NCBI GenBank assembly: GCA_950022655.1
Contig: OX465583.1
Span: 15,833,298 to 15,897,297, forward strand
DNA: 64,000 nucleotides
DNA from: Alentia gelatinosa
Lineage: Eukaryota > Annelida > Polychaeta > Phyllodocida > Polynoidae
Direction: 5' to 3'
Shown here piece by piece: positions 1-64,000 of this stretch (its first letter is position 1; the number at the start of each line of letters is the position of its first letter). Position numbers and translations under genes: made by a program. The notes beneath the pieces were generated by a model. That model made no database searches. It had not been told where the DNA came from and saw only the letters and a list, made by a program, of their open reading frames with translations.

Positions 1-1426
1 AATTACCATTTCAAAGGGTATGGACTATGCTTTATAGCAAAACTATAGGATTATTTTCCTATATACAAACGTTTTGAGGCTGTATACAACAGATTTTAAT
101 CCGTACTATGGATTTCTCTGAATATAAAAGGAACTTTCATAGAACTCATGTCAGTAATTGGGAATAGCCCATAGGAAAGGACAATAACGTGCGAAGATGT
201 AGACATCAACGATTCCTCCCTCTCAATAAAAAAGACCTAACTCAGATACATGTGTAAATCAGTTAAGACCTGTATTTCAGAAGTTAATGGTTCAACGCTG
301 GATAAGACACGTGTATTACATTCTATCTAGAATACCATATTCATCGATGGAAGACTACATGTTACCCACAGACAGGGAAAGTACACTTGTCAATATAGGA
401 AGGGTACTGTCTTTCTTACTATTATGGTCAATAAAAGGGAACGAAGCTCGTTTAATACAAAGAAATCAATAAAAGAAAAGGTTTCACTCTGTGTTTTTTT
501 TCTTCAGAATTAGAAGCTATAACTCCCTCTATTGACTGTCTAGATTTTGAAATTGTCATGATATTTTGTCGGGGTTAGAATTTCGAGTTATCGTTCTATT
601 TTCTGGGAGTTAAAATTAAAAGCTATCGTTCTATTTTCTCAAAGGGAGAGTTTAATTTCATCTATTTTCAGTTTCGCCCTGTCAACCTTTCTGTGTAGAA
701 GCTCTCGTTCTCTGTGTTAGGAGTCTGAGCTTGAGGCTCTATCCCTATCTGCTCAGACCTGCTGGGCACACAGTCAGAGCAGCACACACTAAACGACACA
801 CGCGCAACACAATACTCAGACCGTCGGAATCCGTGATTCACCATCGCGTCATTCCACAGGGCATCTCTATTGATCCCAACCTCCCCTACACCCCGCGGGG
901 AGAGTTCTACTTCCGGTGGTGAGGAAGACACTGAAGTCCGAGCCATTAAGAGGAGGCGGATCTGTGACCAGAATGAGAGGAGGGCACCGATTGGTCGAAA
1001 TGGTATCCCAGAATGAGAGGAGAGGACCGATTGGTCGATATGGTATAATGACGGGGAATAGACCAAGGGGCCATCACCACCATGTGTGGTGTAGTGTATA
1101 GGAAACTGGGTGTGATGAGCGGGGAGAGGTTACATAATTTGAAGATCATGCTATACATGTCAAACAACAATACACAGTGGAATAAGGGTATTTCTGGAAA
1201 GGCAGTGGTATAGCAGACCAGTGGTATTCTAATCTATTGCGGGCTCGGTCAGTGTTATGCTAGACTGAAAGTTTTGTACCGAAGGACCAGTAGAATATTG
1301 GAGAGGACCATTGGTATATTAGGCCGGGGCAGCTGGTACTCCAGAACAGGGCCATATTAACCACCTGTCACAAACTGCCCATAGGAAGCGTGTGGGTTTG
1401 CGTTAGCGCTACAGGAGGAGTATACA
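1..1426. other. Non-coding stretch with one 40-bp tandem duplication
   Basis: No reading frame here looks like a protein. The frames at 668-1066 and 731-922 overlap on opposite strands and have no recognisable domain. The only structure I see is a two-copy tandem repeat of about 40 bp at 970-1049. Each copy carries GAATGAGAGG followed by CCGATTGGTCG, the latter containing an inverted CCAAT box. The rest is unremarkable AT-rich sequence. Confidence 0.5.
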
Positions 1427-1735
1427 GACCCCTTTATCTCACCCCTGGAATAAATGCCGATAGGCTTAACATTGGGAACTCGTTCTCCATGCCCATACGA
1501 GTATTGCGGTCCGTTCTCCATGGTCTATATCCTGTGTGTCATCCATTCTTTTAATGTGTATAGGGGTAAAGATAAATACAGAAAGTAACTCGTTTTGGTC
1601 AAAGAAGTCATTCTCCAACTCGTTTGAATGCTACATGAAATTCACTCGGTTGTCGCCTCGTTCATATCACTCCGCATCAAACTTGTGGAGAACGACGAAT
1701 TTGACCAAAACTTGTTGGTTTCTTCTTTAATATCC
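1427..1735 (-). repeat. Composite hairpin repeat, copy A (tail plus inverted-repeat arm)
   Basis: On the minus strand this holds a tail ending in GGGGTGAGATAAAGG (about 1427-1510) and an imperfect palindrome at 1587-1716 with arms of about 50 bp. The arms pair around AACTCGTTTTGGTCAAA and TTTGACCAAAACTTGTT. The loop reads CACTCGGTTGTCGCCTCG. The tail matches parts of 2470-2580, 5485-5545 and 28577-28700, and the palindrome matches 21528-21653. It looks like a non-autonomous foldback element; which transposase moves it is unknown. Confidence 0.55.
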
Positions 1736-1959
1736 TATAGGTCGATATAGAAACAGTCCCAGAAATATCGCCTAACATAGTATTCCGAAGAAAAATCTAC
1801 CTCCTCCTTCATTATATAACACTTGCATTGCTGAGTGATGAATACAATATTAACCTATTTCTGATGTTTTCATGTGTATTCTCCTCTTTATTGAATCTAT
1901 GCAATATCCTCGATCGTGCTCATACATTACTACTCGTCAATTACGCAGAGGATGTCCAA

Positions 1960-2265
1960 GGACCTGTTTCACTAGTTTCTTGACATGTCTAGATGGCGTC
2001 TAGATGGTGTGTCCGGTTTCGTAAGAACTAGACATTAGACTTCGTTTTGTCAGTTCTGTTGATGCCGTTGATGCCGTTTCTCGTGACTGTCTAACACTTT
2101 TGTCACGAAACTAGTGAAACAGGTCCATGACGTGTAGACTTGTCTAATTCTTATGTTTGGGGTCTGTCTTTACCTAAGGGCAGCTACTTGTGTTGTCACG
2201 AAACTAGACAACCCCAATGTCCGTATGGTGTCACAGAATGTCACGAAACTAGTGAAACAGGTCCC
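1960..2265 (+). mobile_element. MITE family 1, copy 1
   Basis: A 306-bp non-autonomous element with terminal inverted repeats GGACCTGTTTCACTAG and CTAGTGAAACAGGTCC. An internal copy of the inverted terminal sequence ends near 2129, so it has sub-terminal foldback structure. It shares internal blocks (GTCTAGATGGCGTCTAGATGG, then TTATGTTTGGGGTCTGTC) with copies at 8738, 9937 and 27569. No transposase is encoded. I could not define a clean target-site duplication, so the superfamily is open. Confidence 0.8.
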
Positions 2266-2287
2266 TGTAGTATTAGAAACTATAGAG

Positions 2288-2580
2288 GAAACCCATGAAA
2301 GTTTAGGGTCAGAGCTCGTATCCCATCGAGATTGAATCGCGTAGTAATTCACAACGCGAAGCCGCATGAATTATGTAGCGATTCAAACGAGATGGGATTG
2401 AGCTTTGACCCTAAACTTGAATGGGTTTCTGAATTTATCTCACCCTTCACATTGACAAATGGGCTAACATTTGTGACATAATCCCCCATTGGATATTCTT
2501 CCTAAATATCTCATGGGCGTTAGATACGAGTTCCCAATGCTAAGTCTATGGAGAAAAAATATCTGGGGTGAGATAAAGGC
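2288..2580 (+). repeat. Composite hairpin repeat, copy B
   Basis: A palindrome at 2288-2429 has arms of about 60 bp: GAAACCCAT ... GTTTAGGGTCA pairs with TGACCCTAAAC ... ATGGGTTTC. Its loop contains GCGAAGCCGC. It is followed at 2430-2580 by a segment bounded by TTATCTCACCC and GGGGTGAGATAA in inverted orientation. This hairpin-plus-tail arrangement recurs at 5325 in the same orientation and at 1427 reversed, supporting a single mobile family rather than chance inverted repeats. Confidence 0.6.
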
Positions 2581-3261
2581 TATTATTGTATGTGGATTGG
2601 TGGCATAACAGGCCAGAAGAGTGTCTGCTCAGACAAGGAATATTGCGAAACGTGGAAATTATGCTGAATGTCATATATGAAGGTCATCCTTGATTACATT
2701 AGAGACAGCTGGCTCCTGGTGTCATCTGGTAATACGTGGTAACATCTGGTAATAAATCTAAACACATAGATATATAGACCTGACATGAGTGACAGAAATC
2801 AGGTACGTGATGCAATACATTCAGCTGAAAATATTCTAGAATAGAAGCAGTCTTCTTGTTTGATTGAAAGTCGGCGCCTATACACCTAACGATGGGTAAA
2901 GAAAGGTTTGGAGGTGGTGCTCACCAAGAAAGTATCGGTCCCTATATGCAATGATTGGTGACCGTCTAAACAACAACATATAGGTGATTAACTTCAATAA
3001 ATTGAAATAGGAACGACTAGTAAAATGTCTTACAATATGTATTGTATTCAATTTAAATCGAATTTATGTTATGACTTTTACCATATCCTAAATCAAATTA
3101 TATATGTTATTGATATTTTTCGAAACCGAAGTATTTCATATTTTATTACATATGTTAAGATCGAATAAGCTGCTTTACCTTCACGTCTCTCCTGACCCTA
3201 CTGCTCCAGCTACCGAATCCTAAACCTTTAATATAATAAGGGAAACCACAGGGTAAGAGAG
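2581..3261. other. AT-rich spacer
   Basis: AT-rich sequence with short frames only. I see no repeat family, RNA gene or promoter that I can support. Confidence 0.4.
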
Positions 3262-4240
3262 ATGGCCATGGCTGTTGGTGTTAGTGAGGTAGATGATGAC
3301 TGTGTGGGGTTAAGGAGGGAGGGGGTTGGTGGTAGAGGTGGGGAGTGGGAGGCTAGACCAACACAGATCTGTTCTCATTGTAGGCTCCTCATGAGGCCGT
3401 GTGTCTGTGAGGGGACGGAGGGGGCACCAGTCACACGGTCAGGAGGATAATGAGGACACCAGCCCCGCCGTTAACAGGAGGAGACCAGGGGGCAAGGTGC
3501 TCCCCCACACCCCCCTCCCACCTTAGAGACACAATGGCCGCTGGACACTGTGCTGGGAGAGTAATGGCACTCAATCTCCACCCGGGGGCGCCTTATCACG
3601 CTCCCACAATGCCGTGCGCACGGGGACGGGGTGGGGATGTGGATTATAGAGATAAGTAGGCGGGTAGGTGGCCGGGGGTTGGGGGTAGGGGGTGAGAGCG
3701 ATAAGTCTGCGACCTGGTCGGGTGAGGGTGGGCGGCGAGATGTGAAGGGAAGATAAGAGGAGGCTCACATTGTCTGGGCACTGACGCCCAACCATCTACA
3801 GCCAAGCATCTCCAGGATAACTGCCCATACCAAACCACCAGACCCCGTCCTGCATTATCCACTCCAGCCTCTAGCCCCACTCCTTACCCTTTCCTCAAAT
3901 CTCACCCCACCTCTAACCCCACACTTCCCCCTATCCCACTCCATTGCCCGTCTCATCCCCCACCCCTCACCACATCCCTCAGCTCATCCCCCACCCCTCA
4001 CTCCACCCCCCACCCCTCATTCCATCCGCACCCCTCGCCTTATCTTCACACCTCACGCTCACCTCTCGTCCTATCCCTCTCCCCTCAACCTCACCCCTCA
4101 CCCCATCCCCCAGCTCTCACCCTCATCCATCCCAACACCTGATCCTGTCCCTAATTCCTCTTAGCCCATCCCCATATCTCATCTCAACCGTCCCTGACCC
4201 TACCCCCACCCGTCACCCCATCTTCGAACTATTCAGATTT
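3262..4240. repeat. Low-complexity GC-rich then pyrimidine-rich tract
   Basis: The first half is G-rich with GGGGGT blocks. The second half (about 3890-4230) is a degenerate CCCCACCCCTCA-type pyrimidine repeat on the plus strand. The frames opened here (3262-3450, 3944-4246 and minus-strand frames) are proline-, serine- or glycine-rich by composition and overlap each other. CCACCCGGGGGCGCC near 3579 weakly resembles a CTCF core. Confidence 0.6.
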
Positions 4241-4663
4241 TCTTGACATTTAGAATGGAAACAATCCCTCGGGGGGGAAAACACTGGAACAGAATATGCC
4301 CTTTCCATTGTATTTCTTACTTAGTTTTTACTGGTCGTTTACCATTGTCTCTGTGCCATTCCCCATACATAGAGATGCGCGTGTGTGTACATGTAAATGA
4401 TGTTCACTCATTCTTTTTCCTATTTCTCTACCTTCCTGGTAGATTTACAGGAAAGCCATGTCACCAGATAGAAAGTAATACTATGTGTATATATTTATGT
4501 AATGGTGCCAGCTTCTTTTGTATAGGAATAGAGCCAGTTATACCATCCCACAACTTAGTTACACTAGAGGACTGGTTTGGTTAGGTTACTCAGCTACGTT
4601 TGCACACCACTGTTTGTTGTACCACTACATCATAAACAACCAAAGACAGGACCATATGGAATT

Positions 4664-4901
4664 TTTTTTTTGTGTGCAATTTTTATTAGGGAATATTGTG
4701 TGTTCACAATCACCGAATTCGGCGATACAGCCGTTCTTCCACTCGGGCCCTTGCCCCTACTCCTCATTCTAATGGCGGGTGTTAAACCGAATGGGCAGTG
4801 GGTACCATTTTTGTGTCAGTCTTTGGTATGACTCGACCGGGGATTGAACCCACGACCTCCCATGCTCGAGGCGAACACCCCTACCACTTGGCCACCGAGC
4901 T
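4664..4901 (-). mobile_element. tRNA-derived SINE with poly(A) tail
   Basis: Read on the minus strand, it starts with a tRNA-like head. The A-box-like stretch is TGGCCAAGTGGTAGGGG and the B box is GGTTCAATCCC, matching the Pol III consensus GGTTCRANYCC; the layout resembles a tRNA-Ser or tRNA-Leu head. An unrelated body of about 160 bp follows and ends in a run of about 8 A next to 4664. TGGAATT flanks it on both sides (4657-4663 and 4902-4908), a plausible 7-bp target duplication. It is non-coding and would rely on a LINE for reverse transcription. The plus-strand frames across it are shadows. Confidence 0.75.
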
Positions 4902-5324
4902 TGGAATTCAATCAAGAAAGCCACAGTTATTTCGGGTAATCTGCATATATAGCAATCTAATTTCCGACGGTATTGGCTTCAATGGTTGTTTCAAAGTCTT
5001 CGAGGAGTTATCCCTGCAGTTAAAAGTCCGACAGGTTAACTGACCCACCAAAGTAATATGGCAGACTTTGGAAAAAATGATTACCTGGCCTTCAGTTTTG
5101 AACTCGCTTCCTCTTGGAGGTGTGGAGCTGTTCGCTGGAGGCGGGAAAAAAAGCGATCACGTCTACATTTAATAATATGGCAGACTTGCACGCAGAAGTG
5201 CAAGACACAGGCCGATTTTTCTCTGAAGAGATTTCTCGCATAGTGTCTCTGTGATTTTAACTCATGTAGAAAGGATCTATCATCACTCGATACCCATGCT
5301 TGCTACACACGTATAATATTTAGA

Positions 5325-5545
5325 AGGAGGTATCTTGGTCCATACTGAGTTTGACCGCGGATTGAATCTGGAAGCGAAGCAGAGTGAATTACGTGGCGGT
5401 CAAACGAGGTGGAGTGCGGACAAAGTTTTTTCATCGAGTAGATATCTGATTTTGTTTCACCCCGTAGCATTAATAGTTAATACATAAATCACCCAATTAG
5501 CCAGTGAGTCTAAGGAGACAAATTTTGGGGCGAGATAAGAGACAA
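5325..5545 (+). repeat. Composite hairpin repeat, copy C
   Basis: An imperfect inverted repeat (GGTCCATACTGAGTTTGACCGC against GCGGTCAAACGAGGTGGAGTGCGGAC, shortened here to its core TTGACCGC/GCGGTCAA) spans about 5338-5426, with GCGAAGC in the loop. A tail at 5455-5540 contains ACCCAATTAGCCAGTGAGT and ends GGGGCGAGATAA. The layout is the same as at 2288-2580, and the tail block ACCCAATTAGCCA is shared with 28650-28690. It is more diverged than copy B. Confidence 0.5.
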
Positions 5546-5663
5546 TGAGCAGATGGGGATTATTTAAGCAAGGTGTGTGAGCCTTATCTGGCCTGTATTC
5601 TGTGGATGTTGCTCATTTCACGCATGTTTCGTAATCGGTAAATGTTATTGTTATTGTTAATGT

Positions 5664-5702
5664 TAATGTTATTTCTATGGCTTCGCCATAGAAATAACAT
5701 TA
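5664..5702. repeat. Perfect 18-bp-arm hairpin
   Basis: TAATGTTATTTCTATGGC is followed by TTC and its exact reverse complement, giving a perfect stem with a 3-nt loop. It follows directly on a short ATTGTT/ATGTTA repeat. The TTC loop inside GGCTTCGCC matches the loop motif of the neighbouring hairpins. Confidence 0.85.
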
Positions 5703-5741
5703 GGAAAAAATACTCAACGATCACCCCCGTAAAGTGACAAT

Positions 5742-5765
5742 ACTACGCCACGGTCGTGGCGTAGT
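5742..5765. repeat. Perfect 10-bp-arm hairpin
   Basis: ACTACGCCAC, loop GGTC, then GTGGCGTAGT. It lies between the stem at 5664 and the long palindrome at 5841, and may be the remnant of a foldback element. Confidence 0.75.
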
Positions 5766-5840
5766 GAATTCGCTAGGTATATTCGAGCTATTCTGATATT
5801 TTGATACTATCTAACATCATAGAAAGGGGAGATAAATCCA

Positions 5841-5982
5841 GAACCGCACTCGAATCGTAAAATTGACAATACTCCACTCGTTTGGATGTGCCATAATCGT
5901 CACTCGGCTTCGCCTCGATGACGATTTGGGCACATCCAAACTCGTGGAGTATTGTCTATTTATACGATTCTCGATGCAGTTC
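5841..5982. repeat. Long near-perfect palindrome, arms of about 62 bp
   Basis: The left arm starts GAACCGCA and continues through GACAATACTCCAC and GTTTGGATGTGCC to ATCGTCA. The right arm is its reverse complement with only scattered mismatches. The loop is CTCGGCTTCGCCTCGA. This is the best-preserved of the foldback hairpins in the first 6 kb. I see no coding content or flanking duplication. Confidence 0.85.
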
Positions 5983-6750
5983 TATATAAATGTACGTAAA
6001 GGTAGCATACCTGGCTACATTATACGCATGATGCTGACTAATATTGTACTGTCGTTCTGTGATTGTGCAGACGGTCGCACTGTTACTGTTTCCACAACCG
6101 ACGCCTACTTTTGGTCGTGTCGACTACCGGCGGTTTTTGTGTGTGTTTTTAATGTGTGATGCGGCCTTCTGCTGTCACGTCAGGCTCTCATGTCCAACAC
6201 CCGACTCTTCAAAAAGGAGGTAAAATAAGAAGAATAAACGTCATTTACAAACTGAGGGAATCCTGTGCGCACGACACGTCGCCTGTTTCACTGCAAATCT
6301 TTACGATATTACTCCGCCGTCCACTGACAGGTTCAGCTAACGTGTGGAGATCTCCATGAAATGAAAATCATGCTCCCTGCACAAATTGAGATTTCAACGT
6401 TGTCCAAATTTGATTGTTATAAAATGATAATATATCCTTACAAAGGTTGGTGGTATTGTACACATGCGACAAGCATACTGAGGTGTATACTGCGGATATT
6501 TTAAAACCATCCTTTGACACTTCATTTTACGGTACTTCCCACGGCAGCATAGATGCAATGACCATTATTGTGAAGAGGAGAGTAGAAAAAGGAGGAATGA
6601 GAGGAGGTGGGAGGTGAGAGAAGTAAAAGGCAGAAGAGGAGAGAATGTTTTCAGACATGGGAGGTAGTAAATCCGGCGATTAGGAGATGAAGGAAGGAGA
6701 TGGGAAGAAAAACAGCCAGAGAGGCACTGAGAGAGACATGCATATAATAA
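5983..6750. other. Non-coding spacer
   Basis: Short frames without recognisable domains. The purine-rich 6570-6730 leads into the minisatellite that follows. No feature supported. Confidence 0.4.
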
Positions 6751-6751
6751 A

Positions 6752-6895
6752 GTAGGAAGGCAGTCAGGGCACAAGGTAGGAAGGCAGTCAGGGCACAAGG
6801 TAGGAAGGCAGTCAGGGCACAAGGTAGGAAGGCAGTCAGGGCACAAGGTAGGAAGGCAGTTAGGGAAGGTGGTAGGAAGGCAATCGGGAATATGG
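6752..6895 (+). repeat. 24-bp minisatellite, about 6 copies
   Basis: The unit begins GTAGGAAGGCAGTCAGGGCA. The first four copies are nearly identical and the last two are diverged. Because 24 is divisible by 3, the minus strand reads as a repeated LPTLCPDC-type peptide (frame 6565-6969), which is a by-product of the repeat. Confidence 0.9.
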
Positions 6896-7127
6896 TAGGA
6901 CGCAGACTTGGCTCCGGGTGTGATTGGCGGTAAACAAATCGGTATTTTTATCGATATTTGAAGGTACATAAGAAAACGGAAAAAAGGATATCAAAATAAC
7001 TTAGTAGGGATTTGAAAAGATTACCCAGTAATTCAGGATTCTAATCTCTCAACTTTGATATTCTTTCACCCGAAACCACTTTCCCTCTAATACAGGCAGG
7101 GAGAGATAGTCTGTGAGCAAGGCAGGT

Positions 7128-7395
7128 AAGTATCAGAGAAGGGAATGAGGTAGGTGTAAGGACATCAAAATGGTATGAGGAGGTAAGGGTGGTGTGAGAA
7201 AGTAAGGTTGGTGTGAGGAGGTAAAGATGGTATGGTGATGATGGTGTAAGGAGGTTAGAGTGGTGGGAGGAGGTATAGAGACGGTGGGGGAGGTAAGCGT
7301 GGCGTAAGGAGGTAAAGGTGGTGTGAGGAGGTAAAGGTGGTGTGAGGAGGTAAGGATGGTGAGGTGTAAGTGGGGTAAGGAGGCAAAGAGGTAAG
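7128..7395 (+). repeat. Degenerate GGTGTGAGGAGGTAAAG minisatellite
   Basis: About fifteen imperfect copies of a 14-19 bp unit, variants of GGTGTGAGGAGGTAAAG. The minus-strand frame 7133-7444 (proline, serine and histidine rich) is a compositional shadow. Confidence 0.75.
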
Positions 7396-7879
7396 GGTAG
7401 ACTTGCTCAAGTCTTTGATTATTAACATTCAAAGACTTGTCCACTATGAACCAAATCTCCTGTTTATGGCCCTATGCCACTCCCTGTAACCCTTTACTTC
7501 CTCCTACCCCCCACCTCTCCTCCTCCAGTTCCCTGGGCGCCTGTGTTGTCATTGCAATACATTTCGCCTAGTCCTGACTCTGTCTCGATGAAGATCAAAG
7601 TGAGAGGGTATCAATCTCCCAGCAGATATCCTGATCAGTAGCTAGGATATCTGTATGGAGAGTGTTGGGAATGCTGGAGCTAAAAAGCGCCAGAAATAAA
7701 ACACCATTACCGATTGTACCAGTCCCTGTATCCCAACGAGGAGGGTAGCCATAGGATGCAGGGACTGGAGCCAGTCTAAGGTAAGGGTTGTGTTAGGATA
7801 AAAGTAAGGGTACTCTGCTGGTGGGATACAGGCCTCTGTCCGGGTGATGTGCACCAAACCGACCCCTCCTGAACCCGCT
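7396..7879. other. Spacer without supported features
   Basis: Moderate-complexity sequence leading into a CpG-rich patch. The minus-strand frame 7642-8115 crosses both and has no recognisable domain. Confidence 0.4.
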
Positions 7880-8225
7880 TCATTTTTTACCTGGTGTGGC
7901 TCCCTCTGTGGGTGGCTTCCTGAACTCTGATCGCAGCGTCCGCCGACTCGGCGACCAATCGCTTGTTTATACAATAGCCGCCGGGACCCGAGGGACGCAC
8001 GGGGACGCCCGCGGGACGCCGGTTTATAATACGGGCGTGTCATCCGGGTCTCGTATCGCCCGGGCCCGGACGACGCCAGCGCCACCCAGCGACCGCCGCC
8101 CTCACCGCCCGTCAAGCCGGCCCCCTGCAGACCGGGTCCGGTCTTTTCATCCCCTCACAGGACAAGCCACTAAAGCCCTATCACAGACGCCAGCACGCCG
8201 CGCCCTGTTTTTCCAGCAGGCATAA
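7880..8225. promoter_or_regulatory. CpG-rich patch, possible regulatory island
   Basis: Dense CpG dinucleotides (blocks such as GACGCCCGCGGGACGCC) stand out against CpG-poor surroundings. Frames on both strands are open, as expected for GC-rich DNA, and neither has a recognisable domain. In animals such patches can be unmethylated promoters, but I see no initiator or first exon. Confidence 0.25.
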
Positions 8226-8329
8226 AATAACTATCACCAGAAAAAAGGAAAATGTATAAAAAAAACCATGAACAGTAAATTGACCACCAAGCGCGGCTCT
8301 TGGTCTGTGTTTTGGGAGAAGCCGGGGGA

Positions 8330-8640
8330 GACCAGTAAAGAGTGGCGCAGGCTACAGCAAGGTGGTTGGGTGGCAGGCAACAGGGATTGGGTGGCAGCTA
8401 CTGGAGGATGGGCGGCATATAGTATAGAGTGAATAGCAGGCAGTAGAGTTTGGGTAGCAGCCATTAGAGATTATGTATGGCAGGCAATAGAGTATGGATG
8501 ACAGGTACTAGGGCTTTGCACTAGGGCCTGGGCGACAAGCGGTAGAGGATGCATAGCAGACAGAAGATGGTGTATGGCAGATGGCAGGGAAACGGCAGAG
8601 GTTGGTTGGACAGCAGACACCCGGAGACAGTTAAGTTTGG
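8330..8640 (+). repeat. Degenerate GGCAGGCAGTAGAGT-type minisatellite
   Basis: Loose repetition, about every 25-35 bp, of blocks such as GGGTGGCAG, AGGCAGTAGAGTTTGGG and GGCAGGCAATAGAGTATGG. The overlapping short frames on both strands have no independent support. Confidence 0.55.
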
Positions 8641-8737
8641 ATGGAAGGCAGGACACTTTGAGAGAGTCAGTGTTGGGTGGCAGCTGGCGGACACTGAGGC
8701 TACGGGCACTGAGGTATTGGCAGACTTTTCTCCATCA

Positions 8738-9044
8738 GGGGCCTGTTTCACTAGTTTTGTGACATGTCTGTGACACCATACAGACATTGGGGTTGTCTAG
8801 TTTTGTGACAACACAAGTAGCTGCCCTTAGGAAAAGACAGACCCCAAACATAAGAATTAGACAAATCTACACTTCATGGACCTGTTTCACTAGTTTCAAG
8901 ACAAAAGTGTTAGACAGATTTGAAAAGCGGCACCAACTGTGCAAACAAGAACAGACAAAACGAAGTCTAATGTCTAGTTCTTATGAAACCGGAAGACTAT
9001 CTAGACGCCATCTAGACATGTCACGAGCTAGTGAAACAGGTCCC
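8738..9044 (-). mobile_element. MITE family 1, copy 2
   Basis: Bounded by GGGCCTGTTTCACTAG and CTAGTGAAACAGGTCCC, about 307 bp. The diagnostic block CTAGACGCCATCTAGACATG lies at the right end, so it is inverted relative to copy 1. An internal terminal-like sequence, GGACCTGTTTCACTAG, lies at 8879-8894. No coding potential. Confidence 0.8.
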
Positions 9045-9936
9045 AGACCTTGAACGGGGACTCCGTGAATCTCGGGTCAAGTTGTTCTGTCTCGGCTCAA
9101 TTACTCCTCCAGGGCAGGCTGCAGAGAGTAGCGGTGCGGAGGTGGGGTACAGCTGGGCGAGGGGTGCGGGAGGATCGTGAGGGGGAGGGGGGCTGGGGAG
9201 AAAGGAGTCGTGCACGTAGGGGAGGGGGGGGGCTGAGGAGAAGGGATAAATGGGCGGGAAACTGTGACGCGAAGGGGAAGAAGAACTTGGAAGTAAGGAA
9301 TAAATCAGTGATTTGGTTAAAAAGGATATTTCTACATTTAAATAGCTAATTAGGTTGGATAAGTGCGATTTTGAAATTTGTTTTTGTTTTCAAACTAGAG
9401 GTTTTAATACCGAGGCACTTAGTTCACAAATGTGAATGATCGGTGACCTAGATTTTAGACCTCTAAGGTGAATCAATCACACTAACTATAGACACCGAGG
9501 AAAATTATAAATACAATGTCATGATATTATCATAACGTCTTAAATTAGATGTGTGTTGTAGAACACTTGGAGATCATCCTATTCAATTTACAATGTTTCA
9601 ATTTACAATGTAAGACCAGTTAACTCGGTCTCACGGTGAGTAATTACGAGTCCTTCACGAGACTGACCGAGCAGCCTCCACTCTGCCGCATAAAAGTGCC
9701 GTTAGGACCCCAGTAGGTCATAGAACACACGTAAGTGGCCAGACCTGGAGCCATTATAGAGAGCATCGTGCTTAAATCATCCGCCCCGTCTAACCGGGCC
9801 CTTCCCTCCCCCGCATGTCATGCATTACCCGCTCCACCCCTCTCCCTACCTCAACACACACACACATACACACACAGAGGGGGTCGAGACAATCGCCGTC
9901 TGGCCTGATCCCCTGACAGCGCAAAATGCACGACCA
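9045..9936. other. Non-coding spacer, purine-rich then AT-rich
   Basis: 9120-9250 is G-rich (GGGGGAGGGGGG runs). 9250-9780 is AT-rich and featureless. A short CA-rich stretch lies near 9855-9880. No gene supported. Confidence 0.45.
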
Positions 9937-10246
9937 GGGACCTGTTTCACTAGTCAGTGACATGTCTAGATGGCGTCTAGATGGTGTGTCCGGTTTCATA
10001 AGAACTAGACATTAGACTTCGTTTTTTCCCGTTCTTGCTTGCACTGTTGGTGCCGCTTTTCCTGTCTGTCTAACACTTTTGTCACAAAACTAGTGAAACA
10101 GGTCCATGATGTGTCTAGATTTGTCTAATTCATATGTTTGGGGTCTGTATTTCCTAAAGGAAGCTACTTGTGGTGTCACGAAACTAGACAACCCCAATGT
10201 CTGTATGGTGTCACAGACATGTCGCGAGACTAGTGAAACAGGTCCC
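9937..10246 (+). mobile_element. MITE family 1, copy 3
   Basis: Bounded by GGGACCTGTTTCACTAG and CTAGTGAAACAGGTCCC, about 310 bp, in the same orientation as copy 1 and matching it through most of its length, including TATGTTTGGGGTCTGTA and an internal foldback end. It lies only 0.9 kb from the inverted copy 2, so the two could pair as a large inverted repeat. Confidence 0.85.
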
Positions 10247-10255
10247 AGATCAGCG

Positions 10256-10800
10256 AGCAAAATCTGTAGGCGACGGGCGACGGGCGACGGGCGGTCAGCA
10301 GGCAGTTTGCAGTGGTCAGCAGGCAGTGGATGGCGGAGAGTAGGTTGCGGGTGGTGGGCAGTGAGTAGCAGGTAGTGGGTAATAGGCAGTGGGTGAAAGG
10401 CATCTGGCAATGGGTGGCATGCAGTGGGTAGTGGGCACCTGGTAGTGGGTAGTGAATAGTGGGTGGTGGGCAGTTGGCAATAGGCAATGGGCAGTGGATA
10501 GTAAGCAGTGGGTAGAAGGTAGTGGAAATTTTATCTTATTCCATCCATCCTCATTACATTGTATGTACATATTATATATATTATGTTACATTTATAGATG
10601 GTCTATTGCTGTCCTAGATAAAAAAATCATATTGAAGATAGAACGGCTAGAATCCCTTCTCCGCAGAGGCCATTTATGTACTCCTATCCCAAGTGAAAAT
10701 TAAAATTTAAATGTGGGTAGTGGGCAGCGGGTGGCAGGAAGTGGATAGTGGGTAGTGGGTGCCAGGCAATGGCTGACTGAGAACTGTGTAGTGGCAGTGT
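10256..10800 (+). repeat. Degenerate GTAGTGGGCAGTGGG minisatellite, interrupted
   Basis: Repeats of about 14-16 bp built from GTGGGTAGTGGGCA span 10256-10530 and resume at 10705-10800 after an AT-rich insert. All six frames tend to be open, giving the spurious minus-strand frames 10090-10410, 10230-10487 and 10316-10570. Confidence 0.75.
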
Positions 10801-10983
10801 AGGGGATGCAGGGCAGGGAGTGCAGGACAGCGGGCCGGGAAAAGGAAGATGGGGTGCAGGCATAGACCAAGTGCGGCGTACAGACCTGATGGGATAGAAG
10901 GGGGTTAGAGCGGGGTTCTTTGCAGCGGGAGGTGGGAGGCAGAGGCACGGGACGGTCATAGATTGGAAGCGAGGCGGGCGGAT

Positions 10984-11037
10984 CGGGGCGGGGCGGGGTG
11001 GGGCGGGGCGGGGCGGGGCGGGGCGGGGCGGGGCGGG
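10984..11037 (+). repeat. (GGGGC)n tract, G-quadruplex-prone
   Basis: About ten GGGGC/GGGGT units in a row. The plus strand meets the usual G-quadruplex pattern (four or more G-runs with short loops). The frames across it, 10684-11124 on the minus strand and 10963-11337 on the plus strand, are compositional. Confidence 0.9.
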
Positions 11038-11256
11038 CGTGGAGGGGCTGCACAGACCCAGGAGGCGGAGGGGTTTGGGCGGGAGTCTAGGCGGCGGAGC
11101 GGGAGGCCGGCTGCACCGACGCACACGCCGACGCTAAAAGCATTTACGCGTTACAAAGGAACCGGAAACAGAGGTCCGCCGTCTCTAAGTGGCTTCCGTG
11201 TTGGCTTCTGTTGGCGGCACGACAGACCTGCGCGCGCAGCTCACAGCGCCCGCCGC

Positions 11257-11270
11257 CCGGCAGGGGGCGT
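11257..11270 (+). promoter_or_regulatory. CTCF-like motif
   Basis: CCGGCAGGGGGCGT matches 12 of 14 positions of the bilaterian CTCF core CCASYAGRGGGCRS. It sits in a CpG-rich patch (11220-11310). A motif match alone does not show binding. Confidence 0.25.
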
Positions 11271-11414
11271 GGGTGAGGACGGGGGGCAGGCGGTGTCCGG
11301 TCAGAGGCCTCGTATAACGTACGTATATATGTCCTAAACAACTATCACCATAACTCCCATGCATATCATATTTACCTTATAATGGTATGTCATATATATT
11401 CATATAAACACTAA

Positions 11415-11523
11415 TACAATAGACCTCCACCGAACGGACACCCTGCGTAAGTGGACACCCCACGTAAGCGGGCACTTTGGCCCGGAACGAAGGGGGTACG
11501 CTAATGCGGGGTTCTACTTTATA
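11415..11523. mobile_element. Short pogo/Tigger-like MITE remnant
   Basis: A segment of about 109 bp begins TACAATAGACCTCC and ends GGGGTTCTACTTTATA, an imperfect terminal inverted repeat starting and ending at TA. Internal blocks (ACGGACACCC, GTGGACACC, CTAATGCGGGG) resemble 56695-56770. Pogo-type MITEs often begin in this way and duplicate TA; that assignment is from family resemblance only. Confidence 0.4.
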
Positions 11524-12407
11524 TGCATGCATAGACAATAATTTATGGTTTTGTAAACAGGCGGCCGTAAACCACGAGAGGCTGATGTGCAGTGATACAC
11601 GAGCGTCAGCGAGTGCATTACACCATCAGCATTGAGTAGTAATCAATAACTATGAGCTTTTAGAGGGAGGGATGGGATATTAGTTCACTGTGGTCCCATA
11701 CATTTTCAATATAGAAAATAAATTTCCACACGAACTGATTGATAGACAAATCAATCATAGACATATATATACTATACCAAGTGTATATAGACTGAGTGGG
11801 AAAAATACACCAGACATTTTCAATATAGAGTTGTGAGTTATTAAGGTTACATAAACAATATCAACTGGTTTCGGATACTTGTGGCCATATTCTCAGAGTC
11901 GTCATCGCATAGTAATATCCGGGTGATTTTACGTATAGAGTCAATTACTCGTACTCCCCCGGAAGTGATTTACACACTCCCTTTAGGGTTTCTATGGAGG
12001 CTATGTATTAGGTGGATAATAAAGGAACGATATGTACATATCTATGTAACGGTTGCCGTCTCTGGCCTTGTCGGTTTTCTCACCCTCGGATCAGATCGTA
12101 TCTATTCCATTGATATTATGTTGCTACCCTATGAGAACTCACATAGGTTGGTTGAGGTAAGTTTGGTATATATGCTGGATGACTATATATGCCTAATCAC
12201 ACAAAGCCAGACTGCGAAACTGAGGTAAATAATGTTTATTGTAAATACCTTTTTCTTTAACAACAGAGTTGTTGCAACAGTACCCTGACCACTTGATTTC
12301 ACCTTGAGCACTGGATCTATACTTGTTCATTTTCTGAAATAGAGGGCACACCCAATGCGCGAAAACCCCCAGTTATTTCATATATATGCCACCGCGTAAA
12401 TGCATGT
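11524..12407. other. AT-rich spacer
   Basis: No recognisable coding sequence. The plus-strand frame 11881-12228 (115 codons) has no domain I recognise and uses AT-biased codons like its surroundings. Confidence 0.4.
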
Positions 12408-12478
12408 ATAAGTTAGGTCTATACATTTAGGTAATAGATAAGCATACGAGTGAATATAGTTTGGCGAGAATACAACCA
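12408..12478 (-). repeat. Terminal direct repeat of the deleted element, outer copy
   Basis: 71 bp beginning ATAAGTTAGGTCTATACA on the plus strand. It is identical to 12757-12827 as far as I can align by eye. It corresponds to the 3'-terminal B2 copy of split direct repeats. Confidence 0.85.
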
Positions 12479-12756
12479 GACCCTATGGCCATTTATTACG
12501 TGAATACAGGATGAAGAACCCCCCAGTATTACATAAATACAGAACTGGGTAACTTAAACCTAAATTTAAAAATTAAAATTAGGTCCTGCTCATACGATTG
12601 ACTAAGGTAGAGTGAGGAGATCCCCAACCGTCGCATCAAAGGAACTATGACGTGTGCTACAATAGGCCACGCCCCCGAGTGGCTATACCATGGATACGTG
12701 CTTAGCAAATGGGGGCCTAATTATATATGTATAAGTAATGTCCATTATACATTGAT

Positions 12757-12827
12757 ATAAGTTAGGTCTATACATTTAGGTAATAGATAAGCATACGAGT
12801 GAATATAGTTTGGCGAGAATACAACCA
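12757..12827 (-). repeat. Terminal direct repeat of the deleted element, inner copy
   Basis: An identical 71-bp copy immediately downstream (in element sense) of the recombinase reading frame, corresponding to B1. Its plus-strand left edge abuts a copy of the sequence found at the element's 5' end (12738-12758 matches 14033-14053), so this is the B1-A2 junction. Confidence 0.85.
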
Positions 12828-12842
12828 AACCAAAATAATTAA

Positions 12843-13737
12843 TTAGGCGTAATTCCCTAGAAAAGAGTTTACCAACTCCGATTCTTTATCTGAAACAGAA
12901 TTATGTAAATATCTGTAAACCGCTGACGATTTCCTTAGCTCGGATTACCTCAATAGGCACACCAATTTTTTAAGAAAGGTCGCACCCCCATGCCTCAGTG
13001 AGTGTGTCCAGACCTTTCCTGTGATACCAGTCTGGAAGGCTAAGTTCTTTAGTCTGGAATTAAAATAGCCGTAAGTCATAGGTCTAGAATTAGACATAGT
13101 AATCAAGTAACAATCTGGATTACTGTAATTGATAGATTTGAACATTTCGTTGATACATAGCAGAGAACCAGGAATCGGGTGAATGTAAATATCATATGGT
13201 TGAATCCCGAATTGATCTGTCTTACTTGTACGAATGTGGATAATTATCATTTTATCCGAAATTTTTACATCACCGACCTTTAGATTGTGTGGAGAGTTTG
13301 ATACATGAGACTTTCTCAGTAATCCACGAAAACATAGCATAATTGCTAACCACAAATTGAAATCGTCATGACAAGAGACATCTGACTTTGAACGAATTTT
13401 TAACAAGTCAGTAGGTGTAAGAGGATACCTAGAATTATCCTTAGATAAATAACACCTCTGAATACCTTTCAATACCATGCGAATTTTGAAATCGGATGAA
13501 TAATCCATGTGACCCTCGATTTTTTGATACCACCAAACTGCTGATAGATAGTTGTTTATAGACGTTGGTGATAAATACTCTGACAAATATGATATATACC
13601 AACAAGCTTGATCCCTAGTACAAGGGAAAGGTGACAAATGATATTTTTCACAAAATCTTCTGTATAATCGTAACTGGTTTTCCCTTGCTTTTTTAGTAGA
13701 TTCTGAGATTGATAGTGAAAAGAATTTTTCCGATTTT
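12843..13737 (-). pseudogene. Tyrosine recombinase, frameshifted (YR retrotransposon)
   Basis: The main open frame is 13737-12945, of which the last 230 codons start at an apparent Met at 13637. Homology to the intact recombinase begins earlier, near 13712. The catalytic boxes are visible: arginine in CFRGLLRK, lysine in RTSKTD, and HSLRHGG. After LKK the frame runs into a stop at 12945. The C-terminal segment with the expected tyrosine in YLHNSV is still readable in other frames down to 12843, so two small frameshifts separate the nucleophile from the rest. In the family this enzyme integrates a circular cDNA in place of an integrase; here it should be inactive. Confidence 0.85.
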
Positions 13738-13753
13738 TATTGTAAGTCCCTGG

Positions 13754-14047
13754 TCAAGTCTGTAAACCAGAACAACACATGTTGTAATCTGAGAGAGTTT
13801 TAACGAATTTGTCATAAATGCCAGGGTAAATTAACCTAGACAATTGGTCTGCTAATATATTATTAGCACCTTTGATATGTGTGGCCCAAATTTCAATATT
13901 GAATAAAAAACAATACCAAAAAATCTCTCGCAACCATGCCATACAGGTACGATTTTTGCTTTTACCGCTATTCAGCATGAATATAACTTGCATATTATCT
14001 GTCCAGATAATCACTTTTTTGTTACGATAATTATGTCCATTATACAT
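13754..14047 (-). pseudogene. RNase H fragment fused to the element's 5' terminus
   Basis: 97 codons hold the C-terminal half of a retrotransposon RNase H: the third acidic motif WTDNMQV, then WLREIFWYCF and the terminal ILADQLSR. The first two acidic motifs and the whole reverse transcriptase are absent. The first few codons come from the terminal-repeat remnant, so the apparent start is a deletion junction. It aligns with about residues 470-555 of the Pol at 45240-47162. Confidence 0.85.
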
Positions 14048-14074
14048 TGATATCTGATGTACATTGACATATTT

Positions 14075-14085
14075 ATATATATATA

Positions 14086-14148
<63 letters not shown>

Positions 14149-14164
14149 ATATATATATATATAT
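14075..14164. repeat. (TA)n microsatellite
   Basis: About 45 TA units with a few C interruptions, next to the deleted YR element. The frame across it (14011-14214) is spurious. Confidence 0.95.
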
Positions 14165-15500
14165 GTCCACATTTCATGCCAGCGTATGTGGCATATACAA
14201 ATGTGTTTTTCCAAGTATACGAATGCTTAATGGATGATGGAAAATATGACTAACTTATATCAGCAAAACCATAGCTATATACGCCAATCGTATAAATATG
14301 TAAATTAGTTTTTTTCTCGCTGTGACCTGATCATGAAAAGAGAGATAAATGTGTAGAATTTGAGTACTCTGTTATGTATATAGGATATGTGTACAAAAAA
14401 ACATGACTGTGAACTTTTACAAAATGCATATTGATAAAGTCTTATGAACTTCGTAATTGTTTTAAATAAATGAAAATGTCTACTGTAATTATATTACGCA
14501 CGGACTTTTTAGTGAAAAGTGCTTGTCATCTAAGGTGCTTTAATGAAGGGGAAGTTTAGAAAAAATAACAAATAGATAAAATCGACAACAAAGGTTTTCG
14601 TTTAAAAAACCTAACAAAGTTGGGGCTTTTGTCAAAGGTCGCTGCATATAATTTTTTTTGCTGACATGAATTCTTTTGATGAAATGGTACTTCTTTTTTT
14701 CGACCAATTGTCAATTCTTTACGCGGAGTAATTGGTTCTCACTTCAAAAAGGCGGTTATTTTCTCCTATTAAACCAGCCTGCCTTGGGCTGGAGCCCAAA
14801 GAAAGCCCTTCTTTTTTAGAGAACTGTTCAGAGCACAAAAGATCCCCCCACCCAACAAGCAAAATTTGACGCCTAAATTTCCTTTTCGCGTTTTCGTTTC
14901 TTTTGGCTCGAGTTTGACTAACTCGACAAGTTAAGCGCCGGTGACGCGGGGACTTGGGCGGGTTTGACAGCCATCAATTGGTCACAGATTATTATCATGA
15001 CCCAATGCCACACATTTATCCCATCATCCAATTAAGACAGTTTACAAACTAACAAACAAATTATTCTTGTAATTTCAGAAACCTACTCCCCCTCCAATGA
15101 ATCTAGTGAAGAAGCTTCAATGCTATTACCACCATTTGAACTAATTCTCAATCTCTATTTCAAGGAAATTAATAGAAAGATTTAGACAGGTTATTTTTCT
15201 TAAAGTAGCATCTGAAGGATGCTGTGCTTTCATGGATGCAGAGTAACCCCGGAGTTGTTTAGTTGAGTTGCGAATCTGTAGTCTAGACTACTCGGTGTTG
15301 ACAAGTACAATTTACAACGAAGATAAAGCTCCATATTTCGCATCAATAAAGGATTAAGTAAATACGCAAATAAGGCTTTTCATATTGGTCATAGCAGCAC
15401 TCACTTTGTTTCTACATTACAACCCGTTCTGACGGCTTTATTTCCGGTAAGTTGATAGAGCTAGATCAAGAGTTGAATGCTACTTAACGCTAAAACACAT
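14165..15500. other. AT-rich spacer
   Basis: No gene, repeat family or RNA gene that I can support. Short poly(T) runs near 14649 and 14693. No frame above 60 codons is worth reporting. Confidence 0.5.
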
Positions 15501-15510
15501 CCCTAATGTC

Positions 15511-15700
15511 AATGGCGGCCGACAAACGAGGGCAGTAGCGTCAGCGCCTATTGACAGTTCGTAGTGCATTTACCTGTTTTACTGTTTGTATTTTCAGCAG
15601 CGCGCTCTAGTGACCGAGTCCCGAGTGACAACGTCATGTCGGTGCCCGCCAGGGGGAGCCATTTGTTGCCGTGCATTGTGGGATAACTTGATTTAATCGC
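15511..15700. promoter_or_regulatory. Cluster of YY1-like, CTCF-like and ZNF143-like motifs
   Basis: AATGGCGGCC at 15511 resembles YY1; CCGCCAGGGGGAGC at 15646-15659 matches 12 of 14 positions of the CTCF core; GCATTGTGGGA at 15673 resembles the ZNF143/THAP11 element. These three often co-occur at animal promoters and insulators. No first exon is visible downstream; the next sequence is a minisatellite. Confidence 0.2.
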
Positions 15701-15859
15701 CCGATCTGCGTCTTAAGCGCGGAGGTAAATATTAGGCAGTAATCTATTGCTGGCGATTACTGCCCCAAAGCAGGGCGAACCGGGCCAACGCTCGGGCTCG
15801 TCTAATTGAGTTAGCCCGCGGGACAAGGGCTGCCACTTTCTCGTCGCGAATGCCTGATG

Positions 15860-16800
15860 CGCCGCTATGCTACACGCCACGTACGCCGGTATGTGCCACA
15901 TGCGCCGGCATGCGCCGTTACGCCAGTTACTCTATGCCACATGCGCCGGTATGCGCCGTTACGCCAGTTATTCTATGCCACATGCGCCGGTATGCGCCGT
16001 TACGCCAGTTACTCTATGCCACATGCGCCGGTATGCGCCGTTACGCCAGTTACTCTATGCCACATGCGCCGGTATGCGCCGTTACGCCAGTTACTCTATG
16101 CCACATGCGCCGGTATGCGCCGTTACGCCAGTTACTCTATGCCACATGCGCCGGTATACGCCGTGACGCCAGTTATTCTATGCCACGTGCGCCGGTATGC
16201 ACCGTTACGCCAGTTACTCTATGCCACATGCGCCGGTATACGCTGTGACGCCAGTTACTCTATGCCACGTGCGCCGGTATGCGCCGTTACGCCAGTTACT
16301 CTATGCCACATGCGCCGGTATGTGCCGTTACGCCAGTTACTCTATGCCACATGCGCCGGTATGCGCCGTTACGCCAGTTACTCTATGCCACATGCGCCAG
16401 TATGCGCCGTTACGCCAGTTACTCTATGCCACATGCGCCGGTATGCGCTGTTACGCCAGTTACTCTATGCCACGTGCACCGGTATGCGCCGTTACGCCAG
16501 TCACTCTATGCCACATGTGCCGGTATGCGCCATGACGCCAGTTACTCTATGCCACATGCGCCGGTATGCGCCGTTACGCCAGTTACTCTATGCCACATGC
16601 GCCAGTATGCGCCGTTACGCCAGTTACTCTATGCCACATGCGCCGGTATGCGCTGTTACGCCAGTTACTCTATGCCACGTGCACCGGTATGCGCCGTTAC
16701 GCCAGTCACTCTATGCCACATGTGCCGGTATGCGCCATGACGCCAGTTACTCTATGCCATGTGCGCCGGTATGCGCCGGCACGTCAGTCACTGAACGCCA
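15860..16800 (+). repeat. 41-bp minisatellite, about 22 copies
   Basis: The unit starts CATGCGCCGGTATGCGCCGT and continues TACGCCAGTTACTCTATGCCA. Neighbouring copies differ by only a few bases. A five-unit block (205 bp) at 16391 is repeated at 16596 with the same private variants, showing higher-order duplication. Because 41 is not a multiple of 3, each unit shifts frame, and since no frame contains a stop, long cysteine/arginine-rich frames open in all three plus frames (for example 15857-16903, 348 codons). I do not regard these as genes. Confidence 0.95.
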
Positions 16801-17765
16801 CATGCGCCGGCATGCGCTGTCATGTCAGTTATTGTTCACCACATGCACCGTTACACCAGTTACTGAAGTCCCTGTTTGCCTGTATGCACCATTTTGTCAG
16901 TAAGTGTATAAACATGTCATGTTAAGTGTCATTAAGGCCCGGCGTCCACCTACTACGATATGGCTCCGATATGGTCTACGATGCACCTCCCGATACAAAA
17001 ACAAAATCGGGTCGGAATGTCACCTAATATCGGGGCAGTTGACCACGTTTCTGCGATTAGACACCGATAAAAACCGAATACAATGCGTGGTGGATTGGTT
17101 TGTCTAGACATATGTCTACGATTTTTCACCTTCCCGATATGGTACCGATTTTTACATTTTGTATCTGTGCCATATCGGGAGGTCTACGATTCTATCGTAG
17201 TAGGTGGACGCCGGCCCTATAACAGTTGCTGTATGCCACATGCGCTGGTATGCACCCTGTGGGCCGGCATGTATTGTTATGTCAGTTGCTGTATGCCACA
17301 TACACTAGTATGTGTCATTACATCAGTTATTGTGTGCCTCATTTGTTTATATGTGCAGTTACTGCAGTTAGTGTACACAACGTGAGCCGGAATACACCGT
17401 TGCATCAGTTACTATAGGCTATGTCATCCTCTTTACCTTGTAACATCAGATATTGTGCGTCATGTGTGCCAGAATGCCCTGGAATATCAGTTATTGTATG
17501 CCACATGCAGTAGTATGTGCTGTTCCAATAAGCTCCTGTATGCCACATGTGCCAGTAGGTGCTATTCACTCAGTTCCTGTAAGCTATGTATGCCGGTATG
17601 TGTCTTGTACTTGTATGCGTCACTGTCAGCTATTGTATGCTGTGTATGACTGTATGCTGTGTATACCAGTATGTGACATTACATTAGTATGACACATCTG
17701 TCGGTATGCACCATGATGACAGTAACTCTAGACCTTATTATCTCGTATGCGCCGTTATGTCAGCC
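16801..17765 (+). repeat. Decayed flank of the 41-bp minisatellite
   Basis: Recognisable but progressively diverged relatives of the unit (TGTATGCCACATGCGCTGG, ATGTCAGTTGCTGTATGCC, and so on) continue to about 17765, interrupted by a MITE at 16936-17217. Divergence rises away from the homogeneous core, the usual picture when unequal exchange homogenises the centre and leaves the edge to drift. Confidence 0.7.
16936..17217. mobile_element. MITE family 2, copy a (inside minisatellite flank)
   Basis: Terminal inverted repeats of about 26 bp (GGCCCGGCGTCCACCTAC ... GTAGGTGGACGCCGGCC), 282 bp in all. The right end lacks one G of the consensus. Other copies are at 56773, 61486 and 62304. Flanking sequence is TAA/TA, less clean than the TTA seen around copies b and c. 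Non-coding; frames across it are shadows. Confidence 0.85.
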
Positions 17766-18410
17766 CACCTAAATTTTACACAAACAAGATGTGGCCCGCT
17801 GACATGTTACACAGACACATTGAGGCCCACCCCACATTTTACTCAAACACACTGTGGCCCATCCCACATTTTACACAGACAAACCGAGGCCTGTCCCACA
17901 TTTTACACAGACAAACCGAGGCCTGTCCCATATTTTACACAGACACGCTGTGATCTATCCCATATTTTACCAGATATACTGAGGCCCATCCCACATTTTA
18001 CACAGACAAACCGAGGCCTACCCCACATTTTACACAAATACACTGTGGCCTGTCCCACATTTTACACAAATACACTGTGGCCTATCCCACATTTTACACA
18101 AATACACTGTGGCCCGTCCCACATTTTACAAAAACACACTGAGGCCTACCCCACATTTTACACAAATACACTGTGGCCTATCCCACATTTTACACAAATA
18201 CACTGAGGTCTGTCCCACATTTTACACAAATACACTGTGACTCGTCCCACATTTTACACAAATACACTGTGGCCTATCCCACATTTTACACAAATACACT
18301 GTGGCCTACCCCACATTTTACACAAATACACTGAGGTCTGTCCCACATTTTACACAAATACACTGTGGCTCGTCCCACATTTTACACAGACACACTGTGG
18401 GTCGTCCATC
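17766..18410 (+). repeat. 32-bp minisatellite, about 20 copies
   Basis: The unit CCACATTTTACACAAATACA followed by CTGTGGCCTATC recurs every 32 bp with CTGAGG/CTGTGG and ACACAGACA/ACACAAATA variants. The frames 17706-18206 and 18237-18431 are by-products, frame-shifting each unit. The array starts where the decayed 41-bp array ends. Confidence 0.95.
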
Positions 18411-19496
18411 AGACAGCCCACATTGCACTAGGCTGCACCCTCTCCACTTTTAGCACTGAGTTCTTGTGTAGGTTGATCCCTACAGGAAAGGACCCCGCAC
18501 CGACTGAGTCAACAAGATTGTGAAATCACGACCTAACCGTCAGTTGCCGACCGACCAGCGAATGGTGTGTGTAGAGATCACAGCGATGATCGGACTGTGA
18601 ATCCTTGTGAATAACTACAATCAGCAGCTGATTAGCATCTAGTTAATTAGTTAATGTAAAACTACTACGGAGCACCAGCCAGAGAGTGGTAGTAGAGATA
18701 CAGGGGAAAGAATCTAGCAGCAACAGTAAAAAAAACCTTAGTAACAATAGAAAAGCTATTATTGTAGGGGAAGTTACACTCTTACAGTATCACCATATTG
18801 CATTGTAGTAATGCAGTGGTCTAAATGTTTTGACATAAGTAGTAAAGATAATTTTGATACTATTTCTGATCAAAGTGGTATTCAATAATCTCAGTCGTAG
18901 TATGGTCGGAGGTGGTGGTAGTAGTATATAAACGTCTCGGATTGAAACAGGCACTTTATGACCTAATCCACCTAGCTGATACTCTTCTTAGGCGCGGGAC
19001 ACGCTAATATACACCGCTTGTGTATGTATTAGAGCTTTAAGAGGGATGTTCAGCTGACCTTGACCACTCACTTCAGACCGAAATACCGCACTGACCCATT
19101 GATACTTGATATATTTAGACATATAAAAGCAGGTGTACAACTGGCTTGTTTATTTGTTGCAAAGTGGGTTACAGCAAATGACCCACTGACTCAATAAATT
19201 CCAAACCTTTCTTTTTGTATTCCCTAATTCCTCGCTCGCATACATAAAGCATTGTGACCTGCCACCGTCCCAATTTTACAGACTATCTTTCAAATAAAAT
19301 CCATCAAAGAACTGATCACCAATATAAGTTTGACATCATTCAAACTACTTCCTCAAAAAAACATTTTTTTAAAGGAATCTGTACCAAAAATTAGGGAATT
19401 CCTATCCTAAGTCTCATCACGCTGCGTAGAGCATGTATTATTAGGTAATGTCCATCATGCGCTATGGTATCACAATCTGTTTTTGGTTTTTGAAAA
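18411..19496. other. AT-rich spacer
   Basis: No supported gene or repeat. Confidence 0.45.
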
Positions 19497-19680
19497 TACC
19501 ACGTCATCATCTTGTTGGTTAATACCACAACCAACTGTTGCAAAGCGATGCTCGTATGAAGGAAAGCATTGTATATTTCATTTCTTGACACTGTTTGTCG
19601 AATTCTGCTTGTTGATGATTGTATGGAAGAACGACGTATCATCGTCGAATACAGAGATCAATAAAAAAAAAAAAAAAAAT
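19497..19680 (+). mobile_element. Possible retroposed 3' end with poly(A)
   Basis: About 180 bp ends in AATAAA running directly into about 17 A (19660-19680). TGAAAAT occurs at both edges (near 19487 and 19679), a possible 7-bp target duplication. No coding sequence recognised. It could be a SINE, a truncated LINE tail, or simply an A-rich run. Confidence 0.3.
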
Positions 19681-21527
19681 GAAAATGTAGCCCACGTGAA
19701 TTCCGTGTTCGAGCGCCCCGTGTTCATACAGCGCTGATGGGTGAGAAAATGCACGTTATTCATAATTCAGAGTCCTCAGTGGGGTCTGGGCTGGTCACAC
19801 AGTGTCGTGTCCACACCGAGTAAGCGGCGGGGTGTATTCGCAGTCAGTCGGGTGTTTGGTGAAGCGGGAACGACCTAGTTCAGCGTATGAAATCAACATT
19901 ATAGTACGGTGTCCAGGGGTTCGTTGCTCCTAAAAATGTGGGAAAAGCATTGGTCCAGTGATATCTGATCGTGTCCTGTGTTATCTTTATTTTCACGTTG
20001 TATCGCTACACTTTACAGCACCACATTTTCAGTGAAATAGGTGTAAGGTTCATTAGATTTTCAATTGAGAGATGCAAACTACAAAACATGGAGCAAGTCT
20101 CCCCCTCCCCCCAGTGGCCGACAGAAACCTCAACCAATTAGATTTCCTTTCCATATATATGAATGAGATAAGTAGTGGGTCCCAACAAATAACCAAACTT
20201 CTCTTTTTACTGAATTCTGCCATGTCTTACGACTGATATTTGGAGCTGTTATCCAATTCTTCAGAACAAAATTCCCCCGGTTTGATTTTGTTGGTTGCAT
20301 ATTTCTTCGGGAGAATGTGCCAAATTTGATAATTTTTGGTAGAGAAATTAGTCAGCAGGTCTATCCATGCCTAGATTATATTGGCTATACGTTGTTAAAA
20401 TTCCAATGATATTGATCAATGGTTTAATCTTATTGGTGATAAAGGTCTGCCAATAGGCCTTTTTCCGTAGGCCGGTGTCGCACCTCATCTCCTTAGCTAC
20501 GCTACAGCTGAAGCCAAACATTAACCTGGCAACGTATACTTTAGCACTGGAACACTGAGTGTATGAGCGTAATACGTTCATAATACCTGTGTACATTATT
20601 TCCAGGGAAATAAGAGTCATTGCATTGTATTCTATGGTATTCCAGCTCCAATTCGATGTATCATACATGTATATCACCTCAATGATACTTTAGATATCGC
20701 TTAGATAACACAGGAACACCGAAATTGAATATACATTAATACATTGGCAGGCCTAGCTGTTATGTGGTTATCTTTTTTCCAAATTAAAACCAAAACAATT
20801 ATCAACTATAAAGTTTTGATAGTCCAGACTGGTTGATACAATGTCTTTAATTGTTCTAGCAGTCCAATCTGTCCAAAAACAACGCTCCTGTAATCACACC
20901 CACCGTTCACACTTTAGGTGTGATTGCTGTGTTCTCTATACACATATAGCCGGACTCGGCCAGGTTTGTCCGAGCGGCCGCGTAACTAGGCAGTGGGCCG
21001 TTAGGCGGCGCTGAACGGCAACACCTGTATTGTCGACCCCCAGACAGGTATGAGGGAGTAAACTCCCACAAACTGGGAGCAACGACCCCGAGACAAGGGA
21101 ACTATGAGGTGTTTACACATTCTGACCTACAGCACTCCTCTTGGCCTGGTATTTATAAACCTGTTTTCACTTGCCGGCAATATAATCAGCTATTTCCAGG
21201 AAACGCTTGTTTGGGAAATGCTGCCAAGAACAAATTAAAAATCAGGACATAAATCGGTCGCTGACATTGTTTTTCATTTGCAGACTTCTTGTATCAATTC
21301 TGAGGGCAGTGACTCACACATTTCTCGGAAACCAAAAGTCCGCGACTGGAAACGTGACTTATGGCCACATATTGAGCATTCACTGTATTCATATACAGAC
21401 ATATAGTTGGCTAATACATAGTTTAGAATGCGGAATTGATTTAAAGGGATATCAGAGAATGGGGAAACCTAAGCTACTCATGGTGATAAGGTAACCAGTC
21501 ACGTCATAAGCCAATATCCTAGTATGC
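19681..21527. other. Spacer without supported features
   Basis: Mixed-composition sequence. Frames such as 20348-20677 (minus) and 21207-21494 (plus) have no recognisable domain and no clear splice or promoter context. Confidence 0.4.
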
Positions 21528-21653
21528 ACTCGTTTAAATGCTATGTGATATTTACTCAGCTGTCGCTTCATTCATATCATTCTGCATCAAACTCAAGAAT
21601 TTAGAGAACGAAGACTTTGTCCAAAACTTGTTGGTTTCTTCTTTAATATCTCC
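21528..21653 (+). repeat. Hairpin-repeat fragment related to 1619-1731
   Basis: Shares CACTCGTTTAAATGCTA, CATTCATATCATTCTGCATC and CCAAAACTTGTTGGTTTCTT with copy A of the composite hairpin family. Only the right half of the palindrome is well preserved. Confidence 0.6.
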
Positions 21654-22396
21654 AAATTGTCTAAACTCGTCATTTTATCAGCTTACCTGTAGGTCAACCC
21701 CTTTTGCCGAACAAATCCAGCTATTCACAATGGCCCGCTACTGAAAGTCTATGTTTGGAGAGTGATAGGAACTGTGTGATATCATCCGTGGGTCTATCGT
21801 ATCAGCATATATGTGTATGATTAATGATTTAACTATCCTTAAATTTCCATACCTTCGTTACATATGTTTTCCGTGTCCTAGTGGCAACAAGCTGCATTAA
21901 AACACAATAAACCTCTATTATCACTCAAAGCTTTAAATTTCCTGATCGTTCTGGCACAGTCTGGTGGTCTACACGTTTAGATGTTAGACCGTGCCATCAC
22001 AGGACCAGTAGCAGGGTGCGGTCTAATGGTCCACACTTGGACCCGCTAGACCCACTCCCTTCTCACCTCCACCTCCCGCGGGGGGCAGTTTTTACCCGGT
22101 CTCTGGTCGTCCGTGTTGCTCAAAGCACCCAAGAGATCCCCGATGAGTGTCGCGGGAAGCCACACGAGTGTTTGGAGGGAAAATGTGAAGGCCAGCGCCC
22201 ACGCTACCACTCTCCTCCCACGAGTCTCTCTCTACTCTCCCACACCCCTCTCCTAGACCACTCTCCAAGCATAGATCCCGCGCCCTGCTTGTATCTTTGC
22301 AAGGACCTGCATGTTTTGGGCAAGATCTGCCCCATATATACGCCGATATTTGATGAATCCTTATTTCTGTGCAAATTGAACAATGATCTATATATG
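21654..22396. other. Spacer
   Basis: Nothing supported. The frame 22016-22546 runs from a proline-rich stretch into a TA tract and ends as a YIYIYI repeat, so it is not a credible gene. Confidence 0.45.
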
Positions 22397-22398
22397 AA

Positions 22399-22476
<78 letters not shown>
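22397..22476. repeat. (TA)n microsatellite
   Basis: About 40 TA units. Both strands read as YIYI peptides. Confidence 0.95.
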
Positions 22477-22479
<3 letters not shown>

Positions 22480-23040
22480 CATAGCTCAGAATAAACATTA
22501 TACACAATTCCTATTGTTTGAGGTGCATAATCAGGTACATGTATAGACTTCGGGACAATTTCCTTCAGTTGAAAGTCAACATGTTGCAGGGTGTATTTTG
22601 TCAACTCGACCCACGCGTCCCCTCAAGGGGGCAATTACATCAACTGTTGATCCACACTGTACTAGCTACACTCAATACTAGTAGACTGTCAGTACAGTTC
22701 ACTGAACACTAGTATTCCTTCACCACTCACAATATGTCATATTTTGGATTCAATGTCTGAATGTAGTATGAGCTCCTGTTCCGGTATATCACTTGACCGG
22801 ATTGGGGCAGGGATTATAAGACAAGCTCCACGAGAGATCTGCGGGGAGAGTGTTACTCGCCAGCAGCGCTGACTGCACCATCAGGGCCTGCTACAAACCT
22901 CTTACCTCATTCTACTTTCATACGTCCATCTTGTGGGTGTCAGCGGTAAAACAGTGCCACCTGCCTCGTTTGTCACACTGTGTCTGTACATAAAATGACG
23001 TGTTCCGCTGATATGCGCGATGGTGATTATATAATCCACT

Positions 23041-23053
23041 CGATTATATAAAC

Positions 23054-23094
<41 letters not shown>

Positions 23095-23126
23095 GAATGA
23101 ATCATATATATATGAGAAATATATAC

Positions 23127-23174
<48 letters not shown>

Positions 23175-23216
23175 ATATACATATATATACATACAGATAC
23201 ATATGGGTATATGTCA
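23041..23216. repeat. Interrupted (TA)n microsatellite
   Basis: Two TA runs (about 23058-23091 and 23129-23171) separated by AT-rich sequence. Confidence 0.9.
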
Positions 23217-23239
23217 TAAATAAATTTTATCATATATGA

Positions 23240-23566
23240 GTTCTACCTCCCAGTATTGCTTAAGGTCTTCCTGCCTGTATTACCTGAAATCTATCTGTCA
23301 GTATTGCACGAGCTCTACTAGTATTGCCTAAACTCTAACCGTAAGCATTGCATGAGCTCTACAGGTGTGCCGGTATAGGGCTCTACCAATTTTGCCTGAC
23401 CTCTACTTGCCAGTATTGCCTTACCTCCATCTGCCCGTATTGCCTGATTTATACCTACCAGTATTGCATGAGCTCTACCTGCCAATATTGCCTGAGCTCT
23501 ATCTGCTTGTATTGCCTGAGCTCTATCTGCTTGTATTGCCTGAGCTCTACCAGCCTGTTTTGAGCT
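23240..23566 (+). repeat. Minisatellite with TGCCTGAGCTCTAYCTGC core
   Basis: Units of 24-31 bp built on TATTGCCTGAGCTCTATCTG. The last three have an exact 24-bp period. Frames 23348-23563 and 23365-23631 (YCLSSIC and LPVLPEL peptides) are artefacts. Confidence 0.85.
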
Positions 23567-24664
23567 CGCCCTCCCATGGACCGTGGAGTAAAGTGCTCCA
23601 TCATTCAGCTCACGCCCCTCTCGGTGAATGAGATCTGTGGGCCTCGCCCTGCGCTACACCCTAACGCCTCGAGGCGGAGTTTATTAAGAGGATCCCTCAC
23701 CCTCTCCGCCCCAAAGAAGACACTCTGTAGTCTGGCTGTGGCAGGGAAACCACGTGAGTATAGGGAGTCCCGGTGGGTCTGTTGAATTCCTCACTAAGGG
23801 GTTCATATATATACTCAATATTGTGTTGTCCAATAACCAGGTACTATACCTTGTTGTCTTGGGGAAGCATACTGGCACCTTAACAAGTGAGAGAGACAAG
23901 GACATCATGCGCAATGTCCGGAGGTCACAGATTATCCCACTACTCGGAGGATGGGAAGGGGTACAATCCGAACAGGCTATAAGCTTCTTTCCCATTTTGA
24001 AAAAAAATGTCTTTACTGCAACAATCGAAGGTACAGGTGAGAATGGCGGTAAGTGTGGTGCCGAGAGTGGGCATGCGCGTGTCCACGGGTCTTTACCTGG
24101 GTAATTTCCGGGCCCTGCTGTTGAAGTTGTCCCGCCCATACACATCTCCGCCTTCTTTTGAGAAATGTTTCTTTTTCTCTCCATTTTTTTTCTCTTACTT
24201 ATGTCTTTTCTGGTTTTATCATGCGCACGTGTGCCGAGTGCGATCGTGAATATGATGGACGGAGCCATAGAGATCGTTGCCCTATCTACAGGTTGGGAGA
24301 ATTCAAGACTATTTTTCCAGGAGGAAAAGGAATCTCTGAGAGCCGGCGGTGACTCAAGAGTGTTAAGAGATAGTGGAGGGGCTCCGTGGTCGAAGTCAGG
24401 TTGGTTGAGTACCATTTTATTTGATAATGAAAGTATAAATAAAGAGATTTCCTCTCTAAAGTCTGACATTAAATGTCGAATTGTTCATTCTATATAAATG
24501 AATGAACAGAGAAATACGTAATTTTATGTCTATGGTAAGCAATTTTATGTATTTTATAACCGGAAATCTAAGCAATTATATGAACATTTATGTATTTCTA
24601 TGTCTCTGGTAGGTTCATCGTTTTTATATAAAATCACATTATCCCTCAATCCATGTAACCACTA
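23567..24664. other. Spacer with long open frames on both strands
   Basis: A 261-codon minus-strand frame (24469-23684) and a 116-codon plus-strand frame overlap here. Neither shows a domain, signal peptide or compositional bias typical of a gene. I leave this as non-coding; see the rejected list. Confidence 0.3.
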
Positions 24665-24668
24665 TTAA

Positions 24669-25009
24669 CCCTTTAAAGACGGGGGTCTGTGGCAGAGCCC
24701 TGTTGGTTGGGACGGGCCAATTATTGTCTAAACCCACATTCTATTATTTGATCACGTAATATGAGACGTCATTCTCATTTATATTATTTGGTTTACCAAA
24801 CAGTATTAACTACTATATCATAGGTATCTTCTCTGAAAGTTTCAGATTTTTTAATCAATTATTTCTTCATAAAGCAATGAAATGGTAAATATTACTAAAT
24901 TTCAAAAATAATTCCTCAAGGCATTATCCTGTTTCTGCGGGGGAATGCCGCAAAGCATTATCCGGTCTATGCTGGGGAATGCCTCAGGGCATTATCCGCC
25001 CTGAAAGGG
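24669..25009. mobile_element. TTAA-flanked MITE, copy 1
   Basis: 341 bp with ends CCCTTTAAAGACGGGGG and CCGCCCTGAAAGGG, flanked on both sides by TTAA (24665-24668 and 25010-25013). TTAA duplication is the signature of piggyBac-type transposition. The right part has repeated GGGGAATGCC / GGCATTATCC motifs. Related elements lie at 36906, 40067 and 50002. Confidence 0.8.
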
Positions 25010-25500
25010 TTAATATCAAGACCACACACCTGGAGAAAGGTGTGGTCCCACCAACTGCTTTTATAAATATGTAATTTATCTTCGTAAATATATACATAAA
25101 CCTTTCACGTTTATACGACGTCAGGAATTCTAAAAGAATAACCAACCAAAATTTACATATCTAGAACGTTTGAGACACGTTTGGTAGGAAACAAACTTAT
25201 ATCCACCTGGAAAATACGTAAAGGCTCCAGTATAACGATTTTCATGAACAAAGGAAAATAATTCGATATAAGTCAATGCATAATAGTGTATTTATTGTTT
25301 GATATATAAAAATTGTGGTTCAAACGGAGCAGAAGTAAGCATGTCAACAAACAAATTACCCGGTACCTGATGAAAACCAGCATGGGAATAATCCAACGCT
25401 GACAGGAACAGGCTTATTGACTACAACTTTACCATGTAAACTACAAATGTAAACAAAATGTAAAATAAACTCAAGTGGTCAATAAAAACTTTGAAAAAAA
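25010..25500 (+). other. Spacer ending in a possible retroposon tail
   Basis: Ends with AATAAA-like signals (25466, 25483) and a short A run (about 25494-25503), suggesting the 3' end of a truncated non-LTR element on the plus strand. No coding sequence or target duplication found. Confidence 0.25.
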
Positions 25501-25503
25501 AAA

Positions 25504-26040
25504 TCATATTTATATAATAATGGTTATATAATAATATATGTTCCTTCCCAACTGATACACTTCAGGTGCTACCTCAGTTACTACCTCAGACACAACCTTC
25601 TATCCTGACCCCTCACCACCCCTCACTACCCGTCCACGTGCGGTCTGGAGGGCGGCCAGCTGATCGCCGTCCCCACTGACCGGAACACTCCCCCCTCGGA
25701 GTGTGGATGTGTCGATGTCCACTCTCCACTCCCGCTACCTCTTTCCCATGCCTTTCCCACGTTATCACCACATTGCCTACTTAATACACCCACACCATCA
25801 GACTTTCACGAATATAGGAAATGTAAAGGACTACACATGTAACTACTTAAAAATACTGGTCACCTCACATATTCTTTACAGAATTGAAGAAAGCCATATT
25901 TATCAGTACATTACCTATGTAAATCAAGGTAATGTAAATTGGCTTATGAAATTTACCTATTTGTTTTTGATATAGTGGAAAAAAACTGAATCTGAATCAG
26001 AATTATCCATTTCTTACTGATAATTGACAACATCTTAACA
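25504..26040. other. Spacer
   Basis: No supported feature. The 90-codon frame at 25703 has no recognisable domain. Confidence 0.4.
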
Positions 26041-26054
26041 TCACCAGGGGGCGT
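26041..26054 (+). promoter_or_regulatory. CTCF-like motif
   Basis: TCACCAGGGGGCGT matches 12 of 14 positions of the CTCF core CCASYAGRGGGCRS. Confidence 0.3.
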
Positions 26055-26095
26055 CATCGTGAATTGTAGGATGTGTCTTTAATACAGTCCCACTA

Positions 26096-26150
26096 CCAAC
26101 CAACCGACACCCCACCGACACCCCACCGACACCCCACCGACACCCCACCA
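26096..26150 (+). repeat. 11-bp minisatellite CACCCCACCGA
   Basis: Four exact consecutive copies of CACCCCACCGA with partial units at each end. Confidence 0.9.
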
Positions 26151-26859
26151 CTATCGTGAGCCCGGCGCTAAGCCCAACCAGGTCTCTGAACCTGTTTGAG
26201 CCGCCTGGTCCTCGAGCCACCCCGTCCCTCCTTCCAGGCCTGGTAAGCACGTCACATGCTTTCCTTCACACACATACACCCTTATTACACCTTAACCCTC
26301 CGCCCTGGCCCCTCACACCCGCCTGAATAGCGCCTGCCCTGTGCTCATTCCCACCTCTCTACTGGCCGAGCTCCCACCTCCAACCCCATTGCCAACACCT
26401 CTCTCCTCCCCACCAGGCCTCATCTCTCTCTCTGAAAACACTCCTATATTAAATCAGAGGACTTCTTTGTGTCATTTCATAGCTTCCCTCCTCTAGCGTT
26501 CTAACCCTCTTTCCCATTCTCTCTTTTTTTCAATGTGCTTTCTTGTTCCATGATGGCAATGGTGACACATGAGTTATGAAAATCCAATTATTGATGCCTA
26601 CTTTCTTCCTATATCAGCGTCCCAGACGGAGTTACAATTGTTCTCTGACCTAGTTTGATAAATCAGGTTCCTTCTTACGTGTTTAATCGCAGGAAACACT
26701 CCTTAACCACATCCTTCTTCTCTCTTCAACCTCACTATAGGCGCCACCAATTCATTTTCTAGTATATTTGGAGAGTTTGGTTTGGGTTTCGGGCTTGGTT
26801 AGTGTAGGAGCTTGTCAGTGTGTGTGTGTGGCGGGGGAGAGGGGTGGAACCTTTGTTGG

Positions 26860-27350
26860 TGGGACCGCACGAGGGGCGTGGTTAGCGTGGCAGCATGGTA
26901 TCGTAGTAGGCGTGGCACCTTGGTGGGCGTGGCTGAACGAAGGCTGCGATTAGTTGGGGGTGGGGGTGGCAGTGTGAGGTCACGGAACCTTTGTGGGCGG
27001 GGCTGTATGTAGGGTGTGGCTAGCGTGGTTTTGGCGTGGCAGTGTGGTGGGCGTGTCTATCTGACATGCATGGTGGATGTGTAGGGCGTGGCAGTGAAGT
27101 AGGCGTGGCTATGTGACATGCATGGTGGATGTGTAGGGAGTGGCAGTGAGGTAGGCGTGGCTATGCGACATGCATGGGGAATGTATAGGGCGCGGAATCG
27201 AGGTGGGCGTGGCTATGTGACATGCATGGTGGATGTGTAGGGCGCGGAATCGAGGTGGGCGTGGCTATGTGACATGCATGGTGGATGTGTAGGGCGCGGA
27301 ATCGAGGTGGGCGTGGCTATGTGACATGCATGGTGAATGTGTATATGGTG
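26860..27350 (+). repeat. GGGCGTGGC-rich minisatellite with a 52-bp core
   Basis: From 27030 a 52-bp unit (GTGGGCGTGGCTATGTGACA, then TGCATGGTGGATGTGTAGGG, then CGCGGAATCGAG) is repeated about six times with exact spacing. Looser GTGGGCGTGGC blocks precede it. Each unit carries one GGGCGTGGC, a good KLF/Sp1-type GC/GT box, so the array is a row of potential binding sites. Confidence 0.9.
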
Positions 27351-27568
27351 TAGCAAGGTGAGCAAGGCTTTGTGATGGACATAGTGTGTGTATAGCTAGT
27401 GTCTATATTCACAAGGTGTCTTTGTGGTAAGCCTATAAATTGCAGCTTGGAAATTTATGTTTACATATGTTTACATTCCGTGTATACTAGTCTCCTCGCA
27501 TGTAAATATTTTGGTCCTACTTGGCATCAATCATACGCCTGATTCTGTACGTATCCTGTGCTAGACCA

Positions 27569-27867
27569 GGGACCTGTTTCAGTAGTCTCGTGACATTAGG
27601 CCTAGACAGACATCAACAGCGGCACCAACAGTGCAAGCAACAGCGGAAAAAGACTAGCAAAAGTCAGAAGATCGAAGGGGCCAATCTTCTTCATATTTGG
27701 AACGATTATAGATTATATGTATCCCCTACTCATGTTAAAGTGTCATTGTTTAATTCCTATGAGAAGTGAGTGAAACTCTGTGTGTCATCGATTGCAATCT
27801 TGTGATCTGTCCGTATGGTGTCACAGACACCATCTAGACATGTCACGAAACTACTGAAACAGGTCCC
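27569..27867. mobile_element. MITE family 1, copy 4 (diverged)
   Basis: Bounded by GGGACCTGTTTCAGTAG and CTACTGAAACAGGTCCC, about 299 bp. The ends are well matched to each other (both carry the same A/T change relative to the other copies), but the middle 27660-27780 is unrelated to the other copies. Confidence 0.75.
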
Positions 27868-28576
27868 TGTTAGAGTTATGTTTATGCATATTTATGCAAG
27901 TGTCCAATCATTCTGATCTCTGTACCTAGGAGACACCACTGTTATTTTCATTACATTTGCCATTAGTTGTATGGAAAATCCAAAGTTATATTACCAAGTC
28001 ATATTGATAAATAATTTCTAAAACCCAATTGCGCATCAAATGATTGATTATTTGTAAGCACATGAGTCTTTTAAAACTGATTTTTAATTGTTTTTAATTT
28101 CAAGACACCATTATTCTGGCTGACTGTATCATTAGAAAGGGGTTCGGGCTAAGGCTCAGAATCAGAATCAGAAAAATAACCGAGGGCTTCAGTATTGGTG
28201 CAGGCACACAGTGAGTGTAGTGAGACTGATAAGCAGATGTGGATGAACGGGTGGCTGGAACGGTGGCAGTAGCGGCATGGTATATATCTATTCATATATT
28301 CTGAACAGCAAATGCATCCATTATGGTGATGTATACAAGTGAAAGCTCAGTTGTATACGCCGTCACAATGCACCGACTATACATATATGAATATTTTAAC
28401 ATATATTGTATACCTGGGTTTACACAGTGGTGTATAGATGAAATATATGCATTTGTCCCACAGTGTATGTGATGGACATGATGTACATTCACAATCTATA
28501 TGGTGGGTATGTTTATGTGGTGGGCGTGCCAAAGTGGTGGGTATGTCGGTGAGGTGGGTGTGTCTATGTGATGAGC
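27868..28576. other. Spacer
   Basis: AT-rich and featureless, except for a short GTGGTGGGCGTG-type degenerate repeat at 28500-28575 related in style to the 52-bp array. Confidence 0.4.
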
Positions 28577-28823
28577 GTGGTCTTTATCTCACCCGAATAT
28601 TTTCTCTATTGACTTAACATTAGGAACGCATACTCCATGCCCGGGAAAGTAGGGTACCCAATACTCAATGGCTAATTGGGTTAGTCGTTTTATTAAGTAA
28701 CTAGCGACTTCGTCGAGTCCGAAAAATATAGAAAAATGATTTATCTGACTGCCAATAGCGAGATTTGCACTCCCGACGTTCGCATTCACAGCCGAATGCT
28801 CTGCCGACTGCTCCACAAAGATA
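28577..28823 (-). mobile_element. tRNA-headed SINE-like element
   Basis: On the minus strand a tRNA-like head (about 28823-28735) reads TGGAGCAGTCGGCAGAGCAT, a good A-box region, followed by GGGAGTGCAAATCTC, an imperfect B box. The body passes through ACCCAATTAGCCATTGAGT and ends GGGTGAGATAAAG at 28577. That 3' part is shared with the hairpin repeats at 1427, 2470 and 5485. So the tail is either a SINE 3' module shared with its partner LINE, or the composite repeats carry SINE pieces. Confidence 0.55.
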
Positions 28824-29325
28824 GGTGCTTTATTAGGGCCAAAAACTTAGCCTGTTGGTGGGTGGGGGGAATCAGCGGAGTTTCGAAAGGATACCAATCT
28901 TGCGATCTCATTGGTTTCTCACGAGAAAAGTAGATCAGAAAACAATAATAAACTTTAATTTCGGCATTGCTCAAAATGAATCATGAGAGAAAACGTATGT
29001 CTCAGTATTGAAATACAAAAAAGAGTAGCAGTTTACAGTTTAGTACTGCACGAGAATCTCACTCTCGTGGGCATTCATTCTCCAGGCCTAGGTCGGGTTC
29101 ACTCTGTCTCTATGTACGGGAGCAACTTCAAGCGGATTCGACGGAATTCTACCGTTTTAAATATAGTAGGTAACAATGTTCCTTATCATGTATAAGGGGC
29201 AAGATGCAATCAGAAACCCAGCCGATAAAAATAATTTGGTCTGCAGTAAATAGTTCAGTCAGCTTCGCTTCGTGAATCTCCTTATATTCTCCTAAGTTTT
29301 ATTCTAATATTCCCATGGCGTGGCT
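28824..29325. other. Spacer
   Basis: No supported feature. AGCTTCGCTTCGTGAAT at 29262 resembles the hairpin loops near 5.4 kb. Confidence 0.35.
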
Positions 29326-29329
29326 ATGA

Positions 29330-29740
29330 GCGTGGCAGGTGTTGGCGCCCGCTCGTGGAGGTGGTCATATCCTACACATGAGTCCAGCTTGCATGGCGGG
29401 CGGGTCTGCAGACCGGACATTGTTAACCGGCGACGAATCGGAAAATCCCTCCCTCCACTCACCTCCTCCGGGGACGCGCGCACCTCCAAACAGGGCGCGT
29501 TCCCCAGCCGGAGGAAAACAATTAAGACTGCCTCCGGATAAATAATGCACGGCCAACATGTCCTCCGGGGTTAAGAAGACCACGCTAAATGCAATCTGAC
29601 GGCCGCATGCCTACACGCATGCGCGAACGGGCGCCGCTGGTCCCTAGCTGAGGAACCAGCGACTTGTTGTTATCATGACATACATGACGCACGGTACGAG
29701 ACTAAGCAACTGTGTGTAGTGACGTCACAACAGGTCCGAG
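29330..29740. promoter_or_regulatory. CpG-rich patch with a CRE palindrome
   Basis: CpG-dense DNA with overlapping frames on both strands (29304-29583) that lack domains. TGACGTCA, a perfect ATF/CREB site, lies at 29720-29727 just downstream. A promoter is possible but no transcript start can be fixed. Confidence 0.2.
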
Positions 29741-29891
29741 TTACGCGGTTTGTTATTATTAAGTCACTAATAATTTAAGTGAAAGCCGAACACAACTTGT
29801 GTACATACCTTATTTAGAAAGGAACATGATGTGCTTGGCGATTCATCTGACGTTCCTGAACTGTCTACAACTTTGGACATTGTCCATCGCA

Positions 29892-29931
29892 AGGTCTACA
29901 TTTTTATCGAAGTAGGTGGACGCCTGGCGTT
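29892..29931. mobile_element. Fragment of the MITE family 2 right end
   Basis: AGGTCTACATTTTTATCGAA followed by GTAGGTGGACGCC matches the right terminus of family 2 with a few changes. No left end is visible within 350 bp, so this is a truncated copy. Confidence 0.5.
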
Positions 29932-29958
29932 AGACTTCGAAGAACGAGGTGCGTTTAA

Positions 29959-30478
29959 AGGCATATCCTACAATTCACGGTGGCGCCACCTGGTGATTTT
30001 CAAATATTCCCATTCATCCATTGAAATTTGTAATTTTTGGCATATCCCAAACTCAAAAGAGCAAAATTTTAGTTTTGTCTAGTTTGACCTAATCCAATAG
30101 GTAAAATAAGCTATTTTTCATTGGTTTAATCTATATAGGAAATGTACTGAAAAATATGGTTTTCTTCAATTCATTCAAAAACAAGGACGGTGACCTATAA
30201 TTTTCAAACCCTTAATAGGTAGTATCTTCCATGTACTATATTCTGTGAAAGTTTGAGGAAAATTACATGGGTTTTACTATGTGAAAAACAACTTTTTAGA
30301 ATCTCTATATATTCTAATATAAAATGATCATAATATTGATCTCTAAATCAAAATCTAGCATGGTGACCCCCAATTTTTAAATCAGATATGTGCTCTACAA
30401 TATTTAGAGACCATTGTATTGAATTTTCAGAAAAATGACATGGGTCTTAATTTTCTCGCCAAATTGTCCGATATGCCT
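29959..30478. mobile_element. 520-bp TTAA-flanked MITE with internal tandem units
   Basis: Ends AGGCATATCCTACAATT and AATTGTCCGATATGCCT form an inverted repeat. TTAA lies on each side (29955-29958 and 30479-30482). Inside are three diverged units of about 180 bp, each beginning GGTGA...ATTTTCAAA or similar (29993, 30190, 30363). The ends are unlike those of the other TTAA MITEs, so this is a separate family. The left end contains a CTCF-like core on the minus strand (29983-29996, CACCAGGTGGCGC). Confidence 0.7.
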
Positions 30479-30689
30479 TTAAACACACCAGAACAACAAG
30501 TAATATATTTCATTCCGATACTCTCACTCTGTCCCATTGATATTATATACCTGAAGGTCATTAAAAACGCCATTTTATCACTTCCAATTTAGACTTACAG
30601 CAAGTCATGTGGTACAGAGGGACAAGTTATTTTCATTCTTCACCTAGGGATGAATTAAATCTGTACTGCTGATCAGGAATTGTGAGATA
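30479..30689. other. Spacer
   Basis: Nothing supported. Confidence 0.4.
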
Positions 30690-31500
30690 TTCGCTCACAG
30701 GTATATCATAATGTCTCTAACTACCTCTCATACCAAACAGTAAATAAACAGTCTCACCGAATCACACATGGAACTGAGCTACATCAAATGGTATCTTGTA
30801 TGATCTATTATTCTGTGCCTGGTCGATGTAAGTTGCACCCGTCTCTTACCCCCTCTCATATAGTGAACAGACTCCCCCGTTAACAGTAAATAAAGTCCCA
30901 TTGAATCCCTCAAAGATCTGAACTTTGTCAAATGGTGTTGTATATAAATGATATATCATCCCCCCCCCCCCCTCAACTTCATATACCAGTCATCAGACAC
31001 AGTAACCTCACCAATTTTTATATACCGACGTGCAGTCGTTGGCAAACACCAATCGACATTTAGGACAACTCAATTAATCGGTGCCGTTTTCCTCGTCCAG
31101 CGGAAAATGGCTTTGTAATAAGTTGTACCTGTCTCTTACCGCCTCTCATAGTGAACAGATTGCCCTTCTCAGTAAATAAAGCCTCACTGAATCACAAATA
31201 ATCTGATCATCATCAAATGTTGTCCTTTATAATTGCAGTTCCTAGTTAGTGTATGTCTAACATCTCTTGAGGCCTATCATAGTGAATGACCTGCTCAATT
31301 CTCAGTAACTAAATCGCTTCACACACACTTCATAAATGATTTCCTGTAAGATATATTATTCTTGTACCCGGCCAGTTTGCGTTCCGCCCGTCTCTTACTG
31401 CCTCTCATAACAAAGAGGGTGCTCCATTCTCAGCAAAGCTTCACCGAATCACACACAGGCCGAGCTTTGTCAAATGGTGTCCTGTATGATCTATTATTGC
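30690..31500 (+). repeat. Diverged tandem array, five units of about 110-180 bp
   Basis: Each unit contains, in order, GTCTCTTACCGCCTCTCATA, CAGTAAATAAAGCCTCACTG, TCACACA, TTTGTCAAATGGTGTCCTGT and ATGATCTATTATTCTTGT. Units begin near 30719, 30845, 31131, 31258 and 31391; the second is longer, carrying an 11-C run and extra sequence. It is old, judged by divergence between units. No coding capacity. Confidence 0.75.
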
Positions 31501-31834
31501 TGTTTTGAGACGTGGAAGCAGATTGACTGAGAATACTCAGCGCCGCTCGCCGTGGAGTCTCTTCTCATCAGGAGTTGCCACTCGGCTTGACGTTGTTATT
31601 GGAGCCGGCTCTCACGTGTAAAGACCGTTTTACGCTCCCGTCTTAATTGGTCATTGGCTCAGGAGCCGATGGCGAGCGCACTAAGCCGACGCAGGGACCT
31701 AGTTTAGAGGATTATTAAGATTATTAACAAATGGCGATTGAGTCCAAGCCACTGGGCCGTTATGAGTCTGTGAAGAGATGTTATTGATTCTACGGCTAAT
31801 ATTTAACAAGGTGTGGTTGCAAGGAAAAGCTGCC
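31501..31834. other. Spacer
   Basis: Nothing supported. Confidence 0.4.
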
Positions 31835-32050
31835 ACCACTCTACCATCACTCTCCACGATCGCTCTCCATCAGTGCTCTCCACAATCACTCTCCACCAGC
31901 ACGTTCTACCCTCTACCCTCTCTCCAGCACTCTCTACCCTCACTCTCTACCTTTACTCTCCAGCACTTTCCACTACCACTTTTCTGTACCACTCTCTTCT
32001 ACCGCTCTCCTCCATCACTCTCCACCATCACTCTCTACCATCATTCCCCT
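31835..32050 (+). repeat. Pyrimidine-rich CACTCTCCACCAT minisatellite
   Basis: Degenerate repetition of a 12-14 bp unit (CACTCTCCACCATC and variants). Two overlapping plus frames (31778-32095 and 31813-32088) are artefacts of this. Confidence 0.8.
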
Positions 32051-32633
32051 CCCCCAGAGTCTGCAGTAGAACGACCCAGTCGGAGTAACCTCTAATGGAA
32101 ACTACCACCGATGGCGATTGGTATTCAGTCTGATAGAATTTGTCTCCTGATTGCCTCCACTTCCGGGGATACTTAGCGTCTGCACAGTTCTGCTCAGGCC
32201 ACTTCCTGTGCCGGCCCCCCTCCCCGACTCCCTCGTCTCGGTCTGCGTCTCCACGCCAAGTCTCGCCCAATCACGCGGACGGTCATGTGATCAGCGAGAC
32301 ACATCCACATGTATTGTGTGCTCTTTTTTTTTTTTTTTACAATTTTTACTTTTGCTGCCTTTTTCTTTCCTTGATTGCGTTCTTGTTTATTTACTTTTTG
32401 GAGGGGCGGGTCGCGGTAAAAGGCTGCGAGCATTTACAGGGCATACTGACTGCCTTCCCAGAAGGCACCTGGCGTGACATGCTGCACCACGTGATCCAGT
32501 TTAACCCCTTCTCCTCCCAGCATTCCAAGCGCCCTTCCCGGCAGCCTCCGCGCTCAATCCTCCTTTACTTGACGACCGTCGGAAACATGAACGGTGCATG
32601 CGCGCTGGTGCTCCTGTGACAGGCCACTTCCGG
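32051..32633. other. Mixed spacer with a 15-T run
   Basis: A poly(T) run lies at about 32323-32338. The overlapping frames 32140-32619 and 32151-32477 have no recognisable domain. CpG density rises toward 32.5 kb. Confidence 0.35.
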
Positions 32634-32652
32634 TGACACCAGAGGGCGCTGG
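32634..32652 (+). promoter_or_regulatory. Strong CTCF-like motif
   Basis: TGACACCAGAGGGCGCTGG: the core ACACCAGAGGGCGC matches 13 of 14 positions of CCASYAGRGGGCRS. It lies in CpG-rich DNA, where animal CTCF sites are common. Orientation plus. Confidence 0.4.
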
Positions 32653-34075
32653 GCAGGTACACGTGACCGGAAGTCGTGTCGGTTGGCGGAGGACTGAAGC
32701 CGGACAATGGCGCGGTGCACCCTGGGTCAGGCTTTCAGACGGCTTGTAAAGGGATGGGCGGGGAGGACGACGCGGGACGACGGCGGCCGGACGAGGATCT
32801 GTCTACCAGTCGCCTTATTGGCCGCACGTTTGTCGCTGCTGCATCATTTAGGTCGAAAGACTCGCTGAAAACTCCCCTCCTTCACCTCACTCTCGGCCGG
32901 ATCGATTGAGGGAACATGTTCGTCGTATACAATCATCTACAACCTGATTATATCCTTGATATGTACATGTATATTCCTGGCTTTCTTTCAGTTCTTGATA
33001 ACGTACATATTGACAACCTGCTAAATACTTTTGGACATGGAGGTAACTTAGTTGACTTTTCAGATAACTCCAGTTGTATTGGTGCTTATTTTCATATAAA
33101 TAATATAGGCATATAATCCATCTTCGAATTAGTTAGCACTAGTCTTATTTGCACATGATATTGTGTAAGTTCCTAAAATCATATCACTTTGAAGCTACTA
33201 ACAGTGTTTAAAAGGTTAATATATAAGGTAACCCAGACTCTGTAAGTAGTAAAAAAATACTAATTAGACTTTGTCAGTGACGTGTGAAAGAAGAAGAGGA
33301 AATGGAAATGAAAAGGGGGTTTGAACATTACAGGACGTAGCATTAGGGAGAGTAGGACTGGTTTGTAATATAGGTTTAACATTAAAATTAAACGCGTGTA
33401 AAGAAGAGGCATGGAATCAAAGCCGAAATCTAAGCTAAAACGAGGAATGGACGGGTGGCTGAGGACTATGGGAATTCCCGTTAGAGACCACGTGACTCGA
33501 GACTCGGCGAGAAGCTCTATTCTACAGTGTAACGAGGGGGCGTGGGGGTGTGAGGTGTACATGAGGTGGAACGTCCATGTTTTATGCGCCGTCTCTGGCC
33601 GTGTGATAAAAGGTGTCATATCACACACCTTCCCGGCCTTAATGCGGGGCGGGCGGCATGAGGCGCGGGCCGCCCGCCGCCCCCGCTCCCCGACCCTCCC
33701 CCGTGATGGAGCGCGCATGTCCGTCTCTAAAGTGGGGCGTGAATTATTTCTCAGAGCGTGTTGGGCACCGGCCTCGAGAGTCAGAGTCTCTCTCTACTTG
33801 ACCCTCATTTAACAGCCAGCTCCTGGCCTCCCAACGCCCAGCGCCCTGAGCAGGACACGGGCATTCTCCCCGACCCGTCGGAGGTGCTCTTCCCACCCCC
33901 TCCCACCCGAGCACGGGTTCCTCTCACGCATAGCCGCCTCTCCAGGCTTCATTTCTAGGGCCTGCCACGACTGTATTGTTGAGAGCTGGGAGCTGATTCA
34001 GGCAGGCCCGGGTGGGTAGGGGAGGGGGGGGGGGCGGCGAACCCAGGCTGTTATCTATATAGAGGCGGGTGCCAT
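32653..34075. other. CpG-rich patches around an AT-rich stretch
   Basis: 32650-32900 and 33590-33960 are CpG-dense; 32920-33400 is AT-rich. The frame 33411-33812 (133 codons) crosses the second patch, is arginine/alanine rich and has no domain I recognise. A regulatory island is possible; I see no first exon. Confidence 0.3.
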
Positions 34076-34135
34076 CTTTTTTTTTTCTTTTTTTTTTATT
34101 CAATAAAGGAACGTACAATCACCCCAAAAGGGCGT
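34076..34135 (-). mobile_element. Poly(A) end of a minus-strand retroposon
   Basis: On the minus strand TTTATTGAATAAA runs into about 10 A, a G and about 10 more A. A polyadenylation signal joined to an A tail indicates a retroposed 3' end. The body to the right (34136 onward) has no recognisable coding sequence, and no target duplication was found. Confidence 0.5.
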
Positions 34136-35355
34136 TTTTCATTGAATTCCACAAAAAACAATGGACAACACAAGACGTAACAGGACAGTATGACAGTTCA
34201 GTACAACAGCTCGTTAACACAAGATAATTGTATTACTGTTGATTGATATTATTCTACTTTGCTATACAAACTGTGAATCGACATCTTTAAGCAGCGCTGT
34301 GTAAAGAAAGTGTGATCAAAGCGTTTGGGGGAGTTTTAGAGGGAGGGTTGGGGTGGGGGGGGGGGGATCCTCGTTATTGGAGTTTGCAGTGTTTTATGAT
34401 CCAGTATTTTTGTTTCAACCTTTTCTCTGATCTACCCAGTTCAGTTCCTCCTCTAGACCAGCTCTTTCAGTGAATGTGTCTCAAACTCAGAAAAGATATA
34501 TCTCTGCAGAATATGATATCAATAGACAAAACAGTCTCCCTGGCAGATGTCGATCTCTAAGACGAAACTCTCTCCATAATTGTTCATAAGAATCTTCTTC
34601 TGCTCATGAATCTGCTTCTGTGCTGTAACGTTTGATACAAGCCAGCATGCACCAACAGCAGCAACTAGACAAACAGAAGAAACAGTTTTTCACATTGCTG
34701 CGTCGACTTAACCCCACGCCATGTCCAGGTAAGATCGACCTCTACTCCTGCTTCGTCTCATCAGGCTAATGAGACTCTACTGTAGGGATGAATGCCTCGC
34801 CACAAGACAAGATTCCTCAGCCAAGCTGCTACGAGTACAGTCCAAACTCAATCATCTTCAGTTCCTGCATTATCCACTTGATGCGGAGTATCCAAACTAA
34901 AGTTTGATATTAACCAGTTGATATTGTATATATATATATATTTTTTTATTAGCAAGTAATTCACCAAAGGTTGGTGGTCTTCCATTATAGCATATGGCAG
35001 TCCTGGTAAAATCAGTCTGGATATCGCTTAGTCTTATGGTGTATATAATAAGAAGTTATCTCTCGTAGGAGATTACATATAAGCAGTAGTCAACTCTGAG
35101 AAGGTTGTATACATCTCTTTGTGGTACTATGTTCGGCGACAGACACGGTTACCTGCTTGAAGGGCCAATCGGCCATTCACACCTACTGCCATGTGAACCA
35201 AAAGGCATAAGCTCAACAAGATCTCTGGTAGATATCATTAGCAAATGCCAGTCTGGCTTTAATCGAGGAACTCTTATCAAAATGAGAATCTCGAGTCTCA
35301 GGCTATGTTATACATGTTAGATTCCTCATGGACAAAACCAAAGTCCACATACATG
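34136..35355. other. Spacer, perhaps the 3' body of a retroposon
   Basis: No domain recognised on either strand. A short TA/T run is at 34927-34947. Confidence 0.35.
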
Positions 35356-35956
35356 CATCTCTTCTTCTTTTTTTCTTCTTTTTTTTTCAAATTTCTTTAT
35401 TGCAATCCATAAGTGAGTACATTTTTCTCCGTAAGTTACATTTTCAGTTATCTGTGGGAGCAATAAAGACGGCGGAGGTCTCAACTATATAAGTTGATTT
35501 TCATGAGCTTGCCTTACCCGGTGTAGGTATTCGACCTTATATACGATTGAGTATATTTATAACTTATTTATACTTATATAACATATGGTCTCTGATACTA
35601 TAGGTACTAGGTGATATTTGTCAGATCTTATACACAAACAGTTTTAACACAATTTTGAGTTTTGATACCCAAGTAAGTCATCATAGTATCACTAATCAAA
35701 TATTCTACAGCATCACAAGACTATTCTGTAGTTTCGCTTTTGTTAATGATTTAAAGTACTTGTATTCCTCTGTGCTTCTTACTAGAGCAGATTGTTCGTT
35801 CCATAGTTTACTGCCATAAAAGTGGCAGGAAGACATATAGGCATTACAGTTCGGTTTGTACGTATGTAGTACTGGTGCATTATGTAGTCTTGTGGTTCTA
35901 GTACTCACTTCTAAGTATTTATCAAGTGCGACACGGCTGTGGGGGAGACGGCTCAA
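35356..35956 (-). mobile_element. 5'-truncated LINE, 3' end with poly(A)
   Basis: The minus-strand frame 35956-35705 (83 codons) reads as the extreme C-terminus of a non-LTR reverse transcriptase: an HNAPVLHTYKPNC region, SCHFYGSKLWNEQ and FKSLTKAKL. This terminal FxYxGxxLWN pattern is typical of CR1/Jockey/I-group ORF2 proteins. About 300 bp of 3' UTR follows and ends GCAATAAAGAAATTTG and an A-rich tail (35356-35390). The palm domain is absent, so it is dead on arrival. The same family is at 40411-41458. Confidence 0.75.
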
Positions 35957-36650
35957 ATTCTAGATGCCCAGAGTATGTCACTCAAGTAAGTGTCGGCCAC
36001 AAAATACCAGACAAGAGGAAGCCAGACTACAACCATCGGGGAAAATGTGGGCTAACCATATAACCCTGTTAATATTATTAGTGAAGCACCCATCACCATA
36101 TGAACAATTTCTTGGTTACATTTGCCAGGGAAGTGTCAAACCCGCTACTTACCAATAGTTTATGGGCAAACTAGAGCAGCTGTCATCACATCTACACTCC
36201 AAATACTTCAAATTCTTTGAGAAAAGGAAGGGCAGCAAGACTTTTCTAATCAGTCATATCCTGGTTCATGAGGTAAAAATGAGAGGAAATTGGTCATCAG
36301 ACTGCATTTACTGTTACCTTGAGAAATCATGGATGCCAAGGTGTCTATGGACAAAAAGGCGGTTAGGGCATTATTATTTCAATTGTCAATGATTGCTAGT
36401 TTGGGTGCAGTATATGAATATATATTGGCAGGAAATTCGGCTTCCGGTTATCCAGGTAAAAATGCCCAACAGCCCTAGCGCGTTGGCTTATCGCCTCAGG
36501 TCAACCCTAGCGGCTCCAAGATGAACCTTTAAATCTTTCCTTTCTCTTTTGTCTCTTTCTTAGTTGTTGGATATATTATTGTCAGTGTTACAACAATTTC
36601 ATACAATATCCTTTTTCTACCAAACCTCACTTGGGTTGTTGTCTGTTGGG
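35957..36650. other. Spacer
   Basis: The frames at 35964-36158 and 36162-36392 have no recognisable domain. Nothing else supported. Confidence 0.4.
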
Positions 36651-36651
36651 G

Positions 36652-36654
<3 letters not shown>

Positions 36655-36695
<41 letters not shown>
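36655..36695. repeat. (CT)n microsatellite
   Basis: About 20 uninterrupted CT units. Confidence 0.95.
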
Positions 36696-36698
<3 letters not shown>

Positions 36699-36905
36699 GA
36701 TTCAATTGGAAGAAGTCTCGTAAGAGAGAAATTGAATGAATGAAACAGCAGACGAGCGCTTGATATCCGATAACTTGGCACAAAATAAAGAAAGTTGAGC
36801 TAAAAGATGGAAAGTAACGCTGTCATTTATATAACGTTTTTCATATTGGATTTATTGTGCTATAAAGGAGAGCCTGTGATTGTAACGTAAGGCAATCGTA
36901 TTTAA

Positions 36906-37254
36906 CGCATTCAAGGCGAAAATGCCTGCAGGCATTATGTACATTGAAGGCGAAAATGCCTACAGGCATTATGTACAGAGGGGGCGAGAATGCCTACAGG
37001 CATTCATGATATATTCAGGCATTTTCCAATAAATACAAGAACATTTTGGGTAAAAAATCGAAAGATATGTGTGAAAATCAATACATTTTGTATACTGTTT
37101 AAATAGAAAATTGAACTATGGCAATAAAGAAGTTCTCTAGGTCACATGACAAGTGAAACTTTCCAAGGCATTCTCGCCCCCAGAGACATACAGCCCAGGG
37201 GCATCCTGGTCCCTGCAGGTACTGGTACCCACCAACCTGCTCGCCTGGAAAGGG
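36906..37254. mobile_element. TTAA-flanked MITE, copy 2
   Basis: 349 bp between TTAA at 36902-36905 and 37255-37258. The right end GCCTGGAAAGGG matches the family; the left is degenerate. Near the left end, AAAATGCCTGCAGGCATTAT is repeated three times with small changes; each contains a GCCTRCAGGC palindrome. Confidence 0.7.
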
Positions 37255-37258
37255 TTAA

Positions 37259-38345
37259 GAAGGTCAATGAGGGGTTGAAGAACCTACGCTGTCACATAGA
37301 TCTACTGCTGAGATGTTCTGGCATCCAGTGGGTGTTAAACAGAACACCTAGAGTCAGATATCTACAGTATTGATAACGCGCTCACACAGGACACGAGACC
37401 ATTAGGTGTTAGTCTATGTTACTGGTGCAGTAATTACGTTATAACACCTTTGTCAGACTGTGTTACTCGTAGAGTAATTACGTTATTAAACCTTGGGTAT
37501 AGCGCAAACAAAACACAGTAGGTACCGTACAGGCAGGCGCTGAATAAATCATTTAATAATCATGTTTCTCCTAGATATAAAAAATCATACAGAATTCTAA
37601 CGTATGGTTTTACATGTATTCCCCACGCATGTTATCTGACAATATCCAATATTTGACATTCATACTAACGTTGTAGAGTTGGCTTTCCGACCTAAAAAAA
37701 CAAGGAGCAGATGTAATTCAGGCACACTCAAATCTTCCGTGATGTCGAGGCTGCCTTTGTATCGTCCACCCTTGTTATCGTTCGTAGGATTTTAAAAACC
37801 TCCCAAGGGGCTGTTGAATAAAGTTCATTCGTTTCTGCTGCAGGATGATACGATAACTCCAACGATGAACAACATCCTGGAAAATGTTTTCCATTCAGTG
37901 TTGAATGACAAAAGAGAAGATATTTCATAAATGAACGTATACATATGTTATGAGACCTTTAGGTTGCTCTTACGATCAAAACATCTTATGCAGGCCTACA
38001 ACACATTATTTTATACGACACTATGACCCCAAAGACAATCCTAAGATACCTATTTTGTCGTTCGTAGTTTATTCAACGGCCCGGGTCGTGAGACAAAAGA
38101 TTCCCAGATGTATCAAACGAGACCTGCCCTAAGACAGGCTTACGACATTTATCGTTCTAACCGAGTACACAAACTCGGTTAGAAAAACCTGAGGGTGTCC
38201 TATTCAACAGCAGCCAATCCTTGTTCAAGGGATGTGGTAGACCGCGACACACATATGTATGCGAACTGACCTGAATGAAAAAAAAAAAGATTAAAAAAAA
38301 AAAAATCGCTCGTTGGACTTTTTAAAAACAGGCCCCAGCTGCAGT
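37259..38345. other. Spacer with scattered inverted motifs
   Basis: GGCTGTTGAATAAA near 37810 and TTTATTCAACGGCC near 38067 form an inverted pair. ACCGAGT ... ACTCGGT near 38160 forms a small hairpin. These may be edges of a foldback element but I could not define boundaries. Confidence 0.3.
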
Positions 38346-38359
38346 AAGCGGGAGATATT

Positions 38360-38605
38360 TTTTTTTTTATATCACGAGCTTTGCTCTATTTATTGAACCG
38401 AATTGATTTGCGATACAGTACAATCCATCAGTAAGTTATAAAGGAGCTATGCATCCGTGTACAATAGTATATCCTAGTGGCTACAGGTGATCAATCCAAC
38501 GTTGACAGTGCTTGAAAAAATCATGCAAGATGCTGAAGGTACCTGATATAAACTAAGTACTCCATTTACCTATACAATGCAATATCACTTTATCATAGGT
38601 GAGGG
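38360..38605 (-). mobile_element. 246-bp retroposon with perfect 14-bp target duplication
   Basis: AAGCGGGAGATATT flanks the insert exactly (38346-38359 and 38606-38619). The insert ends on the minus strand in AATAAATAG ... and about 10 A adjoining the left duplication, the hallmark of target-primed reverse transcription. The body has no reading frame and no clear A/B box, so it is either a SINE without a recognisable head or a 5'-truncated LINE. The empty site would join into the repeat that follows at 38620. Confidence 0.85.
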
Positions 38606-38619
38606 AAGCGGGAGATATT

Positions 38620-39330
38620 CCCGGCGTTTACACTAAACGACTAAAAACGTGACGACTGTAGATCCTCTGGCAAGTCGTCGTCAGGCGATGCTCAGTTACG
38701 CAATATAATCATCAAGAATCACCAACCCAAGAAGCACATCAAGCGCTTACAATAGACGATTTATGTCCATTTAAATGAGTAAGATATTACTTCTTGTTGT
38801 CCGTATCGTCGGTCTTTACACTAGAAGATAATGGAGGCCGGTTCTTAAAGGTTAACCCTGCCTAAACCTCAGGTGAATGTATCCGTTCCGTTTAGAAAAT
38901 TTCAGGTAAAAGGGCTTACGTAAAAGGTCGTGGTCGTCGACAAAATACACTCATTACTGGCGAAAATGAGAGTTGGTCGACGACTGAGTTATCACAGAAC
39001 CACCAGCTGTCTAGACGACTAATTCAAGCTGGCTTGAAATAGTCATCAGCATAATCGGCAGGATGTGCCAGATTTCATGGTCTGATTTGATCGGAAATAA
39101 TCAGATCTTGAGTTGCCAAGCGCTTGGCGTTTACACTATACGATGTCAAGTCTTTTACTGCTGAAATTCGGCAAGTGGTGCAAACTTCAAGAATCCCTGC
39201 CTATAATCGTCTAGTGTCTGTTGACGACTGAGCTAAAATACATCTACGATAGGCCTTATGTATGATGCGCCTCTCGATGAAAAATCGAGGCATTCGATCA
39301 TCTGTCTGCGATGGCCGTTTACGATTTGTT
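38620..39330. repeat. Repeat rich in GCGTTTACACTA-ACGAC motifs
   Basis: GGCGTTTACACTAAACGACT at 38623, CGCTTACAATAGACGATTT at 38742, GTCTTTACACTAGAAGAT at 38812 and GGCGTTTACACTATACGAT at 39126 are repeats of one motif in the same orientation. Interspersed ACGACTG/AGTCGTC words make it self-complementary. Probably a diverged or composite MITE; ends not defined. Confidence 0.45.
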
Positions 39331-40066
39331 CCTGATAAACGAGGCTGTATCATGATTTAAATGTCTTAGACAAATCGGGAGCATCGTAGAATATTCAACC
39401 AGGAATTCACTCTTATATGTGAAATAGTCAACAGAAAATTATGGAATTTTGGAATTGAGTAGGAGACATATAGGCATACCTGCACAGCAAATATGATGAT
39501 TAAGTTTAAGGGTATCAAAAATAACAATATGACATATTTTTTTCTATAAAAAGTATATTCATGATACATCTTTATGGTTCGCAATAGGTTATTCCATATT
39601 CCCAGTAAATTTCCAATCATATCAAGGATTTATTTGAGGGGGTTTCACATCGTAGCATACTGTCAAAATGCCTTTGGAACAACATGTTCAAAAGAAAGAA
39701 CAATCATCGTTTGGTACACCCACGTCTCCTGAATATATATATATAGAAATATACATAGGGTGAATGTGGACCCGACAACTGAATGATCTTTATAAAATTG
39801 TTACTAATTCTGTTACCCTCGGGAGATCAGCAATGATCTGGGTCCCATCTTAATCAAACTATGATTCAAATTTCCATCAATTCCTATTTCCCAGAATTTG
39901 ACAGGAAGTGATATTTTGATGGATCATTGCAGGAATAAAACTCCAAAAGTACAATTTCACGATCATCAGCAAACAGAAATGATGAATTGTGCTAAGGACA
40001 TTATTTGAGGTTCATTTTGAAATAATTGTGGATGCTTTAGATATGGATGCCATTCAGAACACTTGA
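39331..40066. other. AT-rich spacer
   Basis: Nothing supported. Confidence 0.4.
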
Positions 40067-40405
40067 CTCAGTCACGGTGGGTGATGCTATATGGCATCAA
40101 CTGTGCTGGGGCAGGTGATGCCATATGGCAACAACCGTACTTGGGCGGGCGATGAAAAATTTCGTTTTTGTGGAATAAAATAGCAAATATTGGATTTATT
40201 CAACCATGAGATTCTCACAGAATATCTACTTATAGATGCAATACCCAGCTAATTTGGGGTGAAATGGGTAATAAGATTTATGATTCCATATTCTATCACG
40301 TCTTATCACAATAGGCCTGAGACTTCCAGCCCCTGGTGGTACAAATTAGCACTAGTACCCGTCCTTTACCACATATTATTGCCACAGGTACCCGTCCTTA
40401 AAGAG
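40067..40405. mobile_element. TTAA MITE, copy 3 (left flank mutated)
   Basis: Right end GTACCCGTCCTTAAAGAG followed by TTAA (40406-40409) matches the inverted family end. The expected left flank reads TTGA (40063-40066). Its length of about 339 bp and the internal ATATGGCATCAAC / ATATGGCAACAAC repeats fit the family loosely. A CTCF-like core (minus strand, 40326-40339) lies inside. Confidence 0.5.
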
Positions 40406-40410
40406 TTAAG

Positions 40411-41458
40411 CAACAACATAAATGCAGCTGCATACCTTCTTTTCATCCAGTTTATGATACACTAGGTCATATACAAAAATATCTAGAAAGGCTCCAAAAG
40501 CTTCAAAATAGGGCTTTACGTATTTGTTGTAGAAAACCAGTGTTAACACAGTCTATCAATATGCATAGAAATGGTGATGTACCTCTATTAGTGGATAGAA
40601 GAATGTCACATGTACTTAATTTTATGTTTGAAAGGAGTAGAAATCAGGTTTACCTTGACAACAGAATCAATATCACATGACGATTCGGTGCACCAGGGCC
40701 CCGTTGCTCCAGGATTACGACAGGGTTGCGGATCGCAGAATAGCGATCCGAGGGCCTAAACGTTGCTCCAGAAATTTTGCGGATCGTGTCGTAATCGCAT
40801 AGGCGCATCGCTGCGTAAAATACGGCTTTTAGCGATACTTTTTACGCGGACCTTCACAGCACTGCGGATCGTATCGCTGTAGGTTAAAACCACCCTTGTC
40901 TGATATTTCAAATAACGATCCATGGTGGCACCACCGACCCCTGCCACTTGTTCTTTTACCTATAGGAAATAGCGATCCAAACCACCAGGTGTCAGATCAG
41001 TTTTAACGGTAATGCCATCTGTATTTAATTAAAGAACTAATTAATTTTCCCCTGTCTCATTCAATATGTGCCCCTGAATTGTTGTATCGCTATCGCATCG
41101 TAAAATATAGCGATACCGCGGGAGTATAGAGATACGATCCGATATTACGGGAGCAACGCTTTTTCAGTCGGATCGTTAAAGTAATCGAAAAAAAATGAAA
41201 TTGCGATCCGATTATAGCTAGCGATACCACAAAAAGTGGAGCAACGGGGCCCTGTGTCGTTTAAATCGAAGCCAAACTGTTCTAGCTACATGAGATCTTT
41301 ACATTATGGCAGTAATATATGGAATACTCAATTAAACAGTGTTGATAAGGAACAACGAAACATATGCAATGTTTAAATCACTCACGAAAAGAAATCTAAT
41401 GCACAACCTTTCTGAAACTCGTATAAGGAGGTTTAAAAGGATGTCTCTTTGTTTTTGA
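40411..41458 (+). pseudogene. LINE reverse-transcriptase C-terminus split by a MITE
   Basis: The plus strand encodes LERLQKLQNRALRICCRK, the classic post-palm segment of CR1/Jockey/I-type reverse transcriptases, up to about 40690. The frame is cut by the 557-bp element at 40696-41252. Beyond it, KPNCSSYMRSLHYGSNIWN and, after a one-base shift, FKSLTKRNL continue the same protein and match the LINE end at 35705-35956. Palm motifs are absent. It is a 5'-truncated dead copy that later received the MITE. Confidence 0.8.
40696..41252. mobile_element. MITE family 3, copy 1 (557 bp, inside LINE)
   Basis: Terminal inverted repeats GGGCCCCGTTGCTCCA and GGAGCAACGGGGCCC. Both subterminal regions are crowded with GCGATAC and CGGATCG words in both orientations, as in hAT and P-type elements where transposase binds clustered subterminal motifs. 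Copy 2 at 48956-49512 is the same length. A 63-codon minus-strand frame (40947-40756) is retained in both copies but has many replacement differences and no known domain. Confidence 0.85.
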
Positions 41459-41640
41459 CTTCCTGCTTATGTACATGTATATGTTATTATCAACAAGAAT
41501 GCTTGGAATATCAGATACATAGTAGTGCACTGGACCTGAGCCAAGCACAAATATTGAAATATATAAGAAAGGTATAAGAAATGTATAAGTAAAACTGTGA
41601 GCTCTTGTATAGCAGAAGTTTAGGCATATATATCCCATAT
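41459..41640 (+). other. Probable LINE 3' UTR and spacer
   Basis: AT-rich sequence after the LINE stop. No poly(A) end defined. Confidence 0.3.
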
Positions 41641-41659
41641 GAAACGCCCTGAGAGCTGT

Positions 41660-41890
41660 ATCTAGGCCAGTGTGTCAGCACACAAGCACCCAAGGTGAAG
41701 GCCAGTAGGATGGAGCATTAGGGCCAGTGGGTCAGCGCCAGCACACCCACTGTCCCACTTAGCAGGGATGGATCATTTGGGCAAGTAGGTCAGCGCCTGC
41801 ACACCCACTGCCCCACCTAGCCTGGGTCAGTAGGACAGGTCATTTGGGTTAGTAGGACAGAGTGTTGGAGTGAGCATTTGGGACAACAAC
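41660..41890 (+). repeat. Degenerate tandem repeat, units of about 60-75 bp
   Basis: Blocks GCCAGTGGGTCAGCGCCAGC, ACACCCACTGTCCCACTTAG and GGATGGATCATTTGGGCAAG recur about three times with changes. Confidence 0.6.
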
Positions 41891-42545
41891 CTTGACACTT
41901 TAATGCATGCAACCTCAATACTAGATATATAAGCCAGCTACACCCATCATTCTGGGTTCTTAGATTGGCGTGAGGAACCTGTACCTGTGGAAATTACCAA
42001 TAAAAAGAAGCATTTCAAAGTACCTCTGAGCAGATCTCATCTGTTAAGGGCTGAAACAGCCAAGAAGAAGTTCTCTACCTACTACATCCCCATGGACTTA
42101 AACTACAGTATTCTAGTGATAAGTTACTCCAGTGTTTGTGACATATTCTAGGACTTTACCAACTACAGTCCACATACACTACACAGCTCTCCCCATCTAC
42201 GTATACACTAGTATTTACCACATCTTTACCACACATACAACCCACCATCGTATCACTGTAGACCGGTACTACATCTTGGTCTGCAGTTCAGCCCAGTAGG
42301 TTGAATAGACTGTTTAGGAATTACGGTTGGATGTGAAACTGCCAGAAGAAATTTATTTTCCTCACTGGAGATACTGTACCTCATCGCCATGAAAATCAAT
42401 TTACCATAAATTGAGGCGCCTACCCCTTTATTTGGGTCGTACAAGATGGGAATGTAAAACAAAGATATAGAATGAAATCATGTATATATGGAAAAGACTC
42501 AATAAAGAAATCGTTACAAAAATATAGATAAAACTGCATAGATAT
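41891..42545. other. Spacer
   Basis: No feature supported. An AATAAAGAAATCG sequence near 42500 resembles a retroposon 3' end without a tail. Confidence 0.35.
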
Positions 42546-42557
42546 AGCATCCTCAGT

Positions 42558-42675
42558 TTGTACTAAACTAGGTCACCCATAACAACTACATGAATATAAC
42601 ATAAACTCTTCTCATCAAATCAGTCGGTGCTAAACTAGGTCACCCATGACTTTGTATGAATATAATATAGCCTTT
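42558..42675 (+). repeat. Two-copy tandem duplication, about 69 bp
   Basis: GCTAAACTAGGTCACCCATGA followed by ATGAATATAA (first copy from about 42562, second from about 42631) occurs twice with small changes. Confidence 0.6.
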
Positions 42676-43728
42676 TGTACTCATTCTGATATTTTTTATC
42701 CCTCAGGGGTAGTGTCATACTCGCACACGAGTAAATAAATAAATGCATTTGAGAATCACTGTGCCGGAGATAGTGATGACGTCATAGAGATATTCAGACC
42801 GATTCACTCACCGGTCATAAAGACAACGCCAGAAAGTAGTCCGGTTTCAAATAGAACGCCAAGGGAGTGTCGCCGTCCATTCAAGACTTTATGACCATAC
42901 TGCAAGGCTTGATAGATTAGCATGTACACTGTAACGCCTGATCGTTATATTTCCTGATAGTGCGCACTGTGACCCTCAATTACCACTTTAACAGAAAGGT
43001 ACACTGCATCGCTCAATCTATTACCTTCATCTGTCACTGCGATATTCTTCTCTACATGGCGATTCTTATAGATTCAGAACGTATACTAATACATTCATAC
43101 TATCTCGAGAGTAAGTATTATGAGGATTTTGATTTTGATACCATTTTTTTAATGACCTTGTATCAGGTAAAACACCACAGATTGAAAAGAAAATTGTAGC
43201 CTTTTTATAAGCTTATCATTTACAGGAAGACAGCTATTGCAAAAAAAAAATGTAAAGTCTAGTTGCAGTGGAATGGTGGCTTTTCAGTGTGATTGTATTT
43301 GCAGGTATTGTTTTCACCTATCGCCTCTCAACGTGCACTTTAAAACAAAGCTACACATATTTCAGGGCTTACTTAGAGAAGGAAGGTTAAGGCTTCAGTT
43401 GAGATAAAAACAACTCATATACATTCCTTGAAAGCCACATTTCTGTCGCTATGTGACTGTGTAAAACCATACTGGCCTCGCGACCGTGCAGAGGCATACG
43501 GCAGTACAATGATGTGATAAACGAACTTTCTCCTTGCCCAAATTACTAAGTTTGTAACGAAGAATTTCTTCTCACATCCTACACTTGTACCATGAGGTAC
43601 ATTAGTTCACAATGTGAATTAGGTCATCTAATATGCCACTGTAAAGGATTAGTACCTGACAGCCAGAGATACATGCTTAGGAATTTATTCATAGTTATTT
43701 GTTAATTATCGTTTATCATTATGCAAAT
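42676..43728. other. AT-rich spacer
   Basis: A TGACGTCA palindrome is at 42777-42784. Otherwise nothing supported. Confidence 0.4.
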
Positions 43729-43762
43729 ATATATATATATATATTTATTTATGAGACCCGGC

Positions 43763-43767
<5 letters not shown>

Positions 43768-43809
<42 letters not shown>
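43768..43809. repeat. (TA)n microsatellite at the retrotransposon's 3' boundary
   Basis: About 20 TA units end exactly where the retrotransposon begins (43810). A matching short (AT)n lies beyond its other end (48336-48347), so the element sits within one original AT microsatellite. Confidence 0.9.
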
Positions 43810-43812
<3 letters not shown>

Positions 43813-43909
43813 ATTCGTCCTATGAGAACTAGAAATATAGTAATATATATTAATTAATAAATAACAACAATAACAGCGGATTTGGCAGGAATAAATAATT
43901 AAATACGGC
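43810..43909 (-). repeat. Split direct repeat B2 (3' terminus)
   Basis: 100 bp starting GATATTCGTCCTATGAGAAC on the plus strand and ending AAATACGGC. Identical to 44188-44287. Its outer edge abuts the (TA)n tract. Confidence 0.95.
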
Positions 43910-43969
43910 TTTATTGATACATTGGGAACAACCCAGCCTAGACATCTAGATAACAAGTAAACTAAGGTA

Positions 43970-44187
43970 AGTTTTTTAACACAGCTGATCTACGCGAGAT
44001 CAAAGGCGGATTAACCGTTTATATTAATAGAAGACTACGTCACGCATCCAACGACCGCGCGGTTGCTAAGACACGTGACGAAACAAAAGGCGTGACGTGG
44101 ATTAACATAGCTACCGTTACTTGGTGAGTAGCGTAGTGTTGTCTTGCGTCCTCACATATATTAATATATTGACATATATAGACATAT
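43970..44187 (-). repeat. Split direct repeat A2 (internal)
   Basis: 218 bp identical to 48118-48335. It contains a CACGTG E-box (44072-44077) next to GGTTGCTAAG and several CGTGACG words. In this group the left repeat usually carries the promoter, so these could be promoter sites. It abuts B1 with no intervening base. Confidence 0.95.
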
Positions 44188-44287
44188 GATATTCGTCCTA
44201 TGAGAACTAGAAATATAGTAATATATATTAATTAATAAATAACAACAATAACAGCGGATTTGGCAGGAATAAATAATTAAATACGGC
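44188..44287 (-). repeat. Split direct repeat B1 (internal)
   Basis: 100-bp copy of the 3' terminus lying 23 bp after the recombinase stop. Its junction with A2 (GACATATGATATTCG) is exactly what joining the two element ends would give, as expected if it templates circle formation. Confidence 0.95.
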
Positions 44288-44310
44288 CAAAAACCCTGCC
44301 AAAGACACAA

Positions 44311-45210
44311 TCACATACTTTTAAGAACTTTTAGGTCCGATTGAACCTGGGATTCCACCGATTGATGGAGATACGTGAACACTGCATTGGACGTCCAGTT
44401 ACCCCGTTTCATAATAGTACTCGTAGGGATACCCACCGACTCTAGAAAAGACGCCCCACCATGCCTTAGTGAATGAGAACTAACTGAGACTGGGGAAATA
44501 CCTATCAAACCACAAATGTTTTTTAATCTGTGGTTGAAAAAGGGATAGGGCAAAACAACCAGACCTGAAGAGGACCTAAACGAGAATAAAAAATCCTCAG
44601 AAGAAAGATTATTGGACGAAATAACTTTCTTAGCCATTGAAAAAACACAGAAAGGAGAGCTTTCCAAGATACCTAGATAAATCGAATGAGGTTTCTGACC
44701 AAGCTGGTCAGTTTTGGAAGAACGAACCCTGATTTCCAAGTGATCACCCGAAAAAACAAAATCTTTGACCCTTAGGGTATGTTCAGAAAGAGTAAAGTGG
44801 CACTTACGAAGGAGTGCCCGAAAACCCGTGATAATAGCCAACCAAAAAACCAAATCCGAACCATCTTGTAAGGACAATTTAGAAAAAATTCGAAGAAGGT
44901 CCCACTGAGAAAACGAATGCCTAGGAGAAACCTGACAACACTTGGACTTGGCTATACCCTTCAGAATAAGCTTCAATCTATAATCTGACGAGAAATCCTG
45001 AAACCCGCGGAGTTTTTGATAAAACCAAACCCCAGACAAATAGTTTTTCACCGAACTAGCAGAAAGTGTAGAAGACAAATGAACAGAGTAAATACCAGCT
45101 TGATAAGCCGTACAAGGAAACGGAACTAGTTCAAAACTTGAACAAAAAGCCAGATACTTGTTGAGTTGATTAACCCTAGACTTAGAAGTATTAGTCGAAA
45201 TACCTGACAT
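44311..45210 (-). CDS. Tyrosine recombinase of the YR retrotransposon
   Basis: 299 residues. It should recombine circular element cDNA into the genome, replacing the DDE integrase of LTR retrotransposons. An N-terminal SAM-like core-binding region (about 5-100) carries NQLNKYLAFC and NYLSGVWFYQ. The catalytic domain shows the box I arginine in GFRALLRK (R131), lysine in SSKTDQ (K166), HSLRH (H246, R249) and the nucleophile in FTYLHQ (Y280) after GNW. ATG is at 45210-45208, 29 nt after the Pol stop in a different frame. That frame is open back across the Pol stop, so reinitiation or a -1 shift could both supply the protein. No disabling change seen. Related to the broken copy at 12843-13737. 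Confidence 0.93.
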   Translation of the reverse strand: MSGISTNTSKSRVNQLNKYLAFCSSFELVPFPCTAYQAGIYSVHLSSTLSASSVKNYLSGVWFYQKLRGFQDFSSDYRLKLILKGIAKSKCCQVSPRHSFSQWDLLRIFSKLSLQDGSDLVFWLAIITGFRALLRKCHFTLSEHTLRVKDFVFSGDHLEIRVRSSKTDQLGQKPHSIYLGILESSPFCVFSMAKKVISSNNLSSEDFLFSFRSSSGLVVLPYPFFNHRLKNICGLIGISPVSVSSHSLRHGGASFLESVGIPTSTIMKRGNWTSNAVFTYLHQSVESQVQSDLKVLKSM

Positions 45211-45239
45211 CAGAAAAACCTCACTCTGGAACTGAAGGT

Positions 45240-47162
45240 CTAATAATCCAGAACCTGAAGATCAACAGAATAAAACATACCATTATCCACTAAAACTTTA
45301 ATACATTTACCGAAATAACCATTATAAGTGATACGAGACAAATAATCTGCCAAGATATTGTCTTCCGACCTAATATAGGAGGCAACTAGCTGAATATTAA
45401 AAACAAAACAAAACCAGAAAATCTCTCTCAGCCAACCCATGCACACTGAATTGTGACTCCTACCTGAATTAATCATGGACATAACCTGGGTGTTATCGGT
45501 GATTAAATGAACCCTCCTATTGGAATAAGCCTGTCCCCAACGTTTCAAACCGACCACAATGGGCCAAAGTTCCAGAACATTAATATTTAAATCTCCAACT
45601 TCCTCAGAGGGACCCTCAACGATATGATCCGAAAGACAATCATTAGAAAAAGAATTGTCCCAGGTACCAAAAACAAAATCCTCCCCAGCCCAAACACCAA
45701 AACCTTTTCCTGAAGAATCTGATACCATAGGAACTCCTGAACAATCAGTTTGTATTATAGCTCTACCATTAAAAATTTCTGAGAATTTTCTCCACCATTC
45801 GAGGTCCTTCCTGGCCTCTTCATCTATTTTAACCCTAACCCCCCTACGGGTTCTGGCACTCAAATCAAAAAATCTCCTGCTGAAAGTCCTTCCACCTCTG
45901 ACTATTTGAGAGCAAAAAGAGATTATTCCTCCCAGGATTTCGAAATCCTTTTTTGTTCCTGAACCTTTTTCCAATGCAGTATTAACGAAATTATTGAGTT
46001 TATCAATTTTACTCTGAGGTAAAGTCAAGCTCATATCGTTACTATCAATAGTGATGCCTAAAAAGATAGTTTTAGTTGATGGAAATGTTAATTTTTCCCT
46101 TGAGACTTCAAAACCAATTGTCTCCACCATCGTAATAAATTTATCACGATACTCTAGGCATTCATCATAACTTGAGCCTATTATGAGGAAATCATCCAAA
46201 TAGTTAATCACTAAAGGGATGTTTTCTTGATGTGCACAGTCTACGATAAAATTTGATAATTTAGTAAAGATACTTGGAGCACAACGGAGGCCAAAACAAA
46301 GCCTATTATCACAAAATAGCTCAGGACCCTCGCCTAAATCCCATCTTAGGCCTTGATATTTAGTGTGTTCTGAAAATACATTAACGGACCTATAAGCTGA
46401 TTTTAGATCCACCACTACTGAATAATCTCCTATATTCAGACATTCTGCCGCAGAATAAACCGAGTTATAGGTTATATCGGTGAAAGTGCTACTCATATTG
46501 TCATTAATACTGCCGCTTATAGGCATAGAACAATCTGTTATAGGCCGCAATTTACCATTAGATTTAACTACGGCACCAAGAGCATGTATACATTGTGGTT
46601 TGACACTGACTTTAGAAATTCTATCGTTTTCAATATCGTCAATAACAATATCAGACATCTGATCACTAAACTTTTCGTCAAGAATCGAATTATAATTATC
46701 GCAGTCATACGATACAGTACAATCGGAATTAACAATCTTAAAACCCCAATTGATACCATCCCAAACAAAATTCTTTTCATCCTCTGACAATTTTGAATTT
46801 TGATTAGAATCAAAAATATACTTATAGGCCCTACACGGCTTCAACTGAGCCTTTTTTCCGCCTATAGTGTGAGAACAACCGCAACAGCCTAAACGACAGG
46901 CCGAAACATCCGTAACGAAATCTTTCTCCACTACTGATGGGTAAAAAGATTCTGCTTCAATATTTAATACAGAATTCGTTAAAACAACATTGTCATTAAC
47001 GAATAACGAATCTACAGAGGGTGCTACAGAGCAAGAAGTAACAAAACCGTTACTGGCAGTAACGTCATCATTTTGGCTATTTTTAGATTCAGCGCATTCC
47101 TCGTTTGATACATTGTCACAATAGCGACCTGATTTGAAATAGCATTGCTCCGCACCAATATA
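45240..47162 (-). CDS. Pol: reverse transcriptase and RNase H
   Basis: 641 codons from just after the Gag UGA; the last 563 follow a GTG at 46931 with no in-frame ATG nearby, so translation by readthrough from Gag is likely. Numbering from 46931: RT motif A VDLKSAYR (D175), the conserved GLRCAPS turn (215-221), motif C YLDD (244-247), and a GGIISFCSQIVRGGRTF thumb region (334-350). RNase H has TDCSG (396), NVLELWP (E454), ITDNTQV (479-480) and ILADYLSR (D529). The upstream 77 codons and the cysteine-rich start (CRLGCCGC) have no clear counterpart. It copies element RNA into cDNA in cytoplasm or nucleus. No frameshift or missing catalytic residue. Confidence 0.93.
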   Translation of the reverse strand, partial: YIGAEQCYFKSGRYCDNVSNEECAESKNSQNDDVTASNGFVTSCSVAPSVDSLFVNDNVVLTNSVLNIEAESFYPSVVEKDFVTDVSACRLGCCGCSHTIGGKKAQLKPCRAYKYIFDSNQNSKLSEDEKNFVWDGINWGFKIVNSDCTVSYDCDNYNSILDEKFSDQMSDIVIDDIENDRISKVSVKPQCIHALGAVVKSNGKLRPITDCSMPISGSINDNMSSTFTDITYNSVYSAAECLNIGDYSVVVDLKSAYRSVNVFSEHTKYQGLRWDLGEGPELFCDNRLCFGLRCAPSIFTKLSNFIVDCAHQENIPLVINYLDDFLIIGSSYDECLEYRDKFITMVETIGFEVSREKLTFPSTKTIFLGITIDSNDMSLTLPQSKIDKLNNFVNTALEKGSGTKKDFEILGGIISFCSQIVRGGRTFSRRFFDLSARTRRGVRVKIDEEARKDLEWWRKFSEIFNGRAIIQTDCSGVPMVSDSSGKGFGVWAGEDFVFGTWDNSFSNDCLSDHIVEGPSEEVGDLNINVLELWPIVVGLKRWGQAYSNRRVHLITDNTQVMSMINSGRSHNSVCMGWLREIFWFCFVFNIQLVASYIRSEDNILADYLSRITYNGYFGKCIKVLVDNGMFYSVDLQVLDY

Positions 47163-48053
47163 TCATTTCTTAACGAATTGGCCACTGCTGGATTTACAAT
47201 CATAGGCCCCGTGGCTTTTGCCGTTACATTCGCTACACACATGCCTATATTTACAGTTGCTAAACTTGCAAGCGTTCTCAGCCCTATTGAAAAGATTACA
47301 ATAGCCAATTTTATCGGGTTTCTTCAAATTCTTTGACTTAGAAATAGCCGCATTGACTGTTCCTTCGTAAGATAAATAGCGAACAATATCTGACGGATCA
47401 ATGCCATCAAAAGCACTAATGCCTATTTTTTCCGCTCTCTCCTTAACAGAGTTATCATATTTGAGAAGTGCTTCGCTCGTAAAAACTTTCGTTTCCGCTT
47501 TTTCCGAAAGCAAAATTAAATGTTCAACGAGAGGTTCAACCTCTTCCCCTTTTTGAATTAAATCTTTCAAAAGTTTAAGATTGATAACATTCAATTTTTC
47601 AATGGTGACAAGTTTCTCATTTTCATTCAGATAATTTTTCGAAAGATAAATACCGGATTTTGACTTGTCTTTCTCCTTATCGTTGGTCTTGTTTTCATTG
47701 TCAATAGTAGTCTTGGATGCAGGCAACCCACAGTCTTTAACACAGTCACTCTGAATCCCACCGACCGCACCTTGACTTGGATTTGATACAGCTGCTGGAA
47801 CCGACACAGATTCTTTCTTTTCCTGGAGAAGACCAATAACGGTGAATAGAGATGCCTCTAAACGATTCATCCGATCCATTATCTGCTCCCCCGATCCTGA
47901 AGACACGGTTGATCTGGTCGCTCTTTCTTCCACCGGGTTGTCAGTTGATTCTTCTTGTTGATCGTAGTCAGAATCCACCAAATCAGATCTAAAAACCTCC
48001 GAATTAAATTCATCGACCGATGTGGCTGGCGCCAACTTCCTTCTCCTCCCCAT
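47163..48053 (-). CDS. Gag-like nucleocapsid protein
   Basis: 296 residues from an ATG 65 nt after A1. The N-terminus is basic (MGRRRKL). Residues about 55-85 (MDRMNRLEASLFTVIGLLQE) could form a coiled coil. The C-terminus has two zinc-binding patterns: a CCCH type (C252-X9-C262-X4-C267-X3-H271) and a classic retroviral-type knuckle C273-X2-C276-X4-H281-X4-C286. These fit RNA binding and packaging. The frame ends in UGA at 47165-47163 and continues, without another stop, straight into Pol in the same frame. The assignment as Gag rests on position and zinc fingers. Confidence 0.85.
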   Translation of the reverse strand: MGRRRKLAPATSVDEFNSEVFRSDLVDSDYDQQEESTDNPVEERATRSTVSSGSGEQIMDRMNRLEASLFTVIGLLQEKKESVSVPAAVSNPSQGAVGGIQSDCVKDCGLPASKTTIDNENKTNDKEKDKSKSGIYLSKNYLNENEKLVTIEKLNVINLKLLKDLIQKGEEVEPLVEHLILLSEKAETKVFTSEALLKYDNSVKERAEKIGISAFDGIDPSDIVRYLSYEGTVNAAISKSKNLKKPDKIGYCNLFNRAENACKFSNCKYRHVCSECNGKSHGAYDCKSSSGQFVKK

Positions 48054-48117
48054 ATTTGAGTCGGATCTCCAATCATCAAGTGAGAAAACGAAGTTAAACT
48101 ATAACGAAACAGCTGCG

Positions 48118-48335
48118 AGTTTTTTAACACAGCTGATCTACGCGAGATCAAAGGCGGATTAACCGTTTATATTAATAGAAGACTACGTCACGCATCCAAC
48201 GACCGCGCGGTTGCTAAGACACGTGACGAAACAAAAGGCGTGACGTGGATTAACATAGCTACCGTTACTTGGTGAGTAGCGTAGTGTTGTCTTGCGTCCT
48301 CACATATATTAATATATTGACATATATAGACATAT
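48118..48335 (-). repeat. Split direct repeat A1 (5' terminus)
   Basis: 218 bp identical to 43970-44187. Its outer end, GACATAT, runs into ATATATAT of the genomic flank, so the exact boundary is ambiguous by about four bases. Confidence 0.95.
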
Positions 48336-48347
48336 ATATATATATAT

Positions 48348-48655
48348 CACTCTATAACCTGTTATATGTATATAAATTGTAGAGACTCAGGATACGTTTC
48401 TATCGTATCGAGGTGGTTACCCGGTTGCGCTTCACCCTGGTAACCGTTACATCACGTTGTCATCACTAGCTTGGGTTACGTCACGTTCTAACAGCTAACG
48501 GATACTTGTATCGTTTTCTCAGCAGGGAAAACACGTATATTTTAGTCTTACCGTTTAACTATGTCTGAATAAACCCGGTTTTTATGTGATTACCTCCAAA
48601 TACCTCGTTCTTATTTATTCGCTACTGTTTGTTAATTATTTATCCAGCTCGTATC
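48348..48655. other. Spacer with a GGTTACC/GGTAACC inverted pair
   Basis: GGTTACCCGG near 48413 and CCTGGTAACC near 48447 form a hairpin whose loop includes TTGCGCTTCA, similar in style to the foldback loops near 5 kb. Otherwise nothing. Confidence 0.35.

Positions 48656-48657
<2 letters not shown>

Positions 48658-48721
<64 letters not shown>
48658..48721. repeat. (TA)n microsatellite
   Basis: About 31 uninterrupted TA units. Confidence 0.95.
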
Positions 48722-48727
<6 letters not shown>

Positions 48728-48955
48728 ACATGTGTAAATATGTATCCTCACATATATAAGTGCCAGCGGAGAGCTGCACCGACTATTTCAGTCTCTGGGG
48801 ATGTAAATTGCTCGTTAGCCGTGCGGGTGGCAGACAGTGGAAGCACCTCACTATCAGCGGCAATCAAACAGAGCGTGGGGCGTCGACAGTGATCTATGAG
48901 TGTTTGGTTAGACAGCTGGCTGTAGTCTCATCTCCTATACTTCTGCATCGAGCCT

Positions 48956-49512
48956 GGGCCCCGTTGCTCCATGCTTACGACAGAGCTGCGGATCGCAGAA
49001 TAGCTAACCGAGGTCTTAAATGTTGCTCCTGAATTTTTTCGGATCGTGTCGTAATCGCATAGGCGCATCGCCGTGTGAAATACTGCTTTTAGCAATACTT
49101 TTTACGCGGACCTTCAAAGCACTGCGGATCGTATCGCTGTGGGTCAAATACAGCCTTATCTGATATTTCAAATAGCGATCCATGGTGGCACCACTAACCC
49201 CTGCCACTTGTTCTTCTACCTATAGGAAATAGCGATCCAAACCACCAAGTGTCAGATCAGTTTTAACTATGGTGCCATCTGTATTTAACTAAAGAACCAA
49301 TTAATCTTCCCTTGTCTCATTCAATATGTGCCCCTGAATTGTTGTATCGCTATCGCATCGTAAAAAAAATAGCGATACCGTGGGAATATAGGGATACAAT
49401 CCGATATTATGGGAGCAAAGCTTTTTCAGTCGGATCGCTAAAGGAATCGTAAAAATAAAATTGCAATCCGATTATAGCTAGCGATACCACAAATAGTGGA
49501 GCAATGGGGCCC
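48956..49512. mobile_element. MITE family 3, copy 2
   Basis: 557 bp, bounded by GGGCCCCGTTGCTCCA and GGAGCAATGGGGCCC, same orientation and length as 40696-41252 and alignable throughout, with scattered substitutions and a few 1-3 bp indels. The flanks (AGCCT and AGGCC) give no certain target duplication. Confidence 0.85.
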
Positions 49513-49574
49513 AGGCCCGCTACAAACCACTGCGGACTGCCGAGCTCTTTACACCAGACCCTGATGTGCTCAAA

Positions 49575-49860
49575 CTGGCCATATGACCTTCTCAAATCAC
49601 TCACATGACCTGTTTAAAACAAGTCACATGGCCCACTCACATTTGTCACATGACCTGCTCACATCGGTTACATGACCTACATATGCTGGTCAGATGACCT
49701 GCTCACACCTGACCACGAATGGTCACACTTGCCACAAAACATGTGCATACCAGTCACATGACCTGCTAATGAGTACGAACATCTCACACTGTCACATGAG
49801 TTGACCACATGACCTTTTCACATGACCTCTTCATACTCACGCTCTGATCACACAAATTGA
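49575..49860 (+). repeat. Degenerate CACATGACCTGCTCA repeat
   Basis: About ten imperfect units of 25-35 bp, each centred on TCACATGACC, many followed by TGCTCACA. TCACATGAC is one base from the TFE/USF E-box TCACGTGAC, so the array could be transcription-factor bait or chance. Confidence 0.7.
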
Positions 49861-50001
49861 GTACGTATAGTGAGCCAGACTAACTAAAACATGCAGTTGT
49901 CCCACACATTCTACTGGTTGCTGCCTTCCAATTCTGCCCACTATTAGAATGTCAACCTCCTAGCTACTAGATCTGCATGGCTGCATCTGAATTTCACTTA
50001 A

Positions 50002-50330
50002 CTCTTTCAGTCCTAACAGTCCACCCAGGTGACGAGGAATGCCTCCAGGCATTGTTTATGTTTCATCATACAGACGTTATATTTTATGAGAAATAATAAA
50101 TAGATTTACACCATTTTTTTCACAACAAATAAAAAATACTATGGTCAACATTAAACTATGTGGGCATTCGATTAGTAACTATAGTAACTTGTATCTACAG
50201 GTTACTATGTGACAAACATACGACAAACAGACGCCATTGCGGCGATGGTCTCGTCCCCTTGGGGGTTTTAGCAGTATTATGCCTGGTCCTATAGTGCGCA
50301 CACTCCCCATTCAGGCTCGGATAGAAAGAG
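50002..50330. mobile_element. TTAA-flanked MITE, copy 4
   Basis: 329 bp with inverted ends CTCTTTCAGTCCTAACAG and CAGGCTCGGATAGAAAGAG, flanked by TTAA at 49998-50001 and 50331-50334. It contains GAATGCCTCCAGGCATT near the left end, as in copy 2. Confidence 0.8.
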
Positions 50331-50709
50331 TTAAATGTCAATATTGCTAGGGTTACCACCTCAACCAGGCGCCTGATGATAATACCTTCTCTATAGACTA
50401 CTACCTCCTAAACCCCATCTTGGGGCCATCATTGATGTTTCAGAATTTCTGAAATTTAGGAACCACCATCGCCCCCGCCACACCCCCACCTATCTTGTAC
50501 GCTACAGGAAAAAGAGAAGGAATACACGCAAAATTTACAAAATTGTTGACCCCTCCCCCCCCCCCCCAGTGCGTATGAACCTTATGCATCCACAGTGCAA
50601 CGAATACTTACTGCAGAATAAACCTACTTCCTACTTCCTATTGTATCGAAAACTAAGTAGGCGTTAACACTGGGGAACTTTACCCACTGAATATTTTGAT
50701 TTCTATTGC
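50331..50709. other. Spacer with a 13-C run
   Basis: Nothing supported beyond the poly(C) at 50555-50568. Confidence 0.4.
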
Positions 50710-50727
50710 ATACTGTTAAGTGCCCAT

Positions 50728-51180
50728 AACCACCCCCCCCCCCCCAATAATCCATCACCAACTCACTGAAATCTTCACGTTTCTCCCCCATTATCGCCCA
50801 CACAGTGTACACATCCTCCTCACCTACCAACCATTCAGTGTCTTTAACCGACCCCTCCTCACCAATCACCCACTCAGTGTGCATCCCCTCCTCCTCCCCC
50901 ATTATCGCCCACTTAGTAACGCCCTACCAACCCGCAGTGTGTTACACCCCCCTCCCTCATCCTCCCCTCCATTCTTCACTCGCCCGCCCACAGCGCCGAG
51001 CCCGGCATTTGTTTTCATTAGGTTGACGGAGCGGTGGACGAGGGGCAGAACAAGAGTGGTTGAGTGGTGGGGGGATCCTGACGGTGGGGTGGGAGGGGGC
51101 TGGTTGCTGACTGGCCTTGTGTGTCTGTAGTGCCGACCGCTTGACCGGTTCCGTCCCGCTCTACCCCCGAGCCCGGATTA
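50728..51180 (+). repeat. Pyrimidine-rich low-complexity tract
   Basis: Degenerate CACTCAGTGT / CCCCTCCTC units. The overlapping plus frames 50720-51130 and 50805-51026 are compositional. Confidence 0.6.
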
Positions 51181-51309
51181 CCCCCCCCCCCCCCTCACAC
51201 ACACAGACACACATACACATCCAGTACGCCTGACCCCCTCCTTCTGCTCTGCGATTGACGCCCCCCCCCCTCCCCTTACCAGTCCCCGGCCTGGACCCCT
51301 GGAAATGCG

Positions 51310-51662
51310 AGGGCAAGCGGCGGGTGGCGGGCGGCGGGTGGCGGGCGGCGGGCGGCGGGCGGCGGGCGGCGGGCAGCGGGCGGCGGGCGGCGGACGGCGG
51401 GCGGCGGGCGGCGGACGGCGGACGGCGGACGGCGGGCGGCGGGCGGCTGGCGGCGGCGGATGGCGGGCGGCGGGCGGCGGGCGGCGGGCGGCGGGCGGCT
51501 GGCGGCGGCGGATGGCGGGCGGCGGGCCGCGGCGGATGGCGGGCGGCGGGCGGCGGGCGGCGGGCGGCGGGCGGCGGCGGATGGCGGGCGGCGGGCGGCG
51601 GGCGGCGGGCGGCGGGCGGCGGGCGGCGGGCGGCGGGCGGCGGGCGGCGGGCGGCGGGCGGT
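51310..51662 (+). repeat. GC-only 7-bp minisatellite (GGCGGGC)n, G-quadruplex-prone
   Basis: About 50 units of GGCGGGC with GGCGGAC, GGCTGGC and GGCGGCGGAT variants. A block containing GGCTGGCGGCGGCGGATGGC recurs at about 51446 and 51497. All six frames are free of stops, giving RRAAGG, PPPAARR and related peptides on both strands; these are not proteins. Confidence 0.95.
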
Positions 51663-52130
51663 TAGCGGCAGACAGGGCTGCCCATTCCACATGAAGGGGG
51701 TGGGGGGTGTCCATCAGTCTGATTGGGTGCGTAATTCGTGGTAATGGTGCGATGTGTCTCCATACTCCAGGGCGGACCTCCTCTTCTCCTGCTTCTCCTC
51801 CATACATCCTTCTGCAGACAGCGAGGTGCAGTGAAGACCCACCTGAAGGGTAACGTACTCCAAGTGGACTTAATACTGTCCCTACTGCATCTTATATTGC
51901 AATGCCTGGTGAATGTGAACAACCTTATTATATACTATTATATAACTGTGCGAATGTCTCACATTTACGGGTCGCTCGTACTGATTTCGCCTGTACTGAA
52001 TTCATTGGTCAATTGCTCCGTACCGTATGACTTAACAGTAAGTCATACAATACTTAAATAATGATGGTGAAAATAATGATGTTAATAATGAGAACGAGGC
52101 AGAGTGGGGTGACTGAATAAAATCTCTTTC
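51663..52130. other. Spacer
   Basis: Nothing supported. Confidence 0.4.
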
Positions 52131-52149
52131 AAGTTATTTTGCTGTATCT

Positions 52150-52665
52150 AGCCAGATATGGCGATAGGCACAGAGACTAGAGAGATGGAGACAAAGGGTG
52201 ACAGAGTCAGACATTCAGCCAGACATAGAGATGGGGACAGAAGATGAAAGAGTCAGACATAGAGGCAGACTGAGGGACCGCAAAAGATGGAAACAGACGA
52301 TAAGATAGGGTAACAGATAAAGACATTGGCAGAGAGAGAGAGACTATGGAAGATAGAGATAGAGGGAGAAAGATACAGACTTGGAGGCAGACAGAAAGAG
52401 CACAAGAGACGGGAACAGAGGGTAAGAGAGTCAGACATGGAGACAGAGAGAGAGACTATGAGAGACAAAGACAGAGGGTGAAAGATTCAGACGTGGAGAC
52501 ATACAAAGAACTTTGAGTGACAAAGACAGAGGGTGTAAGATTCAGACATGGAGCTAGACAGAGAGAATATAGGAGACAGAGACAGAGGGTAAAAGAGTAA
52601 TTGGAGACTATGAGAGATGTAAACGTGGATTTAGACTGAGAGACTAGGGACAGAGGGTGAAAGAG
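52150..52665 (+). repeat. Purine-rich degenerate minisatellite, unit about 55-60 bp
   Basis: About eight imperfect units built from GGGTGAAAGAGTCAGACAT, GGAGACAGACAGAGAGACTA and GAGAGACAAAGACAGA. Minus-strand frames 52253-52671 (SLSVSMSDS peptides) are shadows. Confidence 0.8.
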
Positions 52666-53700
52666 TCTCATATTAACAAGTAAAGCGACTTATTTGTGAC
52701 TTATGTGTAACTGAATGTATGTGAGGCACGAAGAAAGAGAAACTACTCAATAAAGGGGACCTAGAATATATTGCATTTCTTCATCAAGTGAAAGGATATA
52801 CTAGCTCTATATATCTTAAGCAGATTGCTAGGATTATCGAGGTGTGAGATTAGAGCACAGCCACACTGAAGGGTTAAATGATTGATTCCCTCCTGGTGAG
52901 GCGGGCGGGTAGTAGTCAGGTGTTTGATAGGGTGGGTGGAGGACTAGAGGCGAGCAGGGGTCTAAGGGACTGGTGGAGGGGTGGAAGAGGCAGGGTGGTG
53001 GAGGGTTAGAGGGGGCAGGGTGGAGGATAGCGGAGAGGAGGGATGGAGGTGTGGTGTTGAGGGCTAGGGTTGGGATGGAAGTGGAGGAGGCGTGGAGGGG
53101 AGGGAGGGAGATGGTGGACGGCAAGTCGGAGTAATGGGTGAGGGGTGGCAGGGTGCTGTAGGCAGCTGCTTGTTTACCTGGGGCTCCGATCACGATCAAA
53201 TAGGATTGGATCAATTGTTTTATTGTTTTAATTAAGGGTGTGTCGTTAACGTTTTCATCAAGCCAGACACGTTAAAATCTCCCTGCCTCTAACACTCTCC
53301 AGCTGCTTTTATCTCCACTACACGCTGAATTTCTCACTGCATCTCTCTCCCACTCCATATCTCTGCCTACCTGACTTCAGTCCCTCCTCCATCCAACCAT
53401 CACGCTCTCACCATCTCTTGCTTCCTTTTCCTCCTGGCTTCTCTGGCTTCCCCAATCTTCCTGCTTTAAGTGCCCCAGCAGTCTGGTAAGGCTACCTCCA
53501 TTCAGACCGAGTTATGGATTTAAGCCTGCCAGTCTTAGTGGCACCCCGTACGTTGTAAACCAACATAAACCTTCTGATATACCCTCCCGTATGTATCTCC
53601 CCTGCCTACCCAACCACACCCCTTACATACCCGCCACCCTCTCGACGGCTGGGGGAGGGGGCGAGGGTATACGGGGTGGGGGCTGCGCCCAGCGCTGCTG
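52666..53700. other. Spacer with a G-rich stretch
   Basis: 52880-53160 is G-rich (GGGTGGAGG-type) and opens a proline/serine frame on the minus strand (52834-53214). No gene supported. Confidence 0.4.
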
Positions 53701-53714
53701 GCGCCCACTGGTGG
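53701..53714 (-). promoter_or_regulatory. Strong CTCF-like motif, minus strand
   Basis: The minus strand reads CCACCAGTGGGCGC, matching 13 of 14 positions of CCASYAGRGGGCRS. It faces the plus-strand motif at 32634. Confidence 0.4.
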
Positions 53715-53856
53715 CCTATATCGAGATGCCCGTTTTTTTAGATCGGTCTATTTGAACTCAAGTACACAGTCAAATACATCGATCGCTGTTCCTGCCAATC
53801 GAGCGCCAGGGGCGGGCGGCAGGCATCAAAGAGAAGCCAGGGGTGTGGACGCCTGG

Positions 53857-53925
53857 GGTGTGGTGTGGTGGAGGGGTGGGACGGTATAGGGTGTGGTGTG
53901 GTGGAGGGGTGGGACGGTATAGGGA
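53857..53925 (+). repeat. 33-bp tandem duplication, about 2 copies
   Basis: GTGTGGTGTGGTGGAGGGGT followed by GGGACGGTATAGG, repeated with an exact 33-bp period. Confidence 0.85.
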
Positions 53926-54830
53926 GGGGGTAGCGGAAGGCTGGGAATAGTTGAGGGGGCTGGCCAGTCTCAGTTTGTGGCAGTTTTGCGTTGAATACTG
54001 CTGCCAGTAAACAAATTGCAAAATTGGTTTTTAAACGGCGCCCAAACGATGTGAAAGCCCCCTCCCCCTCCCCTCCTACCGATACGCCGACTTCAAACTG
54101 CCACAGGCCAAGTCTACAAACTAACAAAATAATCTTTAATAAGGGTGGGGTTGTGGATGTAGTAGTGGGGGTGTCATGCTGTGGTGGTGGTGTTTTTTGC
54201 TTTAATTTTCTTTAATACATAAATGGTGCTGACGATTCCTGTTTTTGTCAACATTAATTATTGCTTACGGCTTAGAGACTGTCTGAATGGTCGTATTTGT
54301 GAGATGGCCTCTTTATTGATGATACATCCTAAACAACTCTTTTCTGAAAAAGTGTTACTAATAAAATCATGAATAACAAATAGATAAATGATAAAACTAC
54401 AAATATGACAATATGACAATGCTAGCCAATAACAATGAGTCATACTTTCAAATCATACACACTCATTGGCTTTAGCCATTTCCCATTTCAATGCTTTACA
54501 CTGCCAACCCACCAAAATCCTGACCACATAAAAAAGTTTATGATTAATTCAAAATGTTGGGGTGATGAGGGGCGAGTCGCATTAGCGAAGTGGTCGTTTG
54601 GGAAGAGTCTGTATATCCCACCCCTCGTATTTTTCCCCTAGACTTAACATCAGAGACTCATATTCAACAATGTCCTGCATAATGTAACAGATACACAACC
54701 GGCATTGAGTATGGTGATGTCACAAACCTTAGCGAATCAGTGGCCAGGATTTACCAAAACATCATTGCCCTCAAGGTAGTGGCTGCAATCAATTCGACAG
54801 ATTGCTAGGTTTTCTATGTAGGTATGTTCT
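53926..54830. other. Spacer with a composite-repeat tail fragment
   Basis: CCCTAGACTTAACATCAGAGACTC at 54638 (core TAGACTTAACAT) resembles the tail of the hairpin/SINE family on the minus strand. Otherwise nothing. Confidence 0.35.
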
Positions 54831-56399
54831 CTCTTGTTACATATATTTGTAGTGGCTGGGTGTCAGGAACAGCCGAGGCTCATCCCGAGCAACACCACAG
54901 TATTGGTCCAGAATGCCATTTCAGTGCTGGTCCCACCTGCAAACCGGCAGATGTGTTTTACCACAGCCAGCCAGCATCGCCATGCCCCACCCGGAATCAT
55001 ACAGGGGGAACTCGGAGAGTCTCACATTTCCTGTGGATACCCGGGATCCCAGATTCTGTCCAAAGGGAGGTCCCGAAGGTCAACCCCCTCCTTCCAGATA
55101 TCAGGAACTCTCCGAACACCACCCATAGGGGACCCGAAGGTCTACCCTTGCAGGGAACAGAGACAGAGCCATGTAGAGGGACCGCACATAGTCCCTCCAC
55201 CCCAGTGTGCCCAGCTGAGCTTCAGCAGGCTTTATATATATACACCTGTGGAGTCTCACTGGGCATGTGCAGAACCCTGCTGGGTCCCCACTGGTAGTCC
55301 TGTGTAAGTCTGGTACCGAGCTGACCAGTTGGCTTTGCCGGGACCTTCCTTACCTGGGCAGAACCAGTTCATACTCGGCTCTCATTTCCAACTCGTTCTT
55401 TATCGCACCTAGAGCAGATCCGTTGGTTATGAACTCGTTATGAATGTGGTACCAACCCATTATTAGCTCCTTATCAACTGCTTATTAATTCTATAGCAAC
55501 TGGTAATTGATGTTTATAATATTTCACATCAACTTCCTATCAAGTTACTTTATCGATATGAACTTGTTATTGCCTCATCATTAGCATTATTAACTCGTTT
55601 TTAACTAACAAATAATTTGTTATTGATCCGTTTTTAACTTGTCATTCACACCTTTTGAACGTTTATTGATTCGTTGATAACTCGTTATTGGCTCAGTCTA
55701 AACTAGTGATTATCTCGTAATAAATACCTCGTTTCCACCACGAGTGAGCTGAATGCTTGGCAGACCGTGTCAGTCTTCGCGGTCACGCTCTGGTGAACTC
55801 ATGCGTGACGAGACAGAATGTAGGTCAGTAAGTGTTTATAACGCCGCCAGTCGTCGCACAATGACCTATAAATCACCACGTGTTAACAAAGTGACAGCCC
55901 CACCATCACCCACGACTCAGTCGTCAATGAGTTACAAGTGGTCGTATTAAATATGCAAACAGTCTGCGGGGTGCTGCTCAGAGCTGCTACAGCCCGACCT
56001 CATGAGTCTTGTCTCACTCTATTTGTTTACCTTTCCACCGTTTTCGTGACCCCTTTGCCTTTTACTCTTTATATCTCTATCATTCTCCATTTATGTCTCT
56101 CTTTCTGCATTTCTCTTCATTTCTCTCCTTTCACATTCTTTCTCTTTCTTTTTTTCTTGATACAATGATTGTATGTTTGTTTGGGTAGTTTAACGTCCAT
56201 TATGTTCTACTACACTTACTTTTGGTTTGATTGTTACTGAATCTATGAGAAGACATTAGGTAGAAATATCACCGCTACGCATATACTGACATATTTTACT
56301 TCCCACACCTCATAGACATGTATGAGAAGGATTGACCTTTGATAAAGGTATATCTAACATTGCTGGGGTGAAGGAGAAAATGGGACATAGTGGGACCCT
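54831..56399. other. Spacer; open but unsupported frames at 54824-55307
   Basis: Two overlapping 157-codon frames occupy 54824-55307 with no recognised domain. 55400-55730 is rich in AACTCGTTATTG-type words (ACTCGTT, TTATTG), a loosely repetitive AT-rich stretch. No gene supported. Confidence 0.35.
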
Positions 56400-56689
56400 G
56401 TTTTGGGCCTAAGTGTCTTGAATTTAAGGTAATCCCACTTAATTGGATAGAATGATCATGAAGAAATGCAATTTTCTGCAGGCCAATGTGTCCTTCTTAA
56501 TTGGGTATCCCTTTTAGTTGGGTGCCCTTTTTCATGGGTATCCCTTTTCAGGAAATGTCCTTTTTTTCTGAGAAGTCGGTTGTCCAGGGTTGTTCCTTTT
56601 CCTGGGGTGACCCTTTAGTCCAATGTCTCTTTTCCCTCACTCTCGTATCTCTCTCCCCCTGTATGGTATATATGTGTAATGTAGGGGTG

Positions 56690-57090
56690 CCCCCTTAAAC
56701 GGGGTTAAAATAAGCATCTTAAAGACCCTCCGTTCCGAACAAAAGTGTCCGTTAATGCGGCGTGACTCCTTAGGCCCGGCGTCCACCTACTACGATATGG
56801 CACCGATATCGTCTACGATGCACCTCCCGATACAAAATCAAAACCGCGTCGGAAGGTCACCTAATATCGGGGCAGTTGACCATGTTTCTGCGATTAGTCA
56901 CCGATAAAAAACCCATACAACGCATGGTGGATTGGCTTGTCTAGACATATGTCTACGATTTTGCACCTTCCCGATATGGCACCGATTTTGACATTTTATA
57001 TCGGTGCCATATCGGGAGGTCTACGGTTCTATCGTAGTAGGTGGACGCCGGGCCTTACGCGAGGTGTCTGTTTGGCGGGGTTACACTACA
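56690..57090. mobile_element. Diverged pogo-like repeat split by a MITE
   Basis: GTGTCCGTTAATGCGG before, and GAGGTGTCTGTTTGGCGGGG after, the family-2 MITE resemble each other and 11415-11523. These words recur in Tigger/pogo-type MITEs of many invertebrates. Boundaries are not defined. Confidence 0.35.
56773..57054. mobile_element. MITE family 2, copy b
   Basis: 282 bp with ends GGCCCGGCGTCCACCTAC and GTAGGTGGACGCCGGGCC, flanked by TTA on each side (56770-56772 and 57055-57057). A 3-bp TTA duplication is the signature of PIF/Harbinger transposition. Interior blocks GATGCACCTCCCGATA and GACCATGTTTCTGCGATTAG are shared by all copies. Non-coding. Confidence 0.9.
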
Positions 57091-57560
57091 TAAAAGATAA
57101 TCTTGAAAACATGAATTTTTAGCAGGCCACAAAGTCTCTTTCAGTGGTGTGCCACTTTTGGAGGGATATCCCTGATAGCGTGTTCCTCAGTGAGTGTGTC
57201 CCCCTATCTCTGCCTCCCTCTCTAGCTCACGATACCCAACATCCACCCCTCCAGCACCACGCTTCAGGCTACAACACTAATATATTTAAAGACAATAAAA
57301 ACGTAGCTACATGACACAAAAACTTACAGTTGACCTGCGCCCGGCACCGCAAAAAGAGACCCTGCTTGTGTATCGCATGACAAATTGGCGGCTGTGTCTA
57401 TAGACCGTGCAGCAGGCTGGTCGGGTAGGGGCAACTCTCGTCTCGTGTACAGTATTTACAAGGCAACGTGGGGTAAGATGGAAACGCAGCTACCTCCAGT
57501 CAGCTCTGCCTGTAAGGGGGAGGTGGGGGTGGGGTGGCTCAGGGGAACGAGGTGATGAGG
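57091..57560. other. Spacer
   Basis: Nothing supported. Confidence 0.4.
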
Positions 57561-57563
57561 GGT

Positions 57564-57584
57564 GGGGGGGGGGGGGGGGGGGGG
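57564..57584 (+). repeat. Poly(G) run, 21 G
   Basis: An uninterrupted run of about 21 G on the plus strand; length is prone to sequencing error. Confidence 0.9.
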
Positions 57585-57973
57585 CTGCAGAGAGGGATTT
57601 TCGCACCTGGCGTAATCCGCACCGATCTGTAGGTCAGGGTGTGTGTATGGAGATGGGAGTGCTACCTGTCACTTACAAATGTACATTTCCTTGTGCGGCA
57701 GTGTATTAGTTATTCCCAGTGATCTGTCATTGTCACCGCACCCCCCACTCCTATCCAGACACATCCCTCCCACTCCCTTTTTCCCCACTCTGTGATATAT
57801 GACCGAACATGGGGCCGCGAACAGGCCCGCTACAACACCACCACCACCAATAAAAATATACACCAAAGGAAAAAGAAAAAAAAACTGCCGACCACGGCAC
57901 TCCCTAGCGACACATAGCTACGGCAAGGCCTGCTTTGCATAATAATAGAACGTCGCAGCGTAGCCGAAACGCC

Positions 57974-58049
57974 TGACGTCACAGGCGGAGATTAATGACG
58001 TCACGTCATGGCAGTGCGGGGATTGATGACGCAGGTTATTATGACGTCG
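57974..58049. promoter_or_regulatory. Cluster of CRE-like (ATF/CREB) sites
   Basis: Perfect TGACGTCA at 57974-57981 and 57996-58003 (the second extended to TGACGTCACGTCA), plus TGACGCAG near 58026 and TGACGTCG at 58042. Four sites in 76 bp of CpG-containing DNA is dense. A promoter or enhancer is possible. The downstream sequence is a minisatellite, not an exon. Confidence 0.35.
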
Positions 58050-58204
58050 GGGGCGAGGGGAGGGCGATCGGGCGTCTTGTTTTATGGTGTACAGGCGTCG
58101 GAATCAATCATGTTTAAATGAACATTATGCATTACAGCGCCTCCCGGGGCGACGCCTGGCGGAGGGCCGCTACACCAGCCCTGACGGGGCGGGAGCAGGG
58201 ACAG

Positions 58205-58930
58205 AACAGGCCGGGACGACGGGTGATTGGGTGACATGGGATGGGATGGTGCAGGATGGGATGATGTGTGATGGGGTGACGTGGGATGAGATGGTGCAGG
58301 ATGGGATGACAGGTGATGGGGTGACGCGGGATGAGATGGTGCAGGATGGAATGACGGGTGATGGGGTGACGCGGGATGGGATGGTGCAGGATGGGATGAC
58401 GGTTAATGGGGTGACGCGGGATGGGATGGTGCAGGATGGGATGACGGGTGATGGGGTGACGCAAGATGAGATGGTGCAGGATGGGATGACAGGTGATGGG
58501 GTGACGCGGGATGGGATGGTGCAGGATGGGATAATGGGTGATGAGGTGATGTGGGATGAGATGGTGCAGGATGGGATGACGGGTGATGGGGTGACGCGGG
58601 ATGGGATGGTGCAGGATGGGATGACGGGTGATGGGGTGACCCAGAATGGGATGGTTCAGGATGGGATGGCAGGTGATGGGGTGACACGGGATTAATTGGC
58701 GCATGATGGGATGACGGGTGATTGGGTGACATGGGATGAGATGGTGCAGGATGGGATGACAGATGATGGGGTGACACGAGATGAGATGGTGCAGGATGGG
58801 ATGACGGGTGATGGGGTGACCCAGAATGGGATCGTTCAGGATGGGATGGCAGGTGATGGGGTGACACGGGATTAATTGGCGCATGATGGGATGACGGTGA
58901 CGGTGATGAGGTGATGCAGGATGGGATGGC
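58205..58930 (+). repeat. 45-bp minisatellite made of 15-bp thirds, about 16 copies
   Basis: The unit is three related 15-mers: ATGGTGCAGGATGGG, ATGACGGGTGATGGG, GTGACGCGGGATGGG. Since 45 is a multiple of 3, the plus strand reads a clean 15-residue repeat (DGMVQDGMTGDGVTR) from 58084 to 58695, and the minus strand reads HPIPRHP peptides. An odd segment, ATTAATTGGCGCATGATGGG, occurs at 58690 and 58870, 180 bp (four units) apart, showing block duplication. A stop in each of those segments ends the plus frame. Confidence 0.95.
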
Positions 58931-59370
58931 AAGGAACGAGGACAGAACTTGGTGATGAGAGACTGGGCAGGCAGTTACTGGACAGGAAGGGAGGGGACGT
59001 AAATATATGGACAGGAATAGACAGGACAAGAAGGGACATGACAGGGATAGTAAGGGATGGTAAGGGAAGGAATAAAAAGGGATGGGATAGTAACGAATTG
59101 GATGGTAGGGGACATGACAGCAAGGGACTGGAGAGTAAGATGATAGGACAGAAAGGGAATATAGAGTAGAAGCAGTACATTAAGGGACGGTTAGAAAGGG
59201 ATGGGAGAGTGAATTAAGAGGATAGTAAGGTATGGGGCAACAAGAGTTGAGACAGGAAATAAGACATCTATAAAGGGACAGGACAGCAAATGACGGAACA
59301 GAGGAACAAGGACGGAACAAGGGATGGGATAGTAAAGGACAGGATAAGTAAAGGATGGGACATATGATAT
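58931..59370 (+). repeat. Purine-rich degenerate repeat GGGATGGTAAGG
   Basis: Loose repetition of GGGACAGGACA and AAGGGATGG words. Minus-strand frames across it are shadows. Confidence 0.65.
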
Positions 59371-60180
59371 GATAGGAAGGCGCGGAAGTTGGCAAATATG
59401 AGACAGGAGTGGCTTTTATGTAATTTTTCACTATATGTATATGTATATGGTGTGGCTTTACATTTTCCAATAACCGTAAAGAGCGTAACTGACATTACAA
59501 ATTTCATATAAACCGCAAGTTGACCACCATCTACCAATACAATAAAACCAACTGAGGCGACCACCGACCTGTTCACATTGTTGGTTGGTCCCCTTAAAGA
59601 GATAAACGTGAAATCGAGGTTTTTATTCTGTGCTTTAAGTACCCGGAGTTACGTTCCGTTCAGCTGTGGTTGTACTGCGATTATAACACTAAATAACCAC
59701 ACATCTCTGCACGTTAGGGTTTACGGCTGTATGATATTAAAGGCTTCAGTTCACGTTGTAATCGTCAATCTGCTGATGTAACGTGGGGCGTGTAACGTCG
59801 GCAGTGTGAACGTGCACCTTACGTTGTGTTACGTACGTTAAGTACGGCTGTTCAATGCCCGACTGTAATTCCCATTTCCACATACTACTATCACGACTAC
59901 CCCTCACTTTGTGGTATATATGTAGATCTATCGCTAAAATGAGCCAAGCTGGTTAAATAAAATAAAAATGATTAGAACCGAGAGACTGTGTGTCTACTAA
60001 GTCTACCCAGACAAGGCCCAGCTAGAGTGATATGTTAACTACCTCGGGTCTCAAATAAATACGGATTCCATTTCAGTAGACCCGCACCCTCTGGCGGATG
60101 GGAAGGGATAGACGGGCGGTCGCACCGAGAAAAGTCGCAGCATGGTGAGGAGGGAGGGAGATGGGGTGTAGACCTTGGGG
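59371..60180. other. Spacer
   Basis: ACGTTGTGTTACGTACGTTA near 59821 and similar CGTA words make a local CpG patch. No gene supported. Confidence 0.4.
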
Positions 60181-60189
60181 GAGGATGAG

Positions 60190-60740
60190 TTCACATCCCT
60201 CACACCCTGTCATCCTAAAACCATCACACCCTCCTACTCCCATTCCCTCACACCCTCTCAAAACCTAACACTTTCTGAACCTCTATCCCTCACGCCCTCT
60301 CCCACCATCTTATCCTCCGAACCCAAATCCCCCATACCCTCTCACATCCGTGCACCCTCATCAAACGTCTCCTTCACACCCTCACACCTCAGAACCCCCA
60401 TCCCTCACACCCTGTCACACTTATACCATCACACACTCAGAACCCTCATCCTCTTACCCTGTCAACCTTATACCATCACACTCTCAGAACCTCCATTCTT
60501 CATACCCGGTCACCCTCACACCCTCACATCCTCACATCTCAGAACCCCCATCCCTCACACCCTGTTACCCTCATACTATTCTAGCTTCAGAGCCCCAACT
60601 CCTAATGCCCTGTACCCTCATACCTAATACCCACAGAAAAACTATCCCTCACACCCATGTCTTCTCATTCCATCACACCTTCAGAAGCCCCATCCCTGAC
60701 ACTCTACCATCCTCACACCCTAGCGCCCTCCGAACTCCCA
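60190..60740 (+). repeat. Degenerate minisatellite, CAGAACCCCCATCCCTCACA core
   Basis: About eleven imperfect units of 40-50 bp (CTCAGAACCCCCATCCCTCA then CACCCTGTCACC). Plus frames 60175-60627 and 60350-60754 are artefacts. Confidence 0.85.
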
Positions 60741-60797
60741 TCCACGATCTGTAATCCGTCCCTCTCCACAACGACCCCACACTCCAACACCACATCA

Positions 60798-60860
60798 TTT
60801 TTTTTTTTTTTTTTTTTTTAATCTTTTATTTAGGCTGGAGTATCCATCTAGGGTCGGGAT
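60798..60860 (-). mobile_element. Poly(A) end of a minus-strand retroposon
   Basis: The minus strand reads CCTAAATAAAAGATT and then about 22 A. A polyadenylation signal directly before a long A tail marks a retroposed 3' end. The body to the right (to about 61250) has no recognised frame or duplication. Confidence 0.5.
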
Positions 60861-61485
60861 ACCCTGTTTTCAGTGGGCTCCAGTGGCCATGCATGTTTTC
60901 AAATCTTCTTAGCTATAGGTTGACAACAAAGAATATTGTGCCCTTATTAGTTTAGGGCAGAGCTTGTACAGAAAAGGTAAGTAATGGATTTTTTACAATA
61001 ACGAGGATGGTATATACAGATGAAGCTTTGGGTGGATACGTATTTAGTTGAGAGGTTATGTTGAAGATGAACAGCGTGAGAACAACCATGGCACTCATAT
61101 AGATGTACTTCCTATGGTTAGTTATAGTCTGCTAGGCAGGTTTGAAGGCTTCATTCCCGCCTACACCGTTCATATGTCAAATCTGACCCTTTGTCTAAGA
61201 TCTATCACACTCACACTCCGTATCTGCCATTTAAACATTTCGTTTTGACAGCAATCTTAGAATGTATTATTTTGATCTGAATGGGACTACGTATTAAGAT
61301 GCCCAGTCACATGAACTTTATTCTATTCTACTCCCTCATATGACGGGCTAAGATGGTGTCCCCAGACCTGTCCGAGTGACATAAACAAAGCCCACACATT
61401 TACACATGTCGATAACCACAAGGCCAATCTGCATTCTTTAACTAGCAAATTTGAAGCTGTAACTGTATAGAATCCGGTGCAATTA
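60861..61485. other. Spacer, possibly retroposon body
   Basis: Nothing else supported. Confidence 0.35.
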
Positions 61486-61767
61486 GGCCCGGCGTCCACC
61501 TACTACGATATGGCACCGATATGGTCTACGATGCACCTCCCGATAAAAAATCAAAATCGCTGCGGAAGGTCACCTAATATCGGGGCAGTTGACCACATTT
61601 CTGCGATTAGACACCGATAAAAACCCCATACAACGCATGGTGGATTGGCTTGTCTAGACATATGTCTACGATTTTTCACCTTCCTGATATGGCACCGATT
61701 TTGACATTTTGTATCGGTGCCATATCGGGAGGTCTACGATTCTATCGTAGTAGGTGGACGCCGGGCC
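61486..61767. mobile_element. MITE family 2, copy c
   Basis: 282 bp, same ends as copy b, flanked by TTA at 61483-61485 and 61768-61770. Closest to copy b by eye. Confidence 0.9.
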
Positions 61768-62303
61768 TTACTTAATAAAAAGATATAAAGATGTAAAATG
61801 AAAAGGTGTGGTTTGCATGCCTTACCTTCTAACGTTAAGGAATACGTTGCCATGTAGGTATTTGGCTAACCGTAGCCCGTATGTAAAAAGCCAGCTTCAC
61901 TGTCGGCCTAGCGGAAACGGGTCTGCTCACCCATCTAACCCCCACCCGCCTCCTTCCTCACCTCCCCCCCCCACCCCACCCCGAGTCCTGCCGAGAACGG
62001 CCAGCACGAAGCGATAATCCGCTCCACTCATGTGTGACTAATCGCAGACAGCTGAGGACGGATTAACGGGTGCGCTTTAATGAACCAGAGCCCGACCCAA
62101 GTTATGGTATCCACGAAGGTCTGGCCTTTCTAGCACAAGTACATAGAAGCGCATGCGGGCAATGTTTGAAGAGTGATTTGACCGGTCCTGGTTTCCCACA
62201 TTCCAACGAATATATCTTATAAAAAATACGCCCTGCACGCAGAATCAGACGTAGGCCCCGCACCCACTGACGCCGATTCTGACGCCGAATCTGACGCCAA
62301 TAA
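61768..62303. other. Spacer
   Basis: No supported feature. GACGCCGATTCTGACGCCGAATCTGACGCC words near 62270-62298 are a small 12-bp tandem. Confidence 0.4.
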
Positions 62304-62579
62304 GGCCCGGCGTCCACCTACTACGATATGGCACCGATATGGTCTACGATGCACCTCCCGACAAAAAATCAAATTCGCGTCGGAAGGTTACCTGATATCG
62401 GGGCAGTTGACCACGTTTCTGCATTTAGACACCGATAAAAACCCCATACAACGCATGGTGGATTGGTTGACATATGTCTTCGATTTTGCGCCTTCCCGAT
62501 ATGGCACCGATTTTGACAATTTGTATCGGTGCCATATCGGGAGGTCTACGATTCTATCGTAGTAGGTGGACGCTGGGCC
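62304..62579. mobile_element. MITE family 2, copy d
   Basis: 276 bp, ends GGCCCGGCGTCCACCTAC and GTAGGTGGACGCTGGGCC, with a short deletion (the TCTAGACA block) relative to b and c. Left flank TAA, right flank TTA, so the duplication is not perfect. Confidence 0.85.
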
Positions 62580-62780
62580 TTAGCCTCCATTGACTTCCCG
62601 TTTGGAATCCAAAATTCATCGGGAGGTCAAACAAAATCATAGCAGTGGACCACACTTCTACGACTAACTCACCGATACCCCACGATTGGCTCCTCTCGGG
62701 AGCCTATCTGACGACAAAATGTCTCTTATATGTCAAATAAATGTCAAAAATCATACGAGGCTTATGGTTCTCCTACCACT
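62580..62780. mobile_element. Diverged relative of MITE family 2, abutting copy d
   Basis: ATCGGGAGGTCAAACAAAATC, then AGCAGTGGACCACACTTCTACGACTAACTCACCGATA (core GTGGACCACACTTCTACGA), parallels the family interior (GTTGACCACGTTTCTGCGAT ... CACCGATA). The termini are not recognisable. Confidence 0.45.
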
Positions 62781-63130
62781 TTGTGCTGTGTAAAACTGGG
62801 CCCTGTGTCAAAAAATTCTTAAAACTGACCAAGTGTGACTGACATTATGCACGCGCACCTGTCTGCAGTTATATACTTCCTCTTGAAATAGCATATTTCC
62901 GTAGGGGACCAAAACTGTGCATGACACCAGGATGGTTGATTCGTGTGGGATGACAGGGTGAGAAGTAGTATAGGGAAACTGATTTAGACTACTGGCAATA
63001 TGAGTTTAGAAAAATCAGTAAAATATCTTAGTATGGCATGGAATAAGGGCAATCTAAATTAGTACCCTTGTTATCATATTCCTCAAAATATTGATAATTT
63101 CTGATGATTATATTTGGTTGCGTCAGTTTG
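62781..63130. other. Spacer
   Basis: Nothing supported. Confidence 0.4.
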
Positions 63131-63475
63131 GCAGGAGTTTAGTAGCCTCCTATTATTGGTAATGGCAGGTAGTCAGAACCCAAGTCAGGACTGGGCGTGG
63201 CCAAAGTGGGGCTGGATAGGGCCATCATATAGGTCCATAAAATTGGCCGGTTGGCAGGGTCTAGTAGCCGCCTCTGACTGCAGTAGTGGCACCTGGAGTA
63301 GGCAGGATGTATGGGCAGACAGGGGCCAAGTTTGGGCTTGGAGAGGCCATAATGGGTCCGTACAGCGCAATGTTAGGGCTAGGCTGGCATGTCCATGGAG
63401 AGGGCGGGTTGGGCTGCAGTCTAGTAGCCGCCTATGACTAGTAGTGGCAGCTAGAGGCAGGCGGGCCCGGCTGGC
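63131..63475 (+). repeat. Tandem repeat, three units of about 130-160 bp
   Basis: GTCTAGTAGCCGCCTCTGAC followed by AGTAGTGGCACCTGGA and GGCAGG begins units near 63131 (diverged), 63259 and 63419. The plus frame 63114-63437 lies in it and has no domain. Confidence 0.65.
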
Positions 63476-63890
63476 AGAGGCCCTGTCAAGATGGTTTGAT
63501 GCATACCAGCCGCCCAGTCATTTATCATTGCCTTATCAGACCCGGAGAGCTGCCACTCCGTCGATCGCTTTATTACCGGGTGACAATAATAAAGAATCGT
63601 CGGTCGCTGGGGCCCCGCCAGCCCCCCCCCCCCCCGACCCCCCTACCGACCCCCTCCGTCCTTTAAAGGCCCCACATGGCCACTGCCAGGCCCCTCCCTG
63701 CAAATTAAGGTCACCCGAAACAGGATTAACGCCGCTATGAACGCTGGGTATTTTTCCAATGGCGCGTCCGTTGTTTGTGCATAAATTATGCTAATTAGGT
63801 AGGTACGCTGATTAAATGCGTAGAGGCATCGGGTTATTTTTTTCCGGGGACAATGTGGGATTTATAGCTCGTCGTCTGTGGAAGAATGTC
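63476..63890. other. Spacer with a C run
   Basis: Short proline-rich frame (63444-63740) over a C-rich stretch. No gene supported. Confidence 0.4.
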
Positions 63891-63899
63891 AACCACGCG

Positions 63900-63935
63900 C
63901 GGGTATAAAAACCCAGTCAAGATATGATTGGATTG
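63900..63935 (+). promoter_or_regulatory. Possible TATA core promoter at the window edge
   Basis: GCGCGGGTATAAAAACCC has a consensus TATAAAA in a GC-rich setting, with GGACAGTTAT about 33 bp downstream as a candidate initiator. A gene would start at the right edge and lie outside this window. No coding sequence is visible in the remaining 100 bp. Confidence 0.3.
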
Positions 63936-64000
63936 GACAGTTATATTGTGTCTGGTGTGGTGTGAGAAGGCGGTTGTGGTAGGTGTGGTTTAGAACTCTA

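What the first reader, a model, noticed from the sequence alone, without database searches (positions are those of the whole stretch)
43810..48335. Apparently intact, recently inserted tyrosine-recombinase retrotransposon with perfect split direct repeats
Both repeat pairs (218 bp and 100 bp) look identical, and RT, RNase H and YR catalytic residues are all present. The A1-ORFs-B1-A2-B2 order is directly visible. Ngaro elements usually carry a hydrolase frame and some relatives a methyltransferase; neither is seen here, so it may be a distinct Ngaro/PAT lineage. It could be an active copy.
Basis: partly seen in the sequence, partly recalled or inferred. Interest (0 to 1): 0.85.

Follow-up and report, generated by a model that had tools for sequence, protein, structure and literature searches.

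The report
Young Ngaro retrotransposon with Gag-UGA-Pol
This is a recently inserted, apparently intact jumping element of the known Ngaro type, sitting in an AT repeat; what is unusual is that its polymerase seems to be made only if ribosomes read through one conserved UGA stop codon, as some retroviruses do.

Summary
On the minus strand, 43810-48335 is a 4526-bp tyrosine-recombinase (YR) retrotransposon: A1, gag, RT-RNase H, YR, B1, A2, B2, with A1=A2 (218/218) and B1=B2 (100/100). The host genome (1.23 Gb, unnamed) holds near-identical copies (8 and 9 mismatches); 16 of 20 copies checked keep all three frames. All 24 copies with both ends lie between short AT runs.

Lack of hydrolase and methyltransferase is ordinary for Ngaro. 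Its RT-RH is only about 25% identical to four methyltransferase-bearing ORFs of the same genome.

The new point is translation. Gag and RT-RH share one frame, split by a single UGA, and RT-RH has no AUG before codon 169, inside the folded RT. The UGA is in 27 of 27 family copies; in 21 of 22 loci of sister families (RT down to about 55% identity) gag's last codons, UGA and RT-RH stand in one frame. Programmed UGA readthrough is the best reading, unproven without RNA or protein data. A near-neutral linker, no stem behind the UGA, and AUGs in the linker of five sister loci count against it.

The parts
48118..48335 (-). A1 repeat (5' end of the element, presumed promoter region)
   Evidence: 218/218 identical to A2; promoter role inferred
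47166..48053 (-). gag, from first ATG to the codon before the stop (296 codons), ending in a CX2CX4HX4C zinc knuckle
   Evidence: open frame; pN/pS 0.15 over 20 copies; knuckle CSECNGKSHGAYDC
47163..47165 (-). single UGA between gag and RT-RH, both in one frame; proposed readthrough site
   Evidence: in 27 of 27 family copies; junction kept in 21 of 22 sister-family loci
45240..47162 (-). RT-RNase H frame, 640 codons plus stop; first Met at codon 169
   Evidence: no Met in the first 168 codons in 20 of 20 copies checked
46890..47162 (-). linker behind the UGA (codons 1 to about 91): near neutral at first, disordered in the model up to residue 84, no in-frame stop
44311..45261 (-). YR frame (-1 relative to RT-RH, overlapping its end); first ATG 45210-45208
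   Evidence: pN/pS 0.075
44188..44287 (-). B1 repeat
   Evidence: 100/100 identical to B2
43970..44187 (-). A2 repeat
   Evidence: 218/218 identical to A1
43910..43969 (-). 60-bp spacer between A2 and B2
43810..43909 (-). B2 repeat (3' end of the element)
   Evidence: 100/100 identical to B1
43766..43809 (.). (AT)n target flank, left
48336..48347 (.). (AT)n target flank, right

Best explanation
A Ngaro-like YR retrotransposon that inserted recently. A transcript from A1 makes Gag; a minority of ribosomes read through the UGA and make a Gag-RT-RNase H fusion, which sets the Gag to Pol ratio and carries the polymerase to the RNA with the zinc-knuckle Gag. YR comes from its own -1 frame, most simply by reinitiation at the ATG about 30 nt past the RT-RH stop. 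The split repeats let reverse transcription close a circle with B joined to A, and YR recombines the ATAT at that junction with ATAT in a genomic (AT)n array, without a target duplication. Shown: anatomy, copy family, target context, conservation of the UGA and of the shared frame, constraint on RT-RH codons upstream of any AUG. Inferred: readthrough, YR reinitiation, the circle, the crossover point, present activity.
For: Perfect split repeats. 26 further copies, two with 8 and 9 mismatches; 16 of 20 with all three frames open. AT runs on both sides in 24 of 24 copies with both ends. UGA in 27 of 27 copies; no Met in the first 168 RT-RH codons in 20 of 20 copies checked, while codons 61-168 are constrained (pN/pS 0.106), carry a Cys block kept in most homologues and fold with RT. 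Sister families: gag and RT-RH in one frame over the stretch compared in 19 of 22 loci, always TGA in AAY-AAR-TGA-A, and the junction itself is also there in two of the other three. Linkers of 93, 88, 75 and 72 codons differ by whole codons and have no in-frame stop.
Against: No RNA or protein data. The first 60 codons behind the UGA show no constraint within the family (pN/pS 1.07) and 0.75-1.14 between families. No stem stands out directly behind the UGA, and UGA-A or UGA-U is not the motif that one study found most readthrough-promoting (UGACANNNA, PMC10954755 passages). Five sister loci have a Met in the linker (L044 and L045 codon 6, L050 codon 25, L035 and L054 codon 78). In 102 of 120 listed homologues the predicted protein starts at or before query residue 49, so many relatives may start RT-RH at an AUG. 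L039, L042 and L056 do not keep gag in frame.
Confidence: 0.7

Rival explanations
1. The same Ngaro-like element, but RT-RH is translated on its own: non-AUG or internal initiation in the linker, or a spliced or shorter transcript that skips the UGA.
For: The linker just behind the UGA is near neutral; no recoding stem was found; most listed homologues have a Met near the start of the frame and five sister loci have one in the linker.
Against: It does not explain why gag and RT-RH keep one frame across linkers of 72 to 93 codons, why the frame stays free of stops (0.1-1% by shuffling), or why the stop is TGA in every junction seen.
Confidence: 0.22
2. A PAT-like element (relative of DIRS) that lost its methyltransferase, as proposed for one Caenorhabditis briggsae lineage in PMC4157794.
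For: PAT elements also have split direct repeats, and the echinoderm form keeps the internal repeats behind YR (PMC4157794 section 7).
Against: RT-RH is only about 25% identical to four methyltransferase-bearing ORFs of the same genome, which form one side of a branch (SH-aLRT 100) against 33 rows; no Dam match in its proteins, nor Dam in the Pfam column of the 120 listed homologues.
Confidence: 0.06
3. The UGA is a chance null mutation of this copy or of a dead family.
For: One stop separates two otherwise open frames.
Against: The UGA is in 27 of 27 copies and in sister families with RT 55-62% identical, with purifying selection in all three genes.
Confidence: 0.02

Closest known systems
Ngaro-like retrotransposons (DIRS order), e.g. 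the three-ORF elements of amphioxus and Cafeteria
   Same: gag, RT-RNase H and YR in this order; split direct repeats A1-ORFs-B1-A2-B2; no methyltransferase; no hydrolase in those two hosts (passages)
   Different: gag and RT-RH in one frame with one conserved UGA and no AUG at the RT-RH start; strong (AT)n context. Neither was mentioned in the passages seen
PAT-like retrotransposons
   Same: Split direct repeats; zinc finger in Gag in the Pat1 group (PMC4157794 section 7)
   Different: No methyltransferase; RT-RH far from methyltransferase-bearing ORFs of the same genome
Gag-stop-Pol of gammaretroviruses such as murine leukaemia virus (recalled)
   Same: Gag ending in a CCHC knuckle, one in-frame stop, Pol in the same frame
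   Different: UGA here, UAG there (recalled); no clear RNA structure behind the stop; YR instead of a DDE integrase; no protease was recognised

Membership tests
Ngaro-like retrotransposon | Split direct repeats A1-ORFs-B1-A2-B2, internal repeats behind YR | tested here: met
Ngaro-like retrotransposon | RT, RNase H and tyrosine recombinase, no DDE integrase | tested here: met
   no integrase core domain listed
Ngaro-like retrotransposon | No methyltransferase domain | tested here: met
   no Dam match in the three proteins at E 1
Ngaro-like retrotransposon | RT-RH groups with named Ngaro references | not tested
   no named reference sequence was available; homologues are unnamed
PAT-like or DIRS-like retrotransposon | Methyltransferase domain behind RNase H | tested here: not met
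   frames of the element
PAT-like or DIRS-like retrotransposon | RT-RH close to methyltransferase-bearing elements | tested here: not met
   25-26% identity to four such ORFs, separate with SH-aLRT 100; whether those four are DIRS or PAT was not determined
DIRS1-like retrotransposon | Inverted terminal repeats and internal complementary region | tested here: not met
   direct repeats only; inverted pairs listed are AT-rich
Gag-Pol by stop-codon readthrough | One stop between gag and pol in the same frame, conserved | tested here: met
   27 of 27 copies; 21 of 22 sister-family junctions
Gag-Pol by stop-codon readthrough | Pol has no start codon of its own | tested here: inconclusive
   met in the window and 20 of 20 copies and in L036, L037, L038; Met in the linker of L035, L044, L045, L050, L054
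Gag-Pol by stop-codon readthrough | Stimulating context or RNA structure behind the stop | tested here: inconclusive
   shared AAY-AAR-UGA-A in sister families; no stem directly behind
Gag-Pol by stop-codon readthrough | Measured fusion protein | not testable with these tools
   needs RNA or protein data

The most novel reading that the evidence does not exclude
A clade of Ngaro retrotransposons sets its Gag to Gag-Pol ratio by programmed UGA readthrough at a conserved Gag end (mostly Asn-Lys-UGA-A), a retrovirus-like solution in a tyrosine-recombinase retroelement, and enters (AT)n arrays through an ATAT identity between its circle junction and the target.
Probability: 0.6. Interest if true: 0.6.

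Novelty: new variant of a known kind. Interest (0 to 1): 0.5.

Why it matters
How YR retrotransposons balance Gag and polymerase was not addressed in the papers I could see. One genome here holds young, near-identical copies and several diverged sister families with the same single UGA, so readthrough can be tested with a short reporter. The family also gives a clear target context, (AT)n with an ATAT identity, for the YR integration model. The element type itself is ordinary.

Tried and rejected
Rejected: a PAT or DIRS placement. A recoding stem directly behind the UGA (at 150 nt the mean z of seven sequences is -1.77, most of it from one). A coupled stop-start (AATGA): the ATG is in another frame and is missing where the codon before is AAG. 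A hidden gene over the linker: another frame is open over element 1013-1312 but shows no consistent constraint. Relatives in phage records and viral contigs: none found (one search used only six short peptide patterns). Gag homologues: none at E 1e-3, though one listed RT protein, P0119, carries gag fused to RT without a stop. Rfam and tRNA: none. In one search the row of L046 is a wrong site; it was not among the seven folded.

Not done: number of solo AB repeats and a search with the right flank in the host genome (tool busy); empty (AT)n sites; a tree with named references; any RNA evidence; the host's identity.

Literature: eight searches of the open PMC library; no listed title or abstract start reports readthrough in Ngaro or DIRS elements. 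Of the 17 papers with 'Ngaro' and 'stop codon' I saw passages of two, PMC8547959 and PMC2632668, whose stop-codon passages concern other genes; the rest only as a listing. The founding paper (Goodwin and Poulter 2004) is not held, so novelty is not proven.

Full report
Observation. The repeats are as described: 218/218 and 100/100 identical. All three genes read on the minus strand, so in coding direction the element runs from 48335 to 43810: A1, gag, RT-RNase H, YR, B1, A2, a 60-bp spacer, B2. Four bases (ATAT) at the B edge cannot be assigned to element or target.

Proteins. RVT_1 matches at 6e-12; Phage_integrase at 3.2e-05, just below its cut-off. Profiles of homologues find Ty3 and MLV RT (3e-13, 1e-10) and Cre and XerD (2e-18, 4e-6). 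The AlphaFold2 model of RT-RH has mean pLDDT 83 and its best PDB matches are foamy virus, CaMV, MLV and Ty3 enzymes. YR R148, K183, H263, R266, W289 and Y297 stand in 62, 63, 61, 59, 60 and 56 of 63 rows. The gag frame ends in a CX2CX4HX4C knuckle, found also in L035, L036, L037 and L038.

Family and age. The host genome (unnamed, 1.23 Gb, 101 contigs) gave 31 matched stretches, that is the window copy and 26 others, all of which I fetched. L009 and L010 differ from the window copy at 8 and 9 of 4526 positions. Of 20 copies examined, 16 keep gag, RT-RH and YR open; broken are RT-RH in L017, gag and YR in L020, YR in L022 and gag in L024. A1 equals A2 in 10 of 18 copies where both could be compared, B1 equals B2 in 11 of 19. 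By protein, 34 of 70 listed matches cover residues 1 to 639 or 640 at 90% or more, 27 of them without a stop; only 69 of 11748 first-look candidates were scored, so counts are lower bounds. pN/pS of 20 copies against the window copy is 0.15 for gag, 0.064 for RT-RH from the first Met and 0.075 for YR. These are marks of a recently mobile family; movement today is not shown.

Target. Of 27 copies, window included, L015, L022 and L031 have a truncated 5' end (the script gives them 0 on that side because it met the internal A2). Of the other 24, 22 have four or more alternating AT bases on each side; L011 and L014 have 3 on one side. About 0.4% of window positions outside the element have four or more on both sides. 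The B1/A2 junction reads AATATC then ATATGTC on the coding strand, so ATAT is shared with the target. Sister families L036 and L037 have nearly the same A end and B end; L036 lacks an AT run on its 5' side. A circle recombining at ATAT with (AT)n explains the ends without target duplication; this is inference from the published split-repeat model.

Gag-UGA-RT. Gag and RT-RH lie in one frame with one TGA between them (47163-47165). RT-RH has no Met before codon 169, nor in 20 of 20 further copies. Codons 61-168 are constrained (pN/pS 0.106), carry a Cys block (C89 in 101 of 104, C110 in 108 of 109 rows with a residue there) and belong to the folded RT (pLDDT above 79 from about residue 91); so ribosomes must enter this frame upstream of any AUG. 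The TGA is in 27 of 27 copies.

Sister families. I took 22 loci, L035-L056. In 19 gag and RT-RH share the frame and the first stop in it is TGA in the context AAY-AAR-TGA-A. In L042 and L056 the gag frame is shifted upstream, but the last gag codons, TGA and RT-RH still stand in one frame; L039 lacks the stretch. L035 and L055 have further stops downstream. L036, L037 and L038 have no Met until the conserved RT Met (codons 164, 151, 148). A Met occurs in the linker of L044 and L045 (codon 6), L050 (25), L035 and L054 (78); for the other stretches only about 110 codons behind the stop were held. Linkers of the window, L036, L037 and L038 are 93, 88, 75 and 72 codons, with no stop in frame and 3-14 stops in each other frame; shuffled linkers are stop-free in 0.1-1.0% of trials.

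Against. The first 60 codons behind the TGA are near neutral. No stem stands out directly behind it. 102 of 120 listed homologues are predicted to start at or before query residue 49, so the AUG-less start is not general in Ngaro, and P0119 has gag and RT fused without a stop. I put readthrough at about 0.7 and separate initiation or splicing at about 0.2.

Classification. Structure and lack of methyltransferase fit Ngaro as defined in PMC4157794 (sections 7 and 17 read). The Dam search gave 61 matches in the host genome; four such ORFs, L057-L060, are 25-26% identical to the window RT-RH (25-28% to the sister families) and separate with SH-aLRT 100 from the window element, three sister loci and 29 homologues; the window element groups with L036 and L037 (99) and then L038 (98). 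Named Ngaro or PAT references were not available. Absence of hydrolase is not special: amphioxus and Cafeteria Ngaro elements are described with three ORFs (passages), and the hydrolase is described for amphibians (passages). The listed frames of L036, L037 and L038 show no further long frame between YR and the 3' end.

Noticed in passing
window 12407-14053 (minus strand): A decayed second Ngaro-type element: YR about 41% identical to the first, RNase H tail, B repeats 76 bp (98.7% identical), and only a stub of about 21 nt of A1; gag and most of RT are gone.
   Followed up: partly
window 48348-48660: A 313-bp stretch between two (AT)n arrays right beside the element, weakly similar to its A-spacer-B repeat in the opposite orientation (7 of 500 shuffles score as high); perhaps a solo repeat of a related family.
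   Followed up: partly
L036:43-82 and L037:417-460 against window 48335-48300: The outer bases of the A repeat are nearly the same in families whose RT-RH is only about 60% identical, as expected of a recombinase binding site.
   Followed up: partly
host genome G000, e.g. L057-L060: Many methyltransferase-bearing RT-RNase H ORFs of about 700 codons (61 Dam matches), so DIRS/PAT-type elements live beside the Ngaro families.
   Followed up: partly
window 15894-16831: Minisatellite of 41 bp, 22.9 copies, open in several frames.
   Followed up: no
window 36225-36329 (plus strand): Short weak match to the YR C-terminus (36 residues, E 0.005), possibly a further relic.
   Followed up: no
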